A DNA stretch of 64,000 nt from Ferrimonas sp. YFM (GTDB lineage: Bacteria; Pseudomonadota; Gammaproteobacteria; Enterobacterales; Shewanellaceae). The stretch is taken from positions 4,326,839 through 4,390,838 of the forward strand of contig NZ_AP027368.1 in the NCBI RefSeq assembly GCF_030296015.1. The letters run 5' to 3'. This document shows, piece after piece, positions 1 to 64,000 of this stretch. The position numbers and the translations under genes were made by a program. Position 1 is the stretch's first letter. Each line of letters begins with the position of its first letter. The notes beneath the pieces are model-generated. The model was not told the DNA's origin. It did no database searches and worked only from the letters and a program-made list of their open reading frames with translations.

Positions 1-26
1 GGTTTTATTTATTTGCACGATTTAAA

Positions 27-40
27 TTGATCGCAATCAA
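27..40 (+). promoter_or_regulatory. FNR box and -10 of the nrfBCD operon
   Basis: TTGAT-CGCA-ATCAA is a perfect FNR consensus palindrome. A GATAAT -10 element lies at 64-69, putting the start near 76 and the box centre near -42. That is the standard class II activator position, so the downstream cytochrome operon is probably switched on under anoxia. Confidence 0.8.
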
Positions 41-115
41 GTAATTTCTATTATTTAAATGGAGATAATAATAACCAAGAAAGGGAAACGCCCTTTTTAA
101 ATCCAGGAGGATATT

Positions 116-295
116 ATGAGCTTCGGTACTTTCTTAACTGTCGTTATACCTTATCTGTTCCTGTTCTTCGTTCTGTTCGTTGCCCTGCCCTATATCGCCT
201 CTGCGATTGTTGTCGGCATGTATGAATATCTGACTCAAGGACGGAAGCGGGAGGTGAAAAGCACTGCCCCCCGCCACATCAACCACCAACACTGA
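116..295 (+). CDS. small single-pass membrane protein heading the nrfBCD operon
   Basis: A 59-residue frame has a strong ribosome site (AGGAGG at 105-110, 5 nt before ATG). Residues about 7-38 are almost wholly hydrophobic, ending in VGMYEYL, followed by a basic, polar tail rich in Arg, Lys and His. It lies directly downstream of the FNR promoter and 46 bp before the pentaheme cytochrome gene, so it is probably co-transcribed. I do not recognise the family. A small accessory subunit stabilising the NrfCD membrane complex would fit its position, but that is inference. Confidence 0.6.
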   Translation: MSFGTFLTVVIPYLFLFFVLFVALPYIASAIVVGMYEYLTQGRKREVKSTAPRHINHQH

Positions 296-341
296 ACACC
301 CTGGGCGCCCGCAAGGGCTCCCGCTCTCCCCGGAGGAAATT

Positions 342-809
342 ATGAGAGATCGATGCCTGATTTCGATCCTGGTCAGCTGCGCCCTGATGCTTGGGGTGCA
401 GCCCCTGGCCCAGGCGGCAAAAGACCCATCCGCTCAATGCCTGCGCTGCCATAAGCGCAATGGCACCATGGAGGGAGTCCACGCCTCCATCGGCAGCAAG
501 GGGCTGGCCTGCACCAGCTGCCATGGTGACAAGGGACAGCATCCCAAGAACAAAACCCCAGTGATCACCTTTGGCCCGGACAGCGTCACCGATGTCACGG
601 TACAGAACCAGCGATGCGCCCGCTGTCACAAGCCGGGCAAGCTGAGGGCCGAAGACTGGACCCATGATGTGCATCAGAAGGTGCTGAGCTGTGCTGCCTG
701 CCACCAGCTGCATCCAGGCCAGGATCCCATCCGGGGCATCGGCGAAACCCAGCGCACCCAGCTGTGTGTTGACTGTCACGGCGCCCGTAAGGCTAAGGAG
801 TCACTATGA
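342..809 (+). CDS. nrfB: pentaheme c-type cytochrome, NrfB-like
   Basis: The 155-residue protein has a Sec signal peptide (cleavage after AQAA, about residue 26) and five CxxCH haem sites: CLRCH, CTSCH, CARCH, CAACH and CVDCH. This is the size and haem count of NrfB, the periplasmic carrier that takes electrons from the NrfCD quinol dehydrogenase to a reductase. Its stop overlaps the nrfC start (ATGA at 806-809), indicating translational coupling. A GGAGG ribosome site precedes ATG 342. No NrfA nitrite reductase is encoded in the window, so the final acceptor is open. Confidence 0.88.
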   Translation: MRDRCLISILVSCALMLGVQPLAQAAKDPSAQCLRCHKRNGTMEGVHASIGSKGLACTSCHGDKGQHPKNKTPVITFGPDSVTDVTVQNQRCARCHKPGKLRAEDWTHDVHQKVLSCAACHQLHPGQDPIRGIGETQRTQLCVDCHGARKAKESL

Positions 810-1471
810 GCCTGACCAGACGAGATTTTCTGGGCTGTTCCGCCCTGTGCGCTGCCGCCGCGGCGGTGGGCATCAGCGAGGCAGGCGAGTCCTCTGCTCA
901 AGGGAAAAACCTGGCCCTGATTCACGATGAGACCAAGTGCATCGGTTGCCGCGCCTGCGAGCAGGCCTGCCGTGAAGTCAATCAGGTGCCCGAAGGCGTC
1001 AGCCGCCTTAAACTGAACATCGATGGTCCCTACCACAAAGAGGACCAGCCCTATTACGTCTTTACCCGTGAGAGCTGCCAGCACTGCCAGGATGCCCCCT
1101 GCATCAGTGTCTGCCCCACAGGCGCCGCCTTCCGTGATGAGGCCACCGGCATCGTCGATGTGGACCCCTTCAAGTGCGTCGGTTGCCAGTACTGCCTGGC
1201 CGCCTGCCCCTACCGGGTCCGTTTCATCAACCCAGTCACCAAGGCCGCCGACAAGTGCGACTTCTGCCGCAAAACCAACCTGGCCCAGGGCAAACTGCCC
1301 GCCTGCGTCGAAGCCTGCCCCACAGGGGCACTGACCTTTGGTGACCTCAACGATCGCAACAGCGAGCTGGTGTCGGTGCTGCGCAGTGCCCGTACCGTCC
1401 GCGACAAACTGGACCTGGGCACCAACCCCAAACTGTTCCGCATCCCCAGTCAGAAGCCGGGAGTCCTATGA
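806..1471 (+). CDS. nrfC: periplasmic ferredoxin-like subunit NrfC (four [4Fe-4S] clusters)
   Basis: The 221-residue protein starts with a twin-arginine signal (LTRRDFLG). Four Cys groups follow: CIGCRACEQAC, CQHCQDAPC-x3-CP, CVGCQYCLAACP, and CDFC with CVEACP. This is the NrfC/DmsB-type ferredoxin that passes quinol electrons from NrfD to the periplasmic pentaheme protein. Both ends overlap neighbours by four bases, as expected for a tight nrfBCD operon. Length and motifs match the family. Confidence 0.9.
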   Translation: MSLTRRDFLGCSALCAAAAAVGISEAGESSAQGKNLALIHDETKCIGCRACEQACREVNQVPEGVSRLKLNIDGPYHKEDQPYYVFTRESCQHCQDAPCISVCPTGAAFRDEATGIVDVDPFKCVGCQYCLAACPYRVRFINPVTKAADKCDFCRKTNLAQGKLPACVEACPTGALTFGDLNDRNSELVSVLRSARTVRDKLDLGTNPKLFRIPSQKPGVL

Positions 1472-2430
1472 TGAGCAACTTAGACAGCGTACTGCACTTC
1501 GACACCCTGGTGTGGCACTGGCCCATCGCCATCTACCTGTTCCTGGCCGGGGTCTCCGCCGGGGCCACCCTGGTGGGCATTCTCACCAAGCGTAAACTGG
1601 AAAACAAAGGCCTGCCGGCCCACCACAGCGGCATCGTTCAGGGCGCCGCCGCCGTCGGTCCTCTGGCGATCATGGTCGGCCTGATGCTGCTGGTGTTGGA
1701 TCTGACCAAGCCATTGGAGTTCTGGAAGATCATGGTGTTCTACAACCCCACCTCGGTGATGAGCCTGGGGGTGATCGCCGCGTCGCTTTACATCGGCGTG
1801 CTGCTGGTGTGGCTGCTGATCGCCTTTGCCGGCCCGCTGCAGAAGCTGGATGTGGCCCTGCCCAGATTCGTCAAGCTGGTGAACTGGCTGTGTCGCCATG
1901 CCCGCCCCATAGAGAACACCCTGGCACTGCTGGCGATCATCCTGGGCGCCTATACCGGATTCCTGCTGTCCGCCCTCAAGGGCTATCCCATGCTGAACAA
2001 TCCGATTCTGCCCATCCTGTTCCTGGTGTCCGGGGTCTCCTCAGGCATCGGCGCCTCCATCCTGATGAGCCTGGCGCTGTTCAAGCACAAGCCCACCGAT
2101 GAAGACATCCACTATGTGCACCACCTGGAAACCCCTGTGGTGATCACCGAAGCCTTCCTGCTGTTCGCCTTTTTCATTGGGCTGGCCTTTGCGGGAGGAC
2201 AAAGCCTGGTGGCCGCCAAGGTGGCGCTGGGCGGAGGCTTCTGGTCCGCCATCTTCTGGGGACTGGTGGTGGTCGGCGGCATGCTGGTGCCCGCCGCCCT
2301 CAATCGCTGGCTGCCGGAGCGGATCAAACAGAGCAATGCCATGGTGGTCACCAGTTGCCTGCTGACCCTGGTCGGGGTGTTTGCCCTGCGCCACTTCGTA
2401 CTCTACGCAGGCCAGATGACCGTGGCCTGA
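1468..2430 (+). CDS. nrfD: quinol-oxidising membrane subunit NrfD
   Basis: The 320-residue protein has eight or nine hydrophobic helices and the N-terminal WHWPIAIYLFLAGVSAGA pattern typical of NrfD/PsrC membrane anchors. It should oxidise menaquinol and hand electrons to NrfC. It overlaps the nrfC stop by four bases. A further cytochrome gene follows 20 bp downstream, so this quinol-dehydrogenase module may serve more than one periplasmic acceptor. Confidence 0.9.
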   Translation: MMSNLDSVLHFDTLVWHWPIAIYLFLAGVSAGATLVGILTKRKLENKGLPAHHSGIVQGAAAVGPLAIMVGLMLLVLDLTKPLEFWKIMVFYNPTSVMSLGVIAASLYIGVLLVWLLIAFAGPLQKLDVALPRFVKLVNWLCRHARPIENTLALLAIILGAYTGFLLSALKGYPMLNNPILPILFLVSGVSSGIGASILMSLALFKHKPTDEDIHYVHHLETPVVITEAFLLFAFFIGLAFAGGQSLVAAKVALGGGFWSAIFWGLVVVGGMLVPAALNRWLPERIKQSNAMVVTSCLLTLVGVFALRHFVLYAGQMTVA

Positions 2431-2450
2431 TCCAACAACCAATAAGGGAA

Positions 2451-2747
2451 ATGATGATGAAACCTAGACTCATGCTGTTGGCTGCCTGCCTGGCCTGGCC
2501 CCTGGCGGCCCAGCCCCTGGCGGATATGCACAGCGAGATGTCCGGCTGCGAAAGCTGCCACGCCGACGGTGTGCCCAGCAGCGATCTGGTCCATGAAAAC
2601 CAGGCCTGTACCCAGTGCCACGGTACGCTGGCCGAGCTGGAGGGGGAGACCCATCAGGCTCATCAGGGAAACCTGGAGTGCGCCGACTGCCATCAGGTCC
2701 ATGAAGACACCGACGCCAGCGACAGCTGCGACAACTGTCACCAATAG
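2451..2747 (+). CDS. small periplasmic tetraheme cytochrome c
   Basis: A signal peptide of about 25 residues (cleavage near PLADM) precedes four haem sites: CESCH, CTQCH, CADCH and CDNCH. The mature part of about 75 residues resembles the tetraheme domain of flavocytochrome c fumarate reductases and free STC-type cytochromes. Three ATGs at 2451, 2454 and 2457 are possible starts; AAGGGA at 2444-2449 best suits 2454 or 2457. It is the last gene of the FNR-boxed operon before the 2826 terminator. Probable role: electron shuttle between NrfBCD and soluble periplasmic reductases. Confidence 0.85.
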   Translation: MMMKPRLMLLAACLAWPLAAQPLADMHSEMSGCESCHADGVPSSDLVHENQACTQCHGTLAELEGETHQAHQGNLECADCHQVHEDTDASDSCDNCHQ

Positions 2748-2825
2748 CACCACCGGGGGCTGGGGACCCGATGGAGCCCCAGATGAGCCAGGAAGGCTCT
2801 GTCTTTCGAGACTCTCATCCAATTT

Positions 2826-2851
2826 GGCCACCCTCAGGGTGGCCCTTTTTT
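2826..2851 (+). terminator. rho-independent terminator of the nrfBCD operon
   Basis: GGCCACCC and GGGTGGCC form an 8-bp stem with a 3-nt loop, followed by C and a T run. Confidence 0.85.
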
Positions 2852-3238
2852 ATCTTGAGTCAATTAAGCCAAATGCAGAATGGGAAATCGAGGACTGCCC
2901 AATAAAACAAACTTTATAAATCAGTTAAATCCAAATATGGTGAAATTCCGAAAGTCACACTGACACTTTGCAAAAATTAAAATTACGCAATATTCAATCT
3001 ACAGAAATGTCAGGCTCACCGCCTTGGCGGAAATGCCTTAAAATCGAGTGATGAGTTTCCCTTTTAGATCCTACTCTCTGTGATTCTTTCCCTCTGGCCC
3101 TTCACTTTCCCGGGCTGAGGTGGCTCACAGCAATCCGAAACAAAAAAATGCCCATGATGACTAGAAAGGTAGATTGAATCCGCAACTTCAGAACAAGTGG
3201 CCGCAATTAGTGTAAACACTCCCCTGTGCGCAGAGAAT
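2852..3238. other. AT-richer intergenic stretch without a recognised gene
   Basis: This is the gap between two converging terminators. Short frames here lack ribosome sites and resemble no family. Nothing else was identified. Confidence 0.5.
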
Positions 3239-3265
3239 AAAAAAGGGAGCAGATGACTGCTCCCT
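3239..3265 (-). terminator. terminator of the qmcA-nfeD operon
   Basis: GGGAGCAG and CTGCTCCC (3245-3252 and 3257-3264) form a stem with loop ATGA. Read on the minus strand it is followed by six T residues. Confidence 0.8.
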
Positions 3266-3283
3266 CTGAAAAATATCTGACTG

Positions 3284-3757
3284 TCAGGGGTGTTCCTGGG
3301 CGTCGATGGCAGACACCACCAGTTTGGTTCCCTCGACCCGCACCACCTGAACCTTGGCACCGGGCTCCAGGGTGCCGCCACCCTCGGTACAGGCCAGCCA
3401 GCTGCTGTCCCCCAGCTTCACCCTTCCGTCCTGAGCGGTCACCTGGGTCATCACCACGCACTGGCTGCCCACCAGGGCTTTGGCCCTCTGATTCAGGCCG
3501 CTTCGCTGACGACCCAGCTTGTCGCGGCGACGCTGATACAGGTACCAGGCCAGGGTAAACAATACCGACAGGGTGGCAAACAGCACCCATTGGTTCTCCG
3601 CCCGGATGTCGCTGAGTCGTGCCACCACACTGGTGGCCATGGCCGCCCCGCCTATCCACAGCAGATAGCCGCCGGAGCCGAGCAGCTCCATGGTCAGCAA
3701 CACCAGACCCAGGATCAGCCAGTAGGTGGCGTTCATGGAGAGGAAGAGATCGATCAC
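3284..3757 (-). CDS. NfeD-family membrane protein, partner of the SPFH protein
   Basis: The 157-residue protein has two or three N-terminal hydrophobic segments (residues about 10-75) and a C-terminal small beta domain with the pattern G-x4-GDSSW, typical of short NfeD proteins (YbbJ/YbbK type). Its start overlaps the qmcA stop by four bases. The pair matches the widespread stomatin/NfeD operon, whose protein complex organises membrane microdomains. Confidence 0.85.
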
Positions 3758-4686
3758 GACTGTTTCCTCACGGTTTCAATCAGCTCGGTAATGCCGGCAA
3801 CGGAGCCCGCCAGGTTACTGCCCTCCATGGGCAGCAGCACCAGCTTACTGGAGTCGGCGGTGCCTATGTTGGACAGCGCCTCGGTGTACTTCTGGGCGAT
3901 AAAGTAGTTGATGGCGTTCAGATCGCCCTTGGCGATGGCGTTGGATACCGTGGTGGTGGCGTTGGCTTCCGCCTCCGCCTGACGCTCCCGGGCTTCCGCC
4001 TCGAGGAAGGCCGCCTGCCGCTCACCCTCGGCCCGCAGAACCGCCGCCTGCTTCTCACCGTCCGCCTTGAGGATGGCGGACTGCTTGACCCCTTCCGCTT
4101 CCAGGATCTCGGCCCGCTTGGAGCGGTCCGCCTTCAGCTGGGCATTCATCGCTTCGATCAGCTCCCGTGGCGGGGCGATGTCCTTGATCTCGATGCGGGT
4201 GACTTTCACCCCCCAAGGCTGGGTGGCCGCATCCACCACCGCCAGCAGACGGTCGTTGATCTCATCACGACGTGACAGCATCTCATCCAGCTCCATGGAG
4301 CCGAGCACCGTCCTCAGGTTGGTCATCGCCAGGTTCTGGATGGCATTCTCCAGATGGTTGACCTCATAGGAAGCCCGGGCCGCGTCCACCACCTGGATGA
4401 AGGTCACCCCATCCACGGTGACGTTGGCATTGTCCTTGCTGATCACCACCTGGCTGGGGATGTCCAGCACCCGCTCCATCATGTTGACCTTGTCGCCGAT
4501 CTGGTCGACGAAGGGCACAATCAGGTGCAAACCGGGTTTCAGGGAGGTGGTGTAGCGGCCGAAACGCTCTACGTTCCACTCATACCCCTGGGGCACGATC
4601 TTGACCGCGGTAAAGACCGCCACCAGGGCGAAGACCACGAAGATGATGCTGGGGCCCAGCAGTTCGATTAGAAGACCTAAGTCCAT
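3754..4686 (-). CDS. qmcA: SPFH/stomatin-family membrane protease-adaptor homologue QmcA
   Basis: The 310-residue protein has one N-terminal membrane segment (residues about 8-28) and then the SPFH core, with the signatures [15 protein letters not shown] and [16 protein letters not shown] long Ala/Glu-rich coiled coil follows at about residues 185-250. Length and order match QmcA/YbbK. It is the first gene of a two-gene operon with the overlapping nfeD. Confidence 0.9.
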
Positions 4687-4810
4687 CTCTCTTCCTTATC
4701 TCAATGGGTTGTAGGCGGCGACAGCCGGCCCTGGGACCAGTATACTGTCGGGCAATGATGTCATGACCACTTTCGGGAATGATTGCAGTCAGCAATGTAG
4801 AGACTATCGC

Positions 4811-6277
4811 ATGAAATTCAGGGATATACGAGAGTTCATCAACCACCTCGAACAGGCTGGGGAGCTCAAGCGGGTGACTGAACAGGTGGATCCCCATCTG
4901 GAGATGACCGAGATCAGCGACCGGGTGCTGCGCAGCGGCGGCCCCGCCCTGCTGTTTGAGAACGTCAAGGGCAAACAGATGCCGGTGCTGGCCAATCTGT
5001 TTGGCACCCCCAAGCGGGTGGCCATGGCCCTGGGCCGGGAAGACAGCAGTGCCCTTAGGGAAGTGGGCGAACTGCTGGCCTTCCTCAAGGAGCCCGAGGT
5101 GCCCTCCGGCTTCAAGGACGCCATCTCCAAGGTGCCCATGTTCAAGCAGGCACTGAACATGCCGCCCAAGCGGGTCTCCAAGGCTCCCTGCCAACAGGTG
5201 GTGATCAGCGGCGACGACGTGGATCTGACCCAGCTACCGATCCAGCACTGCTGGCCAGGCGACGTGGCTCCCCTGGTTACCTGGGGCCTGACCATCACCA
5301 AGGGCCCCAACCAGAAGCGTCAGAACCTGGGGATCTATCGCCAGCAGCTGCTGGGCAAAAACAAGCTGATCATGCGCTGGCTGGCCCACCGGGGCGGCGC
5401 CCTGGACTACAAGGATTTCCAGGAGAAGCACCCGGGTGAGCGCTACCCGGTGTCCGTGGCCCTGGGCTCGGATCCTGTCACCATCCTGGGGGCGGTGACC
5501 CCGGTGCCCGACGCCATGAGTGAGTACGCCTTCGCCGGCCTGCTCCGCGGCGAGCGCACCGAGGTGATCAAGTCCATCAGCAACGACCTGGATGTGCCCG
5601 CCCACAGCGAGATCATCCTCGAGGGCTATCTGGAGCCCGGTGAAGAGGCCGACGAGGGCCCCTATGGTGACCACACCGGCTACTACAACGAGGTGGAGCG
5701 CTTCCCGGTGTTCACCGTCACCCACGTCACCATGCGCAAAGACGCCATCTACCACAGCACCTACACCGGCCGTCCACCGGATGAGCCCGCCATGCTGGGT
5801 GTGGCGCTGAATGAGGTGTTTGTCCCCATCCTCAAGAAGCAGTACCCGGAGATCGAGGACTTCTACCTGCCGCCGGAAGGCTGCAGCTACCGGATGGCGG
5901 TGATCACCATCAAGAAGCAGTATCCCGGCCACGCCAAGCGAGTGATGATGGGGGCCTGGAGCTTCCTGCGCCAGTTCATGTACACCAAGTTCATCATCAT
6001 CTGCGACGACGACGTCAATGCCCGGGACTGGAACGACGTCATCTGGGCCCTGACCACCAGGGTGGATCCCACCCGGGACACCCTGATGGTGGACAACACC
6101 CCCATCGACTACCTGGACTTTGCCTCGCCGGTGGCGGGACTGGGCTCCAAGATGGGCATCGACGCCACCAACAAGTGGCCGGGCGAAACCGACCGCGAGT
6201 GGGGCGAACCCATCGTCATGGATGATGAGGTCAAGCGCCGGGTGGATGAGCGCTGGGCGGATCTCGGCATCGATTAG
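4811..6277 (+). CDS. ubiD: 4-hydroxy-3-octaprenylbenzoate decarboxylase UbiD
   Basis: From ATG 4811 the protein is 488 residues, the normal UbiD length, starting [10 protein letters not shown]; an upstream in-frame ATG at 4763 would add 16 residues not found in the family. The protein is well conserved throughout, including [12 protein letters not shown] and the C-terminal [11 protein letters not shown]. UbiD uses prenylated FMN for the decarboxylation step of ubiquinone synthesis. fre lies downstream in the same direction. Confidence 0.93.
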
Positions 6278-6379
6278 CCCCATCGAAAATATCCTACTGC
6301 CGCCCTGGGGCATCACTGGCCCCGGAGACGGCGTTCGCGCTACAATGCGCCGCAAAACCGGAATAAGAATGAGAACTCA

Positions 6380-7075
6380 ATGCAAAGGATAAGCTGTAAC
6401 ATCGCCTCGGTGACGCCCCTGTGCGACACCGTGTTCAAGGTCATTCTCACCCCACAACACCCTGTCCAGTTCAAGGCCGGTCAGTACCTGACGGTAATCA
6501 TGGGCGAAGAGGACAAGCGCCCCTTCTCCATCGCCTCCAGCCCGTCGGACACCAGCCAGTTGGAGCTGCACATCGGCGCCTCGGTGGCGGAAAGCTACGC
6601 CATGCAGGTGATCGAGCGCCTGCAACAGAGCGACAACATCGAGGTGGAGCTGCCCTTTGGCGACGCTTACCTGCGCCAGGAGAGTGATCGCCCCCGCCTG
6701 CTGGTGGCCGGCGGTACCGGTTTCTCCTACATCAACGCCATCATGGACACCCTGATCGCCCATGGCGACACCACCACCACCTTCCTCTACTGGGGATGCC
6801 GTAACCGGGATGCCATGTACCTGGCAGAGAAAGCCAACGCCTGGGCAGAGCAACTGCCCCACCTGACCTTTGTGCCGGTATTTGACCAAGCCGAAGAGGG
6901 GGCACGTCAGGGCACGGTGATCGACGCCATCTGCAGTGACTTTGTGGGACTGGGTGAATACGACATCTACATTGCCGGCCGCTTCGAGATGGCCGGGGCC
7001 GCCCGTGAGGCGTTCCGCCAGCATGGCGTCGATGAGGCTCACCTCTATGGCGATGCCTACGCCTTTATGAAATAG
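6380..7075 (+). CDS. fre: NAD(P)H-flavin reductase
   Basis: The 231-residue protein shows the ferredoxin-reductase-like FAD-binding motif RPFSIASSP and the nucleotide motif VAGGTGFSYI. It keeps the Fre/LuxG length. The enzyme supplies reduced free flavin; the gene follows ubiD, as in many gammaproteobacteria. A strong bidirectional terminator follows at 7091. Confidence 0.93.
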   Translation: MQRISCNIASVTPLCDTVFKVILTPQHPVQFKAGQYLTVIMGEEDKRPFSIASSPSDTSQLELHIGASVAESYAMQVIERLQQSDNIEVELPFGDAYLRQESDRPRLLVAGGTGFSYINAIMDTLIAHGDTTTTFLYWGCRNRDAMYLAEKANAWAEQLPHLTFVPVFDQAEEGARQGTVIDAICSDFVGLGEYDIYIAGRFEMAGAAREAFRQHGVDEAHLYGDAYAFMK

Positions 7076-7090
7076 GCCACAGCCCGAACC

Positions 7091-7122
7091 AAAAAAACAC
7101 CGCCAGATGGCGGTGTTTTTTT
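7091..7122. terminator. bidirectional terminator between fre and ubiA
   Basis: CACCGCCA and TGGCGGTG form an 8-bp stem with a 2-nt loop, flanked by seven A on the left and at least seven T on the right, so it can stop both converging transcripts. Confidence 0.88.
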
Positions 7123-7141
7123 ATCTGTTCAGAACTCAATA

Positions 7142-8053
7142 TCAGCTGATGGCGTAACTGGCCACCACGCCGGTGAACAGTGCCAGGCCCGCCCAGTTGT
7201 TGTTGAGGAACGCCTTGAAACACTGGGCCCGGTCTCGGTGGCGAATCAGCCAGTGCTGATACAGGAACAGGCCGGCGATGGCCGCCATGGCGGAGAAGTA
7301 GGGCCAGGGCAGGGCCAGGCGGAACCCCAGGGTCAGCAACAACCCAAGACAGGTCAGCTGCAGCAGGGCGATGATGCCCTTATCCCAGTCACCAAACCAG
7401 ATGGCGGTGGAACGAATCCCCACCTTGAGGTCATCCTCCTTGTCCACCATGCCATACATGGTGTCGTAGGCTACGGTCCAGCACCAGTGGGCCAGGAACA
7501 TGATCCAGGCTTCCAAAGGCACCGCGTTGGTCTGGGCGGCAAAGGCCATGGGGATCGACCAGCTCCACACCACCCCCAGCACCATTTGCGGACCGGGAAA
7601 GAAACGCTTGGTGAAGGGGTAGATCACCGTCAGGGCGATCCCGACGAAGCTCATCATGATGGTGAGGGTATTGAGGGTCAGCACCAGGGAGAAGCAAATA
7701 AGCCCCAACACCACGAACAGTGCCAGTGCCTCCCAGGGCTGCAGTTCACCGCTGGCCAGGGGGCGCCCCTTGGTGCGCTCCACATGGCCATCCAGATCCC
7801 GGTCAGCGTAATCGTTGATGATGCAGCCGTTGGCCCGGGTCAACCAGACACCGATGAAAAACACCAGCAGGACCCGGGTTTCCGGCGCCCCGTCGTGGGC
7901 CGCCAGCCAGATGGCAGACAGGGTGGGCCAAAGCAGCAGGAAGGTTCCTATAGGGCGATCCAGCCGGGCCAGCCTCATATAGGGGCCCAGGCGATCACGC
8001 ATAACAGCTAGCATCATCCGTGCACGGTCTCTCAAGAGTTCAATTGCGGCCAT
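7142..8053 (-). CDS. ubiA: 4-hydroxybenzoate octaprenyltransferase UbiA
   Basis: The integral membrane prenyltransferase is 303 residues from ATG 8053. The first Asp-rich motif is N[17 protein letters not shown] and the second is [12 protein letters not shown]. It attaches the polyprenyl tail to 4-hydroxybenzoate. A start at ATG 8017 or 8014 would give about 290 residues, closer to the family norm. No ribosome site clearly decides the start. Confidence 0.92.
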
Positions 8054-8057
8054 TATG

Positions 8058-8073
8058 CGTGATCCAGATCAGA
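8058..8073. promoter_or_regulatory. CRP-like palindrome upstream of ubiA
   Basis: CGTGA-TCCAGA-TCAGA matches the TGTGA-N6-TCACA consensus at 8 of 10 positions. It sits in the short gap between the chemoreceptor stop and ubiA. The same 15-mer recurs inverted near 9780. Confidence 0.35.
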
Positions 8074-8088
8074 TTTTACAGTGGGTTG

Positions 8089-9720
8089 CTAACCGCTGAA
8101 GTTGAATCTCTGCAGTTGATTCTGCAGGGATGCCGCATGATCCAACAGGGCCTGACTCTGTCCGGCCACCTGCTGAGCCTGGAGCTCCACCTCACTGCCG
8201 GACTCATTGGCCCGGATCAGGTTCTGGTTGATCTCCTCCGCCACGGCACTTTGCTGCTCCGAGGCGGTGGCGATCTGGCCAGCACGGTCGTTGGCATCGC
8301 GGATGCGGCTCACCACCTGTTCCAGTTCCAGGGCCATCGCCTTACTCTCGGCGGCACTGTCGCTGGCCAGGGTGGTGCAGCTGCCCATGGCTTCCACGGA
8401 CACCATGGCCCCATTCTGCAGTGTCTCGATGGTGCTCTGTACCTGGGAGGTGGACTCCCGGGTGCGGGCCGCCAGACCCCGCACCTCATCGGCCACCACG
8501 GCAAAGCCTCGGCCCTGCTCACCGGCCCTGGCCGCCTCGATGGCCGCATTGAGGGCCAGCAGGTTGGTCTGTTCGGAGATGCCGTTGATCACATCGGTGA
8601 TCTCACTGATCGCCTGCACCCCCTGGTGCAGTTCGCGGATGCGATCGGCACTGGCACCGACACTGGCTGCCAGGTCATTGATCCGCGCTTCGGCCTGGTG
8701 CATCCGCTGCTGCCCCTGCTCGCTGCTGGCGCTGGCGGCATGGGTGGTGGTGGCGGTTTGCTCGGCGTTATTGGCCACATCACCGATGGTGTGACTCATC
8801 TCATTGACCGCGGTGGCCACCTGCTGCAGCTGAGACTGCTGCTCGATAATTGAGTGACGGCTGGCCTGGGCCGAATCCGCCAGGGCCAGCGCCTGCTCCT
8901 GGGCATCGGTGGCGGTGCGCTTCACTTGCGACAACACAGTCACCAGAGACTGGCGCATCTTACCCAAAGCCTGAGCAAGATGACCCAGTTCATCCTTACG
9001 GTCATGCAGGTGGCTGTCCTTATCACTCAGGTCGCCGTCGGCCATGGCATCACAGGCCACCTCCAGCTCGTGGATGGCGGTGGCGATGTCGCGGCGGACG
9101 AAGTGACTCACCAGTTGGGTGACGGCGGTGGCGATCAGCGACACCCAGATCAGCCTGATCACCAGATCCCAGAACAGGGCCTGACCGCTGGCGTGTTCTA
9201 TGCCGGCGCCAATGATCCAGTTCCACTGGTTGTCACGGACCACATAGGCCGTTTTCTCCACCGGCTGACCGTCAGCGCCCTTGAGGTGGTAGGTCAAGAA
9301 GCCCTGTCCCGGCCCTCGGCCCAGATTCACCATCTCCAGCCAGAAGGGGGAGCCTTCAACGTCGGTTTCCCGGGTGATGTCCTGACCTAAGGTCTCTGTT
9401 TTGTGAGGGTGGGCCAGCAGTTTGCCGTCGGTGTCCAGCACCCAGAAGTAGTGCTTACCCTCGAATCTGAGTTGGGTCAAAGCCGCCAATGCCTGTGACT
9501 TGGCTTGCTCTTCTCCCAATTGAGCCGCCTGCCCCTGATAGAAGGTCACCAGAGAGTGCGCCTGATCCAGGTGCCCCTTGAGGGCCTGATCCGTGGCATC
9601 GTTGATGCGGCTTTTGAGGAGGTTGGCGGAAAAGATAAGCAGCCACAGGGTGGCAATGATGGAGAGAATGACCAGAAGCCACAGCTTCTTGCTGATAGAA
9701 ATTCGTTTCAGTAACAGCAC
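8089..9720 (-). CDS. methyl-accepting chemotaxis protein with a single Cache sensor
   Basis: The start is taken as GTG 9720, because AAGGAAG lies 8 nt upstream; the longer frame from 9780 adds residues without membrane-protein character. The 543-residue product has a membrane helix near residues 10-35, a periplasmic sCache_2-type domain ([18 protein letters not shown]), a second helix at about 190-210, a HAMP domain, and a signalling domain with the hairpin tip [17 protein letters not shown]. The ligand is unknown. Cache_2 sensors often bind small organic acids. Confidence 0.9.
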
Positions 9721-9778
9721 TTTAACTTCTTCCTTGAGAAACGTGTAACCGCAAAATACACGCTTCTCAAGGTGGGGC

Positions 9779-9794
9779 ACTGATCTGGATCACG
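9779..9794. promoter_or_regulatory. CRP-like palindrome upstream of the chemoreceptor gene
   Basis: ACTGA-TCTGGA-TCACG lies about 60 bp before the proposed GTG start. It matches 7 of 10 half-site positions. Confidence 0.3.
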
Positions 9795-9870
9795 ACTGTA
9801 ACAACTTCGGTGTGATCCCCGCCAAGCCTCTGAGTTTATCGTCACTCAGATCTACCCCGGCGCGGCGACT

Positions 9871-10374
9871 CTACAGCCAGCGGCGCTGGCCATAATCCAG
9901 CGTGGGCTGGACGCTGAATCGACCATGGCGGTCTTTACGCATCACCTTGTCAAAGCCTTGCTTGTCCAGCTGCACCAGCAACTGATGATCCCCGGCCTCA
10001 AAGTAGACCCTGTCCTGATCCGCCAGGGCATCATCCACCACCACCGGCAGATTGTAGGCCTGACCCAGGGCAGGCAGGGCACCGAACTGGCAATCGGGGA
10101 AGCTTCGGGCCGCTTCCACCTCCTCCATCAGGCTGAACTCCCGCTCCATGATCTCGCCCAGGCGCTTGAGGCGAATGCGGCGATCGGCGGGAAGCACCGC
10201 CATCAGGTGGCGCCCCTCATGATCTTCCAGCATCACGGCCTTGGCCACCTGCTGCTTGGGGATGCCGGCGCTGATGGCGGACTGCAGGGCTGACTCGGTG
10301 TAGGGGTGTGACACCACCTTAAAGGGGATGCCTTGTTGATTCAGGTATTCACTGACGCTGATAGCAATGCCCAT
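9871..10374 (-). CDS. YbaK/ProX-type aminoacyl-tRNA deacylase domain protein
   Basis: The 167-residue single-domain protein shows the family features: an AKAVMLED-type strand containing the usual Lys, and the later segment GALPALGQAYNLPVVVDD. Such proteins hydrolyse mischarged aminoacyl-tRNA. AGGAGG lies just upstream of the ATG. It is transcribed alone, between the chemoreceptor gene and uvrD. The substrate tRNA cannot be told from the sequence. Confidence 0.82.
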   Translation of the reverse strand: MGIAISVSEYLNQQGIPFKVVSHPYTESALQSAISAGIPKQQVAKAVMLEDHEGRHLMAVLPADRRIRLKRLGEIMEREFSLMEEVEAARSFPDCQFGALPALGQAYNLPVVVDDALADQDRVYFEAGDHQLLVQLDKQGFDKVMRKDRHGRFSVQPTLDYGQRRWL

Positions 10375-10466
10375 AATCCATCCTCCTCACCAAGAAAGAA
10401 CCTCAGTGTAAGTGTAGGGGTTATGGGTCCTGGAGGCGTAGTTTTGCGGCGAACTTTGTGCGAGCC

Positions 10467-10486
10467 GGGGGCGGGCCGCCGCCCCC
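10467..10486. repeat. strong GC hairpin between the YbaK-domain gene and uvrD
   Basis: GGGGGCGG and CCGCCCCC form an 8-bp stem with a 4-nt loop. Neither side has a T run, so a rho-independent terminator is doubtful. Confidence 0.5.
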
Positions 10487-10524
10487 CTGTGCGCCACCAG
10501 TGAAGCGCCCATAAGCGCAAGATG

Positions 10525-12699
10525 TTATGCGGGTTGTAGCCTGGCGTAAGCCACCACCAGCCACTTGATCCCTTGGCCGTCGAACGCCACCTGTACCCGA
10601 CTCTGGGGACCGGTGCCTTCGTAGTTGATGATCACTCCGTCGCCAAACTTGGGGTGCTTGACCCGCTGCCCCAGCTTCAGGCCGGTGTTGTCGAAGCTCT
10701 CCTGGGTCCGGCTGAAGCGGTTGACCGCCTTGGCCTGGGTCACCTGGGTCTGAGGACGAATCTGCTCCAGGTACTGTTCGGGGATCTCACTGAGGAAGCG
10801 GGACGCCTTGGCAAAGGTCTCCCGACCGTAGATGCGGCGGCTTTCCGCATAGGTGAGGTAGAGCTTCTCCATCGCCCGGGTCATGCCCACATAGCAGAGG
10901 CGACGCTCCTCCTCCAGGCGGTCCCCCTCCTCCACCGCTTTCTGGCTGGGGAACATCCCCTCCTCGACGCCACAGATGAACACCAGGGGAAACTCCAGGC
11001 CCTTGGCGGAGTGCAGGGTCATCATCTGCACCGCATCTTCACTGTCGCTGGCCTGATTCTCCCCCGCCTCCAAGGCGGCGTGGGCCAGGAAGGCGTTGAG
11101 ATCGCTCATCTCATCCGCTTCCTCGGGCTTCTCGAAGGTGCCGGCGGCGGTCACCAGCTCCTGCAAGTTCTCCACCCTGGCCTGGCCCTTCTCGCCTTTT
11201 TCCTGCTCATACATGGTTTTCAGCCCGGAGTGCTGAATCACATGGTCGGTGGCCAGCTTCAGGCTGAGATCCTCGGTCTCATCCTCCAGCTCCTCCACCA
11301 GGGACATGAAGCCGCGCACCGCATTGGCCGCCCGGCCTGAGAGGGCTTTCTCGTTGAGCAGTTGCTGGCAGGCGCGCCACAGGGAGAGCCCATGCTGACG
11401 GGCGGTGGTGCGCAGTATGTCCAGGGTACGGTCGCCGATGCCCCGTGCCGGGGTGTTGACCACCCGCTCGAAGGCGGCATCGTCACCCCGGTTGGCCACC
11501 AGGCGCATGTAGGAGAGGGCGTCCTTGATCTCCTGGCGCTCGAAGAAGCGCAGCCCGCCATAGATGCGGTAAGCCACCTGCTGATGCAGCAGCGCCTCCT
11601 CCAACACCCGGGACTGGGCGTTGGAGCGATAGAGCACGGCACAGTCGGAGAGGGCGCCGCCCTGCTCCAGATGCTGCCGGATGCGGCTGACAATAAAGCG
11701 CGCCTCCTCCAGCTCGTTGAAGGCTTGGAACACCGAGATCAGGTCGCCATCCCGTCCTTCGGTCCACAGCTCCTTTCCCATGCGCTCGGCGTTGTTGGCG
11801 ATCAGGGTGTTGGAGGCGGCCAGGATGTTGGCGGTGGAGCGGTAGTTCTGCTCCAGGCGGATCACCTGGGAGCCGGGGAAATCATCCAGGAACTTGGACA
11901 GGTTCTCCACTTTGGCGCCGCGCCAACCGTAGATGGACTGGTCGTCGTCGCCGACGATCATCACATTGGTGGTGTTGCCCGCCAGCAGACGGATCCAGGC
12001 GTACTGGATGGCGTTGGTGTCCTGAAATTCGTCCACCAGCAGGTGGCGGAAGCGACCCTGGTAGTGAGCCAGGATATGGGGGTGGTTCAGCCACAGCTCA
12101 TGGGCACGCAGCAGCAGCTCGGCAAAGTCCACCAGGCCGGCCCGATCGCAGGCGTCCTGATAGGTGGTGTAGATCCGCAGCAGGGTCTGCTCCATGGGGT
12201 GGTGACTGGCATCGATGTGCTTGGGACGCAGCCCGTCATCCTTCTTGGCATTGATGTAACCCATGGCCTGACGGGGAGGCCAGCGCTTCTCATCGAGATC
12301 CAGGCTCTTGAGGATGCGGCGAATCATCCGGTACTGGTCATCCGCGTCCAGGATCTGGAACCCTTCCGGCAGCCCCGCTTCCTGATGATGGGCCCTGAGC
12401 AGCCGGTGCGCCAGGCCGTGGAAGGTGCCGATCCACATCCGGTTCATGGGCCCCCCGACCAGGGACTCAATCCGGCCGCGCATCTCCGCCGCCGCCTTGT
12501 TGGTGAAGGTCACCGCCAGGATGGCGAAAGGACTCTCACCCTGATCATTGAGCAACCAGGCGATGCGATGGGTCAGCACCCGGGTTTTGCCACTTCCGGC
12601 CCCGGCCAGCACCAGCACGGAGCCCGGCGCCGACTCCACCGCCGCCCGCTGCTTTTCGTTGAGCGAGTCGAGAAGGGGGTGAGAGTGTGCTGCAGTCAT
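10525..12699 (-). CDS. uvrD: DNA helicase II UvrD
   Basis: The 724-residue SF1A helicase has Walker A GAGSGKT near residue 35, LLVDEFQDTN (motif II), GDDDQSIYGWRGA (motif III), LEQNYRST (motif IV), TLHSAKGLEFPLVF (motif V) and YVGMTRA (motif VI). The C-terminus carries the RNAP-binding Tudor-like segment (LGQRVKHPKFGDGVI). It acts in mismatch and excision repair. yigB lies just upstream on the same strand, as in the xerC-yigB-uvrD order of enterics. Confidence 0.96.
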   Translation of the reverse strand: MTAAHSHPLLDSLNEKQRAAVESAPGSVLVLAGAGSGKTRVLTHRIAWLLNDQGESPFAILAVTFTNKAAAEMRGRIESLVGGPMNRMWIGTFHGLAHRLLRAHHQEAGLPEGFQILDADDQYRMIRRILKSLDLDEKRWPPRQAMGYINAKKDDGLRPKHIDASHHPMEQTLLRIYTTYQDACDRAGLVDFAELLLRAHELWLNHPHILAHYQGRFRHLLVDEFQDTNAIQYAWIRLLAGNTTNVMIVGDDDQSIYGWRGAKVENLSKFLDDFPGSQVIRLEQNYRSTANILAASNTLIANNAERMGKELWTEGRDGDLISVFQAFNELEEARFIVSRIRQHLEQGGALSDCAVLYRSNAQSRVLEEALLHQQVAYRIYGGLRFFERQEIKDALSYMRLVANRGDDAAFERVVNTPARGIGDRTLDILRTTARQHGLSLWRACQQLLNEKALSGRAANAVRGFMSLVEELEDETEDLSLKLATDHVIQHSGLKTMYEQEKGEKGQARVENLQELVTAAGTFEKPEEADEMSDLNAFLAHAALEAGENQASDSEDAVQMMTLHSAKGLEFPLVFICGVEEGMFPSQKAVEEGDRLEEERRLCYVGMTRAMEKLYLTYAESRRIYGRETFAKASRFLSEIPEQYLEQIRPQTQVTQAKAVNRFSRTQESFDNTGLKLGQRVKHPKFGDGVIINYEGTGPQSRVQVAFDGQGIKWLVVAYARLQPA

Positions 12700-12759
12700 G
12701 ATGGGGCTCCGGGGACAAAAAAGGCACTATACCAAAAACACTGAATATTTAACCAGTAC

Positions 12760-13473
12760 TCAGAGGGGCAATTGTAACAGTTGCTCCAGTTGACTGAAGC
12801 TGAAGGTGGGCAGGCTTTGCCCCATGGGTCTGGCCGCCTGACCATAGGGCGGGGTCAACCAGCCACTCTGACAGCCAACCCGGTTGGCACCCTGAATGTC
12901 TGCTCTGGGGTGGTCGCCGATGTGCAGCAGAGCATCCGCGGGAATACTCAGCCGCTCCAGGGTGGAGAGGAACAGATCCTTGTCCGGCTTCATGCGGCCA
13001 TCTGGACCGGCGTGGACGCTGAACTGAAACGGCGCATCCGGCCAGAAGCGCGCCAGGCTGGCGTTGCCATTGGTTATGGCCACCAAGGGGCGCCGCTGAG
13101 CCAGAGTCATCAGGACCCGCTTCACCTCTGGCGCCAGGTGGATTTGTGAGCGCCACTCCAGGAAGTTGGCCATGGCCCCGTCCGCCAGCTCCTGGGCTTC
13201 ACACGGCGGTGCACCCAGAATTTTCAGCCCTGTCTCCAGGGTGTAATGACGCAGCTTGGTGGTGTCGTGCCTCAACTCGGGCTGTGACAGCAGCACCTGC
13301 AGCTTCTGCTCGCGCCACCAGGCGGTGTCGGCGGCCTTTGAGTGAAAATGGTGCCCCAGCCAAGCCATCAACCGGGACTCCGCCGCCAACAACACCGGCT
13401 TGTTGTTGTACAGGGTGTCATCCAGATCAAAACTGATGGCTTCGATGGGGCAGAGGCGGCGATAAAACTTCAT
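12760..13473 (-). CDS. yigB: HAD-family phosphatase YigB
   Basis: The 237-residue protein has HAD motif I DLDDTLYN, motif II ITNGN, motif III Lys in MKPDKDLF and motif IV HIGDHPRADIQGA. It belongs to the YigB group, which includes dephosphorylation of the 5-amino-6-ribitylaminouracil phosphate intermediate of riboflavin synthesis. The position just upstream of uvrD supports the name. Confidence 0.85.
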   Translation of the reverse strand: MKFYRRLCPIEAISFDLDDTLYNNKPVLLAAESRLMAWLGHHFHSKAADTAWWREQKLQVLLSQPELRHDTTKLRHYTLETGLKILGAPPCEAQELADGAMANFLEWRSQIHLAPEVKRVLMTLAQRRPLVAITNGNASLARFWPDAPFQFSVHAGPDGRMKPDKDLFLSTLERLSIPADALLHIGDHPRADIQGANRVGCQSGWLTPPYGQAARPMGQSLPTFSFSQLEQLLQLPL

Positions 13474-13560
13474 GGGGGATCCACAGTCGGAGGCTCGTTG
13501 GACTTAGCATATCTTGCCCTTTTCAGGCCCCCAACCAAAAAAAGGCCAATTGAATGAAAT

Positions 13561-13652
13561 ACCCCGGCGAATAAGCGGGTCTTATAGATGACTGTCCTGT
13601 CTGTTCATCATTTCATCCTTAGCCGGGGTGCCTTCGGGCCCCCGTTTTTTTT
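13561..13652 (+). promoter_or_regulatory. candidate attenuated leader upstream of the TonB receptor
   Basis: ACCCCGGC at 13561-13568 is exactly complementary to GCCGGGGT at 13622-13629. The same GGGG run forms the left arm of the terminator hairpin at 13624-13652, so the two pairings exclude each other. ATGAAAT (13553-13559) and ATTTCAT (13610-13616) give a third possible pairing. The layout resembles an antiterminator/terminator switch. I recognise no known riboswitch class here; in particular no cobalamin or TPP core is visible. Confidence 0.45.
13624..13652 (+). terminator. hairpin with eight T residues, 200 bp before the receptor start
   Basis: GGGG-T-GCC pairs with GGC-CCCC around a TTCG tetraloop, with one bulged T, and is followed by TTTTTTTT. 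yigB is transcribed away from it, so it must end a short upstream transcript or attenuate the receptor operon. Confidence 0.7.
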
Positions 13653-13858
13653 GCCCATGAGACAAAAGGTCGGCCACATCGTCCAGGTTGGGACATTGTG
13701 TCCATGAGGCGCTGTTATTTTAGGTCATCCCTTCCCCTTTACATGATTTGGTGTTGATCCAACTCTAAGAGCAAAGAGGGCGCGATTGAAAAACCGTGAA
13801 CCCGACTGAAAAAATGGACCCATTCGGTCTCGCTTTTCTTGTCAGGAATTCACTCACT
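13653..13858. other. intergenic region before the TonB receptor
   Basis: No clear promoter or operator was identified between the hairpin and the receptor start. An in-frame GTG at 13796 would extend the receptor by 21 residues, but these do not look like a signal peptide. Confidence 0.4.
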
Positions 13859-15925
13859 ATGCGGTTACACCCCCTGTCCTGGGCCATCGCCTTCGGCCTG
13901 TGCTCCCCCTTCGCCACAGCCCAGTCTGATCAGTTTTTCAATGTCCAGGAGGTGATCGTCGTCTCCGGTGATGCCCCCGCCCCCCAGCAACTGGCCACCA
14001 CCAGCTTCAGCATTGATCAGCAACAGTTGCTGGATCAGGGAGTGGTGACCCTGGATCAGGCCCTGGCGACCCTGCCAGGCGTCTACGTCCGCACCGGCGG
14101 CGAAGGGCGGCCCAGGGTGGATATGCGTGGCTTCAAGACCCGCCATGTGCTGCTGCTGGTCAATGGTGTGCCGGCCAACTCCAGCTATGACGGCCAGTTT
14201 GACCCCAGCCTGATCCCCGCCGACCGCATCCAGGAGATCCAGGTCTCCATGGGCGCCGGATCTCTGCTGTATGGCACCGGCGGCAATGCCGGGGTGATCA
14301 ATGTGATCACCCGTACCGGCGGCGATCAGCAGGCCCTCTCCGCTCACGCCGGACTGGGCAATGATGACCGCTGGCAGGCGGGCGCCTCGGTGGCCACAGA
14401 GAGCAAGCAGGGCGATCTGCTGCTCTCCTACTCGGGTCATGGTCAGGATGGCTTTCCCCTGCCCGATGACTTTCAGCCTGCACCCGAAGAGCAGGGCGGC
14501 CTGAGAGACAACAGCGACAACCGCAGCAACAGCCTCTACGGCAGTGGTCACTGGCAACTGAGCGATGATACCCGCCTCGGCCTGACCGCCGAATATGAAG
14601 AGGCTGAGTGGGGCAAGCCTGCCCGCATCGGTCGGTTGGCAGACAGTAAGGTGAAGTATGAGCGGGTGGACGATCTGGAGAAGGGGGGAGTCCAGTTGAC
14701 CTTCTCCCATCGCCTGGGAGAGATGGGTGGTCTGCGTGGCTTCGCTTACTACAACTGGCAAGACAAGTTGGAAAACCGCTTTAACGACGCCGACTACCAG
14801 GATCTGAAACAGACCAGTGATTCCAAGGCGGTCAACCAGGGGGTCAACCTGCAGTGGCTGCTGCAGGGCGATCACCACCTACTGACCGCCGCCGCCATTC
14901 TGGAGAACCAGCAGTACCAGGGAACGGTCACCAAGCTGGCCGGCTCCGGGGGCAGCAACAAGAGCGTACCCGCCCTCGCCGGCGGCAACGGCTCAGGAGG
15001 TGGCACAGGCGGCGGCACAGGCGGCGGCACTGGTGGCGGTACCGGTGGCGGTACCGGTGGGGGTACCGGTGGTGGTACTGGCGGCGGCAGCGGTCAGTCC
15101 AGCATCACCCAACTGGACGAAAGCCAGAACCTCACCAGCCTGGTGATGGAGTATCAATGGCTGGCCGACGGCAACTACGGCGCCACCCTCTCCGCCGGCT
15201 GGCATCGCAGCGATCTCGAAGAGAAGAACCGCTACTCCGCCCTGGCCTCCGGTTACTACCTGATCGATCCGGACACCAGGCTGTTCGGTTCCGCCAATAG
15301 AAAAGTGCGCTTCCCCACCCTGCGTAACCTCTACGAGGGCAGCGGTGCCAACCCGGATTTGACCCCGGAGACCACGGTTCAATTTGAGGTGGGCATCAGC
15401 CAACAACTGACCGCCGCCACCAGCTGGCAGCTCTCCCTCTATCATACCGATGTGGACGATTACATCGAGAAGGACATGGAGGATGTGTATCGCAACTATG
15501 CCGAATACCGTTTCCGCGGAGCCGATCTGTTGCTGAGCAACCGCAGCCTGGATGACCTGGATATCGATCTCAGCTACAGCTATCTGGATGCGGAAAACCG
15601 CGGCGAGGACGACCAGAACCGTGAGCAGTTGCAGAACCGTCCGACCCATATGGTCAAGGTCAGCCTGCTGGCTCGGCTGCCCTGGGCATTCAAGGCGCGC
15701 CTGGACGCCCAGCGGGTGATGGACCAGGTCTACTACGACGCCAATGGTCCGGTGGATGTTGAAGACTACAGCCTGGTGGATCTCAGCCTGAGTCAGCCCC
15801 TTCCCTGGGATGGGCTCTCCTGGCAACTGACTGCCACCAACCTGCTGGACCAGGAGTATGAGCAGAGCGAAGATCTGCCGGCGGCGGGTCGCCAGTGGAT
15901 GCTTAGCCTGAGGGGCAGCTTCTGA
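13859..15925 (+). CDS. TonB-dependent outer-membrane receptor
   Basis: From ATG 13859 the 688-residue protein begins with a signal peptide ending near FATAQS. It then has a TonB-box-like EVIVVSG, a plug domain (LPGVYVRTGGEGRPRVDMRGF, GSLLYGTGGNAGVINVITR) and a 22-strand-type barrel with a C-terminal aromatic residue (SLRGSF). A Gly-rich (GGGT)n loop sits near residues 380-411. The ECF-type uptake genes follow directly, so the two probably import one substrate across both membranes. The substrate is not evident. Confidence 0.88.
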   Translation: MRLHPLSWAIAFGLCSPFATAQSDQFFNVQEVIVVSGDAPAPQQLATTSFSIDQQQLLDQGVVTLDQALATLPGVYVRTGGEGRPRVDMRGFKTRHVLLLVNGVPANSSYDGQFDPSLIPADRIQEIQVSMGAGSLLYGTGGNAGVINVITRTGGDQQALSAHAGLGNDDRWQAGASVATESKQGDLLLSYSGHGQDGFPLPDDFQPAPEEQGGLRDNSDNRSNSLYGSGHWQLSDDTRLGLTAEYEEAEWGKPARIGRLADSKVKYERVDDLEKGGVQLTFSHRLGEMGGLRGFAYYNWQDKLENRFNDADYQDLKQTSDSKAVNQGVNLQWLLQGDHHLLTAAAILENQQYQGTVTKLAGSGGSNKSVPALAGGNGSGGGTGGGTGGGTGGGTGGGTGGGTGGGTGGGSGQSSITQLDESQNLTSLVMEYQWLADGNYGATLSAGWHRSDLEEKNRYSALASGYYLIDPDTRLFGSANRKVRFPTLRNLYEGSGANPDLTPETTVQFEVGISQQLTAATSWQLSLYHTDVDDYIEKDMEDVYRNYAEYRFRGADLLLSNRSLDDLDIDLSYSYLDAENRGEDDQNREQLQNRPTHMVKVSLLARLPWAFKARLDAQRVMDQVYYDANGPVDVEDYSLVDLSLSQPLPWDGLSWQLTATNLLDQEYEQSEDLPAAGRQWMLSLRGSF
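14996..15091 (+). repeat. eight tandem 12-bp units inside the TonB receptor gene
   Basis: Eight consecutive codon quartets encode seven GGGT and one GGGS. Middle copies are identical (GGTGGCGGTACC) and outer ones diverge only at third positions. A copy-number change would keep frame and only lengthen a loop. Confidence 0.9.
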
Positions 15926-15966
15926 CCCGGGACCTTCTGACCCTGTCCGGGGTCACCCTGAAACGC

Positions 15967-17193
15967 ATGGGGGCACCACTCTGGTCCCCCCTGGATCTGT
16001 GCCTCGCCCCCGGTGAGGCACTGCTGATCCGGGGGGATACCGGCATCGGCAAAAGCAGCCTGCTGCAGTTGATGGCCGGATTGCTGGCGCCGGACTCTGG
16101 CCAGATCAAGATCAACGGCAGAGCCGCCCTGGTGATGCAGGACCCTGACCTGCAGCTGGTACGGGAGATGATCGGCCCTGAGGTGGCCCTGTGGCTGGAA
16201 AACCTGGGTATGGCACCGGATGCCATGGTGCCCAGGGTCCGCCAGGCCCTGGACAGCGTCGGTTTGGATCTGCCCTTCACCCACCCTTGCCGGGCGCTCT
16301 CACTGGGTCAGCAGTACCGGTTGCTGCTGGCCTGTCAGTTGGTGGCGCATCCGCAACTGCTGCTGCTGGACGAGCCCTGGGGGCAATTGGATGAGGCGGG
16401 CTTCCGCACGCTCAAGCCTCTGCTGCTCGATCTGAAACGACGGGGGGTAGCCCTGGTGATCAGCGATCACTGCTACGCCCCCTATAAGGACCTGTGTGAC
16501 CGTACCCTGACCCTGACCCGGGAGGGGCTGACTTCGGCAGCACCCACACACTCCTCAGTCCCCCCCTGGCCAGATCTGAAGCCGGGACCAAGTTGCCTGC
16601 GTCTGAGCGGCACGCTTGCCCTGGCCGAGCGCCGACTGTCGCTCTCTGACCTCTCTCTGGCACAGGGGGAAGTGGCGATCATCTGCGGTGCCAATGGCAG
16701 CGGCAAAACCACCCTGGCCCGGGCCATTGCCGGCCTGGGCAGCGCCCGCCCCGATGGCATCGAGGTTCGAGGCGGCTGCCGGCTGGCGTTGGTGTGCCAA
16801 TCCCCCTCCCATCAACTCAGTGCCTGTACCCTGTCTGACGAACTGGCCTTCGGTCTCTGCCTTCAGGGCCTGAGTGAAGCCCAGGCGCACCCGCGCATCC
16901 TGCAACAACTGACGCAGCTGGGGCTGAGCCATCTGGCAGAGCGCTCTCCCCAGACCCTATCTTACGGCCAGCAACACCTGGTGGCCATCGCCGCACAACT
17001 CTGCCTGGAGCCGGATCTGTTGATTCTGGACGATCCCTTCGCCGGCCTAGATGGCGACAGTCGCCAGCGTCTGTGGTTGGCGTTGCAGGGGCAGGTAGCA
17101 GCGGGGGGAAGCGTGCTGATCACCAGTCATCATCCCATTGAGGCAGGCATCCGCCAGTGGCAGATCCAGGAGGATAAGCTTGTTGCGCTATGA
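15967..17193 (+). CDS. ECF-type transporter ATPase with two fused nucleotide-binding domains
   Basis: The 408-residue protein has two ABC domains. The first has Walker A GDTGIGKSS, signature LSLGQQ and Walker B LLLLDEPWG. The second has GANGSGKTT, LSYGQQ and LLILDDPFAGLD. This is the fused form of the EcfA/EcfA' pair that energises an ECF importer. In-frame sequence upstream of ATG 15967 (LLTLSGVTLKR, from about 15934) looks like the normal first strand of an ABC domain. Translation may therefore start at CTG 15922, six bases after AGGGG and overlapping the receptor stop. Confidence 0.85.
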   Translation: MGAPLWSPLDLCLAPGEALLIRGDTGIGKSSLLQLMAGLLAPDSGQIKINGRAALVMQDPDLQLVREMIGPEVALWLENLGMAPDAMVPRVRQALDSVGLDLPFTHPCRALSLGQQYRLLLACQLVAHPQLLLLDEPWGQLDEAGFRTLKPLLLDLKRRGVALVISDHCYAPYKDLCDRTLTLTREGLTSAAPTHSSVPPWPDLKPGPSCLRLSGTLALAERRLSLSDLSLAQGEVAIICGANGSGKTTLARAIAGLGSARPDGIEVRGGCRLALVCQSPSHQLSACTLSDELAFGLCLQGLSEAQAHPRILQQLTQLGLSHLAERSPQTLSYGQQHLVAIAAQLCLEPDLLILDDPFAGLDGDSRQRLWLALQGQVAAGGSVLITSHHPIEAGIRQWQIQEDKLVAL

Positions 17194-17875
17194 CCCCTTA
17201 GTCCGGACCCGCTTCAAGCTGGTGGTGACCCCGCTGGCCACCTCCCTGGTGCTGTTGGGGCCGCCGTGGTTACTGCCCCCAATGGCGCTGCTGCTGCTCT
17301 GGGCCACCGCGCGCTGCCCAAAGGGTACCGCTGCCCTGTGGCAACTCAGATACATCGCCCCGGTTCAGGGGACGGTGATCGCCCTGCTCTATCTGCTGAA
17401 GTTTGGCCCTGGCGGACTCACCGCCGCCGCCCTGGTCTGGAGCCGGATGATGCTGATGCTGCTTCCGGGCCTGTGGTTTTTTCTCAGCACCCAGTCTCAT
17501 CAGGTGGTGCGTGCCTTAAGAGGGATTCTGAGCAGCCATCAGGCACTCATCCTCTCCACCACCCTGAGCCTGTTACCCAGACTGACCCGTGAAGCCACCG
17601 AACTCTACCAGCTGCAACTATGGCGGGGACACCCCCTGGCCCCAAGCCAGTTCTGGCGTCCCAAAGCCTGGCAGGCGCTGACGAAACTGGTGCTGCTGCC
17701 TCTGCTGATTCGGGTGATTCGACTCTCTCAGCAGCAGGCAACCGCCCTTCAGGCCCGCGGCTATCGCCCGGATGCCACCCTGACCCACTTCCCAATGGAG
17801 GCCCCCAATGACCAAACTCCCCCTGGCCGACGCCATACTTCTCGGTGCCCTGGCGCTGCTGATGGTGGGCCTTAA
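17180..17875 (+). CDS. ECF transporter transmembrane T component
   Basis: The start is set at TTG 17180, because AGGAGG lies at 17168-17173, six bases upstream; it overlaps the ATPase stop by 14 bp. The 231-residue product has several hydrophobic helices and the late-helix ARG-like pattern ATALQARGYRPD, the cytoplasmic coupling motif of EcfT/CbiQ proteins that contacts the ATPase. The last 30 residues overlap the next gene in another frame and look unconserved. Confidence 0.75.
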   Translation: MLRYDPLVRTRFKLVVTPLATSLVLLGPPWLLPPMALLLLWATARCPKGTAALWQLRYIAPVQGTVIALLYLLKFGPGGLTAAALVWSRMMLMLLPGLWFFLSTQSHQVVRALRGILSSHQALILSTTLSLLPRLTREATELYQLQLWRGHPLAPSQFWRPKAWQALTKLVLLPLLIRVIRLSQQQATALQARGYRPDATLTHFPMEAPNDQTPPGRRHTSRCPGAADGGP

Positions 17876-18347
17876 GTCCCTGCTTCGACTGAAACTTGGG
17901 CTGGCTGGCCACTCCATGTTCCTGCTGGTGCTGATCCTGCTGCTGGCCAGGGGTCTGGTGCCCGTCAGGGGCAGTGTGCTCTATTGTGGCCTGATGGCCG
18001 GTTTGTTGGCCCTGGTGCTCGGCGTCGGCAAAGGGGGCCCGCTGGTGATATTGAAATTTGCCTTGCCCGCCCTGGCCATGGAGGCGGCCCTGCTGTTCCT
18101 TCCCCAGGCGCCCTGGTTTCGCATTCAGGCGATACTGGTTGCCCTGGCCGGACTGACCGCCTGGCTGCTCAAGGGCGGTGTGGAGCTCCATCTCGCCGGG
18201 GCCGACCCCTCGGTGATCGCCGCCCAACTGGCCTGGAAAGGACTGGGAGGCTGCCTGTTCAGCCTGCTCGGCGCCCTGGCGGTGCCCCCGCTGATGTCGC
18301 TGCTGGCGCACCACCAACTGATCTCACCCCGGAGGCAACCACAATGA
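17808..18347 (+). CDS. putative ECF substrate-specific (S) membrane component
   Basis: The 179-residue, very hydrophobic protein has five or six predicted helices and is encoded between the T component and the TiaS-like gene, overlapping both. GGAGG precedes ATG 17808. Size, topology and position fit the S component of an ECF importer. I cannot assign it to a known vitamin or metal class, so the transported compound is unknown. Confidence 0.6.
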   Translation: MTKLPLADAILLGALALLMVGLKSLLRLKLGLAGHSMFLLVLILLLARGLVPVRGSVLYCGLMAGLLALVLGVGKGGPLVILKFALPALAMEAALLFLPQAPWFRIQAILVALAGLTAWLLKGGVELHLAGADPSVIAAQLAWKGLGGCLFSLLGALAVPPLMSLLAHHQLISPRRQPQ

Positions 18348-19069
18348 TCCTCTACCTTTGCATAGACGACACAGACCAGATCGGCACCAAGGGAACCGGC
18401 GAACTGGCCGAGGAGCTGGCGGCGCACATTCAGCAGCTGGGGTTGGGGCGTTGCAGCGCCGTGACCCGCCATCAACTCTATGTCCATGAATCGATTCCCT
18501 ACACCTCCCACAACAGCGCCATGTGCTTTGCCATACGCCAGCCCGGGGCTGTCGCCACCATTCGCAACCTGGCCATCGACCACCTGAACAAGGAGTCCGC
18601 CGCCGGCTCCGATCCCGGCCTTTGCCTGTATCAGGGGGGCGATGATGCCAGTCGCCGCGCCCTGATCGCCTTCGGCTATCGGGCCAAGAGCGAGGTACTC
18701 ACCAAGACACAGGCCTATGAGATGGCCGAACGCTGCGGCGCCCTGCTGTCGGAACATGGCGGAACCGGCGACGGCATCATCGGCGCCCTGGCGGGAATCG
18801 GCCTCCGACTCGGCGGCAACGACGGCCGATATAAAGGGCAGTTTCAGGCGCCAGCAGAGGGGGAGCACTTTACCGTCGCCCAACTGCTCAGAGAGACCGC
18901 CCTGGATCAGGTGCTGTCTCTCAGCCACGAATCACTCTCCCCCACAGAGCGGGTGTGCCTCGAGGGAAAGCGCAAGGCAGTGCTGCTCAATCACCGCATG
19001 ACCCTGCTGGTGTCCCGTGAAGGACAACATTGGGTCAATGCCCAGAAACGCCACCTGCACAGCTATTGA
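18344..19069 (+). CDS. stand-alone TiaS-like protein (tRNA-Ile agmatidine synthetase-type domains)
   Basis: The 241-residue protein starts MILYLCIDDTD, the hallmark N-terminus of the archaeal tRNA(Ile2) agmatinylcytidine synthase TiaS. It also shows the related segment TRHQLYVHESIPYTSHNSAMCF and a Gly-rich GTGDGIIGALAGIGLR. The OB-fold and zinc-ribbon ends of TiaS are absent. GGAGG precedes ATG 18344, and the start overlaps the S-component stop by four bases, so expression is coupled to the transporter. Bacteria read AUA with TilS lysidine, so a tRNA role is unlikely. An ATP- or amine-dependent modification of the imported compound is possible but unproven. Confidence 0.65.
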   Translation: MILYLCIDDTDQIGTKGTGELAEELAAHIQQLGLGRCSAVTRHQLYVHESIPYTSHNSAMCFAIRQPGAVATIRNLAIDHLNKESAAGSDPGLCLYQGGDDASRRALIAFGYRAKSEVLTKTQAYEMAERCGALLSEHGGTGDGIIGALAGIGLRLGGNDGRYKGQFQAPAEGEHFTVAQLLRETALDQVLSLSHESLSPTERVCLEGKRKAVLLNHRMTLLVSREGQHWVNAQKRHLHSY

Positions 19070-19081
19070 GGAATCCACACC

Positions 19082-19264
19082 ATGGAGCTGGACACAAGCC
19101 GATTCAGGGCACAGCAGTGCCGCAGATTTCAGCCGGATGATGAGGATGAGCAGGTGGATGACCAGCTTCGCTCCTGCGTCAATTGCGCCTACCGGCGCTG
19201 GCTGGCTTCCGGCTACCTGTGCTGTCACCCGAAGATAACCTCGCCACCCCGAGTATCCGACTAA
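19082..19264 (+). CDS. small Cys-rich protein, possible mini zinc ribbon
   Basis: A 60-residue frame starts 12 bp after the TiaS-like gene, with GAGGA upstream. It has an acidic stretch (DDEDEQVDD) and SCVNCAYRRWL followed by GYLCCHP, which could bind one metal ion or cluster. I recognise no family. Its tight spacing makes it a likely last member of the uptake operon. Confidence 0.5.
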   Translation: MELDTSRFRAQQCRRFQPDDEDEQVDDQLRSCVNCAYRRWLASGYLCCHPKITSPPRVSD

Positions 19265-19374
19265 AACAGTAAGACATTATTCTCCTGAACTTTTTTGTGG
19301 TTTTTTCCTGTCGGGCCGAACCAAGCTCAACTACCTTTTAGGGGCACCTCCCGATAAGGACAAAAAGGAGAGTA

Positions 19375-21576
19375 ATGATGAGCAGTTGGAACCGCTTGGG
19401 ACTCGCCCTGCTGGTGGGTTCTTCTTTAATGCTGAGCGCCTGTGACGGCGACGATGGCGCAGACGGTGCCCCAGGGCCTGAGGGGCCTCCCGGACCTCCA
19501 GGGGATCCCGGGCTGCCCAGTGACGGTTTCACCCGAGGCGCCGAGCTGGCCTCGGACGTCACTTTGACCCTGGAGAGCATCACAGTCACCGGGGCCGATC
19601 CCTTTGCCCTGGCCTTCACCGCCTCCGGCAAAAACGAGCGGGGTGAATCCGTGCCCCTGGTCGGCCTGTCCCGTATCGCCCTCTATGTGATGAACCAGAC
19701 CGCCAACAGCAGCGACAGTGGCGCTCCGGTGCAGTGGATCAGCCATACCCAGGCCAACGGTTTTGGCAGCTCCATGTTCTGCACCCCAACGGGCAGCACA
19801 ACCTCCAGGGGCAGTGAGGTCAATGCCTGCACCCTGATGGAAGATCCGGACAATCCGGGCCGCTACACAGGCAGCTGGAGCCACGACGGCAGCGCACCTG
19901 TCATCCTGACGGATGGTGACGCCAACGCCCTGCACCGGGTGGTGATCCGCGCCTACGATCTGACCAACAGCGACGGCGAAGGGGTGGAGGACAAGGTAAT
20001 GTCCCAGCCCAAGGACTTCATACCCGCCACCGGAGCGGACGCCGTTTCGGTCAAAGACAGTGTGGCCAACGCCGCCTGTATCCAGTGCCACGGTGCCCTG
20101 GACGGCTACCCGGAAGGGGACGACCGATTCGCCTCCATATCACGCCACGGCAACTACCAGAAGGTGGAGCAGTGCGTCGCCTGCCATACCCCGGCTCTGG
20201 GGGGCGCAGACTTCGCGCCGATGATTCACGGTATCCATGCGGCGGCCCTGGAGGGGTATGACACCCTTGGCTATCCGGCGGAACTGTTCCAATGCCAGCA
20301 TTGCCACGGTGAGATGGACAGCTGGCAAGCCAATGTCTGGGGCCAGGCCTGTCAGGCCTGTCACACCAGCGAAGCCGCAGCCAACCACATCAGCACCGTC
20401 GGCACAGACCGGGGCTGTAACAGCTGTCACGGCATGGACGCGCCTCCCGCCGGACCTGGCCTGCCCGGGACGGTGGCAGACAACCACATGCCGATGCGCC
20501 GTGCCATGATGGCGGCCACTCCAGGGATGGCGTTTGAGTTCACCTCGGCGGCGGTCAGCGACAACGGCATCGACGATGGCCTGAGCACCCTGACGGTCAC
20601 CGCCAACCTCAGCTTCAATGGCGCCCCGGCGGCAGACGACTTTGACTTCACCCCCTACATGACCAACACGGGCCGCGGCATTCTGCTGGGTAATGTGGCC
20701 AGCGACGGCGTGGTCACCCGCAGTACCACCCTGGATATCCACGGCGACAGAGTCAGCCTGACCGGAGGCGTATTGACGGTGGCCAGAGATCTGGCCGACG
20801 CCAGCCTCACCGGTACCATCTACCTGACCGCCGAAGTGCAGTTCTGCGGTGAGGCGGGCATGGCCATGCCCTGCGAGGCGGACGGCATCGGCTACGCCAA
20901 CCTGGCGCCGGTGGCCTACTACAACCTGGATGGCGGCGATCCCACTCCGGCTCGCCACAGCCAGCCTGATCGGGTGACGGTCACCGAGGCCAGCTGTAAC
21001 GCCTGCCACGACAACCTGACCCATGTAAAAGGCACCCATGGCGCCACCGAGTTCACCCAGTGCATGCATTGTCACAACAGCACCTGGGCAGGCTCCTTCC
21101 ATCCCCAGGTGAACCTGATCAACGACGATGGCAGCTTCACGGCCATACCTGGCCTGACGTACGCCAACCGGGATCTGTTCACCGTGGTACACCGCTATCA
21201 CAGCGGAGCCTGGGACAGCGAAGAAGCGGGCGGGGTGTACCTCAATGGTGACGGCGAACTTCAGGGCTACCCAGCCAGCATCGCCGACTGCGGCGCCTGC
21301 CACACCGAAGGCCAGTCTCTGTTTGCCGCCGACGGCGGCCTGACCTCCGGCAAGCGCGCCATCGCCATCGGCACCGATCAGTACATCACCCCGGTCGCCG
21401 AGAGTTGCCGCAGCTGTCATGCCCATTCCGACGCAGCGGCCCTGGCTCACTTCGAAAGCAATGGGGCCACCACCGCAACGGCTCCGGACAGCAGTGCTGA
21501 CCTGCCGGTAGAGAGCTGTGCCACCTGTCACGCAGAGGGCAAGACCTTCGGCATCGACACGGTTCACGGTCACTGA
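19375..21576 (+). CDS. outer-membrane decaheme cytochrome c lipoprotein, OmcA/MtrC family
   Basis: The 733-residue protein has a lipoprotein signal (MLSAC, lipid Cys near residue 23) and ten CxxCH sites: CIQCH, CVACH, CQHCH, CQACH, CNSCH, CNACH, CMHCH, CGACH, CRSCH and CATCH. They fall in two pentaheme groups separated by beta domains, the MtrC/OmcA plan for surface electron transfer to minerals or flavins. Right after the lipid Cys is a collagen-like Gly-x-y stretch (GADGAPGPEGPPGPPGDPG). No MtrA or MtrB gene adjoins it, so its electron donor must be encoded elsewhere. Confidence 0.9.
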   Translation: MMSSWNRLGLALLVGSSLMLSACDGDDGADGAPGPEGPPGPPGDPGLPSDGFTRGAELASDVTLTLESITVTGADPFALAFTASGKNERGESVPLVGLSRIALYVMNQTANSSDSGAPVQWISHTQANGFGSSMFCTPTGSTTSRGSEVNACTLMEDPDNPGRYTGSWSHDGSAPVILTDGDANALHRVVIRAYDLTNSDGEGVEDKVMSQPKDFIPATGADAVSVKDSVANAACIQCHGALDGYPEGDDRFASISRHGNYQKVEQCVACHTPALGGADFAPMIHGIHAAALEGYDTLGYPAELFQCQHCHGEMDSWQANVWGQACQACHTSEAAANHISTVGTDRGCNSCHGMDAPPAGPGLPGTVADNHMPMRRAMMAATPGMAFEFTSAAVSDNGIDDGLSTLTVTANLSFNGAPAADDFDFTPYMTNTGRGILLGNVASDGVVTRSTTLDIHGDRVSLTGGVLTVARDLADASLTGTIYLTAEVQFCGEAGMAMPCEADGIGYANLAPVAYYNLDGGDPTPARHSQPDRVTVTEASCNACHDNLTHVKGTHGATEFTQCMHCHNSTWAGSFHPQVNLINDDGSFTAIPGLTYANRDLFTVVHRYHSGAWDSEEAGGVYLNGDGELQGYPASIADCGACHTEGQSLFAADGGLTSGKRAIAIGTDQYITPVAESCRSCHAHSDAAALAHFESNGATTATAPDSSADLPVESCATCHAEGKTFGIDTVHGH

Positions 21577-21592
21577 TCCAAGCCAAGCACCA

Positions 21593-21622
21593 CAGGGCCC
21601 CGGTCGGGGCCCTGTTTCTTTG
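21593..21622 (+). terminator. terminator of the decaheme cytochrome gene
   Basis: CAGGGCCCC and GGGGCCCTG form a 9-bp stem with loop GGTC, followed by TTTCTTT. Confidence 0.85.
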
Positions 21623-21671
21623 TCCCGTCGGCAGGGGTACACTGCCCTTCCAGCATCACGACAGAGTTCCC

Positions 21672-22004
21672 ATGAGCAAGAAAGATCAACACACTCCCTC
21701 CCCCCAGGTGGTGGCAGAAGCGGAGAAGATCGCCCGGGCCACCCAGAAGCCGGGGCAGACCAAAGAGCAGACCCGACTCATCGCCAAGGGGATCGAGAAG
21801 GGGATCGCCGAATACAAGAAGCGCGAGAAGGCCAAAGCCCGTGAGCGGGATAAGCTGAAAAAGAAGCAGGTCCGGGCCAAGGCTGACGCCGAGCCTGAAG
21901 CGGTGGCTCAAGCCGAAACCAGTGACAGCAAATCACAGCCCCTGCCCTGGATTCTGCTGGGGATCAGCTGGGCCGGATTCCTCGCCTATCTGCTGACAAG
22001 CTGA
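21672..22004 (+). CDS. DUF2956-type small membrane-anchored protein
   Basis: The 110-residue protein has a conserved-looking N-terminus (ATQKPGQTKEQTRLIAKGIE), a very basic helix (KKREKAKARERDKLKKKQ), an Ala/Glu linker and one C-terminal membrane segment (LPWILLGISWAGFLAYLL). This matches small proteins known as DUF2956 in Shewanella and Vibrio. The function is unknown. It is transcribed alone. Confidence 0.7.
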   Translation: MSKKDQHTPSPQVVAEAEKIARATQKPGQTKEQTRLIAKGIEKGIAEYKKREKAKARERDKLKKKQVRAKADAEPEAVAQAETSDSKSQPLPWILLGISWAGFLAYLLTS

Positions 22005-22033
22005 TTCTGTGACCTTGAAATATCGTTGAAAAT

Positions 22034-22069
22034 ACGAAATATGGTGACGCAGCAATCACCATATTTCGT
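22034..22069. promoter_or_regulatory. perfect 14-bp inverted repeat, putative activator site of the porin promoter
   Basis: ACGAAATATGGTGA (22034-22047) and its exact reverse complement (22056-22069) flank an 8-nt spacer. The repeat ends 54 bp before the -24 element of the porin's sigma-54 promoter. Single copies of the same element precede the lyase and reductase promoters, so it is probably the binding site of the activator encoded at 23435. Confidence 0.75.
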
Positions 22070-22122
22070 CAATCCCCTTCGCAATTCAAACAATCCCCCA
22101 ACTAAAGGGGTATTTTCTCTTT

Positions 22123-22138
22123 TGGCACGTCCCCTGCT
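22123..22138 (+). promoter_or_regulatory. sigma-54 promoter of the porin gene
   Basis: TGGCAC-GTCCC-CTGCT has GG and GC exactly ten bases apart, as RpoN requires. It is 39 bp before the porin start. Confidence 0.8.
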
Positions 22139-22176
22139 CTCTATTTACCACAACAAAAAACACTCTATAGGTAAAT

Positions 22177-23313
22177 ATGATGATGCCCATGCGTTTGACC
22201 AAATCAGCTTTGGTGATCTCCGCTCTGTTCTCCTCTATGTTCGCGATGAATGCCGCGGCTGAAGATGGAATGAATATCGGCGGCTCCGTTCGCGTTAATT
22301 ACGGCCTTCGTTTTTACGATGACCAGCAGAAAGACAAGGGCGGCGATTTTAATTTCGACGTTCTGACCCTGAAGTTTGACGGCACTCACGGAAAGTGGGG
22401 CCTCTCCAGCGAATATCGCTTCGCCTCCGGCAAACACTTCATCAAGTGGGGCTACGGCTACTACCAGATGAACGACGACCTGCAGATCCAGCTGGGTGTA
22501 AACAAAACCCCCTTTGGTAACCCCGGCTTCATCTCCAACAGCTGGTGGTTCGGCCTGCCCTACTACCTGGGCTTCGAGGATGACTTCGATGTGGGCGCCA
22601 AGGCGGTTCACCACAGTGGTGACCTGACCACAGAGTTTGGTTTCTACAAGAATGGCGAATACAACTCCGGTGACAACAAGGCCTACGCGCCCGACATCTA
22701 CAATGGCGTGGTCAACGGCACCGAGTACAACAACCAGGAAACCAACCAGCTGAACCTGCGCCAGGTGTACAAGCACAGCAGCGGCGAGCTGACCGTCAAA
22801 GCCGGTTACTCCCTGGAGTACGGCCAGATCTACAACACCAAGACCGAGAAGAACGGCGACCGCTACGCCGTGGCCCTGCACATGGACGCCAGCTACCAGG
22901 GCTGGAACCTGCAGCTTCAGGCGATGCAGTACGAGTTCGATGCCGAGAACCCAGAAGGCATGGACAACAACAAGATCGGTCTGGGCGGCGCCGGCTGGCA
23001 GTATGAAGTGGCGTCCAAGGCGCAGATCTACTCCTTCAACATCGCCAAGACCATCCCCACCAGCTTCGGCAGCATCAAGTTCTACAACGACTTCGGCATG
23101 CTGACCCCGGATACCGATGACAGCAGCTTCGATGACAGCTTCCAGAACGTCACCGGTGCCGCCATTTCCGCCGGTCCTGTCTACATCATGGCTGACTTCA
23201 TCCAGGGTAAGAACATGACCTTCTCCACCAAGATGGATGACCACGTAGGCCTGCCTCAGGCCGGCGATGGCTGGGACCAGCGTATCAACATCAACTTCGG
23301 TTACTACTTCTAA
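22177..23313 (+). CDS. outer-membrane porin of the sigma-54 regulon
   Basis: The 378-residue protein has a signal peptide (cleavage after NAAA, about residue 28), alternating beta-strand sequence throughout and a C-terminal aromatic strand (RININFGYYF). It resembles general or phosphate-type 16-strand porins found beside flavocytochrome c genes. It has its own sigma-54 promoter and shares the upstream element with the lyase and reductase, so it probably admits their substrate to the periplasm. ATGs at 22177, 22180, 22183 and 22189 are all possible starts. Confidence 0.82.
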   Translation: MMMPMRLTKSALVISALFSSMFAMNAAAEDGMNIGGSVRVNYGLRFYDDQQKDKGGDFNFDVLTLKFDGTHGKWGLSSEYRFASGKHFIKWGYGYYQMNDDLQIQLGVNKTPFGNPGFISNSWWFGLPYYLGFEDDFDVGAKAVHHSGDLTTEFGFYKNGEYNSGDNKAYAPDIYNGVVNGTEYNNQETNQLNLRQVYKHSSGELTVKAGYSLEYGQIYNTKTEKNGDRYAVALHMDASYQGWNLQLQAMQYEFDAENPEGMDNNKIGLGGAGWQYEVASKAQIYSFNIAKTIPTSFGSIKFYNDFGMLTPDTDDSSFDDSFQNVTGAAISAGPVYIMADFIQGKNMTFSTKMDDHVGLPQAGDGWDQRININFGYYF

Positions 23314-23348
23314 CCCGTTCTCCCCTGTTCAATTTTCCTGACCCTTTT

Positions 23349-23376
23349 GCCACCGCTTCGCGCGGTGGCTTTTTTA
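23349..23376 (+). terminator. terminator of the porin gene
   Basis: GCCACCGC and GCGGTGGC form a stem with a 5-nt loop, followed by seven T. Confidence 0.85.
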
Positions 23377-23388
23377 TGGGCGCGGCTC

Positions 23389-23419
23389 AAAAAAAAGCCG
23401 GGCTCACTGCCCGGCTTTT
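23389..23419 (-). terminator. terminator of the sigma-54 activator gene
   Basis: GCCGGGC and GCCCGGC form a stem with loop TCACT. Minus-strand reading gives a run of eight T. Confidence 0.85.
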
Positions 23420-23434
23420 CCTGTCTCGACTGCC

Positions 23435-24970
23435 CTACATCAATCCCAGCTTCTTCATCCGGCTGCGCAGGGTATTGGGGTGGATCTCCAGCCGCTCGGC
23501 GGCGCCCCCCGGCCCGTGGATCTTACCGCCGGTCAGGCGCAGGGCGTGCTCGATGTACTTGGCGGTCATGGTGTCCAGGGGTACCAGATGATCCCCGGCG
23601 CGGCTGGGGTCAATCACCACGGTCTCGCCGCCGGACGCAATAGGCACCTGATCGTGCTTGCCCGGTGCCAGGAAGTCGAACAGCAGGGGGCCGCCCCTGG
23701 ATTGGATCATCGCCCGCTCCACCGCATTCACCAGCTCTCGCACATTGCCCGGCCAGTCGTAGTTCTGCAGTCGGGACAATTGCTCCGGCGCTATGGTGGG
23801 GAGCCGCTCCAGTTTGAAGCGCACCCGGAACTGCTCCAGCAGATGATGCACCAGCAGGGGAACGTCTCCCCGGCGCTGACGCAAGGCGGGGATGGCGATG
23901 GGGAACACGTTGAGTCGGTACCAGAGATCTTCCCGGAACCCGCCGGCCCGGACCATCTGTTGCAGATCCCTGTGGGTGGCGGCCACCACCCGGATATCCA
24001 GCTCCACCGGCTCCACCCCGCCAACCCTTACTATGGTGCGGCTCTGCAGTACCCTGAGCAGTCGCACCTGGGCAGACAGGGGCAATTCACCCAGCTCATC
24101 CAGGAAGATGGTGCCGCCATTGGCCTGCTCGAAATAGCCCTGCTTGCGCTTCTCGGCGCCGGTAAAGGCCCCCTTCTCGTAGCCGAAGAGTTCGGAATCG
24201 ATCAGGCTGTCCGGGATGGCACCGCAGTTGACCTTGACGAAGGGACGGCCGGCCCGGGCCGAGCGTACGTGGATGGCGTTGGCGATCACCTCTTTACCGC
24301 TGCCGGTCTCCCCCTGAATCAGCACCGTGCTGTCCAGGGGGGCAATGGCTTCCACCTGCTCCATCACCTGCTTAAGTCCGGCGTGGGCGCCAATCACCTC
24401 ATCCCGGCTGTCCATGGTCCGACGCAGGCTGCGGTTCTCCGCTTCCAACTGCGCCTTCTCCGCCAGCAGGTTGCGCCCCTGCAGGTTGAAGGCGGTGACC
24501 ATGGCGAAGGGCTGATGCAGTGACTGCAGCAGATCCCCGTGGCGGGGGCGGAAACTGTGCTCCTCTCTGGAATAGAGCCCCACCACCCCGAGGTGAAAGT
24601 CGTCGCAACGCATCCGCAGCAGCATCACGGATTTGGCGTCGGGGATCAGCTGAGACAACACATGATGGGTCACACTGTCCTGCTCTATGGCATTGAGGAT
24701 GCGGATGGGTGGGCGCTCCCTGTCCGTCAGCCCCTCACACATCTCCGGCGTCAGGGCGATGCGCCGGTCCAGCAGCTGGCCACCGCCGGCATTGGCATGG
24801 GCCAACATCTGTATCTCCTGGCTTTCCGCCACAAAGATGTTGATGTAGATGCCGTCCACCGGAATGTGGTCCGCCAGATACTCCAGGCAGGATTGGAGGG
24901 AGCACTCCAGCTGAAGGCTGCCAGACAGCCGCTGGGTCACCTCATAGAAAAAGCGCAGTTCGGAAGACAT
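23435..24970 (-). CDS. sigma-54-dependent transcriptional activator with N-terminal GAF domain
   Basis: The 511-residue protein has a GAF-like sensor (residues about 5-170) and an AAA+ core with Walker A GETGSGKE, the sigma-54 contact loop GAFTGA and FLDELGELP. A C-terminal Fis-type helix-turn-helix (AAERLEIHPNTLRSRMKKLG) ends the protein. The order is that of FhlA/NorR-type activators. It lies between the porin and the lyase, and all three neighbouring transcription units carry -24/-12 promoters, so it very likely controls them. The GAF domain is the obvious ligand sensor. Confidence 0.9.
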   Translation of the reverse strand: MSSELRFFYEVTQRLSGSLQLECSLQSCLEYLADHIPVDGIYINIFVAESQEIQMLAHANAGGGQLLDRRIALTPEMCEGLTDRERPPIRILNAIEQDSVTHHVLSQLIPDAKSVMLLRMRCDDFHLGVVGLYSREEHSFRPRHGDLLQSLHQPFAMVTAFNLQGRNLLAEKAQLEAENRSLRRTMDSRDEVIGAHAGLKQVMEQVEAIAPLDSTVLIQGETGSGKEVIANAIHVRSARAGRPFVKVNCGAIPDSLIDSELFGYEKGAFTGAEKRKQGYFEQANGGTIFLDELGELPLSAQVRLLRVLQSRTIVRVGGVEPVELDIRVVAATHRDLQQMVRAGGFREDLWYRLNVFPIAIPALRQRRGDVPLLVHHLLEQFRVRFKLERLPTIAPEQLSRLQNYDWPGNVRELVNAVERAMIQSRGGPLLFDFLAPGKHDQVPIASGGETVVIDPSRAGDHLVPLDTMTAKYIEHALRLTGGKIHGPGGAAERLEIHPNTLRSRMKKLGLM

Positions 24971-25243
24971 GGAAACGCTCAGGCAGTTACGAAGTCTCGT
25001 AATGGTAGGTCACAGCTGCAGGGTAAACCGGGGGTCAGGTCATGTATTTATATTTAGCTATATGGGGAATTTTAAAAAATGAAGCCTTGCTATCATTTTT
25101 ATAATCCCTTAATTAAGTTTCGGCTTAATTTCCATTTTGTGCGCCACTGTTTTTTGCGTTTATTATCCTATTAACTCTATTTGAAATACGCTTTAGATCA
25201 CAGTTTTGTTTTTCTGAGCCCGAGGCCACAAAGTACGATTTTT

Positions 25244-25259
25244 TTTGATATTGTTCACA
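25244..25259. promoter_or_regulatory. CRP-like site in the activator-lyase intergenic region
   Basis: TTTGA-TATTGT-TCACA matches the CRP consensus at 9 of 10 half-site bases. It lies 274 bp before the activator start and 176 bp before the lyase -24 element, so it may act on the activator gene. The rest of 24971-25522 is AT-rich and holds no gene. Confidence 0.45.
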
Positions 25260-25347
25260 TCATTAGGCCGAGGCATCTTATTCCTTTGGTGTGACGATGC
25301 CACACTCTCAGCCAGATAAAGCCCTTGGTTAGATTTCGTAGATAACC

Positions 25348-25381
25348 ACGATATCCAGTAAACGGATGTACGAGATATCGT
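25348..25381. promoter_or_regulatory. putative activator site upstream of the lyase promoter
   Basis: ACGAGATATCGT at 25370-25381 matches the element repeated before the porin. It pairs with an inverted ACGATATC at 25348-25355. Its end is 54 bp before the -24 element, the same spacing as at the porin. Confidence 0.6.
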
Positions 25382-25434
25382 AGCTCGGGGCCGCCGATCA
25401 TAGTTCTGCGGCCAAAACCTCCCTTTGGCACGGC

Positions 25435-25450
25435 TGGCACACTAGCTGCA
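25435..25450 (+). promoter_or_regulatory. sigma-54 promoter of the lyase gene
   Basis: TGGCAC-ACTAG-CTGCA has the correct GG-N10-GC spacing. The expected start near 25462 leaves a leader of about 60 nt. Confidence 0.8.
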
Positions 25451-25522
25451 ACCTCAGGGCAAGAGACGAGGGAACCCCCCTGTCCATCGCAGACTAACAA
25501 TAGATAAGCTGGAGATAGTGAA

Positions 25523-27169
25523 GTGAAAGCTGTAACGAGTAAAGTCGCACTTGCCCTTGCCCTTAGCCTGAGCGCCGGTAGCGCCCTGGCCAAGGATACC
25601 ATCGCCCTGAACGGTTTCGACATGACCCTTGATCAGGCGTGGGCCATCGCCAAAGGCGACGCCAACGTGGACATCGCTAAGAAAGCCCACAAGCGTCTGG
25701 ACAAAGCCTTCGACACTTTGATGACCGCCGCACGCCTGGGCAAGCCCGTTTACGGCCTGACCGTAGGTGTGGGCCTGAACAAGGACCACAAGCTGTTTGA
25801 CGCCTCCGGCGAGATGACCGAAGAAGCCCTGAAAGCGTCCCGCGAATTCCAGTATAACGCCCTGCGTGCCCACTCCGCCGCTGTGGGTGAACCCATGCCA
25901 GCCGAACTGGTTCGCCTGGGCATGGTGGTCCGTCTGAACACCCTGCTGCACGGTCAGACCGGTGTACAGCCTGTGGTTGCCGATCTTTATGAAGCCTACC
26001 TGGATCATGACATCGTTCCCGTGGTTCCCTCCAAGGGCACCGTGGGCGAAGCGGACATCCTGATGGCCTCTCACGTAGGCCTGGCGATGCTGGGTGAGTG
26101 GGATGTGTACTACAAGGGCGAGCGCATGAGCTCCTCCAAGGCGATGAAGAAGGCAGGCATCAAGCCTCTGTCTCCCATCGGTAAGGATGCCCTCTCCATC
26201 CTCTCCAACAACTCTTTCGCCACCGCCTACGCCATGCAGGCACTGAAGGATTCCGAGCAGGTTCTGGACGTGGCCCCCACCCTGTTTGGCCTGTCTCTGG
26301 AAGGCCTGAATGGCAACGTTGCCCCCTTCCTGCCCCAGACCAACGACGTGCGTCCTTTCCCCTATGTTCAGGCCACTGCCGACACCATCCTGAACAAACT
26401 GGACGGTTCCTACCTGTGGGAGCTGAACAAGGATCGTCCTCTGCAGGATCCCCTCTCCTTCCGCACCTCCGGCTACACCTTTGCCATGGCCGAAAAGGCG
26501 GCAGACGAGCTGGAGAAGATGCTGAGCATCCACATCAACGCCTCTGACGACAACCCGGCCGTGGTTCTGAACCCAGGCAAGGAGTACGTCAACAAGCCTC
26601 AGGTGGCCAAGTACCTGATCGACGGCAAGGGCGGTGTGTTCCCCACCACCAACTTCAACCCTCTGCCTGTGGCCATGGCGGTACAGCAGCTGAGTGTGGC
26701 CATGACCCAGGTGTCTCACAACTCCGTGATGCGCACCACCCGACTGTCTGACGACCACTTCACCCACCTGCCCCGCTTCCTGACTGCGCCAGGTAACATG
26801 GGCCACGCTTTCGGTGCGGTTCAGAAGGCTTACGTAGATCTGCACGTACGCAACAAGCAGCTGGCTCAGCCTGTCAGCTTCGAGGGTGTGGCCATCGCCG
26901 GCAACATCGAAGACACCTTCACCAACCTGAAGCTGGCGTCCGACAACCTGATCCAGATTGCCGACAACATGAGCTACATCTTCGGCCTCGAGCTGTTCCA
27001 CTCTGCCCAGGCCATTGACCTGCGCAAGATGGACAACCCCAAGCTGAAGCTGGGTAAAGACACCGGCAAGATGTACAAGGAGTACCGCAAACTGGTTAAG
27101 TTCGTGGATAAGGATCGTCCTTACACTCCTGACTTCCAGGCCTCTTCCGAGTTCGTGAAAGCCTACTAA
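25523..27169 (+). CDS. exported MIO-less member of the aromatic amino acid lyase superfamily (ergothionase-like)
   Basis: The 548-residue protein starts at GTG 25523 with GGAGA seven bases upstream. A Sec signal peptide (cleavage after SALA, residue 23) sends it to the periplasm; ordinary histidine ammonia-lyases are cytosolic. The fold signatures are present: VYG with Tyr77, His117 in AHSAAVGEP, Asn229-Asn230, QDPLSFR (308-314) and Glu463 in NIED. The loop VPSKGTVG is followed by Glu176-Ala177-Asp178 where active enzymes have Ala-Ser-Gly, so no MIO cofactor can form. Tyr of the usual QDPYSLR is Leu311. Ergothionase, which releases trimethylamine from ergothioneine, is the known MIO-less relative. 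The substrate here is inferred, not shown. Confidence 0.8.
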   Translation: MKAVTSKVALALALSLSAGSALAKDTIALNGFDMTLDQAWAIAKGDANVDIAKKAHKRLDKAFDTLMTAARLGKPVYGLTVGVGLNKDHKLFDASGEMTEEALKASREFQYNALRAHSAAVGEPMPAELVRLGMVVRLNTLLHGQTGVQPVVADLYEAYLDHDIVPVVPSKGTVGEADILMASHVGLAMLGEWDVYYKGERMSSSKAMKKAGIKPLSPIGKDALSILSNNSFATAYAMQALKDSEQVLDVAPTLFGLSLEGLNGNVAPFLPQTNDVRPFPYVQATADTILNKLDGSYLWELNKDRPLQDPLSFRTSGYTFAMAEKAADELEKMLSIHINASDDNPAVVLNPGKEYVNKPQVAKYLIDGKGGVFPTTNFNPLPVAMAVQQLSVAMTQVSHNSVMRTTRLSDDHFTHLPRFLTAPGNMGHAFGAVQKAYVDLHVRNKQLAQPVSFEGVAIAGNIEDTFTNLKLASDNLIQIADNMSYIFGLELFHSAQAIDLRKMDNPKLKLGKDTGKMYKEYRKLVKFVDKDRPYTPDFQASSEFVKAY

Positions 27170-27188
27170 GGGTTATCTCACCCTGGTA

Positions 27189-27212
27189 AAGCCGGCCCTC
27201 GGGCCGGCTTTT
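27189..27212 (+). terminator. terminator of the lyase gene
   Basis: AAGCCGGCCC and GGGCCGGCTT form a 10-bp stem followed by TT. It separates the lyase transcript from the reductase, which has its own promoter. Confidence 0.8.
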
Positions 27213-27309
27213 GCGTTCCTCGAAATCACCAAATGTCGCAATCGAAAGATCCGCATCACAAAGACCCGCCAACAACAGATAAGAAACTTTCCAAATCCAC
27301 ACTTAACTT

Positions 27310-27376
27310 ACGAAAATCACTCCAACAACTCGTAATCAATCACCATATCTCGTGACGCCTTAAGCCGACATTTCGT
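27310..27376. promoter_or_regulatory. putative activator sites upstream of the reductase promoter
   Basis: On the minus strand 27340-27353 reads ACGAGATATGGTGA, one base different from the porin repeat. Partial copies lie at 27310-27316 (ACGAAAA) and 27370-27376 (ACGAAAT, minus strand). The main site is 77 bp before the -24 element. The remaining 27213-27488 sequence shows nothing else. Confidence 0.6.
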
Positions 27377-27429
27377 GCTTATGTGGGGCGGCTCATGAAT
27401 CTGGGCCTTTTCCCCCCACCTGGCCAGGG

Positions 27430-27445
27430 TGGCACGGCCACTGCA
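27430..27445 (+). promoter_or_regulatory. sigma-54 promoter of the reductase-cytochrome operon
   Basis: TGGCAC-GGCCA-CTGCA is the third -24/-12 element of the cluster with identical core hexamers. It is 44 bp before the reductase start. Confidence 0.8.
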
Positions 27446-27488
27446 GTGTTCAGGCATCACTTTGCCAAGGTGCACTGGAGAATTAACT

Positions 27489-29045
27489 ATGAGTCACCAA
27501 CACAACACCAACCCCTCCCGCCGGGCGCTGCTGAAGCAGGGTGCCGCCCTGGCCGCCGGCATGGGCGGCCTGATGGTTGCCGGCCCGAGCGCCGCCGCCT
27601 CCTCATCCCCCAGCCCCAAGTTTGACGAGATCTTCGACATCATCGTGGTCGGTTCCGGTTTTGCCGGCATGTCTGCCGCCGTTCAGGCCGCCGAAGAGGG
27701 TGCCAAGGTACTGGTTATCGACAAGATGCCGGTATTCGGCGGCAACTCCACCATCAATGGCGGCGCCATGGCCGTCGCAGGTTCCGGCCTTCAGGCCAAA
27801 TCCAGCATCGAAGACAGCGTGGATCTGATGGTGTCCGACATGCTCAAGTCCGGCCGCGGCATGAACGATGTGGAGATGCTGAAGCTGGTGTGCGACGGTA
27901 CCGCCGAATCCGCCCGTTGGCTGGAGAGCTACGGCACCGTGTGGAAGCCCTTCGTTCAGCACTTCGGTGGTCACTCTGTGCCCCGGGTTCTGCAAACCAG
28001 AGAGAGCTCCGGTGCCGGCATCATTCGTCCCCTGATTGCGGCAGCGAAGAAGGCGGGCGTCACCATGTACAAGCAGAGCAAACTGACCGCCTTCGTCCAG
28101 GATGAACAACACCGGGTGATTGGTGTAAAGGTCAAGAGCGGTTACTTCTTCCCCAAAGAGCGCACCGGCAGTGACAAACTGCTGGGGGCACGCAAAGGGG
28201 TGATCATGGCCACCGGCGGTTTTGGTCGGGACATCCCCTTCCGCCAGATGCAGCAGCCCAGGCTCACCTCTGAGTTGGACTCCACCAACCATCCTGGCGC
28301 CAACGCTGACGCCCTCAAGCAGATGATGCTGATCGGCGCCAACCCCATCCACCTGGACCAGATCCAGTTGGGCCCCTGGTCCTCCCCGGATGAAAAAGGC
28401 TTCGGTACCGCCTCTCAGTTCAACACCGCCGCCACCTATCAGAACGGCATCGTGGTCGACGTTCGCACCGGTGAACGCTTCTTCAACGAACTGGCGGATC
28501 GCAAAGCCCGGGCAGAGGCGATCATGACCCGCCGGGACGAGCAGGGCCAACCGGTCTACCCCGTCGGTTTCACCAATGAAAAGGGCGCGGCCAAGGCGCA
28601 GACCCTGGAGTGGGGTCTGAAGTACGACGTGATCAAGAAGGCGGACACCCTGGAGGAGCTGGCGGGCCTCTACGGCATCCCGGCGGAGAAGCTGAAGGCC
28701 CAGGTGGCCCAGTGGAACCAGTATGTGCGCGATGGCGAAGACAAGCAGTTTGGCCGCCCCTTGATGAAGGCATTCGAGCTGACCCAAGGCCCCTGGTACG
28801 CGGTGCGCATGTGGCCCAAGGTGCACTACTGCATGGGCGGCGTCCGGGTGAACACCCACTCTCAGGTGCTGCACCTGATCTCTGACAAACCGATTCCTGG
28901 CCTGTTCGCCGCCGGTGAAGCCACTGGCGGCATCCACGGTGCCTCCCGACTGGGCGCCTGCGCCGTGGCCGAAGGGGTAGTGACCGGCCGTAATGCCGCT
29001 CGCAGCGCCGTCAAGGCAGACGCCGTTTCCCTGAAGCTGGCCTGA
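27489..29045 (+). CDS. Tat-exported FAD-dependent fumarate-reductase-like enoate reductase subunit
   Basis: The start is ATG 27489 (GGAG at 27477-27480). The 518-residue protein has a twin-arginine signal (SRRALLKQGAAL), an FAD site (IIVVGSGFAGMSAAVQAAE, NSTINGGAM) and the fumarate reductase/UrdA fold. The proton-donor Arg338 (ELADRKAR), His446 (VHYCMGG) and Arg487 (GASRLG) are kept. The His that binds a fumarate carboxylate in FccA is Gly295 (QLGPW), so fumarate is unlikely. The haem domain is absent and supplied by the next gene. Probable role: periplasmic reduction of the unsaturated acid made by the lyase (urocanate- or thiourocanate-like). Confidence 0.85.
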   Translation: MSHQHNTNPSRRALLKQGAALAAGMGGLMVAGPSAAASSSPSPKFDEIFDIIVVGSGFAGMSAAVQAAEEGAKVLVIDKMPVFGGNSTINGGAMAVAGSGLQAKSSIEDSVDLMVSDMLKSGRGMNDVEMLKLVCDGTAESARWLESYGTVWKPFVQHFGGHSVPRVLQTRESSGAGIIRPLIAAAKKAGVTMYKQSKLTAFVQDEQHRVIGVKVKSGYFFPKERTGSDKLLGARKGVIMATGGFGRDIPFRQMQQPRLTSELDSTNHPGANADALKQMMLIGANPIHLDQIQLGPWSSPDEKGFGTASQFNTAATYQNGIVVDVRTGERFFNELADRKARAEAIMTRRDEQGQPVYPVGFTNEKGAAKAQTLEWGLKYDVIKKADTLEELAGLYGIPAEKLKAQVAQWNQYVRDGEDKQFGRPLMKAFELTQGPWYAVRMWPKVHYCMGGVRVNTHSQVLHLISDKPIPGLFAAGEATGGIHGASRLGACAVAEGVVTGRNAARSAVKADAVSLKLA

Positions 29046-29059
29046 GGAGCACCCAATCC

Positions 29060-29473
29060 ATGAAAAGAGCAACCATGATCAAAGCCATCCCCTCCCTGGC
29101 CGCCCTGTTGATGGCCGCCACCGTCGGCCTGTCACTGCCCGCCATGGCCGCCAAGATGCCGCTGAAGTCCTATCACAAGGAGATCTTCAGCGACGACAAA
29201 GGCAACGTGGAGTGCAGCAGTTGCCACGGCGACAGCAAGCCCTACACCATCCCGGATGAGGACGCCTGCCTGACCTGCCACGGCAGCAAGGAGGACCTGG
29301 CCGAGGAGACCGAACGTCCCGGTCACGGCGCCGCCTACGAACCCAACCCCCATGACAGCCTGCACTATGGTCAGGATCTGAGCTGTGTCTACTGCCACGC
29401 CCAGCACAAGAAGACCGAGGTGTACTGCAACAACTGCCACGAGTTCAAATACCCCGAGCTCAAGCGCAAATAA
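29060..29473 (+). CDS. tetraheme cytochrome c subunit of the split flavocytochrome
   Basis: The 137-residue protein has a Sec signal (cleavage near PAMAA, residue 31) and four haem sites: CSSCH, CLTCH, CVYCH and CNNCH. This is the tetraheme cytochrome c3-like module normally fused to the N-terminus of FccA/UrdA reductases. The gene begins 14 bp after the flavoprotein stop, so the two subunits are made together. It should feed electrons, probably from a membrane quinol dehydrogenase, into the FAD subunit. Confidence 0.88.
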   Translation: MKRATMIKAIPSLAALLMAATVGLSLPAMAAKMPLKSYHKEIFSDDKGNVECSSCHGDSKPYTIPDEDACLTCHGSKEDLAEETERPGHGAAYEPNPHDSLHYGQDLSCVYCHAQHKKTEVYCNNCHEFKYPELKRK

Positions 29474-29517
29474 CCCAGGGCAGGACGCCCCACAGGTTTC
29501 ATCATCATCTCACCGCC

Positions 29518-29543
29518 AATGCCCACATCAGTGGGCATTTTTT
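29518..29543 (+). terminator. terminator of the reductase-cytochrome operon
   Basis: AATGCCCAC and GTGGGCATT form a 9-bp stem with loop ATCA and a T run. Confidence 0.85.
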
Positions 29544-29700
29544 ATGGGTTGAAGAAATTTTGGCCGATTCTGGCATTGGCAGGCGCCGCAACCAGCAGAT
29601 CCGGCCACTAAAGGCAAGAGAGAGGGGCGAAATACCGTGATCAGTGCCCCGGGCACTGCTAGAATCGGACTCTGTTCAAACCCTTAAGCAGTAAAGTCCT

Positions 29701-29961
29701 ATGAGCTTAGATCTATTAGATAAATTGGAGTCTCGCGTTCAGAGTGCGCTTGAGACCATTGAACTTCAGCAGATGGAGCTGGAAGAAGAGCGCGCCCGTG
29801 CCCAGGAGATGGCAGAGAAGGCGGCAGAGCTGGAAGCGCGCAACCGCGAACTGGAGCAGCAGTTGCAAGCCTGGAACAGCAAGGCAGAGGGCCTGCTCAA
29901 TCGCCTGTCCCAGGCCGATGACAGCAATCAGCCCGCTCCGGGTCTGAGCGAGCTGGCCTAA
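29701..29961 (+). CDS. zapB: ZapB-like cell-division coiled-coil protein
   Basis: The 86-residue protein begins MSLDLLDKLESRVQ and is almost all coiled coil (LELQQMELEEERARA region), ending with a short polar tail. Size and the opening LDKLE-x-RVQ-ALETI-LQQME pattern match ZapB, which stabilises the Z ring through ZapA. It is transcribed alone. Confidence 0.82.
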   Translation: MSLDLLDKLESRVQSALETIELQQMELEEERARAQEMAEKAAELEARNRELEQQLQAWNSKAEGLLNRLSQADDSNQPAPGLSELA

Positions 29962-29965
29962 ATCG

Positions 29966-30172
29966 TTATCCGGCTGCTGCGGGTTCTGGCTGCAGCAGTC
30001 CGTTCAATTCGTTGATCACATCTCTCACTTTGGGCAGCGAGTGTCTGGGCATGATGAAACGCCCCGCTTTGAACTCAAGCCGACCTATGTGCTTCACCAG
30101 CACCACTCCGTCCCTGAACACCCTGGCGTGCTTGGCAATCATCCTTGGTGCGTAGATTGGGAAAATTCTCAC
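29966..30172 (-). CDS. small conserved-looking protein of unknown function
   Basis: The start is placed at GTG 30172, because AAGGA lies eight bases upstream; the longer frame to 30316 adds unlike sequence. The 68-residue product is basic (MIAKHARVFRDGVVLVKHIG, PRHSLPKVRDVINELNG) with no signal peptide or membrane segment. I do not recognise the family. It converges on zapB with 4 bp between the stops. Confidence 0.5.
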   Translation of the reverse strand: MRIFPIYAPRMIAKHARVFRDGVVLVKHIGRLEFKAGRFIMPRHSLPKVRDVINELNGLLQPEPAAAG

Positions 30173-30434
30173 CGTCAAATTCCTTGTTATATTCTGACTG
30201 ACGCAAACTATCAGACCGCCGCAATTGTATTTGGTTTTATACGCAATACAACGTACTGCGATCAGATTAGCCCAAAGGGATCCGTAGCGATAATTTGACG
30301 CCTGCTCATTTGGCAAGATGTTGCAACTTTGTTACCTTGCTTGACGCAGTGTTCCTAACCGCGGACACCGGCAGTCAGTACTGCGCCCTCGAGGGGTATG
30401 GGGCTGAGAGGCCGTGGGGTCGGTTCCGCTTTTT
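30173..30434. other. intergenic region, possible small RNA 5' part
   Basis: No credible coding frame was found. It precedes an isolated plus-strand terminator at 30435, which suggests a short non-coding transcript. Confidence 0.35.
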
Positions 30435-30461
30435 GATCGGTGATTCACCGATCTTTTTTTT
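30435..30461 (+). terminator. orphan rho-independent terminator
   Basis: GATCGGTG and CACCGATC form an 8-bp stem with a 3-nt loop and eight T. No plus-strand gene precedes it within 450 bp. Confidence 0.75.
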
Positions 30462-30502
30462 GTTACTGAAATGTGTATACATTATGCAGAAACATCCATT
30501 AA

Positions 30503-30527
30503 CAAAAAGGGCGCCCCAAGGCGCCCT
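30503..30527 (-). terminator. terminator of the selO-srkA-dsbA gene group
   Basis: GGGCGCC and GGCGCCC form a stem with loop CCAA. The minus strand continues with five T. Confidence 0.8.
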
Positions 30528-30549
30528 CTCAGAATCGTCAGGCTAAGCC

Positions 30550-31161
30550 TCAATCCTGCTTCTTGGCCAGGTAGTTAACCAGTTCGCTGAGCTGTTCGGC
30601 GCTCTCCAGGCTGCCCATCTCCACCTGATACTTGCCGTTGACGATCAGCGCGGGCACACCGCGGATACCGGAGTCGATCTGCTCCTTCTTCCACTTCTTC
30701 ACCTTGGCGTTCACCATAAAGCTGTTCATCGCCTTATCGTACTTGTCGCCGTCAACGCCGTTGTCCACAAACAGCTGCTTCACATCGGAACCGGTGGAGA
30801 ACTGCTTACGGGCATCGTGAATGGCGGAGAACAGAGGCTTTTTCACCTGGTCACCCACCTTGAGGGTCTGCATCACCGCCAGGGCCTTGGTCATCTCCAC
30901 GCCCATGGGGCCACCGATGAAGTCCACGTGCTTCTGCTCAAACTTGATCCCCTCATCCAGCCCCTTCTTCAGGTTGGGCAGGTGCACCTTCTCGAAGGTG
31001 TAGCAGTGGGGGCAGTAGAAAGAGAAAAACTCGGTTACCGTTGGCTGGCCCTGCACCTTGGCCTGGCTGACCACCTTGTAGTGGGTTCCCTCTTCAAACT
31101 GGGCGGCCATGGCCATGGGGGCCAGCACCAGGGCGAAGAGGATGGCGAATAGTTTCTTCAT
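30550..31161 (-). CDS. dsbA: periplasmic thiol:disulfide oxidoreductase DsbA
   Basis: The 203-residue protein has a signal peptide (cleavage after AMAA, residue 20), the CPHC active site in FYCPHCYTF and the cis-Pro loop GVPALIVNGKY. It introduces disulfides into exported proteins. srkA lies 60 bp upstream, the same neighbour as in E. coli. Confidence 0.95.
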   Translation of the reverse strand: MKKLFAILFALVLAPMAMAAQFEEGTHYKVVSQAKVQGQPTVTEFFSFYCPHCYTFEKVHLPNLKKGLDEGIKFEQKHVDFIGGPMGVEMTKALAVMQTLKVGDQVKKPLFSAIHDARKQFSTGSDVKQLFVDNGVDGDKYDKAMNSFMVNAKVKKWKKEQIDSGIRGVPALIVNGKYQVEMGSLESAEQLSELVNYLAKKQD

Positions 31162-31221
31162 AATCTCTACTCTGAATCAAAGGGTTGAATTGGCAACTAC
31201 TGTGCCACAGCCCGGGGCAAA

Positions 31222-32208
31222 CTAATAGCCCGGTGTCAGCGACAGCGCCGGCTCCTGCAGGGCCGCCAGCTGCTCCTTGAGCGCCAGCACCTGCTCCTCC
31301 CAGAATCGGCCGGTGCCGAACCAGGGGAAGTTACGGGGGAAGGCCGGGTCACTCCATCTCAGGGTCAACCAGGAGAGGTAGTGGATCATCCTCAGCGCCC
31401 GCAGTGGCTCCACCAGCTGTAACTCTGAGTGGTTGAAGTCGCAAAAAGTTTCATATCCCTCCAGCAAAATATCCAGCTGCATCACCCTTTGACTGCGGTC
31501 GCCGGAGAGCATCATCCACAGATCCTGTACCGCCGGACCGGTGCGGGCATCATCCAGATCCACAAACCCCGGACCATCGGGTGTCCACAGGATGTTGCCC
31601 GGGTGCATGTCCCCATGCAGGCGCTGTTGGGCCTGGTCCCAGGGCGCCTGAGTCACCTGCTCCAACACCTGGTCCAGCACGGTGAAGAAGGCGGTCTCGA
31701 TGTGCGCGGGCAGCTGCGCCTGCTGCTCCAGCACCTGACGGGGCTGGTGACCATGGGTGTGGATGTTCAGCGGTGCCCGGTGGGCAAACTGCCCTCCACG
31801 GGCCACCTGATGCAGCCGGCCGAGGAACTGGCCCACCTGCTCCAGCTGCTCCAGGTTGTCCACCTCAAACTCCCGCCCGCCGATGCTGTCCCACAGGGCA
31901 AAGCGGTAGCCCTGATGTTCAAACAGGGTCTCTCCGTCGATGCGCAGTGGGGCGGCCACCGGCACCTCGGCATCGGCCAGTTCATGGGAAAAGGCGTGCT
32001 CCTCGAGGATCGCATCCACAGTCCAGCGCTGAGGCCGGTAGAACTTAACCACATAACGGCGGCCATCCTCGGCCCGAAACTGGTAGACCCGGTTCTCATA
32101 ACTGTTCAGGGGCAGCAGGCCGGTGTCGGGGTAGATCCCCATGGATTCCACCGCATTGAGGATGCAGTCCGGTCCCAGGGAGTGAAAATCAAATTGGGCT
32201 TGGGTCAT
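31222..32208 (-). CDS. srkA: stress-response kinase SrkA (YihE/RdoA)
   Basis: The start is set at ATG 32208, which overlaps the upstream TGA (ATGA); an in-frame ATG at 32220 is an alternative. The 328-residue aminoglycoside-phosphotransferase-fold kinase shows HGDMHPGNILW (catalytic Asp) and FVDLDDA (metal-binding Asp). The E. coli homologue is a Cpx-linked protein kinase, and dsbA follows here as there. Confidence 0.92.
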   Translation of the reverse strand: MTQAQFDFHSLGPDCILNAVESMGIYPDTGLLPLNSYENRVYQFRAEDGRRYVVKFYRPQRWTVDAILEEHAFSHELADAEVPVAAPLRIDGETLFEHQGYRFALWDSIGGREFEVDNLEQLEQVGQFLGRLHQVARGGQFAHRAPLNIHTHGHQPRQVLEQQAQLPAHIETAFFTVLDQVLEQVTQAPWDQAQQRLHGDMHPGNILWTPDGPGFVDLDDARTGPAVQDLWMMLSGDRSQRVMQLDILLEGYETFCDFNHSELQLVEPLRALRMIHYLSWLTLRWSDPAFPRNFPWFGTGRFWEEQVLALKEQLAALQEPALSLTPGY

Positions 32209-32522
32209 TGTTGATTCCAAAGTTGCGCCAGGAAGGCGACGACATCCGCCTCTTCGGGGCGTTCCGCCTCCAGCCAGAGGCTGTCACACAGCGCCTCATA
32301 CTGAAGCCTCAGCCTGGCCCCTTCAAACTCCAGGGACCAGCAGTGGCGATCCGCCCCCCACTGGTGCTCGCCAATCTGGCAATCCAGGGCCCTCGCCAGC
32401 TGGGCGGCAAGTTCCCCCAGGCTCGATTCGGTCAGGCTGGCCTGCCAGCGCAGTTGCCCCGCGTCGGCATCGAAGTGAGCGCGGCCTAACTGGAGCAGGA
32501 GAGGGTGATGCTGCTGGCCCAT
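32205..32522 (-). CDS. DUF3630-type small protein
   Basis: The 105-residue soluble protein (RAHFDADAGQLRWQ, WSLEFEGARLRLQYEALCDSLWLE) overlaps selO at its start by 37 bp and srkA at its end by four. It resembles small proteins in Shewanella named DUF3630. The function is unknown. Tight overlap with both neighbours implies joint expression. Confidence 0.6.
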   Translation of the reverse strand: MGQQHHPLLLQLGRAHFDADAGQLRWQASLTESSLGELAAQLARALDCQIGEHQWGADRHCWSLEFEGARLRLQYEALCDSLWLEAERPEEADVVAFLAQLWNQQ

Positions 32523-33916
32523 GAAGGGGGGTCCTCGGAGTAGTGGGGCGTCTCAGGATGGTCATCATAGGGATGACACAGGGCCCGATGCAACTCCATT
32601 AGCGGCCCGGCGTCATCCCTTTCCGCCGCCTCGATCGCCTCCTGGGCCAGATGGGTACGCAGCACCACCGCCGGATTGGCCCGGGCGCGGGCCTGTTGCC
32701 AGGCCCCCAACTCGGTGAAGGAGAGCGCCTGCCGGTACTGCTGCCACCACTGCGCCCAGGCATCGTCACCGCCGAGGCGGACCTGCAGCTCGCCCCCCTC
32801 ATCCTGGGGATCGAGCCGGGCAAACAGCCTCAGGGTGCTGTGGTAATCCACTCCGGCTCTTTGCATCATCCCCACCAGGGCAGCCATTCGGTCCAGCCTG
32901 GACTGAAGCTCCCCCTCTCCAGTCACCCCCAGCCGTGACTCCATCCGCCACAGGTAACGGGCGGTCAGCCGGCTCTGATACACCTCCAGTGCCTGAGGCA
33001 TCACTTCGCTGTTCAGATGATCACTCAAGGCCAACGCCAGCCGCTGCAGGTTCCACCAACCGATGCCCGGCTGCTGATCGAAGGCGTAACGGCCATAGTG
33101 ATCCGAGTGATTGCAGACGAAGCCGGGATCACAGCGGTCCATAAAGGCAAAGGGGCCATAGTCGAAGGTCTCCCCGAGCAGGGACATGTTGTCACTGTTG
33201 AGGACCCCGTGGGCAAACCCCGCCGCCTGCCAGTCGGCGATGGTCTCTGCGGTACGCGCGCACACCTCTAGGAACAGGGCCGACACAGGGTCCGATTGTT
33301 GCTGGCATTGGGGGAAGTAACGGGCCAGGGCGTAATCGAGCAGCGCCTGCAATCGTTCAGGCTGCTGGCTGTGGCGGAAGTACTCGAAGTGACCAAACCT
33401 CAGGTGGCTGGGCGTCACCCTGACGGTGATCGCCCCCCGCTCAGGCTGCTCACGAAACACCGGCGTGTCCGAGGCCAACACCGCCAGGGCCCGGGAGGTG
33501 GGGATACCCAAGTGGTGCAGGGCTTCGCTGGCGAGAAACTCCCGCACCGCTGAGCGGATCACCGCCCGGCCGTCTCCGCCTCTGGAGTAGGGTGTGGGGC
33601 CACTGCCCTTGAGGAACAGCTCCCAGCCATTGACCTCCCCCAGATGACAACCCCGGCCATCGCCCAGCCTGGGGGTATAGCCACCAAATTGGTGGCCGGA
33701 ATAGACCTGGGCGGTCGGCGCCAATGGAAAAGGTCCCTCACCATTGAGCTGACGCAAAAGCGCCTCGCTGCACTCCCCCAGTCCGAGGGTGGAGGCCATC
33801 TGCTCACTCCAACCGAGCAAGGTCGGGTTTGCCAGGGGCACAGGCTGGACCTCCTCAGCCAATCCCGCTACCGCCTGATTGATTCCCGATGTTAGCTTCA
33901 GCACACTTTCTCCCAT
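32486..33916 (-). CDS. selO: protein adenylyltransferase SelO (YdiU)
   Basis: The 476-residue protein carries YSGHQFGGYTPRLGDGRG and KGSGPTPYSRGGDGRAV, the inverted-nucleotide pseudokinase signature, and HGVLNSDNMSLLGETFDYGP. It ends in SCSS, the conserved C-terminal Cys segment (selenocysteine in some relatives). SelO transfers AMP to proteins during redox stress. GTG 33904, preceded by GGGAG, is an alternative start. Confidence 0.94.
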   Translation of the reverse strand: MGESVLKLTSGINQAVAGLAEEVQPVPLANPTLLGWSEQMASTLGLGECSEALLRQLNGEGPFPLAPTAQVYSGHQFGGYTPRLGDGRGCHLGEVNGWELFLKGSGPTPYSRGGDGRAVIRSAVREFLASEALHHLGIPTSRALAVLASDTPVFREQPERGAITVRVTPSHLRFGHFEYFRHSQQPERLQALLDYALARYFPQCQQQSDPVSALFLEVCARTAETIADWQAAGFAHGVLNSDNMSLLGETFDYGPFAFMDRCDPGFVCNHSDHYGRYAFDQQPGIGWWNLQRLALALSDHLNSEVMPQALEVYQSRLTARYLWRMESRLGVTGEGELQSRLDRMAALVGMMQRAGVDYHSTLRLFARLDPQDEGGELQVRLGGDDAWAQWWQQYRQALSFTELGAWQQARARANPAVVLRTHLAQEAIEAAERDDAGPLMELHRALCHPYDDHPETPHYSEDPPSWASSITLSCSS

Positions 33917-33963
33917 ATCCCTCTGTCACAATAGCGGGATCTGTTATCCCAACTGGAGTGATC

Positions 33964-34323
33964 ATGACCTCTATCCTGATGGTGGCCCACGACAGCCCCT
34001 ATGGCTCCGAGAAGCTCTACAACGCCCTGCGCATCGCCCTGGCGCTGCAGGAACACGCCGACACCCCGATTCAGCAACACCTGTTCCTGATGTCCGACGC
34101 CGTGGGCGCCGCCCTGTCCGGCCAGAGCACCCCGGATCTCAGCTACCACATCGGCCAGATGCTGGAGCTGCTGATGGCCCAGGGGGTACCGGTCAGCCTG
34201 TGCAAAACCTGCGTCGAGGCCCGTGGCATCTCCGAAGAACGACTGATCCCCGGGGTGAAGATCGGCACCCTGGTGGAGCTGAGCCAGTGGACCCTCAGTA
34301 GCGACAAGGTGATCCATATTTGA
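33964..34323 (+). CDS. DsrE/DsrF-family protein
   Basis: From ATG 33964 (GGAG at 33954) the 119-residue protein has the DsrE fold pattern: ILMVAHDSPYGSEKLYNALRIA, then FLMSDAVGAAL and GVPVSLCKTCVEARGI. The Cys pair CKTC could carry sulfur or act in redox, as in DsrE/TusD relatives. It diverges from selO with 47 bp between the starts. Confidence 0.82.
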   Translation: MTSILMVAHDSPYGSEKLYNALRIALALQEHADTPIQQHLFLMSDAVGAALSGQSTPDLSYHIGQMLELLMAQGVPVSLCKTCVEARGISEERLIPGVKIGTLVELSQWTLSSDKVIHI

Positions 34324-34414
34324 TCCCCTTCGCAAATCTAACCCAAGGCTGTAGAGGCATTGTCGATGCTTTTTTAAGATACCACCATACCTGAGCAATG
34401 AACCGGGGTATTGG

Positions 34415-34813
34415 ATGAAAAGCGAATTTCTGACCGGGCGGCTGGCCCGTGAATACCAGACCATGGCCAAGATGACCCGCCTCTACTGTCGGGCCAACTG
34501 CAGCGACAGTGAGCCACAAACTGGCCTGTGCCCCCAGTGCGGCGAGCTGCTGGCCTACGCCGAGAAGAAACTGGACCGCTGCCCCTATGGCGGGGAGAAG
34601 CCCACCTGTGGCAACTGCCCCATCCACTGCTACAAGCCGGCCGAGCGTCAACAAGCCAGGGTGATCATGCGCTATGCCGGTCCGCGGATGATCCTGCGCC
34701 ACCCCCTGGCCGCCATCCAGCACATTGCCGACAGCCGCCGCCCGGTGCCGGAGCGCCCTCCGATGCAGGCCAACCGCCGTCGCCGCAGCCGACCTCGGCC
34801 GCTGCAACCTTAG
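34415..34813 (+). CDS. YgbA-family (nitrous oxide-stimulated promoter) Cys-rich protein
   Basis: The 132-residue protein has the YgbA pattern: REYQTMAKMTRLYCRANC, LCPQCGELLAYAEKKLDRCPYG and KPTCGNCPIHCYKP, eight Cys in all. E. coli YgbA is induced by nitric oxide and helps recovery from nitrosative stress. The basic tail (RRRRSRPRP) is longer than usual. It stands alone before a strong terminator. Confidence 0.82.
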   Translation: MKSEFLTGRLAREYQTMAKMTRLYCRANCSDSEPQTGLCPQCGELLAYAEKKLDRCPYGGEKPTCGNCPIHCYKPAERQQARVIMRYAGPRMILRHPLAAIQHIADSRRPVPERPPMQANRRRRSRPRPLQP

Positions 34814-34816
34814 TAC

Positions 34817-34846
34817 GAAAAAGGGCGCCAATTGGCGCCCTTTTTT
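34817..34846 (+). terminator. terminator of the ygbA-like gene
   Basis: AAAAGGGCGCCAATTGGCGCCCTTTT is one self-complementary block (13 bases each arm) followed by more T. Confidence 0.85.
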
Positions 34847-35037
34847 GCCCAAAAATCCTCACCGGGACAGTAAGCCTCTACCCCAAATCCAATCTGAACC
34901 TACCGGCCTTTCACTCAAACAGACACAGGGTCGCCCTGACTCTTTAACCCTTTGGCAAAAATCCCCCTGTCGCCCCTACTCTGGGGCGGCAGATTTGGGT
35001 AAGCTCAACGGCAACAATCACAACAAGGACACGACCC

Positions 35038-37083
35038 ATGAAGAGAGGATGGCTCCCCGCGGCAATCGCGGCGGCCCTGTTTGCCCAACCCGCCCTGGCC
35101 GAACGTCACCACGACATCACCCTGGACGACTTTTTCACCATCAACGGCATGAGCCAGGTGCAGCTGAGCGCCGATGGCAAGCAAGCTGTCTGGGTCCAGA
35201 GCTACTGGGACGAAGCGGCTGACAAGAGCCTCAACGATCTGTGGCGGGTGCAGCTGGGCAGCCAGATGCCCGAGCGTCTCACCTTCACCCCCGAGCGTGA
35301 GTCTCAGCCCCGCATCGACGCGGCCGGCAAGTACCTCTACTTCCTGAGAGGGGAGAAGCGCGGCGAAGGCAAGCAGCCTCCCTACAACGGCAAGTCCCAG
35401 GTGTTCCGCATGCACCTGAGCGGTGGCGAAGCGGTGCCTCTGACCCGCGAAGTCAATGGCGTGCGCCACTTCGAACTGGCGGATGGCCAGCTGTGGTTTA
35501 CCGGGGTGCGTGACCACACCGAACAGGACGCCTTCACCCAGCACCGCAGTGCCAATAAGGGACCGGACTACGGCCACGGCACGGTCAAGGTGAACCCTCT
35601 CTACAAGCTGGATCTGCAAAACTTCCGCCAGGAACTGGTGCTGGATGACGACAAGGTGGTGTGGGACTTCGACATCAGCGCCGACGGCCAGCGCCTGGCC
35701 CGGGTCACCACCACGGACAACGAGCTGATCTTCCTCGAGGGCTGGTCCAACGTGGAGGTGTATGACATCGCCAAGGGCAACAACCTGGTGCTGGAGGACA
35801 GCGCCTGGCGTGAGCAGGCCCCCTCCCCCTACGGCTGGCTGATGCACCCCAAGTGGAGTCCGGATGGCGACAAGCTGGCCTGGCGCATCGACTTCGATGG
35901 CCACCCGGGCCAGATGTTCGTCGCCCAGTTGGACGATGAGATGAAGGTTGAGTGGCAGCTGGACATGAAGCGCCCCGGCAAGGCCACCCTCAACGGCAGC
36001 GACAGCCAGTGGCTGCCCGGCTCCGATGAGCTGTGCTACCGCGGCGCCGAGCAGGGCTCAGTCAAACTGTTCTGCACCGACATCGACGACGGCAAGCAGG
36101 GCAAGACCCGCACCCTGACCAAGGGCGACTATGTGGTGGGCAGCTACGCCTTCGATGGCCGCGGCAAAACCATGGTGATGAGCCACAATGCCCTGGACCA
36201 CTTCTATGACCTCTATCAGGGTAAGGTGGGCAAAACCCCGCACCGGGTGACCAACATCAACCCCCAGAGCGACAGCTGGAAGCTGCCTCAGATCAGCCGC
36301 TACCAGTGGACCGCCCCAGATGGCAGCACAGTAGAGGGGATTCTGGAACTGCCCCCAGGCTACAAGAAGTCTGACGGCCCTCTGCCTCTGGTGGTGCAGA
36401 TCCACGGCGGCCCGACTGCCGCCACTCCCTACGCCCTGGCACACCGCTCCTACGGGCGCGCCACCTTTGCCGCCAAGGGCTGGGCACTGCTCTCCCCCAA
36501 CTATCGCGGCTCCACCGGCTATGGTGACAAGTTCCTGGTGGATCTCATCGGCAATGAGCACGACATTGAGGTGAAGGATATCGAAGCCGGCGTCGACGCC
36601 CTGATCAAAGAGGGGATCGCCGATGGCGACAAACTGGCGGTGATGGGTTGGAGTAACGGTGGCTACCTGACCAACGCCCTGATCAGCACCAACACCCGCT
36701 ATAAGGCGGCCAGCTCCGGTGCCGGCGTGTTCGATCAGCGTCTGCAGTGGCTGCTGGAGGACACCCCTGGGCATGTACTCAACTACATGGAGGGACTGCC
36801 CTGGGAGAAGCCCGAGGCCTACACCCATGGCTCCAGCCTGAGCCACGCCGGCAACATCCGTACTCCTACCCTGATTCACATGGGTGAGAACGATGAGCGG
36901 GTGCCCGCTCCCCACGCCAAGGGTCTGTACCGCACTCTGCGCCATTACCTGAACGTGCCCACCGAACTGGTGATCTACCCGGGTGAAGGCCACGGCCTGA
37001 GCAAGTACTCCCACCGCAAGACCAAGATGGGGTGGGACCTGGCCTGGTTCGAGCACTATGTGCTGGGCAAAGAGCAGAAATAA
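35038..37083 (+). CDS. secreted S9-family prolyl oligopeptidase/dipeptidyl peptidase
   Basis: The 681-residue protein has a signal peptide (cleavage after PALA, about residue 21), an N-terminal beta-propeller region and a C-terminal alpha/beta hydrolase domain. The catalytic triad is visible: Ser about 539 in GWSNGGY, Asp about 618 in GENDERVP and His about 650 in GEGHGL. The size fits the S9C acylaminoacyl/dipeptidyl group. It probably trims peptides in the periplasm or outside the cell. Confidence 0.88.
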   Translation: MKRGWLPAAIAAALFAQPALAERHHDITLDDFFTINGMSQVQLSADGKQAVWVQSYWDEAADKSLNDLWRVQLGSQMPERLTFTPERESQPRIDAAGKYLYFLRGEKRGEGKQPPYNGKSQVFRMHLSGGEAVPLTREVNGVRHFELADGQLWFTGVRDHTEQDAFTQHRSANKGPDYGHGTVKVNPLYKLDLQNFRQELVLDDDKVVWDFDISADGQRLARVTTTDNELIFLEGWSNVEVYDIAKGNNLVLEDSAWREQAPSPYGWLMHPKWSPDGDKLAWRIDFDGHPGQMFVAQLDDEMKVEWQLDMKRPGKATLNGSDSQWLPGSDELCYRGAEQGSVKLFCTDIDDGKQGKTRTLTKGDYVVGSYAFDGRGKTMVMSHNALDHFYDLYQGKVGKTPHRVTNINPQSDSWKLPQISRYQWTAPDGSTVEGILELPPGYKKSDGPLPLVVQIHGGPTAATPYALAHRSYGRATFAAKGWALLSPNYRGSTGYGDKFLVDLIGNEHDIEVKDIEAGVDALIKEGIADGDKLAVMGWSNGGYLTNALISTNTRYKAASSGAGVFDQRLQWLLEDTPGHVLNYMEGLPWEKPEAYTHGSSLSHAGNIRTPTLIHMGENDERVPAPHAKGLYRTLRHYLNVPTELVIYPGEGHGLSKYSHRKTKMGWDLAWFEHYVLGKEQK

Positions 37084-37102
37084 CTGATATTTCATCAAAA
37101 TT

Positions 37103-37128
37103 GGGGAGCCTGTCGGCTCCCCTTTTTT
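37103..37128 (+). terminator. terminator of the S9 peptidase gene
   Basis: GGGGAGCC and GGCTCCCC form an 8-bp stem with loop TGTC and six T. Confidence 0.88.
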
Positions 37129-37173
37129 ATACTCTGGGTCTCGGATTGGCACAGCAAATATGGAGATTAACCT

Positions 37174-38337
37174 ATGTGCACTCACCTGACCCTGGCTCCC
37201 TGGGGCGAGATCAGCAACCACAACCCCTACCTGTCGGGCCGCTGTCACGACTTCCCCTTCATCATTCCCACCACGCTGCAGCTGGTGCCGGCCAATGTGG
37301 ACATTTTTCCTGATGGCCCAGCGGCGCCAACCGGCAACACCTACGGCTTTACTGCCGTTCGGGCGTCGGACGATTTGAGGGACTATCCGGTAACACCGGC
37401 CCTGAAGGCGCTGTTCAAAGGCCAGTTCGAGACCCTGGCCAGGAACACCTACTACGACGGCATCAACCAAGCCGGGCTCAGCGGCGCCGCCCTGTATATG
37501 GTGGGCTCCCAGTATGAAGTGGCTGACGCTGACCAGGAGGGCGTGCCCTACAACCAGCTGGTGGGCTTCATTCTGCGGCACTACGCCAGCGTGGATGAGA
37601 TCGAGCGGGATTTCGGCCCACAAGGCAAGTTAGCGGTCACCAACCCCCTGCCCGGCGTATTGGAGCATGTGCTGCCCCTGCACATGGCCTTCACCGACAA
37701 CAAGGGCCACTCATTGATCATCGAATGCCTGGAGGGCAAGACCCAGCTGTATCGCAATCAGCACGGCGTGATGACCAACCAGCCCGCCTACTCCTGGCAC
37801 CTGAACAACCTCAACAACTACAACCGCCTCTCCTGCACCAATGTCATTGAGTTCGATGAACAGGGGCAGGCATCCCAGGCCAACGGCAGCGGCCTTCGAG
37901 GGGTACCGGCGGACGCCACTCCGGAATCGCGCTTTGTGCGAGCCTTCAAGCTGCGTCAGGCCGGCGCCACCATCAACGTGGATGAACCCGAGGAGCATCA
38001 TTACCAGCTGAGGGTGATGCAAACCCTCAAGGTGCTGCAGAACATGTGGGTGCCCATGGGATCGGTGCTGGAGAATCTGAGCCTGGGACAGGACGGGGGG
38101 CCGGTGGACAAGCTGCTGGTGAACCCACCGAAAAATCCTCATGACTTCAGCCAGTTCTGTACCGTTCGCGACCACCAGAACGCCTGCTACTTCTACACCA
38201 GCTACAACAACCCCAGGCTCAACCGGGTAGAGCTGGCCACGGCACTGGAGGGACTGACGGAGATCCGCGACCTGAACCTGTTCCCGGCGAACCACTGGTA
38301 TGAGGACGCCACCCAGACTGAACAGGTAACGGACTAA
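37174..38337 (+). CDS. linear amide C-N hydrolase, choloylglycine hydrolase family
   Basis: The 387-residue protein has Cys at residue 2, the N-terminal nucleophile exposed after Met removal. Further family residues follow: Arg in SGRCHDF, Asp in YYDGINQAGLS, and Asn in MTNQPAYSWHLNNLNNY. There is no signal peptide, so the enzyme is cytosolic. Relatives hydrolyse conjugated bile salts, penicillin V or N-acyl homoserine lactones. The substrate cannot be chosen from the sequence. Confidence 0.85.
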   Translation: MCTHLTLAPWGEISNHNPYLSGRCHDFPFIIPTTLQLVPANVDIFPDGPAAPTGNTYGFTAVRASDDLRDYPVTPALKALFKGQFETLARNTYYDGINQAGLSGAALYMVGSQYEVADADQEGVPYNQLVGFILRHYASVDEIERDFGPQGKLAVTNPLPGVLEHVLPLHMAFTDNKGHSLIIECLEGKTQLYRNQHGVMTNQPAYSWHLNNLNNYNRLSCTNVIEFDEQGQASQANGSGLRGVPADATPESRFVRAFKLRQAGATINVDEPEEHHYQLRVMQTLKVLQNMWVPMGSVLENLSLGQDGGPVDKLLVNPPKNPHDFSQFCTVRDHQNACYFYTSYNNPRLNRVELATALEGLTEIRDLNLFPANHWYEDATQTEQVTD

Positions 38338-38370
38338 CCGGCCCAGCCGTCACCGCCTGGGCGGACTGGT

Positions 38371-39417
38371 TCATCTACTGGGTATCAGGTGACGGCTGAC
38401 CGCCAGGGTCTCAGAGGGGGTTTTGCCCAGGGTGTAACGCCCTGCCACGGCGAACTGCTGGTTGTATCTGGCCAGCCACTCATCCAGCTTTTGCTGAATG
38501 GGCGCCAACTCCTCATACCTTTGCGCCTTGAACAGGGGCTCATAGAGCTCGTTCCAGATCAAAGTATGGAAGCGGGCACCCAGGCCATTGACCACAGGAC
38601 CGTTGTAGGCGCGCATGTGGATGTGGTTGCACTCCAGTTCGGCGATGGCCTGCTGATAAGGCAGGCTCTTGCCACCGAAAAATTCTGCCCCCTTATCGGT
38701 GAGCAGATTGGAGATGGGCAGGCTGTGCTGGCGATACCAGGGGGCCACCCGGCTCAGCAGGAATTCGCTGGCTGCGGCAGAGTCGTTGCTGGTGCTGATC
38801 CAGCCGTGGGCATACTGGCTGTAGGCGTCGAGGAAGGTGTGCTGATACAGGGTGCCCAGGGTACCCACCTCGCCCAGCTTGAAGGTGTCCTGAACGCACA
38901 CCTCTCCAGGATAGCGACACTCCACCCCCATCTGATCCTGCTTGAGTTCGTAGAGCGCCTCTGCTTTGCGGCGAGACTCGGGATCCAGCTCCTTGCGCTG
39001 ATCCAGGGCATTCTGCAAAGCCAGCAGTCGGTTCTTCTTGGTTTCCAGGTTGTGGCGAACCCAGATGGCCCGCACCCCGGAGGGGGAGATGGTGCAGCCT
39101 CGGGCGGTCAGCAGTTCGGCGGCCCTGGCCTGACCGTAGTTGGGGTAATCCAGGGCAATCTCGATCACCTGAGACTCCACCTCGGGGGAGACCCGGTTCT
39201 TCAATGCCGGCTTCTTGCGGGAGAGGTTCTTCAGACCCTGCTCTCCCGCCTTCTCATACTGACGCTTAAAACGGTAGTAGCTGTCTCGGCTGTAACCCAT
39301 GATGTCACAGGCCCGGCTGATGCTGCCCAGTTCCTTTGCAAGCTGCAGCAGAGCCAGCTTGCTGCGAATGTCGCCACTGCTTTTTCCGGTCACTAGAGTG
39401 CCACTGATTTGTTGCAA
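38371..39417 (-). CDS. IS481-type transposase-like protein with a broken DDE triad
   Basis: The 348-residue protein has an N-terminal helix-turn-helix (LGSISRACDIMGYSRDSYYRF), a second DNA-binding helix region and an rve integrase core. Two catalytic Asp are present (CVQDTF, LTDKGAEFF). The position of the third acid, normally N-G-x-x-E-R-F, reads NGLGARF with Ala281. No terminal inverted repeats or target duplication are visible around the gene. It is either a decayed insertion sequence or a retained DNA-binding protein. Confidence 0.78.
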   Translation of the reverse strand: MQQISGTLVTGKSSGDIRSKLALLQLAKELGSISRACDIMGYSRDSYYRFKRQYEKAGEQGLKNLSRKKPALKNRVSPEVESQVIEIALDYPNYGQARAAELLTARGCTISPSGVRAIWVRHNLETKKNRLLALQNALDQRKELDPESRRKAEALYELKQDQMGVECRYPGEVCVQDTFKLGEVGTLGTLYQHTFLDAYSQYAHGWISTSNDSAAASEFLLSRVAPWYRQHSLPISNLLTDKGAEFFGGKSLPYQQAIAELECNHIHMRAYNGPVVNGLGARFHTLIWNELYEPLFKAQRYEELAPIQQKLDEWLARYNQQFAVAGRYTLGKTPSETLAVSRHLIPSR

Positions 39418-39429
39418 TTGAGTTCGAGG

Positions 39430-41031
39430 TTACCAGAAAACTCCATTAGGGGTGTAGCCCAACCACCTGAACCAGGTTTCTCCGAGTAACACACTGGTAA
39501 TCCAGCCAATCATCAGCATGGTAAAGCCAAATTTGAAGGTGTCCGACAGGCTGTAATGGTCGGTGGAGTAGAGCAGCAACGCCGGCTTACTGTTGAAGGG
39601 GAGCACATAGACATGCTCAATCAGCAGTGCCACCGGCAGAGCCAGGCTCATCACCGGATAGCCGAAACGTTGGGCCACCCCAATGGCGATGGGCACAAAC
39701 AGCATGGTCCTCATGGTCTTGGACTGAAACACCAATGAGCTGAGCAGCATGCATCCGGTCAGCGCCACATAGAACACCCAGAATGGGGTGGTCTCGCCCA
39801 TGCCGAAGGTTTCCAGCCCGGCGTTCACCACCAGGTTGGGCAGATCCGTCTGCTTGAAACCGGCTCCCAGGGTATAGGCACCGGCGGAGAACATCAGCAG
39901 GTGCCAGGGGATGTCCACCTGATTCCAGTTGACCACCCCGATGCGGGGAGACAGCGCGACAATGGCGCCGATGAAGGCCACGGCCGTGGCACTGACACCG
40001 TGGTAGCGGTCAGTCGCCCAGAACACCAGGATGGTGACGAAGATCAGTATGGATTTGATCTCCATCCGGGTGACCGGCCCCATGGCCGTCAGCTCCTTCT
40101 GAAGCCGCTCCATGCCGCCGGGGATCTGGGGCAGGCGCTCCTCCGGCGCCAGAGGGAAGAACACCCGGGTGGCAAGTAACCAACCGATGAGGATCATGCA
40201 CACCACTATGGGCAGGGCGACGATCATCCAGTCGGCAAAGAAGAAGCTGCCGCCTATGGCGCCGGCGATCAGGCTGGCCGCCAGCAGGTTGGCGCCGGAC
40301 CCGGTCACAAAGGCGCCGGCGCAGAGGTTGATCTGCAGCAGGTTCTGCAGCACCAGGTTACGACCGAAGTTGTTCCTCTGGTTGCCGCCTCTGGCCCCGT
40401 AGACCGCGGCAATCACCATAAAGATCGGCATCAGTATCGCCGCCTTGGCGGTGGTGGCCGAGATGAAGGCGGACAGCACCAGGTTGATCACCATGAAGCT
40501 GTAGAAGATGGGGGTGGCACTGGTGCCGAAGCGACAGATAAACCACAGGGCAAACCGCTTGGCCGCCCCCGAGGTCACCAACATGGACGCCAGAATAAAG
40601 GAGAGGATGTTGAGCCACATGATGGGGTGCCCCAACTGGGCGTACGCCACCCGTTCAGGCAGTACCCCGGTCAGCACCATGGTAATGATCACGATGAGGG
40701 AGGTCAGATAGTTGGGCAGAGCCTCGGTGATCCACAGGATCACCGCCCCACAGAAGATCGCCAGCATCGCCAGTCCTTTCAGCCCAAAGGCTTCCGGCCC
40801 CAGCTCCTGATAACGCAGCGCCGCCCCCTTGCTCAACAGTTGTGGGTCAACCTGGGCCAGGAAGCCGGGCACATCGCCAAGCATCAGGGCAGCAAACACC
40901 GCCAGAGCGATAAACAACCCGCTCTGCTCCAGCCACTGCTCCAGGGAGGACTTGGCACGCACCGGCAGGTGCTCCATTCGATACTGACTCATGTCCAGGG
41001 GATCGTCCCTGACCACTTTCGCTACGTTCAT
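39430..41031 (-). CDS. DASS/SLC13-family anion:sodium symporter
   Basis: The 533-residue protein has about 12 hydrophobic segments, the DASS-type segment ILWITEALPNYLTSLIVI in the first half, and FVTGSGANLLAASL in the middle. It likely carries di- or tricarboxylates or sulfate. The N-terminal 45 residues are hydrophilic. It is encoded 12 bp beyond the transposase-like gene's start, on the same strand. Confidence 0.85.
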   Translation of the reverse strand: MNVAKVVRDDPLDMSQYRMEHLPVRAKSSLEQWLEQSGLFIALAVFAALMLGDVPGFLAQVDPQLLSKGAALRYQELGPEAFGLKGLAMLAIFCGAVILWITEALPNYLTSLIVIITMVLTGVLPERVAYAQLGHPIMWLNILSFILASMLVTSGAAKRFALWFICRFGTSATPIFYSFMVINLVLSAFISATTAKAAILMPIFMVIAAVYGARGGNQRNNFGRNLVLQNLLQINLCAGAFVTGSGANLLAASLIAGAIGGSFFFADWMIVALPIVVCMILIGWLLATRVFFPLAPEERLPQIPGGMERLQKELTAMGPVTRMEIKSILIFVTILVFWATDRYHGVSATAVAFIGAIVALSPRIGVVNWNQVDIPWHLLMFSAGAYTLGAGFKQTDLPNLVVNAGLETFGMGETTPFWVFYVALTGCMLLSSLVFQSKTMRTMLFVPIAIGVAQRFGYPVMSLALPVALLIEHVYVLPFNSKPALLLYSTDHYSLSDTFKFGFTMLMIGWITSVLLGETWFRWLGYTPNGVFW

Positions 41032-41352
41032 CTGTCGTCTGCCTACTGTTTGACCTTGGTGACACGTTACCGATTTAGCCGAAGCAAAACCTGGATCCAG
41101 ATCACTTTAACATCAAGGAAGTGTTTTTTTGATCAGATCCGCAAAGCTCAAACCAACTCCAAATAGATTTATTAAAATACTGAAATATAAGAAATAAAAT
41201 AAAATTAACGACAAAGCAAAAAGGAGCACATGTATGATCTAGTCAAAACTAATAAGTTTCTTATTTGATCTGGGTCACACCTTTTTTCTGCCAGGCTGCT
41301 TAGCATAAATGGTGAAAACATCATCACGAACCGCGAAAGAAGGATTGCCCTG
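41032..41352. other. divergent regulatory region between the DASS symporter and the CYTH cluster
   Basis: AT-rich non-coding sequence. TTTGA-TCTGGG-TCACA at 41264-41279 is a 9 of 10 CRP-like match. A half-match (TCACT) lies near 41102. No gene was found. Confidence 0.45.
41264..41279. promoter_or_regulatory. CRP-like site before the CYTH-like gene
   Basis: TTTGA-N6-TCACA is centred about 80 bp upstream of ATG 41353. Confidence 0.45.
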
Positions 41353-41988
41353 ATGGCTGAACTGAAAATCGGAGAGATCTCCAAACCCCGTTTCGAATTC
41401 CGCACCTTTGGCCAGGACTTTACCCAGCCTGGAGAGCGTATGGCTCGCCTGTCCCAGCCGGTGCCGGAAAAAGTCTGGTGTCGTCACAGCGACGAGATCT
41501 ACATCATGTCCAGAACCAACGACCTGAATAACACCAAGATTCGTGACGGCAAGATGGACATCAAAACCTTCGTGACCGAGCAGGATGGCCTGGAACAGTG
41601 GGATCCCAAACTGAAGGCGGAGTTTCCCGTTGGCCGTGCCCAATTGGCGGAAGAGATCCTGCCCGCCTTTATGGTGGATGCCCCCGAGCTGACCAAGGAT
41701 GAATACAGCCTCGAGGCGTTCCTGGAGCTGGTGAACCGCCACCCCGACCTGCAGGCGGTCAAGGTTCACAAAGAACGCTACGGCTATATGGTCAATGACA
41801 CCATCTGCGAAGTCGCCAAGGTCCTGGTCAACGGCGCCAGCATTGTCAGCATCAACTCCGAGTCCACCGAACTGGAAGACATCCAGAAAACCATCAAAGA
41901 TGTTGGCCTGGAAGGTGTCGAGAACATCAACTATCTGCAGGCGATCAAACGCGTCATCGGCATGATCGACAAACCCCTGGCCAACTGA
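41353..41988 (+). CDS. protein of unknown function, possible CYTH-like beta domain
   Basis: The 211-residue cytoplasmic protein opens with KPRFEFRTFGQDF, then SDEIYIMSRTNDLNNTKIRDGKMDIK and GLEQWDPKLKAEFP. These strand-like repeats of charged and aromatic residues recall CYTH/triphosphate-tunnel proteins, though a clear ExExK is absent. The C-terminal part is helical. It is followed by a true CYTH gene 11 bp downstream and sits at the head of a phosphate-related cluster. The assignment is by pattern only. Confidence 0.55.
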   Translation: MAELKIGEISKPRFEFRTFGQDFTQPGERMARLSQPVPEKVWCRHSDEIYIMSRTNDLNNTKIRDGKMDIKTFVTEQDGLEQWDPKLKAEFPVGRAQLAEEILPAFMVDAPELTKDEYSLEAFLELVNRHPDLQAVKVHKERYGYMVNDTICEVAKVLVNGASIVSINSESTELEDIQKTIKDVGLEGVENINYLQAIKRVIGMIDKPLAN

Positions 41989-41999
41989 GGAGAGACACC

Positions 42000-42470
42000 A
42001 TGACCCTGGAGATCGAACGCAAATATCGCGTCAAAGACGACAGCTTTAAGCCCCTGGCCACCAAGGAAACCCGCATTGTTCAGGGCTACCTGAGCAGCGT
42101 CCCCGAGCGCACGGTTCGAGTGCGCATCAAGGGAGAGAAGGGCTTTCTCACCATCAAAGGCATTGGCAGCGAATCCGGCGCCTCCCGCTACGAGTGGGAG
42201 AAGGAGATCAGTGTGGCGGATGCCCAAGCATTGTTGGCCATCTGCGAGCCCGGCGTCATTGACAAGACCCGCTATCTGGTTCCCCACGAAGGCCACACCT
42301 TCGAGGTGGACGAGTTCTACGGAGAGAACCTGGGCCTGACCGTCGCCGAAGTGGAACTGGAGTCTGAGCAGCAGCAGGTTCACCGTCCTCAATGGCTGGG
42401 CGAAGAGGTCACCGGCGACGCCCGCTATTACAACTCCATGCTGATGAAGACCCCCTTCAGCCAGTGGTAA
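42000..42470 (+). CDS. CYTH-domain triphosphate tunnel metalloenzyme
   Basis: The 156-residue protein has the diagnostic EIERK (ExExK) at residues 4-8, then Arg/Lys-bearing strands (TVRVRIKGEKGFLTIKG, YEWEKEI) and the acidic strand VAEVELESE that binds metal. Single-domain proteins of this size hydrolyse inorganic triphosphate or related compounds. It follows the preceding gene by 11 bp and precedes a membrane-protein gene by 4 bp. Confidence 0.88.
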   Translation: MTLEIERKYRVKDDSFKPLATKETRIVQGYLSSVPERTVRVRIKGEKGFLTIKGIGSESGASRYEWEKEISVADAQALLAICEPGVIDKTRYLVPHEGHTFEVDEFYGENLGLTVAEVELESEQQQVHRPQWLGEEVTGDARYYNSMLMKTPFSQW

Positions 42471-42474
42471 TGGC

Positions 42475-43800
42475 ATGATCACCCTTGCCCAGGCAGACAG
42501 GTACCACCTTGAATTCAAGGTGGTCCTGCCGCCCGGTGTTCGCCGGGCCCAGTGGCAGGCTCAGCTGCTGCTGCCGCCGACCATGGCCAGCGACGGCAGC
42601 ATCCCCACCGCAGACAGGTTCTATCGCAACCTGCTCCAGCAACAGCGACTGGTCTCCAGTCATCCACCCGAACTCGACTCGGTAAAGCGCTTTGGCCGTC
42701 TGCTCAGGGAGGGCCGACTGCTGAAGGAGCCGAAATTCAAACGGCTGTTGGCGGATCTGATCAATGGGTTGCTGACCCAGTTTCTCAACAAACGGGGAGA
42801 AGCCCTGCTGGCCTGCCGCCGACAGCTGCGGGCCCTGCTGTTTCTCAAGCCAGAGCTGACCCAATCCTGGCAGAAACGACGCTTCAAGCTGGCCAGGCAA
42901 CTGCTGCTGTTTCATTTCCAGCAGGCACTGCTCAGGGAGCTGCATGGCGCCAGGGGACCTCTCAGAGAGCGGATAAAACGGCACCTGCGGGTCGTCGGAC
43001 TCTATGCCCAGAGATACAGAGTCGCTCTGGATCATCCGGAAGAGGCCGGCAGGGAACGGATGCTTGAGCGCCTGACCCTGAGCCAAAGGGTATTGGATCG
43101 CCCCTATCAATTGAATCGTCGACAATCCCGGGACACCAAGCTGGCGGAGCAGCTGATTTTTGGCCTGGCCGCCGCCCTGGCGATGGCCTTCGCCACCGCC
43201 ATCGCCTTCGCCACCCAGCAGGCGTTTGGCAACTTCAGTACGCCGTTCTTCTTCTCTCTGGTGTTCTCCTACATCTTCAAGGACCGCATCAAGGAGCTGG
43301 GCAGAAACTTCCTGGTGGACAAGTTCTATGCCCGCTTCTATCAGCGTCACTATCTGCTGTTTCAACCCGGTATCCGCAAAAACCTGGTGGAGATTCGCGA
43401 CAGTTATTTCCAGCCCAAGGGAAAGGAGCTCGACTGCCTGGTCAGCACGGCAGCCTCGCGCATGACTTCAGGAGAAACGCTGCGTATCGACGGTGCCTGG
43501 GTCTACCGCCGCGCCTACCGATGCAGCCGGGAACTGGGCAGTAACAGCCCATACAGGTTTCATGACAATCTTACACTTAACCTGAGTCGGCCCCTCCGGC
43601 TTCTGCCCAGCAGGATTCAATCTCTGTGGAGAGAAGAATCCCACCAGCCACGCCGGGTGGATGTCCACCGCGTTACCAGCCTGTACCTGATGCTCCACAC
43701 TCAGCACAACCAAATCAACTCACTGAAAATATTTCGCATACAGGTAAGCAGACGAGGAATTCACAGGATCAAGGAGGTGCAGATCACCCCGGAAATCTAG
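42475..43800 (+). CDS. unknown membrane protein in the CYTH/phosphate cluster
   Basis: The 441-residue protein has an N-terminal basic helical region (residues 50-215) and two adjacent membrane segments (LAAALAMAFATAIAFATQQA and a following FFFSLVFSYIF hairpin at about 225-265). A soluble basic C-terminal domain follows. It starts 4 bp after the CYTH gene stop, so it is probably co-translated. I do not recognise the family. Confidence 0.6.
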   Translation: MITLAQADRYHLEFKVVLPPGVRRAQWQAQLLLPPTMASDGSIPTADRFYRNLLQQQRLVSSHPPELDSVKRFGRLLREGRLLKEPKFKRLLADLINGLLTQFLNKRGEALLACRRQLRALLFLKPELTQSWQKRRFKLARQLLLFHFQQALLRELHGARGPLRERIKRHLRVVGLYAQRYRVALDHPEEAGRERMLERLTLSQRVLDRPYQLNRRQSRDTKLAEQLIFGLAAALAMAFATAIAFATQQAFGNFSTPFFFSLVFSYIFKDRIKELGRNFLVDKFYARFYQRHYLLFQPGIRKNLVEIRDSYFQPKGKELDCLVSTAASRMTSGETLRIDGAWVYRRAYRCSRELGSNSPYRFHDNLTLNLSRPLRLLPSRIQSLWREESHQPRRVDVHRVTSLYLMLHTQHNQINSLKIFRIQVSRRGIHRIKEVQITPEI

Positions 43801-43932
43801 CTGATGATTGCCGTTGAACCCGCTGCTGTATCTGCACCTTGTCCTAGAGGTGCAGCCTTTGTCATGCCTGTAAAACCCATGCAACAACCGCGTTAAAAAT
43901 AAGAGCCGGATTGTACGATAAGGTTAAGATTA

Positions 43933-43948
43933 GTTGATTAAGATCACA
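43933..43948. promoter_or_regulatory. CRP-like site before the phosphate-type porin gene
   Basis: GTTGA-TTAAGA-TCACA lies about 95 bp before the porin start in the 243-bp gap. It matches 8 of 10 half-site bases. No Pho box was convincing. Confidence 0.35.
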
Positions 43949-44042
43949 TTAATTTGGCCAGTACGGACTTATTCTGATTCCGACAACGAAGCACAGACTT
44001 CCAACCCTTTCTCAGGATGAACTCCATCGGAGGAGACCGATT

Positions 44043-45416
44043 ATGGCCCGTTTTGCTGTTACCGCTATCGCTACCGCAGTCACCCTAACCCTGTCCGGAT
44101 TTGCCCCTAATGTCCTGGCATCCGATGATGCTCGCATCGCCGAGCTGGAGAAACGGATGGAAGCTCTGGAGATGGAGCTGATTGAAGCCCGCGACGCTGC
44201 CAAGAAACAGGACAGGGTGAAGTTCTCCAAGCACTCCCCCGCCCCCGAACTGGTCTCCCGCGATGGCAAATCCACCCTGGAGTTCAAGGCGCGCATCCAG
44301 GCAGACTACGTGGACGTGGACGAACTTTACACCGGCAAGAAAACCGAGACCTACGAGCCCAGCCACAAAGAGACCGGCATTCGCCGCCTGCGCCTGGGAC
44401 TGGAGGGCCAGTTTTCCCGCCTGTGGGAGTATGAGATTGAACTGGATCTGGCCGGCAACGAAGTGGACCTGAAGGACGCCAACGTCACCTGGGAGGGCTG
44501 GGACAATCAGAAGCTGACCCTGGGTTACCAGAAATACGCCTTTGGGCTGCAGGCCACCCAGAGCTCCGCCCATCAGATCATGATGGAGCGCGCCTCCACC
44601 GATGTGTTCTCCCCGGACCGCGCCCTGGGTGCCCAGTGGCGCTATGCGGGCAACAACTGGGCCCTGAGCCTGGGTCTGGGCATGGAGTACTCCACCCTGG
44701 AGGAGGAGGACTGGGACAAGGATGAACTGGAGTTTGTCGAGGAGGTCAGTTATCCGGAAACCGACTTCTACACCGCCCGCATCACCTGGGCCCCTTACCG
44801 CGACAATAACAACCTGCTGCACCTGGGCGCCAGCTACATGAACCTGGAGATCAACGACGACGTTGGCGAACTGCGCTACCGTGCCCGTCCCGCCACCCGC
44901 CCCACCGGCCGCATGGTCGACACCGGCAAGTTTGACTCAGAAGGCGCCCAGCACTACGGCGTGGAAGCCCTGTATCAGTACCGCAACCTGCTGCTGCAAT
45001 CCGAATACGTCGCCGCCAAAGCCGACGCCATGGAGGATCCGGACGTAGAGGTCGACGCCTACTACCTGACCGCCTCCTGGGTGATCACCGGCGAGCAGTG
45101 GCGCTACAGCCGCAAGAAGGGTGCGATGAAATCTCCTCGTCCCGCCAAGTCTGTCTCTGAGGGAGGCTGGGGCGCCTGGGAGCTGGCGGTACGCTACGAC
45201 AAGGCCAACTTCATCGATGACAACCTCAAGTATGGCGGTGACATGACCGACTGGGTGATCGGCCTGAACTGGTACCTGGAAGACAACCTCAAGGCCCAGC
45301 TGAACTACGTCTATGCCGAAGGCGACTATGACCGCGCCTTCGAGGATAAGGATGGGGTGGACCAGACCGATCAGGACACCAGCGTCATCCAGGCTCGCCT
45401 GCAGTTCAACTTCTGA
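44043..45416 (+). CDS. phosphate-selective porin, OprO/OprP-like
   Basis: The 457-residue protein has a signal peptide (cleavage after VLAS, about residue 22), a short coiled coil (ARIAELEKRMEALEMELIEARD) that probably trimerises, and a long barrel ending in VIQARLQFNF. The region RRLRLGLEGQFSRLWEYEIELDLAGNEVDLKDA is typical of OprO/OprP. It lies upstream of the exported CYTH-like gene by 10 bp and within 3 kb of a PiT carrier. That supports phosphate or polyphosphate uptake. Confidence 0.85.
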   Translation: MARFAVTAIATAVTLTLSGFAPNVLASDDARIAELEKRMEALEMELIEARDAAKKQDRVKFSKHSPAPELVSRDGKSTLEFKARIQADYVDVDELYTGKKTETYEPSHKETGIRRLRLGLEGQFSRLWEYEIELDLAGNEVDLKDANVTWEGWDNQKLTLGYQKYAFGLQATQSSAHQIMMERASTDVFSPDRALGAQWRYAGNNWALSLGLGMEYSTLEEEDWDKDELEFVEEVSYPETDFYTARITWAPYRDNNNLLHLGASYMNLEINDDVGELRYRARPATRPTGRMVDTGKFDSEGAQHYGVEALYQYRNLLLQSEYVAAKADAMEDPDVEVDAYYLTASWVITGEQWRYSRKKGAMKSPRPAKSVSEGGWGAWELAVRYDKANFIDDNLKYGGDMTDWVIGLNWYLEDNLKAQLNYVYAEGDYDRAFEDKDGVDQTDQDTSVIQARLQFNF

Positions 45417-45426
45417 GGAATCCGTT

Positions 45427-46251
45427 ATGCACAACAAATTCCTATGGGGACTGGCCGGACTTTGTCTTTCCGGCAATGCCCTGGCCCTGACCAAGGGGGA
45501 CTTTGACCGCATCGAGTACGCGGTCAACACCGGCACCGGCGACACGCTGCCCTACGCCAGCGACAGCCTGACCCAGGCCTTCACCGAGGCCTTCCCCTTC
45601 ATCCGCTTCGAGGAGGAACCCTCAGAGAAGCTGGTGGCCTATCTGGATACCCCCGACCGGGCCCTGAAGCAATTGGACCTGAGCATCCGGGTACGGGAGC
45701 ACGTCACCAAGCCCGCCAAGAGCAAGATCACCGTCAAGCTGCGGGCGCCGGACCCGGCAGGGTTTGGCGACCTGGCGGGCTACCGCAAGGCGGAGATCGA
45801 CTATGACGGCCAGAACAGCAAGTACAGCGTCAGCTACGACATCCCCTTCTCACCGGAGGAGATCGACGTCAAGCGGGTCGACATGAGCAAGGTGGTTGAA
45901 CTGATCCGTCAGGACGGTAATGCCTGGAACCTGGTGGCGGATGTGCTCAGCGCCCGTCAGGAGGACCTGAAGCAGACCATAGTGATGCGCACCTACGACT
46001 GGGAAGGCACCATGGCCGACGCCCGCTATGACCGCATCGAGGTGGATTTCCAGGTCTGGACCCCCTACTACCGCAAACCCAGGGTGACCTTCGCCGACTT
46101 CTCCTTCAAAGGCGCCACCCGGGACAGGGAGGAGTTGGATCAGGCGTTCCACTACCTGCATGAGCAGGTTCAGAAAGCGGGCCTGACCCAGGGCATGCAC
46201 ACCGGCTCCAAGACCAAGGCCACCTTCAAGATGTCCCAGGGTTTCCACTAA
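45427..46251 (+). CDS. exported CYTH-like protein
   Basis: The 274-residue protein starts at ATG 45427 (GAGGA upstream) with a signal peptide (cleavage after NALA, residue 20). The mature part has alternating charged strands: LSIRVREHV, KSKITVKLRAP, YRKAEIDYDG, and RYDRIEVDFQVWTP ending in PRVTFADFSFKG. This is the layout of a CYTH/TTM barrel, here sent to the periplasm. Close linkage to the OprP-like porin, a DUF47 protein and PiT suggests a hydrolase or binding protein for polyphosphate or nucleotides. The activity is inferred. Confidence 0.6.
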   Translation: MHNKFLWGLAGLCLSGNALALTKGDFDRIEYAVNTGTGDTLPYASDSLTQAFTEAFPFIRFEEEPSEKLVAYLDTPDRALKQLDLSIRVREHVTKPAKSKITVKLRAPDPAGFGDLAGYRKAEIDYDGQNSKYSVSYDIPFSPEEIDVKRVDMSKVVELIRQDGNAWNLVADVLSARQEDLKQTIVMRTYDWEGTMADARYDRIEVDFQVWTPYYRKPRVTFADFSFKGATRDREELDQAFHYLHEQVQKAGLTQGMHTGSKTKATFKMSQGFH

Positions 46252-46326
46252 CCCGCCTTAGGGGCCCGCAATGGGCCCCACCCTTCTCGCACCTCAACTC
46301 TGTCCACCACTCCCTAAGGAGGTTCC

Positions 46327-46995
46327 ATGCTTTGGTTCTCCAAAGTCACATCATTACTCAATCAAAGTCAAAGCACCGAAACCCAGGTGTTCCAGTTTCT
46401 CGATCAGGTGATTCTGGCCCACCACAAATTTGTCCGCCTGTGGCAGATCTACCTCAACCAGGGGGCCAACTGCCGGGAGTTTGACGACACCCTGGCGGAG
46501 TTGCAGGCGGTGGAGAGCGAAGCGGATAAACTGCGGCGGGAGATCGACACCCGCCTCTACGCCCGCACCCTGATCCCCGACCTGAGATCGGACGTGGCCC
46601 TGCTGATCGAGCTGATCGACAAACTGATGAACCAGCAGGAGACCGTCGGGGTTCACCTCAAGGTGGAGCAGCCGCTGATCCCCGAGGAGGTTCACGACGA
46701 CCTGCAGGAGCTGCTGCAACTGGTGGGCCAGACCATAGATCATACCCTGCTCTGTGCCCGCAGCTTTCTGACCGACCTGCAGCGGGTTCAGGAGTATCAC
46801 CAGAAGGTGATCCTGTTTGAGAGTGACGCCAACAAGGTGTGCACCCGCGCCAAGATGACCCTGTTCAGCACCGACCTGCCCCTGACCAACAAGGTGCAGC
46901 TGCGCTACTTCTTCGACCGCATCGACGATGTGGCCAACGTTGCCGAAGACATCAGCGACAGGGTGTCGGTGTTCACCCTCAAGCGGATGCAGTGA
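46327..46995 (+). CDS. DUF47 (PhoU-like) phosphate transport regulator
   Basis: The 222-residue all-helical protein (FDDTLAELQAVESEADKLRREIDTRLYARTLIPDLRSDV) matches the DUF47/TIGR00153 family usually encoded just before PiT carriers. AGGAGG precedes ATG 46327, and the next gene begins 10 bp downstream. It probably binds metal ions and controls the carrier. Confidence 0.9.
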   Translation: MLWFSKVTSLLNQSQSTETQVFQFLDQVILAHHKFVRLWQIYLNQGANCREFDDTLAELQAVESEADKLRREIDTRLYARTLIPDLRSDVALLIELIDKLMNQQETVGVHLKVEQPLIPEEVHDDLQELLQLVGQTIDHTLLCARSFLTDLQRVQEYHQKVILFESDANKVCTRAKMTLFSTDLPLTNKVQLRYFFDRIDDVANVAEDISDRVSVFTLKRMQ

Positions 46996-47005
46996 CGGGG
47001 GATTC

Positions 47006-48049
47006 ATGGACGCAGCTACCCTCATCTTCCTCTCCAGCGGACTGTTTTTGGGCTGGTCCCTCGGCGCCAACGATGCCGCCAATGTGTTTGGCACCGCCGT
47101 AGGCTCCCGCATGGTCCGGTTCACCACCGCCGCCGCCATCTGCTCGGTCATGGTGATCCTCGGCGCGGTGATCAGCGGTGCCGGCGCTTCTCACACCCTG
47201 GGAGCGCTCGGCAAGATCTCCGCCATGGGCGGGGCCTTCACCGTGGCCCTGACCGCGGCGCTGACCGTCTATATGATGACCAAGTGGGGCCTGCCGGTCT
47301 CCACCGGCCAGGCCATTGTCGGCGCCATCATCGGTTGGAACCTGTTCAGCACCACCCCCACGGATGCCAAGGTGCTGACCAAGATCCTCTCCACCTGGGT
47401 CTTCTGTCCCATTCTGGCTTTTTTTACCGCCATCGCCCTCTACAAACTGGTGGCGGCGGCCATCAACCACCTGCGGCCCGGCCTGTTCGGCCTGGATAAC
47501 TGGACCCGCATCGGCCTGGTGCTGGCCGGCGCCTTCGGCTCCTACTCCCTGGGGGCCAACAACATCGCCAATGTGATGGGGGTATTTGTCCCCAGCGCCC
47601 CCTTCGACCACACCACACTGCTCGGCATCGATTTCACCCCGGCGATGCAGCTGTTCCTGCTGGGCGGGCTGGCCATTGGCGTCGGCGTCTTCACCTACTC
47701 GAAGCGGGTGATGATGACCGTGGGCGACAGCCTGATCCCCATGACACCGGTTACCGCCTGGGTGGTGGTGATGGCCCACTCCATCGTGCTGTTCCTGTTC
47801 TCCTCCCAGGGACTGGCGGATGCCCTGGTCTCAGTCGGACTGCCTCCCATTCCCCTGGTGCCGGTCTCCAGCTCGCAGGCGGTGATCGGGGCGGTGGTCG
47901 GGGTTGGGGTCTTGAAAGGACTGCCTATACGCTGGCGGGTACTGGCTCGGGTAGTGATGGGCTGGTGCTGCACCCCGGTGATCTCTGCTCTTGGCTGCTG
48001 GCTGCTGCTCTACTTCGTGCAGAACATCTTCCGGGTGGTGGTGATCTAG
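47006..48049 (+). CDS. PiT-family inorganic phosphate transporter
   Basis: The 347-residue membrane protein has the paired PiT signatures GANDAANVFGTAVGSR near residue 18 and GANNIANVMGVF near residue 185, both holding the conserved Asn-Asp/Asn transport motif. About ten helices are visible. It is a single-length carrier of the low-affinity metal-phosphate:proton or sodium type, paired with the DUF47 gene. Confidence 0.92.
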   Translation: MDAATLIFLSSGLFLGWSLGANDAANVFGTAVGSRMVRFTTAAAICSVMVILGAVISGAGASHTLGALGKISAMGGAFTVALTAALTVYMMTKWGLPVSTGQAIVGAIIGWNLFSTTPTDAKVLTKILSTWVFCPILAFFTAIALYKLVAAAINHLRPGLFGLDNWTRIGLVLAGAFGSYSLGANNIANVMGVFVPSAPFDHTTLLGIDFTPAMQLFLLGGLAIGVGVFTYSKRVMMTVGDSLIPMTPVTAWVVVMAHSIVLFLFSSQGLADALVSVGLPPIPLVPVSSSQAVIGAVVGVGVLKGLPIRWRVLARVVMGWCCTPVISALGCWLLLYFVQNIFRVVVI

Positions 48050-48145
48050 ATGATGACGTTCTGTTCCAACCGGCGCCGCCGGGCCTGGTGGCACAGCCGC
48101 CGGCCGCCAGCGGACAATGACCGCCGATGATTCACTCCTGGCATT

Positions 48146-48167
48146 GCGCCCTTCGGGGCGCTTTTTT
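48146..48167 (+). terminator. terminator of the phosphate cluster
   Basis: GCGCCC and GGGCGC form a stem with a TTCG loop, followed by six T. Confidence 0.85.
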
Positions 48168-48173
48168 CCAGAC

Positions 48174-48202
48174 AAAAAAAGAGGCGCAGGCGCCTCTTTT
48201 TT
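48174..48202. terminator. bidirectional terminator serving argO
   Basis: GAGGCGC and GCGCCTC form a stem with loop AG, with seven A before and six T after. Confidence 0.82.
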
Positions 48203-48217
48203 ATTGAGCATAAAGCC

Positions 48218-48820
48218 TTAGGAGCCCATCAGCAGCTTCACCGCGATGGACCACATCAGCGCCCACACCAGCAGGTCGATGGCCCGCCACACCTTGGGAG
48301 AGGAGAGCACAGGCGCCAGCTTGGCCGCCCCCAGGCTGAGCCCCACAAACCACAGGGTGGAGGCGGTCACCGTACCCGCGTAGAAGGACCAGCGCGCCTC
48401 TCCGAACTGGGCACCGATGGAACCGAGCAACACCAGGGCATCCAGGTAAACGTGGGGGTTGAGCAGGGTCACCGCCAGGGTGGTGCCCATCACTTTACGG
48501 CGGCTGGCGATGGCCTCACCGGCCTGCATCCCCTGCTGCCCCCCCAGGGCCCGGCGCAAAGAGCAGAAACCGAACCACAGCAGGAAGGCCGCACCACCAT
48601 ATTGGGTCAGGGCCATCAGCTGTGGGGTATCGGTGATCAGGGCGCCGACACCGGCCACACCCAGGCCGATAAGCACCACATCCAGCAGAGTACAGGTCAA
48701 GGCCACCATCAGATGATATTGGCGTTTCAGCGCCTGACTGAGCACAAAGGCACCCTGAGCACCGATGGCCATGATCAGCCCCGCTCCTACTCCCAAACCA
48801 TTGATGTATGCCGATACCAT
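48218..48820 (-). CDS. argO: arginine exporter ArgO (LysE family)
   Basis: The start is ATG 48820 (GGAGAG upstream); the longer frame to 48898 adds non-membrane residues. The 200-residue product has six hydrophobic helices and the LysE signature GLIMAIGAQGAFVLSQALKR. It exports arginine, and lysine analogues in relatives. It diverges from argP, its usual activator gene. Confidence 0.9.
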   Translation of the reverse strand: MVSAYINGLGVGAGLIMAIGAQGAFVLSQALKRQYHLMVALTCTLLDVVLIGLGVAGVGALITDTPQLMALTQYGGAAFLLWFGFCSLRRALGGQQGMQAGEAIASRRKVMGTTLAVTLLNPHVYLDALVLLGSIGAQFGEARWSFYAGTVTASTLWFVGLSLGAAKLAPVLSSPKVWRAIDLLVWALMWSIAVKLLMGS

Positions 48821-48941
48821 CTTCCACTCTCCTGAACTGCAACCCTGAGGGCTTGTGACTCGATGGCTGGGATTGTAGGCTGGAGAACGAATTAACAAAA
48901 ATTAATAGTGCTAATCAAATATTAGCGGAGCTAATTAACAT

Positions 48942-49829
48942 ATGCTGGATTACAAACTGCTGGAAGCGATGGCGGCGGTGGCCCGTTTGGGCAGCTTCGA
49001 TCACGCCGCCAAGGAGCTGGGTCTGACCCAGTCGGCGGTGTCCCAGCGGGTCAAGTTACTGGAGCAGCGACTGGGGCAACCCCTGCTGGTGCGGGCCCAC
49101 CCCATACGCCCCACCCAGGCGGGCCTGGCACTGATGCGCCACCAACAGCAGGTGGCGATGATGGAGTCGACCCTGGCCGCCAGCCTGACCGAAGAGCAGG
49201 ATGACAGCCACACCCCGGTGCGCCTGGCGGTCAATGCGGACAGCCTGGCCACCTGGCTGACGCCGGCCCTGTCGCAGCTGTACCGACAACACGGGGTACT
49301 GGCGCAGCTGACGGTGGAGGATGAGGAGCTGACGTTAGAGCGTCTGCGAGGCGGCGAGGTGGCTGGCTGCATCGCCTCCCACGCCCGGGCCGTGCAGGGG
49401 TGTCGCTCTCACTTGCTGGGAGCCCTGCGTTACCGGTTGATGGCCACCCCCGCCTTCGCCGACGCCCATTTTGCCCAAGGCCTGACCGAAGAGGCACTGA
49501 TCGCCTGTCCGACCCTTACTTATGGCCGGGACGATGAACTGCTCAACCGTTTCTTTGCCCGCCACTATCCTCAGGTTGCCGGCCGTCCTCCCCATCATCA
49601 GTTGCCCTCCTCCCAGGGGTTTGTGGATGCGGTGCTGCTGCATATGGGGTACGCCCTGCTGCCGGAGCTGCAGGTGGAGGAGGCGTTGTCCAGGGGGAAA
49701 CTCAGGCTGCTGTCCGACGCCCACATCGATGTGCCTCTCTACTGGCACAGCTGGCGACTGCAGAGTCCGGTGATGGAGGTGGTGGGTCAGGTACTCACCG
49801 CCGAGGGGAAACAGAGGTTGATTCAGTAG
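48942..49829 (+). CDS. argP: LysR-type regulator ArgP
   Basis: The 295-residue protein has an N-terminal LysR helix-turn-helix (RLGSFDHAAKELGLTQSAVSQRVKLLEQRLG) and a C-terminal effector domain. Its divergent position next to argO matches ArgP/IciA, which activates argO in response to arginine and lysine. Confidence 0.92.
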   Translation: MLDYKLLEAMAAVARLGSFDHAAKELGLTQSAVSQRVKLLEQRLGQPLLVRAHPIRPTQAGLALMRHQQQVAMMESTLAASLTEEQDDSHTPVRLAVNADSLATWLTPALSQLYRQHGVLAQLTVEDEELTLERLRGGEVAGCIASHARAVQGCRSHLLGALRYRLMATPAFADAHFAQGLTEEALIACPTLTYGRDDELLNRFFARHYPQVAGRPPHHQLPSSQGFVDAVLLHMGYALLPELQVEEALSRGKLRLLSDAHIDVPLYWHSWRLQSPVMEVVGQVLTAEGKQRLIQ

Positions 49830-49852
49830 AGGTCCGGGCTGGGTCGAAAGGA

Positions 49853-49877
49853 CAAAAAAGGGGGCCTCAGGCCCCCG
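49853..49877 (-). terminator. terminator of the fadL-like gene
   Basis: GGGGGCC and GGCCCCC form a stem. The minus strand continues with six T. Confidence 0.82.
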
Positions 49878-49897
49878 TTGTCTCAATCTGGCGTCGC

Positions 49898-51166
49898 TTA
49901 GAAGCGGTAGGTGGCCTGAACACCGGCCAGCCAGACGTCACCGGAGATCTCGCCTTCATAGACGGCCGCCGCCTGCTGGCTCAGGGCCACGCTCTCGGTG
50001 ATGGGGGCATCGCCGTGAGACTTGATGTAGGTCAGAGACATATCCAGGGTCAGATCCTTGGACGCCTGGTAGCCGGCACCGAAGGAGAACCACAGACGGT
50101 CGGAATCTGGGATGCTCAGGGTGCGGTGCTCATCGTCTACCGCAGTCTTGTCCAGGGCAACGCCGCCGCGCACCAGCCACTGGCTGTCCAGCTGATAGGT
50201 GGCACCCAGGGCAACACGCCAGTTGTCCTTGAAGTTCTCCTCCTTCAGCAGGTTGGAGGGTTCACCGGGGAAGTCCACCACCAGCTCCTCGAAGGCACTC
50301 CAGTCGGTCCAGTTGATGGAGCCGTGCACGGACAGGGCCTCGGTCAGCTGATGGACGCTGGAGAGCTCGGCGAACGCAGGCAGAGGCAGCTTGAGGCTGC
50401 CCTCTTTGCTCTGGCCGGGCATCAGGCCGAAGGCCAGGCCTTCCGCATCCCCTTCCAGCTTCAGCTCCACCTCGGAGTGGTAGGCCAGGCCGATGCGATG
50501 GCCTTTGGCCGGCTCCCAGGTCATGCCCAGCTGATAACCCCAGTCTACGCCATCACCTTCAACAGACTTCAGCTTGGCACCGGCTGGCAGACCGAAGTTG
50601 GGCCCCCAGTTTGGTACTGTGCCTTCCACCTTGCCTTCCCCGTAGACGATGCGCAGACCCAGGCCCACCGCCAGGGTATCGCTCAGCTTGTACGCCACAT
50701 TGGGTGCCAGTTCCACTGTGGTGATCTGGGTGTCGGAGCCAAAGATCGCCGCTTCATGGGTATCAGGCAGCTCGGTGGCAAACCCGTAGTTGGAGGTCAG
50801 GGCCAGGCCGATGGCCCAGTCATCACTCAGACGGTTGCTGTAGTAGAAGTTGGGGACCCACTGAGCCGGCGCGATGTCATCGGCATTGGCAGAGGTGCTG
50901 AAACCGGCGGCGGGCACGGAAGTGGTGCCTTCCACATCGATATTGGGATCCACATAGATGAGGCCAGCGGAGATCTGATGCCCCTCCAGCTGCATCAGCA
51001 GGGCGGCGTTGCGCCCCTGGGCGGAGGCGTTGTCAGCAATGGCGGCTTCACCGGCAAAGGCACGGCCAAGGCCAGTGGCGGAGTACTCGGCCAGCTGGAA
51101 ACCGGCGGCGTGAACCTGACCGGCGAGGGCGCCAGCCACCAGGGCAGCAACTACACGAATTTTCAT
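49898..51166 (-). CDS. fadL: outer-membrane long-chain fatty acid transporter, FadL/OmpP1 family
   Basis: The start is ATG 51166, which begins a clean signal peptide (cleavage after VHAA); the longer frame to 51238 adds hydrophobic residues unlike a leader. The 422-residue product opens with AGFQLAEYSATGLGRAFAGEAA, the N-terminal hatch segment of FadL, and ends in a C-terminal aromatic (QATYRF). It takes up hydrophobic molecules. Confidence 0.9.
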   Translation of the reverse strand: MKIRVVAALVAGALAGQVHAAGFQLAEYSATGLGRAFAGEAAIADNASAQGRNAALLMQLEGHQISAGLIYVDPNIDVEGTTSVPAAGFSTSANADDIAPAQWVPNFYYSNRLSDDWAIGLALTSNYGFATELPDTHEAAIFGSDTQITTVELAPNVAYKLSDTLAVGLGLRIVYGEGKVEGTVPNWGPNFGLPAGAKLKSVEGDGVDWGYQLGMTWEPAKGHRIGLAYHSEVELKLEGDAEGLAFGLMPGQSKEGSLKLPLPAFAELSSVHQLTEALSVHGSINWTDWSAFEELVVDFPGEPSNLLKEENFKDNWRVALGATYQLDSQWLVRGGVALDKTAVDDEHRTLSIPDSDRLWFSFGAGYQASKDLTLDMSLTYIKSHGDAPITESVALSQQAAAVYEGEISGDVWLAGVQATYRF

Positions 51167-51449
51167 ACTTTCCCCAAAAATCTTCGATGTGGATATTGTT
51201 AGTCGCGGCCATATTAGGGGGAGGAAAAAATAGTGCAATTACTCCAGCGCGAAAAGCATAAAAACCCTGATTCACCTGGAGAACACGGAAGATCCAGCGT
51301 GAACCAATGATGACAACCGGAACTTTCGGCGCACAGAAGTAAACAGCTGTACCCTTAGGGTGATATAACCAACAGCCCAAAAAAGACAAAAGAAGATAAA
51401 TTTCAAAAAGATAGATCGGAACATTTAGGAAGTCCATGTAGGCCTAAAA
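51167..51449. other. intergenic region upstream of fadL
   Basis: AT-rich, with no gene or recognisable operator beyond what a fadL promoter would need. Confidence 0.4.
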
Positions 51450-51486
51450 AAGAAAAGTCAGCCAGTGGATCTCACTGGCTGACTTT
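51450..51486 (-). terminator. terminator of the leuABCD operon
   Basis: Two perfect 14-base arms (51454-51467 and 51473-51486, core GTCAGCCAGTG) enclose a 5-nt loop. A T-rich minus-strand tail follows. Confidence 0.85.
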
Positions 51487-51578
51487 AAGTCATCAGGCTC
51501 GCTAACCTAAGCAATTGATCTTAAAAAAATTATACTGGTCGGAGCTGTTAAGTTCAGTCATTTTCGGCGTACAACCGA

Positions 51579-52172
51579 TCACTGCCTCCAGTCAGGCAAC
51601 TGAGATTCATGATCGGCAATGGCAGCCTCATGAGCCAGAGTCAGGCCGATGGCATCCAGGCCGTTCAGCAGGTTGTGCCTGGCATCGGCATCGATCTCGA
51701 AGCCGAAGCTGTGCTCGCCACAGCTGACGCGACACCCTTGCAGATCGATGGCCACCGGCTGCGCTGAACAGGCCTCCATCAACGCCTCCACCTGCTCCTG
51801 AGGCAGGGTGATGGGCAGCAAGCCATTGTTGATGGCGTTCTGATAGAAGATGTCGGCAAAGCTCGGCGCAATGATCGCCCGCAGGCCAAAGTCCGCCAGG
51901 GCCCAGGGGGCGTGCTCGCGACTGGAACCACACCCGAAATTCTCCCCCGCCAGCAGCACACTGGCACTACTGCCAGGCTTCTGATTCAAAACGAAATCCG
52001 GGTTGGGTTGTGTGCCTTCATGATCCAGGTAGCGCCAGTCATGGAACAGATGGATACCAAACCCCTCCCGGGTCACCTTGGCCAGGAACTGCTTGGGGAT
52101 GATCTGGTCGGTGTCGATGTTGGCCCGATTGAGTACCGCGGCCACCCCAGAGTGTTGTGTAAATGCTTGCAT
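51579..52172 (-). CDS. leuD: 3-isopropylmalate dehydratase small subunit
   Basis: The 197-residue protein has the LeuD patterns [30 protein letters not shown] and [10 protein letters not shown]. With LeuC it isomerises 2- to 3-isopropylmalate. It is the last gene of leuABCD, 9 bp after leuC. Confidence 0.95.
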
Positions 52173-52181
52173 CAGGCTCTC

Positions 52182-53579
52182 CTAGATCTGGCGGATATCG
52201 ACGAAATGACCGGCCACCGCCGCGGCGGCGGCCATGGCTGGGCTGACCAGGTGGGTGCGACTGCCCCTGCCCTGACGGCCCTCGAAGTTACGGTTGGAGG
52301 TGGAGGCACAGCGATCCCCCTCCTCCAGCCGGTCGTCGTTCATCCCCAGGCACATGGAGCAGCCCGGCAGACGCCACTCGAATCCGGCGGCGACAAACAC
52401 CTTATCCAGACCTTCCGCTTCTGCCTGGGCCTTCACCAGGCCGGAGCCAGGCACCACGATGGCATCGACGCCTTCAGCCACCCGCTTGCCCTCGACCATG
52501 GCGGCGGCGGCGCGCAGATCCTCGATGCGGGAGTTGGTGCAGGAACCGATAAACACCTTGTTGATGGCCACCTGAGTCAAGGGGGTGCCCGGCTGCAGGT
52601 CCATGTAGGCCAGGGCCTTCTCGGCGGCGGAGCGGCTGACCAGCTCATCGAAGCTGTCCGGTGCCGGCACCGGCTGATCGATGGCGATCACCTGACCCGG
52701 ATTGGTGCCCCAGGTGACCTGGGGTGCAATCTCGCTGGCCTCTAACACCACCTCGGCATCGAAGCTGGCACCGGCATCGCTGTGCAGGGCCTGCCAAAAC
52801 GCCACCGCCTGCTCCCAGGCCTCACCCTGGGGCGCCATGGGCCGCCCCTCAAGGTAGTCGAAGGTGGTCTGATCCGGCGCCACCAAGCCCGCCTTGGCTC
52901 CCAGTTCGATGGCCATGTTGCACACGGTCATCCGTCCCTCCATGGAGAGGTCACGGATCGCCTCACCACAGAACTCCACCACATAGCCGGTGCCGCCGCC
53001 ATGGCCAACACGGCCGATGATCGCCAGCACGATGTCCTTGGCAGTGATCCCTTCAGCCACCTTGCCGCGCACCTCGATACGCATGGTCTTGGCCCGGCGC
53101 TGACGCAAGGTCTGGGTGGCCAGCACGTGCTCCACCTCTGAGGTACCGATGCCAAACGCCAGGGCGCCGAAAGCACCGTGGGTGGCGGTGTGGGAGTCAC
53201 CACAAACGATGGTGGTCCCCGGCAGGGTAAAGCCCTGCTCCGGCCCCATCACATGGACAATCCCCTGATTCTGATGGTGGATGTCGTACAGGGTGATGCC
53301 GAACTCTTCGCAGTTGCGCTGCAGGGTCTCCACCTGGGTGCGCGCCAGGGAGGGCAGCGCCTCGATGGAACGGGTACGGGTGGAGGTGTTGTGATCCATG
53401 GTAGCCAAGGTGCGGCTGACCGCCCTGACCTTACGCCCCGCCTGGCGCAGACCGTCGAAGGCCTGGGGCGAGGTCACCTCATGGACCAGGTGGCGATCGA
53501 TGTAGAGCAGCGGCGTTTCGTCCGCTGGCACCTTGATGGTGTGGCTGTGCCAGATCTTGTCATAGAGGGTCTGTGCCAT
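52182..53579 (-). CDS. leuC: 3-isopropylmalate dehydratase large subunit
   Basis: The 465-residue aconitase-family protein has [4Fe-4S] ligands in GSCTNSR and [10 protein letters not shown] and the segment [24 protein letters not shown]. The length is normal. It overlaps neither neighbour and starts 9 bp after leuB. Confidence 0.96.
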
Positions 53580-53588
53580 GTCGTCTCC

Positions 53589-56227
<2,639 letters not shown>

Positions 56228-56261
56228 AATGCCTCCATGACGACCTGGCTCTGAGCGCGGG

Positions 56262-56293
56262 CATAAAAAAACCCGCGCATACAGCGCGGGTTC
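56262..56293 (-). terminator. leucine attenuator terminator
   Basis: On the minus strand AACCCGCGC and GCGCGGGTT form a stem with a 5-nt loop, followed by seven T. It lies between leuL and leuA, the normal place of a transcription attenuator. Confidence 0.85.
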
Positions 56294-56315
56294 TAATGCT
56301 CGAGTCGTACCGTTT

Positions 56316-56396
56316 TCAGTCCACGACCAAGCCGCCCGCGCAGCGTCCTGCTAGGGTTAGGCTAATTAGTAGGTTGGACTGAAAAACGTTGTACAT
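56316..56396 (-). CDS. leuL: leucine operon leader peptide
   Basis: The 26-residue frame reads [20 protein letters not shown] and then GGLVVD. Leu makes up five residues, four of them the rare codon CTA (residues 9, 10, 13 and 15) and one TTG. It ends 23 bp before the attenuator hairpin. Ribosome stalling at the CTA run when charged Leu-tRNA is scarce would prevent the terminator. The ribosome site is weak. Confidence 0.8.
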
Positions 56397-56611
56397 AAAT
56401 GGATTCTGTTTTCGTGGTTACGAAGTGACCTAACTATGACCGGAACCCGGCCGGGATGTCAACCCCTGAATACACAATCACCCTTTGGTCATTATTATGC
56501 AGTCGTGAACGGTTATTGTGCGACCTGGATCAGCATCTATATTGCTTCTTCTTTACCCCGACTTAACAGAGGTCTTATCCTATACCCCTTTTTACCCAAG
56601 ATACTGGCCTG

Positions 56612-58372
56612 ATGCCCGCACTGTTAAGGATAACCCTCTGGCTGCTGCTGATTCTGAACTGCCCATTGGCAGCAGCGGACGACCTGACCCAACGCCTCGA
56701 TGAGTTGACCCTCGAGGTGCAGATCGCCACACCCGGCGCATATCGGAAATTGGACCATCTGGGACCCAGAGTCCTGTCGGCCACCCCAAGACAACAGATG
56801 CGCTGGCACGTCTTAAGGTGCGAGTCAGCACTGAACCATCGCTCCTATTCCGAAGCGCAACAGGCGGTCAATCAGGGACTGGCTCTGGCGGAAAAGCTGA
56901 AACAACCGCAAATGATCGCCTATATGAGCGCCTGCGAAGCCAACAATGTGATGATGCAGGGGGAGTATGAACAAGCACTGGAGATCATCAACAGGGCAAT
57001 CCACGGCGAGGGGGCGGACAGTTCTCGGGGCCTGAGCCTGATGAGGCGGGCCGACATCTACGCAGAGCTGGGCGATCTGGAATCCTCCCTTGACGACCTC
57101 CATCAAGCTCTGGCATGGATGGAAAGCGTCCACAGCGAGGTCCCCATCTACCAGCCTCATCCAGCGATGATCTCCTACTCCCTGGCCCGAACCTATTTCT
57201 ATCTCGGTGACTATCTTCGCAGTGACACCCTGTTCGAACAGGCGGTTCGCGAAGCCCCTCTGGGCAGCAACCTGATATGGGTGATTCAGGTTAACCACAC
57301 ACTGACCCTGATGCAGCAACAGCGTTATCTGGATGCCAGCTCCCGCATGGAGAATCTGAAGAAGCTGGCCCCCCAGATGGACATCAGTGCCCAGGCCAGG
57401 TTCAACCTGCTGTTTGCCCACCTGTCACTCAAGCTCGGCAACTACCCGGAAGCCTATAACTATGCCGCCTCCGCCGTGGGAACCTTCAGCGATCTGGCCA
57501 TGGATGAACGCCAGGCCAGAGCCCGCTCCATGGCCGCGGAAGCCGCCTACCACCTGAAGCGGTTTGATGAAGCCCGGCACCACTTGAAATTGTCCAGAGA
57601 GCGTTACCTTGTCGACCAGGACAAACGCATGCTCACCGAATTAGACAGGATCGAATCCGCGGGTGAAGCCCTTCAGGGCAACTATAAAAAGGCTTATGAG
57701 CTGCAATTGGACTACCATGACGCCTTTGCTCTTCAACAGGAAGAGCTGCGCAAAGAGGCCCTGCTGCAGCAACAGATTCAGCTGGACCAGAAGATCGATC
57801 GCAATCGGGCGCAACTGGCCACTCAATCCTCCTCCTATTTCAAGCTGCACAACCAACTGATGGTGTGGCAGGTGGTGGCCTCCCTCAGCCTGCTGCTTTG
57901 GTTGATCTGGCTGCTGTTCAGACTCACCAGCAGTCGTAAAATCATCGAAACGGTTCAGGATAACGAACACCTGGATTGGCGCACCCGACTGGAGCAGGCC
58001 CTGGCCACGACTGACCGCACCCTCCCGGTGGTAAAATTTTCCTGGGAAGGCGCCGGACTGACCGACAAGCTGCGCAAACGAATTCGCAACAAAGACATTC
58101 GAATCAACGATCTGATGATCGAGTGCGGGGATCGGCAGCTACTGATTCTGCTGGTGGATGCCAGTGAGGCGGAAGCGGAAAGGCTGAGATACCGCCTAAG
58201 CCGAAACCTGGCGGAAGCGGGCCACAGAAACATCGCTACCGGGGTGGCCAGAACCCACCCTCTGGATCAGGCAGACTCTCTGCTGGCCAGACTGGAGTGC
58301 AATCAGATTCAGCACAGTCTGATGTTGTCGGAAAATGTCATTCGTCCAGATAAGCCACAATGGCGTCGATGA
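56612..58372 (+). CDS. TPR-repeat membrane protein with degenerate GGDEF-like C-terminus
   Basis: The 586-residue protein has a signal peptide (cleavage after LAAA), several tetratricopeptide-type helices (about 60-400), a coiled coil (about 365-400) and one membrane segment ([20 protein letters not shown], about 415). A cytoplasmic domain of about 150 residues follows; its strand and helix pattern ([43 protein letters not shown]) resembles GGDEF, but the GGDEF motif is missing. It may be a catalytically dead receiver. The stop overlaps recQ by 35 bp. Confidence 0.7.
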
Positions 58373-60167
58373 AGGCCTCGCCGTAGCGCTCCAGCTTCTT
58401 GGCCCCCACCCCATTGATTCTCAGCAGCGCCCACTCTGTGGTGGGCATCTCGCTGGCCATCTCGGCCAGGGTGGCATCGGAGAACACCTGGTAGGGCGGG
58501 ATACCGGCCTCGTCCGCCAACTCCCTTCGCAGGGTCTTGAGCCTGGCAAACAAGCGCCGGTCATAATGCTGGGGCAACAACCGACTGCGTCCCCGCTTGG
58601 GTTTGGCCAGCACCACCCTGGGCTCGGCCAGCTCCAGACTCTGCTCTCCCTTGAGCACCGCCCGGGCCGCAGGGTTCAGGGTCAGCGCCATGGAGCGGGT
58701 GATGTCCTGGTTCACCAGTCCGTGGTGCACCAGCTGCCTGAGCACCGACAACCAGTGATCACTGGAGCGCTCTGAGCCGATTCCCCAGGTAGAGAGTTTG
58801 TCATGGCCCCGCTCCACCACGGCGTGGCCCTTGCTGCCTCTGAGCACCTCAATCACATGCCCCATGCCAAACCTCTGGTTGACACGGTAGATGCAGCTCA
58901 GGGCTTTGCGGGCCTCCTCGGTGGCATCGTAGCGCTTGGGAGGGTCCAGGCAGATGTCACAGTTGCCACAGGCCTGATGAGCAGGCTCGTCGAAGTAGTT
59001 GAGCAGCACCTGACGACGACAGGTTTGCGCCTCGGCGAAGGCGGCCATGGCGTTGAGCTTGTGGATCTCTACCGGATTGGGTTCGCGCTCTCCGCTCTCC
59101 AGCAATTGGCGAACCCGGGCAATGTCGCCCGGGTCGAACAACATCAGGGCTTCCGCTTCCAGGCCATCCCGACCGGCACGGCCTGTCTCCTGGTAGTAGC
59201 TTTCGATGGACTTGGGCAGATCCCAGTGCACCACAAAGCGCACATTGGACTTGTTGATCCCCATGCCAAAGGCCACGGTGGCCACCACAATGTCGATCTT
59301 CTCCCTCAGGAACGCGTCCTGAACCTGATGACGCAACCCAGACTCCAGCCCAGCGTGGTAGGCCTCGGCAGCGACCCCCTCCTTGCGCAGCTTCTCGGCC
59401 ACCTCCTCCACCCGGCGTCGACTGCCGCAGTAGATGATGCCGGCATTGCCCTTCTGCTGTTGCAGGAAGGTTTTCAGCTGGGAAAAGGGACTCAGTTTGT
59501 CCATCACCGAGTAGCGGATATTGGGCCGGTCGAAACTGGCCAGATGCTCATGGGGGTGATGCAGCCCCAGTTGCTGCAGGATATCCTTGCGGGTCGCCTG
59601 ATCGGCGGTGGCGGTCAGGGCCACCATAGGCACGGAAGGAAAGGCGGCTTTCACCTCACCCAGGCGGGCATACTCTGGGCGAAAGTCGTGCCCCCACTGA
59701 CTGATGCAGTGAGCTTCATCCACGGCAATCAGCGACAGGGGCCACTCCCGCAGCCTGGCCATCATATCCGGCGCCAGCAAGCGCTCTGGCGACAGGTAGA
59801 CCAGTTTGATCTGACCATCGCGTATGGCAGCCAGGCTGGCCAGCCACTCCTCACGACTCAGGCTGGAGTTCAGGGCCACCGCCCCTACTCCCAGCTGGCG
59901 CAGCGCATCCACCTGATCCTTCATCAGGGAAAGCAAAGGAGAGATCACCACAGTCACCCCGGGGAGTAACAGCGCGGGAAGCTGGTAACAGAGGCTCTTG
60001 CCGCCGCCGGTGGGCATGATCACCAGGGCATCGCGTCCGGCGCAGAGCTGCTCCACCACCTGCTGCTGACCCGGACGAAACCCACGGTATCCAAACACCT
60101 GCTGCAGCAGCTGCTGCGCAGGCGGGGCGCTGACGTCACTGTGTTCTGGGCTCAGGGTGGTGTCCAT
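58338..60167 (-). CDS. recQ: ATP-dependent DNA helicase RecQ
   Basis: The start is ATG 60167, giving 609 residues, the E. coli length; the longer frame to 60230 adds 21 unlike residues. The motifs are Walker [24 protein letters not shown], the zinc-binding Cys set ending ACGNCDIC, an RQC winged helix and a C-terminal HRDC domain ([16 protein letters not shown]). Confidence 0.95.
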
Positions 60168-60319
60168 GGGGCTCGGCAAGGAATAAAAAGGGCCGCCATT
60201 GTAATGCAACTGACGCCCCCTGTCTGCCACCCACGGGGAGTTGTGTCCGTCAATAGATAGTGCTTTGATAACCGAGTAATAACTTTAGGCTGTGTTCAGG
60301 AAGAGCAGGAGAAAGCAGA

Positions 60320-60781
60320 ATGGAACTGACCCAAGCCCAGGCCCTGGAGTATCTTCGGGAGCTGTTTGCCAACCGGTTACCCTTCCATCAGCTGATGGGC
60401 ATCGAGCTGCACCAACAACAGGATGGTTCCATCGAGCTGCAACTGCCTATGCGGCCGGAACTGGTGGGCAACCCGGCCCAGCAGATCCTCCATGGAGGGG
60501 TCACCGCCACCCTGTTGGATGTGGTTGGCGGGCTGACCGCCTTCGGTGCCGTCCTCAAGACCCGGGACAGCTGGCCCAAAGAGCTGCTGGCCCGCAGACT
60601 GAAGAACCTGGGCACCATCGATCTGCGGGTGGATTACCTTCGCCCCGGCCGGGGAGAACTCTTTGTGGCCTCGGGCACAGTGATTCGTGCCGGCAACAAG
60701 GTGGCCGTGGCCCGTATGGAGCTGCACAACGAAAAGGGCAGCCACATCGCCTTCGGCACCGGAACCTATCTTGTGGGTTAG
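60320..60781 (+). CDS. yigI: acyl-CoA thioesterase YigI
   Basis: The 153-residue hotdog-fold protein has HGGVTATLLDVVGGLTAF, the PaaI-type active-site helix, and TIDLRVDYLRPG. It matches YigI, a medium/long-chain acyl-CoA thioesterase. It is 67 bp before rarD and near recQ, as in the E. coli neighbourhood. Confidence 0.87.
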   Translation: MELTQAQALEYLRELFANRLPFHQLMGIELHQQQDGSIELQLPMRPELVGNPAQQILHGGVTATLLDVVGGLTAFGAVLKTRDSWPKELLARRLKNLGTIDLRVDYLRPGRGELFVASGTVIRAGNKVAVARMELHNEKGSHIAFGTGTYLVG

Positions 60782-60848
60782 GGCGGGATGGGTGCATAAT
60801 ATCGCCCCCTCTTTTGGGGATTCACCCTTTTCCAGATTCAGGTCCGCC

Positions 60849-61748
60849 ATGCAAAACCAGGAAATGCGTCAGGGCATCATCTTCGCCCTGATGGCCTACT
60901 CCATGTGGGGGTTCGCCCCGCTCTACTTCAAAGCCATTGCCGAGGTTCCCGCCACGGAGATCCTGATGCACCGGGTGATCTGGTCTTTCGCCCTGATGGC
61001 TTTGCTGGTGGCCTTCACCGGACAGCTGGGCGCAGTCCGCCAGCTGCTGCGTAATCCAAAGCAACTCTGGACCCTGGTGGCCACCGCCATCCTGGTGGCG
61101 GGCAACTGGCTGATCTTCATCTGGGCGGTCAACTCCGGACGCATGCTGGAAGCCAGCCTGGGCTACTTCATCAATCCCCTGGTCAACGTGGCCCTGGGGA
61201 TGGTGTTCCTGGGTGAGCGTCTGCCAAAGATGCAGCTGGCTGCCGTAGGCGTGGCCGTCATCGGAGTGGTGGTGGAGCTGATTCAGTTTGGCTCTCTGCC
61301 CTGGATATCTCTGGCCCTGGCCGTCAGCTTCGGCCTGTACGGTTTGCTGCGCAAGAAGGTGGCTCTGCAGTCGGTGACCGGCCTGTTTGTGGAGACCAGC
61401 CTGATGCTGCCGGTGGCTCTGCTGTTCTGGTGGCAACTGGACAGCCCCACCGCCGACCTGACCAGTAATAGCCTGGATTTGAACCTGCTGATCCTGGCCG
61501 CCGGGGTGGTCACCACCCTGCCGCTGCTGGCCTTTGCCGCCGCCGCCGTCAGAATTCCCTTCTATATGCTGGGCCTGTTCCAGTACATCGGCCCCAGCCT
61601 GATGTTCATTCTGGCCACCACCCTCTATGGCGAGACCCTGGATCCGGCGATGCTGACCACCTTCTGCTTTATCTGGGCCGCCCTGCTGATGTTCACCCTG
61701 GATCTCTGGCGTCGCTCCCGCGCCAAGACGATGACCGCCAAGGCCTGA
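60849..61748 (+). CDS. rarD: EamA-family transporter RarD
   Basis: From ATG 60849 the 299-residue protein has ten hydrophobic helices and the RarD patterns MAYSMWGFAPLYFKAI, LMHRVIWSFALMA and NWLIFIWAVNSGRMLEASLGYFINPL. The substrate is uncertain. A bidirectional terminator follows. Confidence 0.9.
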   Translation: MQNQEMRQGIIFALMAYSMWGFAPLYFKAIAEVPATEILMHRVIWSFALMALLVAFTGQLGAVRQLLRNPKQLWTLVATAILVAGNWLIFIWAVNSGRMLEASLGYFINPLVNVALGMVFLGERLPKMQLAAVGVAVIGVVVELIQFGSLPWISLALAVSFGLYGLLRKKVALQSVTGLFVETSLMLPVALLFWWQLDSPTADLTSNSLDLNLLILAAGVVTTLPLLAFAAAAVRIPFYMLGLFQYIGPSLMFILATTLYGETLDPAMLTTFCFIWAALLMFTLDLWRRSRAKTMTAKA

Positions 61749-61750
61749 TC

Positions 61751-61777
61751 AAAAAAGCCCGCAGGGTGCGGGCTTTT
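61751..61777. terminator. bidirectional terminator between rarD and hemY
   Basis: AAAAGCCCGCA and TGCGGGCTTTT form an 11-bp stem with loop GGG. Confidence 0.88.
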
Positions 61778-61782
61778 CGAGA

Positions 61783-62952
61783 CTAAACCAGTTCGGGGTC
61801 CGCCAATCTGCGGTAGCTTTCCAGAGCCCCCCGGTGCTCCCCCAGTTGCTCCTGCAACTCCGCCAGCTGCGAGTAGCGATAACGGGTGGGCGCCAGCTCA
61901 ATCGCCTTGCGCTGATACTGCTTTGCCTGCTTGTACTGTCGGCTCTGGCGGCTCAGATTGGCCAGGCAATCCCAGTAATCCGGCATCTGCGGGGCACTGT
62001 AGTTGCGCTCCAGCAGGTGCACCAGAGACTCACCCGCATCCTCGCTGCACAGGGGCAACAACTCCAGAAGGGCCGGCTGGGGCTCCTTCTTGTTCAACTG
62101 CGCCAACAGCGCCTTGCGCGCCTCAGCGGGCTGCTGGAAGCGGATCAACCCCTGGACATAGCTCTCCACCAGGGGGTCCTGGCGGCGTCGCCGCTTGGGA
62201 AGCTGCTGCCAGCGCTCATTGAGCGCCTCCAGGGTATGGCAGGCCTCGAGGGCACCGCTCTCGATCTGGACCGGCAGTTGCTCCAGAGTCTCGGCATCCA
62301 ACACCTTGTGTTTGGTCAGCGCCGGGGCGATGCGCGCCACCGCATCCCAATCCCGCTGACGCAGGAACAGCTCATGGGCCAGCTTCAGTACCGTCGGCCG
62401 GTTTCTCAGGCTGGCGGAGAGTGACTCCAGACACTGGCGGGCACTGGCCAGCTCCCCGTCCTGAATCAGGTAGCGGATGCGGGCGATGTTCACCGCCGCC
62501 TCACTGCCGGGAAAGCTCTGGGCCTGGGTAAGGAAGGCCTCCACCTGCTCACTGTGTCCCTGGTGATGGGCGGCCCGGGCGGCGGCCAGGTAGTTTACCA
62601 GAGGCAACTCACCCGCATCGGCCCCCTTGGCCATGGTCTGCTCCGCCTTGGACCAGTTCTCTTCGGCCAGGGCCAACGCCCCTTCCAGGGTAAATTTGCG
62701 CGACTTGCGCTGGCGCCAGCGCCTGGGCAGGGAGCGGGTCAGCCCGACGGTACGCAGCAGCTTGACCAGCAGCCATTCGGCCAGCTGCAGCAGGGCGAAC
62801 CCCACCAGCAGCATCAATACCGCCGCCACCACAGAGGTCTCTATGGTGTATTCGCCGATGGCAACCAGCAGATACCCTTTGTTCTCAACCAGCTTGGGAC
62901 CGGCGATGGCGCCGGCCAGAACGATCAGGGTGTAGATCAGCAGCCTAATCAT
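61783..62952 (-). CDS. hemY: HemY TPR membrane protein
   Basis: The 389-residue protein has two N-terminal membrane segments (residues 3-20 and about 38-60) and TPR helices (TLEGALALAEENWSKAEQTM, APTRYRYSQLAELQEQLGEHRGALESY). It is the enteric-type HemY of the hemCDXY operon, not protoporphyrinogen oxidase. Its start overlaps hemX by four bases. Confidence 0.9.
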   Translation of the reverse strand: MIRLLIYTLIVLAGAIAGPKLVENKGYLLVAIGEYTIETSVVAAVLMLLVGFALLQLAEWLLVKLLRTVGLTRSLPRRWRQRKSRKFTLEGALALAEENWSKAEQTMAKGADAGELPLVNYLAAARAAHHQGHSEQVEAFLTQAQSFPGSEAAVNIARIRYLIQDGELASARQCLESLSASLRNRPTVLKLAHELFLRQRDWDAVARIAPALTKHKVLDAETLEQLPVQIESGALEACHTLEALNERWQQLPKRRRRQDPLVESYVQGLIRFQQPAEARKALLAQLNKKEPQPALLELLPLCSEDAGESLVHLLERNYSAPQMPDYWDCLANLSRQSRQYKQAKQYQRKAIELAPTRYRYSQLAELQEQLGEHRGALESYRRLADPELV

Positions 62953-64000
62953 CCCTGACTCTCCCGGCCCAGCCTGTCCTGAACCAGGGCCTCCAGCAGC
63001 GGCTGGCTCGCCAGTGAGTCGGGCAGGCGGCTGCCCAGCTCTGTCCGCTGCAACTCAGCCAGGCTGGTGAGTGCCCCTTCGATGGTGGCCTCATCCCGCT
63101 TGAAGTAGGTCTCCACCCAATCCGCCGCGGTGGACAACGCCTTGCGGTAGGCATCGGTGTGGCCGTGATAGAGCGCCAGCTGGGCCTGCATCAGCTTGCC
63201 TTTGAGGTGCTCCCTCAGGTACCACTCCTGCTCAGGCGCCAACAGGGGCTGCAACTCCCCCTGACGACGGCGTATGGTGATGAAATCATCCACCAGGGCG
63301 TTCCAGCTCTTGGCCAGGTTGCTCTTCCAGTCGCTGACAGACTCGCTGGGGGAATCGCTCACCTCGGCCTGAGCCAGGTCCGGCAGCTCCACCCGATTCA
63401 GGGGCCAACGATCCACAGAGTTGATCAGAGATTCTATGGTCAGGGCCACTCCTGCCAGATCCTGGCGGGGCAAGCCTTGCAGCACGGTAATGTCATCCCG
63501 CAACGCCTGACGCACCGGGGTCAGGGCTTCGTCCTTCATCAGATTGAGGCGGCGGTCGGCGTCCTTGAGCAGGGCGATGGCGGTGGCCACATCCTGCTCG
63601 AGCCACAGCTTGCGTGCGGCCATCTGCACCAGGTAATCGGACTCGGCCAGCAGCCAGTCTCTGGGCTGGCGCTCCCTGGCCTTGACCAGCTCGCCCTGAA
63701 GGCCGGTGACCTGTTTGATCAGTGCCTGCTGCTGCCTGTCCTGCTCCACCAGGCGTTGCTCCAGCTGGTTTCGCTCCGCCCCCATGCGATTGCGCAGCTC
63801 GTCCAACTTGCCGGAGAGAGACTGGGATTGCATCAGTTGCGCCTGACGCTGCTGGCCCTGCCACACGGTGTAGCCCACGGCGGCGGCGGCGATCAGCAGT
63901 GCCACAACGGCCACCATCAGCGCCGGCCCCTGGCCGCTTCCCTCTCGGGGACGCTCTGGTGCAGGCGCCGGTTGCTCCGCCTTGGGCTCGGGCTTAGGTT
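62949..64000 (-). CDS. hemX: HemX (uroporphyrinogen III methyltransferase-like membrane protein), partial
   Basis: The frame is open to the right edge, so the N-terminus is missing. Visible are a Pro/Glu-rich cytoplasmic stretch (PKPEPKAEQPAPAPERPRE), one membrane helix (MVAVVALLIAAAAVGYTVW), a coiled coil and the HemX domain (DWLLAESDYLVQMAARKLWLEQDVATAIALLKDADRRL). Despite its older name it lacks methyltransferase motifs. ATG 63917 is internal and not the likely start. Confidence 0.9.
   Translation of the reverse strand, partial: PKPEPKAEQPAPAPERPREGSGQGPALMVAVVALLIAAAAVGYTVWQGQQRQAQLMQSQSLSGKLDELRNRMGAERNQLEQRLVEQDRQQQALIKQVTGLQGELVKARERQPRDWLLAESDYLVQMAARKLWLEQDVATAIALLKDADRRLNLMKDEALTPVRQALRDDITVLQGLPRQDLAGVALTIESLINSVDRWPLNRVELPDLAQAEVSDSPSESVSDWKSNLAKSWNALVDDFITIRRRQGELQPLLAPEQEWYLREHLKGKLMQAQLALYHGHTDAYRKALSTAADWVETYFKRDEATIEGALTSLAELQRTELGSRLPDSLASQPLLEALVQDRLGRESQG

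Follow-up and report, generated by a model that had tools for sequence, protein, structure and literature searches.

A candidate periplasmic betaine-respiration module in Ferrimonas: an exported MIO-less lyase beside a split ene-reductase

Ergothionase is active although it lacks MIO (PMC13405746), and its product, thiourocanate, is reported to sustain the anaerobic growth of a gut bacterium and its synthesis of ATP (Zhou et al. 2025, via PMC13405746). UrdA of Shewanella oneidensis (PDB 6t85) respires an unsaturated acid in the periplasm. In the Mrd/Mcc methacrylate redox system of Geobacter sulfurreducens AM-1, a periplasmic flavin reductase is separate from its tetraheme cytochrome, the two carrying different signal peptides, and its authors already suggest that lyases (DddY) supply the acids on which such reductases act (PMC4427408).

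A locus in Ferrimonas sp. YFM brings relatives of these proteins together. Its lyase resembles ergothionase in fold, in the loss of MIO, and in an aligned Tyr, two Lys, a Glu and a Gly/Lys pair. It differs in having an export leader and in its association with a reductase and with a sigma-54 activator, and its assignment to the ergothionase type is one of sequence and structure. It shares the fold of HutH and, in the alignment, its Tyr, His, Arg, Phe and Glu, but it lacks the MIO motif, bears an export leader and lies outside any hut operon. For the reductase, periplasmic respiration of an unsaturated acid is proposed, as in UrdA. The separation of flavoprotein and cytochrome is that of Mrd/Mcc, whose substrate is however methacrylate or acrylate, and whose operon is described in the relevant part of PMC4427408 with no mention of a lyase. 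Cross-feeding on thiourocanate in the gut involves two organisms (PMC13405746), whereas here lyase and reductase appear as one co-regulated set with export leaders.

The preliminary description called this a candidate new respiration module. That needs qualifying, since a split flavoprotein and tetraheme cytochrome are already known (PMC4427408) and growth on thiourocanate has been reported (PMC13405746). No combined lyase–reductase module was found in searches of one open-access library, which is weak evidence, as most subscription journals lay outside its scope. If it works as proposed, the module would join two enzyme types so far known separately.

We favour, with a probability of roughly 55%, a periplasmic betaine-respiration module in which ergothioneine, the most likely substrate, is converted to thiourocanate and then to its propionate. 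The porin would admit the betaine, and the exported lyase would strip trimethylamine from it by acid/base catalysis, like ergothionase, yielding an imidazole acid with a trans double bond. This C=C bond would then be reduced by the exported flavoprotein, whose electrons would come from the dedicated tetraheme cytochrome and ultimately, via a quinol dehydrogenase of the CymA/NapC type, from the quinol pool. The activator, for which the betaine or the acid is the probable signal, would turn on porin, lyase and reductase jointly through sigma-54 promoters.

The locus and its lyase

The window, that is the whole stretch of 64,000 nucleotides analysed, contains at positions 22034–29473 the row of five genes described earlier: porin, sigma-54 activator, lyase, flavoprotein and tetraheme cytochrome (Table 1). 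All five are present, and all but the porin are matched by family profiles. An Rfam search of the whole window gave no match at gathering scores.

Table 1. Coding and candidate regulatory features of the locus (window coordinates)
Feature	Position	Strand	Basis
Candidate activator-binding site 5' of porin, perfect inverted repeat ACGAAATATGGTGA / TCACCATATTTCGT	arms 22034–22047 and 22056–22069		sequence
Sigma-54-type -24/-12 promoter TGGCACGTCCCCTGCT, 5' of porin	22123..22138	+	pattern TGGCAC-N5-CTGC
Outer-membrane porin P0005, 378 aa	22177..23313	+	beta-rich AlphaFold model, Foldseek porins
Sigma-54-dependent activator P0004, 511 aa, divergent from lyase	23435..24970	-	PF00158 237.1 bits, HTH_8
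Candidate activator-binding sites ACGATATCCAGT and ACGAGATATCGT, 5' of lyase	25348..25383		motif
Sigma-54-type promoter TGGCACACTAGCTGCA, 5' of lyase	25435..25450	+	pattern TGGCAC-N5-CTGC
MIO-less aromatic-lyase homologue P0001, ergothionase type, 548 aa, GTG start	25523..27169	+	PF00221 415.5 bits
Terminator-like hairpin and T-run 3' of lyase	27191..27213	+	by eye
Candidate activator-binding sites 5' of reductase	27226–27239 (3 mismatches), 27340–27353 (1 mismatch)		motif
Sigma-54-type promoter TGGCACGGCCACTGCA, 5' of reductase	27430..27445	+	pattern TGGCAC-N5-CTGC
Flavocytochrome-c-type ene-reductase flavoprotein P0002, 518 aa from ATG	27489..29045	+	PF00890 258.3 bits, TIGR01813 484.2 bits
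Tetraheme c-type cytochrome P0003, predicted exported, 137 aa	29060..29473	+	PF14537 57.3 bits, four CXXCH

The lyase is a member of PF00221 with a leader that reads by eye as Sec-type, and the Ala-Ser-Gly motif is gone. The earlier view of a Sec-exported MIO-less lyase is thus upheld, with export as a prediction. At the aligned MIO site, Gly-Ser-Val-Gly-Ala-Ser-Gly-Asp of HAL is replaced by Gly-Thr-Val-Gly-Glu-Ala-(gap)-Asp, and the hutH model scores 270.1 bits, below its cut-off of 539.15. The identity of a plain histidine or tyrosine ammonia-lyase was rejected because MIO is lost. Elsewhere the Ferrimonas genome encodes two MIO-type lyases, one within an aryl-polyene-like cluster.

Among solved proteins, the best match in both sequence and structure is Treponema denticola ergothionase (PDB 6s7j/6s7q; 36–37% identity). 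Tyr77, Lys87, Lys435 and Glu463 occur in this enzyme and in all 21 rows of group A of the lyase tree; the Tyr, two Lys and Glu we take to be the essential residues of ergothionase. Two pocket changes separate ergothionase from HAL, Met382 to Gly and Val386 to Lys; every one of the 21 ortholog rows shows them, and none of eight urocanate-reductase-linked paralogs does. Since Lys87, Tyr77 and Glu463 are kept in the UrdA-linked lyases too, they are not specific marks, which counts against the ergothioneine reading, and the Gly/Lys pair is the sole discriminating feature. The His and Glu on the imidazole side of HAL (His117 and Glu463) are likewise kept in the lyase and throughout group A (21/21). 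Together the structural match and these residues support a lyase of the ergothionase type, whose Lys may contact the thione of the substrate. A further point against the ergothioneine reading is the structure model, in which pLDDT falls below 50 at residues 83–87 and 174–179, the loops of Lys87 and of the former MIO site.

In the lyase tree the row of genome G286 is absent, the P. denitrificans row carried an upstream extension and long branches meet, and only the broad split and group A were used. A Klebsiella plasmid lyase (L103) is also without Ala-Ser-Gly, yet falls outside the clade.

The split reductase and the porin

The nearest solved relatives of the reductase are FccA-type proteins and UrdA. 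It has the FAD domain of UrdA, and equivalents of Arg411, His520 and Arg560, the catalytic Arg-His-Arg found also in FccA, are kept in all 44 aligned reductases, that of the window included. In contrast to UrdA, its tetraheme is a separate protein, no fused FMN_bind domain is found among its Pfam matches, and equivalents of Tyr373, Asp388 and Glu177 are absent. Tyr373 and Asp388 (or Asn/Gln) have been named as residues of the urocanate pocket of UrdA (PMC7921117). In the group A reductases these two columns hold Gly and Ala/Ile, and in the window reductase Gly-Pro-Trp stands in place of the Tyr373-Pro of UrdA. Membership of UrdA was rejected because these urocanate-pocket residues are missing. 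Without Tyr373, Asp388 and Glu177, the substrate need not be an imidazole acid, which weighs against the ergothioneine reading.

The flavoprotein leader contains SRRALLK, a twin-arginine motif. Across 20 ortholog loci, a twin arginine is seen by eye in all the reductase leaders (14 by a stricter pattern), the cytochrome always has four CXXCH, and a separate flavoprotein adjoins a tetraheme cytochrome in each case, both with predicted export leaders. The proposal of a split enoate reductase, a Tat-type FccA/UrdA-like flavoprotein with its own tetraheme, therefore holds at sequence level.

The porin has no Pfam or NCBIfam match. Its AlphaFold model is beta-rich (pLDDT 73), and 48 of the 50 Foldseek matches listed are porins or channels of the outer membrane; the remaining two bear the title of artificial metalloproteins. 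A porin homologue occurs in only six of the 20 ortholog loci, a point against the betaine module, and also adjoins several paralogous loci.

Predicted shared control and conserved pairing

The three matching -24/-12 promoters previously noted were recovered. Their pattern count does not exceed the chance expectation (with up to two mismatches, 36 matches in the window against 45.7 expected); they are credible because of score quality, placement and conservation. The GG-N10-GC score is 16.0 at the lyase site and 16.3, the maximum, at the reductase site, while 5% of random 550-bp stretches, all from the window and none from genus g2, reach 15. A reductase promoter site scoring at least 14.1 is found in 12 of 12 genus-g2 loci, and the equivalent porin promoter sites of two loci (L050 and L051) score 16.3 of 16.3. 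Exact ACGANATNTSGTGA has four matches genome-wide, three of them in this locus. Across the 20 loci, upstream zones totalling 14.6 kb contain the palindrome ACGA-N4-TCGT 31 times, against eight times in 373 kb elsewhere, an enrichment that is descriptive rather than an independent test, as the motif was first spotted in the same zones. An activator homologue (53–99%) is present in all 20 loci. These features support a predicted sigma-54 regulon comprising porin, lyase and reductase. The claim of a single regulon stands as regards shared control, but the lyase and reductase have separate promoters in the Ferrimonas window and form one operon only in genus g2.

In each of 20 ortholog loci, drawn from the 51 further genomes that have a lyase ortholog, an 8-kb stretch holds the lyase along with reductase, cytochrome and activator. 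Among 146 genomes of the family, lyase orthologs occur in 52, reductase orthologs in 53 and both in 52; the Fisher p of 4e-39 ignores relatedness and is not relied on. The order reductase–lyase–cytochrome on one strand is seen in 12 of 12 genus-g2 loci. The pairing recurs, since 19 of 20 further loci also place a paralogous MIO-less lyase no more than 5 kb from a urocanate reductase-type or split reductase. These loci hold 21 of 24 paralog matches; of the remaining three, one belongs to the own genome and was read in L017, one falls within L056, and G123:C1:4364340 was left out. One paralog group adjoins a genuine urocanate reductase; genes of the UrdA type are accompanied by a different lyase, a paralog. 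The pairing of lyase and reductase is thus well supported.

Further afield, one of 369 genomes besides the own in a thin class sample matches the lyase at E 1e-100 (G286, 40–41% identity), with the other four window proteins unmatched within its 19.5 kb. In a likewise thin phylum sample of 398 genomes the lyase is matched only in the own genome, and plasmid records hold relatives of up to 46.7%.

The likely substrate and its significance

Ergothioneine is the best single guess for the substrate, favoured because the Gly/Lys pair is universal among the orthologs and missing from the urocanate-reductase-linked paralogs. It is less likely that the same machinery handles hercynine (histidine betaine) or a related sulfur-free imidazole betaine, giving urocanate or a close acid. 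The retained His117 and Glu463 agree with this, cyanobacteria commonly contain hercynine, and because a relative with the same residues lies 3' of the hut operon (hutIHGU) in Paracoccus saliphilus, hercynine fits as well as ergothioneine. However, the urocanate-pocket residues kept in UrdA-linked loci are missing from the window reductase, and the UrdA-linked lyases, the expected makers of urocanate, lack the group A Gly/Lys pair in eight of eight cases.

Those same reductase changes, Gly-Pro-Trp and the missing Asp388, would suit a non-imidazole substrate, either an aromatic betaine (for example tyrosine betaine, giving coumarate) or another beta-elimination substrate, with a cinnamate-type acceptor. 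Paralogs also show large changes of the pocket to be compatible with the lyase scaffold, the His being lost in the groups of 31–38%. This reading is nevertheless quite doubtful: all 21 rows of group A retain His117, Glu463 and the Gly/Lys pair of ergothionase, a combination that points to a thio-imidazole.

In genome G002 the reductase, cytochrome and activator occur without any match to the lyase. This tells against the betaine module and is as expected if the two enzymes were co-regulated rather than sequential, the lyase serving nitrogen supply or detoxification and the reductase respiring an unrelated enoate of the same niche; ergothionase has indeed been discussed as a possible route to ergothioneine nitrogen (PMC13405746). 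Such independence is improbable given that paralogous lyases repeat the pairing with different reductases, UrdA type included, that the genus-g2 gene order is constant, and that both enzymes have predicted export leaders. Least probable is a lyase homologue of HAL descent that has no catalytic role and serves to bind or sense a ligand in the periplasm, which the loss of MIO might suggest, but ergothionase works without MIO (PMC13405746) and group A shows no variation at the candidate catalytic residues.

The betaine-respiration reading may extend to a general process in which a MIO-less lyase makes a terminal electron acceptor from a betaine in the periplasm and the product is then reduced, a generalisation on which our judgement is evenly balanced. 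One bacterial family would contain several substrate-specific versions: the sigma-54 ergothioneine type; a urocanate-reductase-linked type, possibly converting hercynine via urocanate to imidazole propionate plus trimethylamine; and at least one type with neither pocket. If so, ergothioneine and related betaines from fungi and cyanobacteria would be respiratory substrates, and an electron acceptor would be made outside the cytoplasm from a compound not usually counted as one. A protein clade, some of whose members are now annotated as histidine ammonia-lyase, would gain a function, and a source of trimethylamine would be added. The UrdA-linked paralogs, finally, might open a way to imidazole propionate whose starting point is not free histidine.

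Conservation of the gene set

At E 1e-60 the exported, MIO-less lyase of the studied set has matches in 54 of the 146 family genomes, 52 of these holding an ortholog (at least 65%), and orthologs of the flavoprotein reductase (at least 69%) occur in 53 of the 146. The two co-occur in 52 genomes, and none of the 146 has the lyase ortholog alone. The sole genome with reductase, cytochrome and activator but without the lyase is G002; there, at locus L116, homologues of these three adjoin a protein of 262 aa that has no match in Pfam. The surroundings of the ortholog were fetched for 20 of the other 51 genomes. At 20/20 of these loci the genes for lyase, reductase, tetraheme cytochrome and activator all lie inside 8 kb, with a porin homologue in the fetched stretch at six. 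In genus g2, probably Shewanella since the S. oneidensis UrdA groups among its UrdA-type genes in the reductase tree, the activator is divergent from reductase-lyase-cytochrome at all 12 loci, a porin gene sitting between activator and reductase at L060. The reductase frame of genome G143 carries two stops. The window lyase and its orthologs (group A, 21 rows) form a single clade in the lyase tree, as do the group A reductases in the reductase tree (SH-aLRT 99 and 99). A record titled Marinobacter nauticus (L096) has a 76% lyase, and this lyase fits Ferrimonas; the record is perhaps a mislabelled or mixed assembly.

The decaheme cytochrome gene is a neighbour of the set, regulon membership not being implied, and the sigma-54-like match near the DsbA-like gene is probably due to chance.

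Positions of neighbouring features and of the second set in the same genome
Feature	Position	Strand	Remark
OmcA/MtrC-family decaheme cytochrome gene	window 19375-21576		TIGR03507, 273.9 bits; upstream of porin
DUF2956 gene	window 21672-22004		after decaheme cytochrome gene
DsbA-like gene	window 30550-31161		presumed from its CPHC motif
Sigma-54-like match TGGCACAGTAGTTGCC	window 31192-31207	minus	5' of DsbA-like gene
Second set	L017 4040-15118 (G000:C1:3507039-3518117)		chemoreceptor gene next after it

Sigma-54-type promoters and an upstream palindrome

The three matching -24/-12 promoters of the preliminary description were recovered by pattern search of the window as TGGCAC-N5-CTGC, one each 5' of porin, lyase and flavoprotein; the pattern count alone (36 found versus 45.7 expected, up to two mismatches) does not separate them from chance. 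They are more credible than this count because they are conserved across loci. On a GG-N10-GC-based score with a maximum of 16.3, the best site 5' of the reductase, the first of three genes in genus g2, reaches 14.1-16.0 at 12/12 loci (L058-L069). At the eight loci of Ferrimonas and g5, lyase and reductase each have an upstream site scoring 14.5-16.3, save in two cases (the L056 lyase, best site 11.5, and the L057 reductase, 12.5). A score of 14 is reached by 12.1% of random 550-bp stretches taken from the window, and a score of 15 by 5.0%.

The palindrome ACGA-N4-TCGT is present at 17 of the 20 loci. Its exact copies number 31 within the 14,614 bp of upstream sequence and 8 within 372,904 bp elsewhere; these figures are to be read as enrichment and not as a probability, since the motif was discovered in these very loci, which are related to one another. 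A stricter form, ACGANATNTSGTGA, has four copies in the window's own genome, three of these at the studied locus, and its reversed control one. Among the paralog loci L080 alone has an activator homologue (27%), and no promoter-like site scores above 14.7 apart from that at L070 (15.0). From its sequence, the studied set looks like a dedicated local regulon.

Paralogous pairs and predicted substrates

A further 20 loci were fetched for their paralogous lyases (31-49% identity). At 19 of them, L070 being the exception, the lyase has a flavocytochrome-type reductase no more than 5 kb away. The reductase gene is UrdA-type at L071-L078, one UrdA-like and one split at L079, and split with a tetraheme at L080-L089. 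The L071 reductase scores 755 bits against the solved UrdA, and Tyr373 and Asp388 are retained in the aligned reductases of L071-L079. Lyase and UrdA-type gene are 131-194 bp apart at four of the eight loci L071-L078 and 4.1-4.8 kb apart at L074, L075, L077 and L078; at L075 the intervening genes are one for a Tsx-type channel and two resembling a response regulator and a kinase. A response regulator and a kinase-like gene also lie near the lyase and reductase at L072; of these regulatory and channel genes, only the L075 channel and the two at L072 were compared with family models. Leaders were seen by eye in 21 of 22 paralogous lyases (the exception, L078, starts near a contig end); for the MIO-less lyases of L071-L078 the count is 7/8. 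The own genome's second set comprises two split reductase-tetraheme pairs, two porins and one diverged MIO-less lyase (37%). For the MIO-type lyases of this genome, by contrast, the nearest flavocytochrome match above the cut-off is ~118 kb away in one case and ~53 kb in the other; one of these lyases belongs to an aryl-polyene-like cluster.

By alignment, the exported lyases lack the MIO motif. Group A retains the equivalents of HAL Tyr53, His83, Arg283, Phe329 and Glu414. Like ergothionase it has Lys87 (GVG-x-NKD), and like ergothionase it carries Ser in place of HAL Asn195, Leu in place of HAL Tyr280, Gly431 in place of HAL Met382 and Lys435 in place of HAL Val386. All of these are present in 21/21 rows. 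Lys87 is also kept in the UrdA-linked lyases, and the substrate argument is therefore borne by the pair 431/435, on a helix which presumably lines the aromatic pocket. The thione sulfur is the sole atom distinguishing the ergothioneine ring from that of hercynine; Gly431 would make room, and Lys435, one turn on, could bind this sulfur. Tyr and Asn at these positions in 8/8 UrdA-linked lyases would match a sulfur-free ring, and the L071-L078 pairs may represent a path from hercynine to imidazole propionate. The Gly/Lys pair recurs in two Paracoccus plasmid relatives, one placed after hutIHGU, and in two Ferrimonas paralogs (L070 and the second lyase of L056). The His83 equivalent is lost from the lyases of L081-L089 and L017, the latter also being without that of Lys435; the substrates of these lyases should therefore differ again.

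Arg411, His520 and Arg560 are retained in 44/44 aligned reductases (UrdA numbering and naming as in an excerpt of PMC7921117). Gly-Pro-Trp replaces Tyr373-Pro in the split reductases, and those of group A are without Asp388 and Glu177 equivalents; the reductase pockets thus appear to follow the lyase pocket differences.

Two further lyases carry other database names. 'hutH' of Sinorhizobium meliloti pSymA (L100; 42% to the window lyase) is probably misnamed, because its MIO motif is missing and a leader is visible by eye. The 'aromatic amino acid ammonia-lyase' of a Klebsiella pneumoniae plasmid (L103), adjoining hutC and an ABC transporter, has Gly-Ser-Val-Gly-Tyr-Leu in the loop in place of Ala-Ser-Gly and is placed outside the ergothionase clade; it is, as judged from these features, a second MIO-less line.

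A proposed respiratory route

A betaine would enter via the porin and lose its amine to the lyase in the periplasm, and the flavoprotein would reduce the product with electrons supplied via the tetraheme. For quinol oxidation there are three candidates of the CymA/NapC type (PF03264 over cut-off), one of which would serve. As in CymA-dependent fumarate respiration, energy would be gained on the dehydrogenase side of the chain and not at the reductase.

Ergothionase, UrdA and the split methacrylate reductase are each already known. In an excerpt of PMC13405746, thiourocanate is described, citing Zhou et al. 2025, as enabling Bacteroides xylanisolvens to grow and to make ATP by cross-feeding, and Clostridium symbiosum is named as having ergothionase activity. 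The regulated lyase-reductase unit, its recurrence and the UrdA-linked MIO-less lyase were not met in literature searches of one open-access library. What appears to be new is the joining of lyase and reductase in a single exported unit under shared regulation, together with the recurrence of this pairing with different reductases and a UrdA-linked MIO-less lyase.
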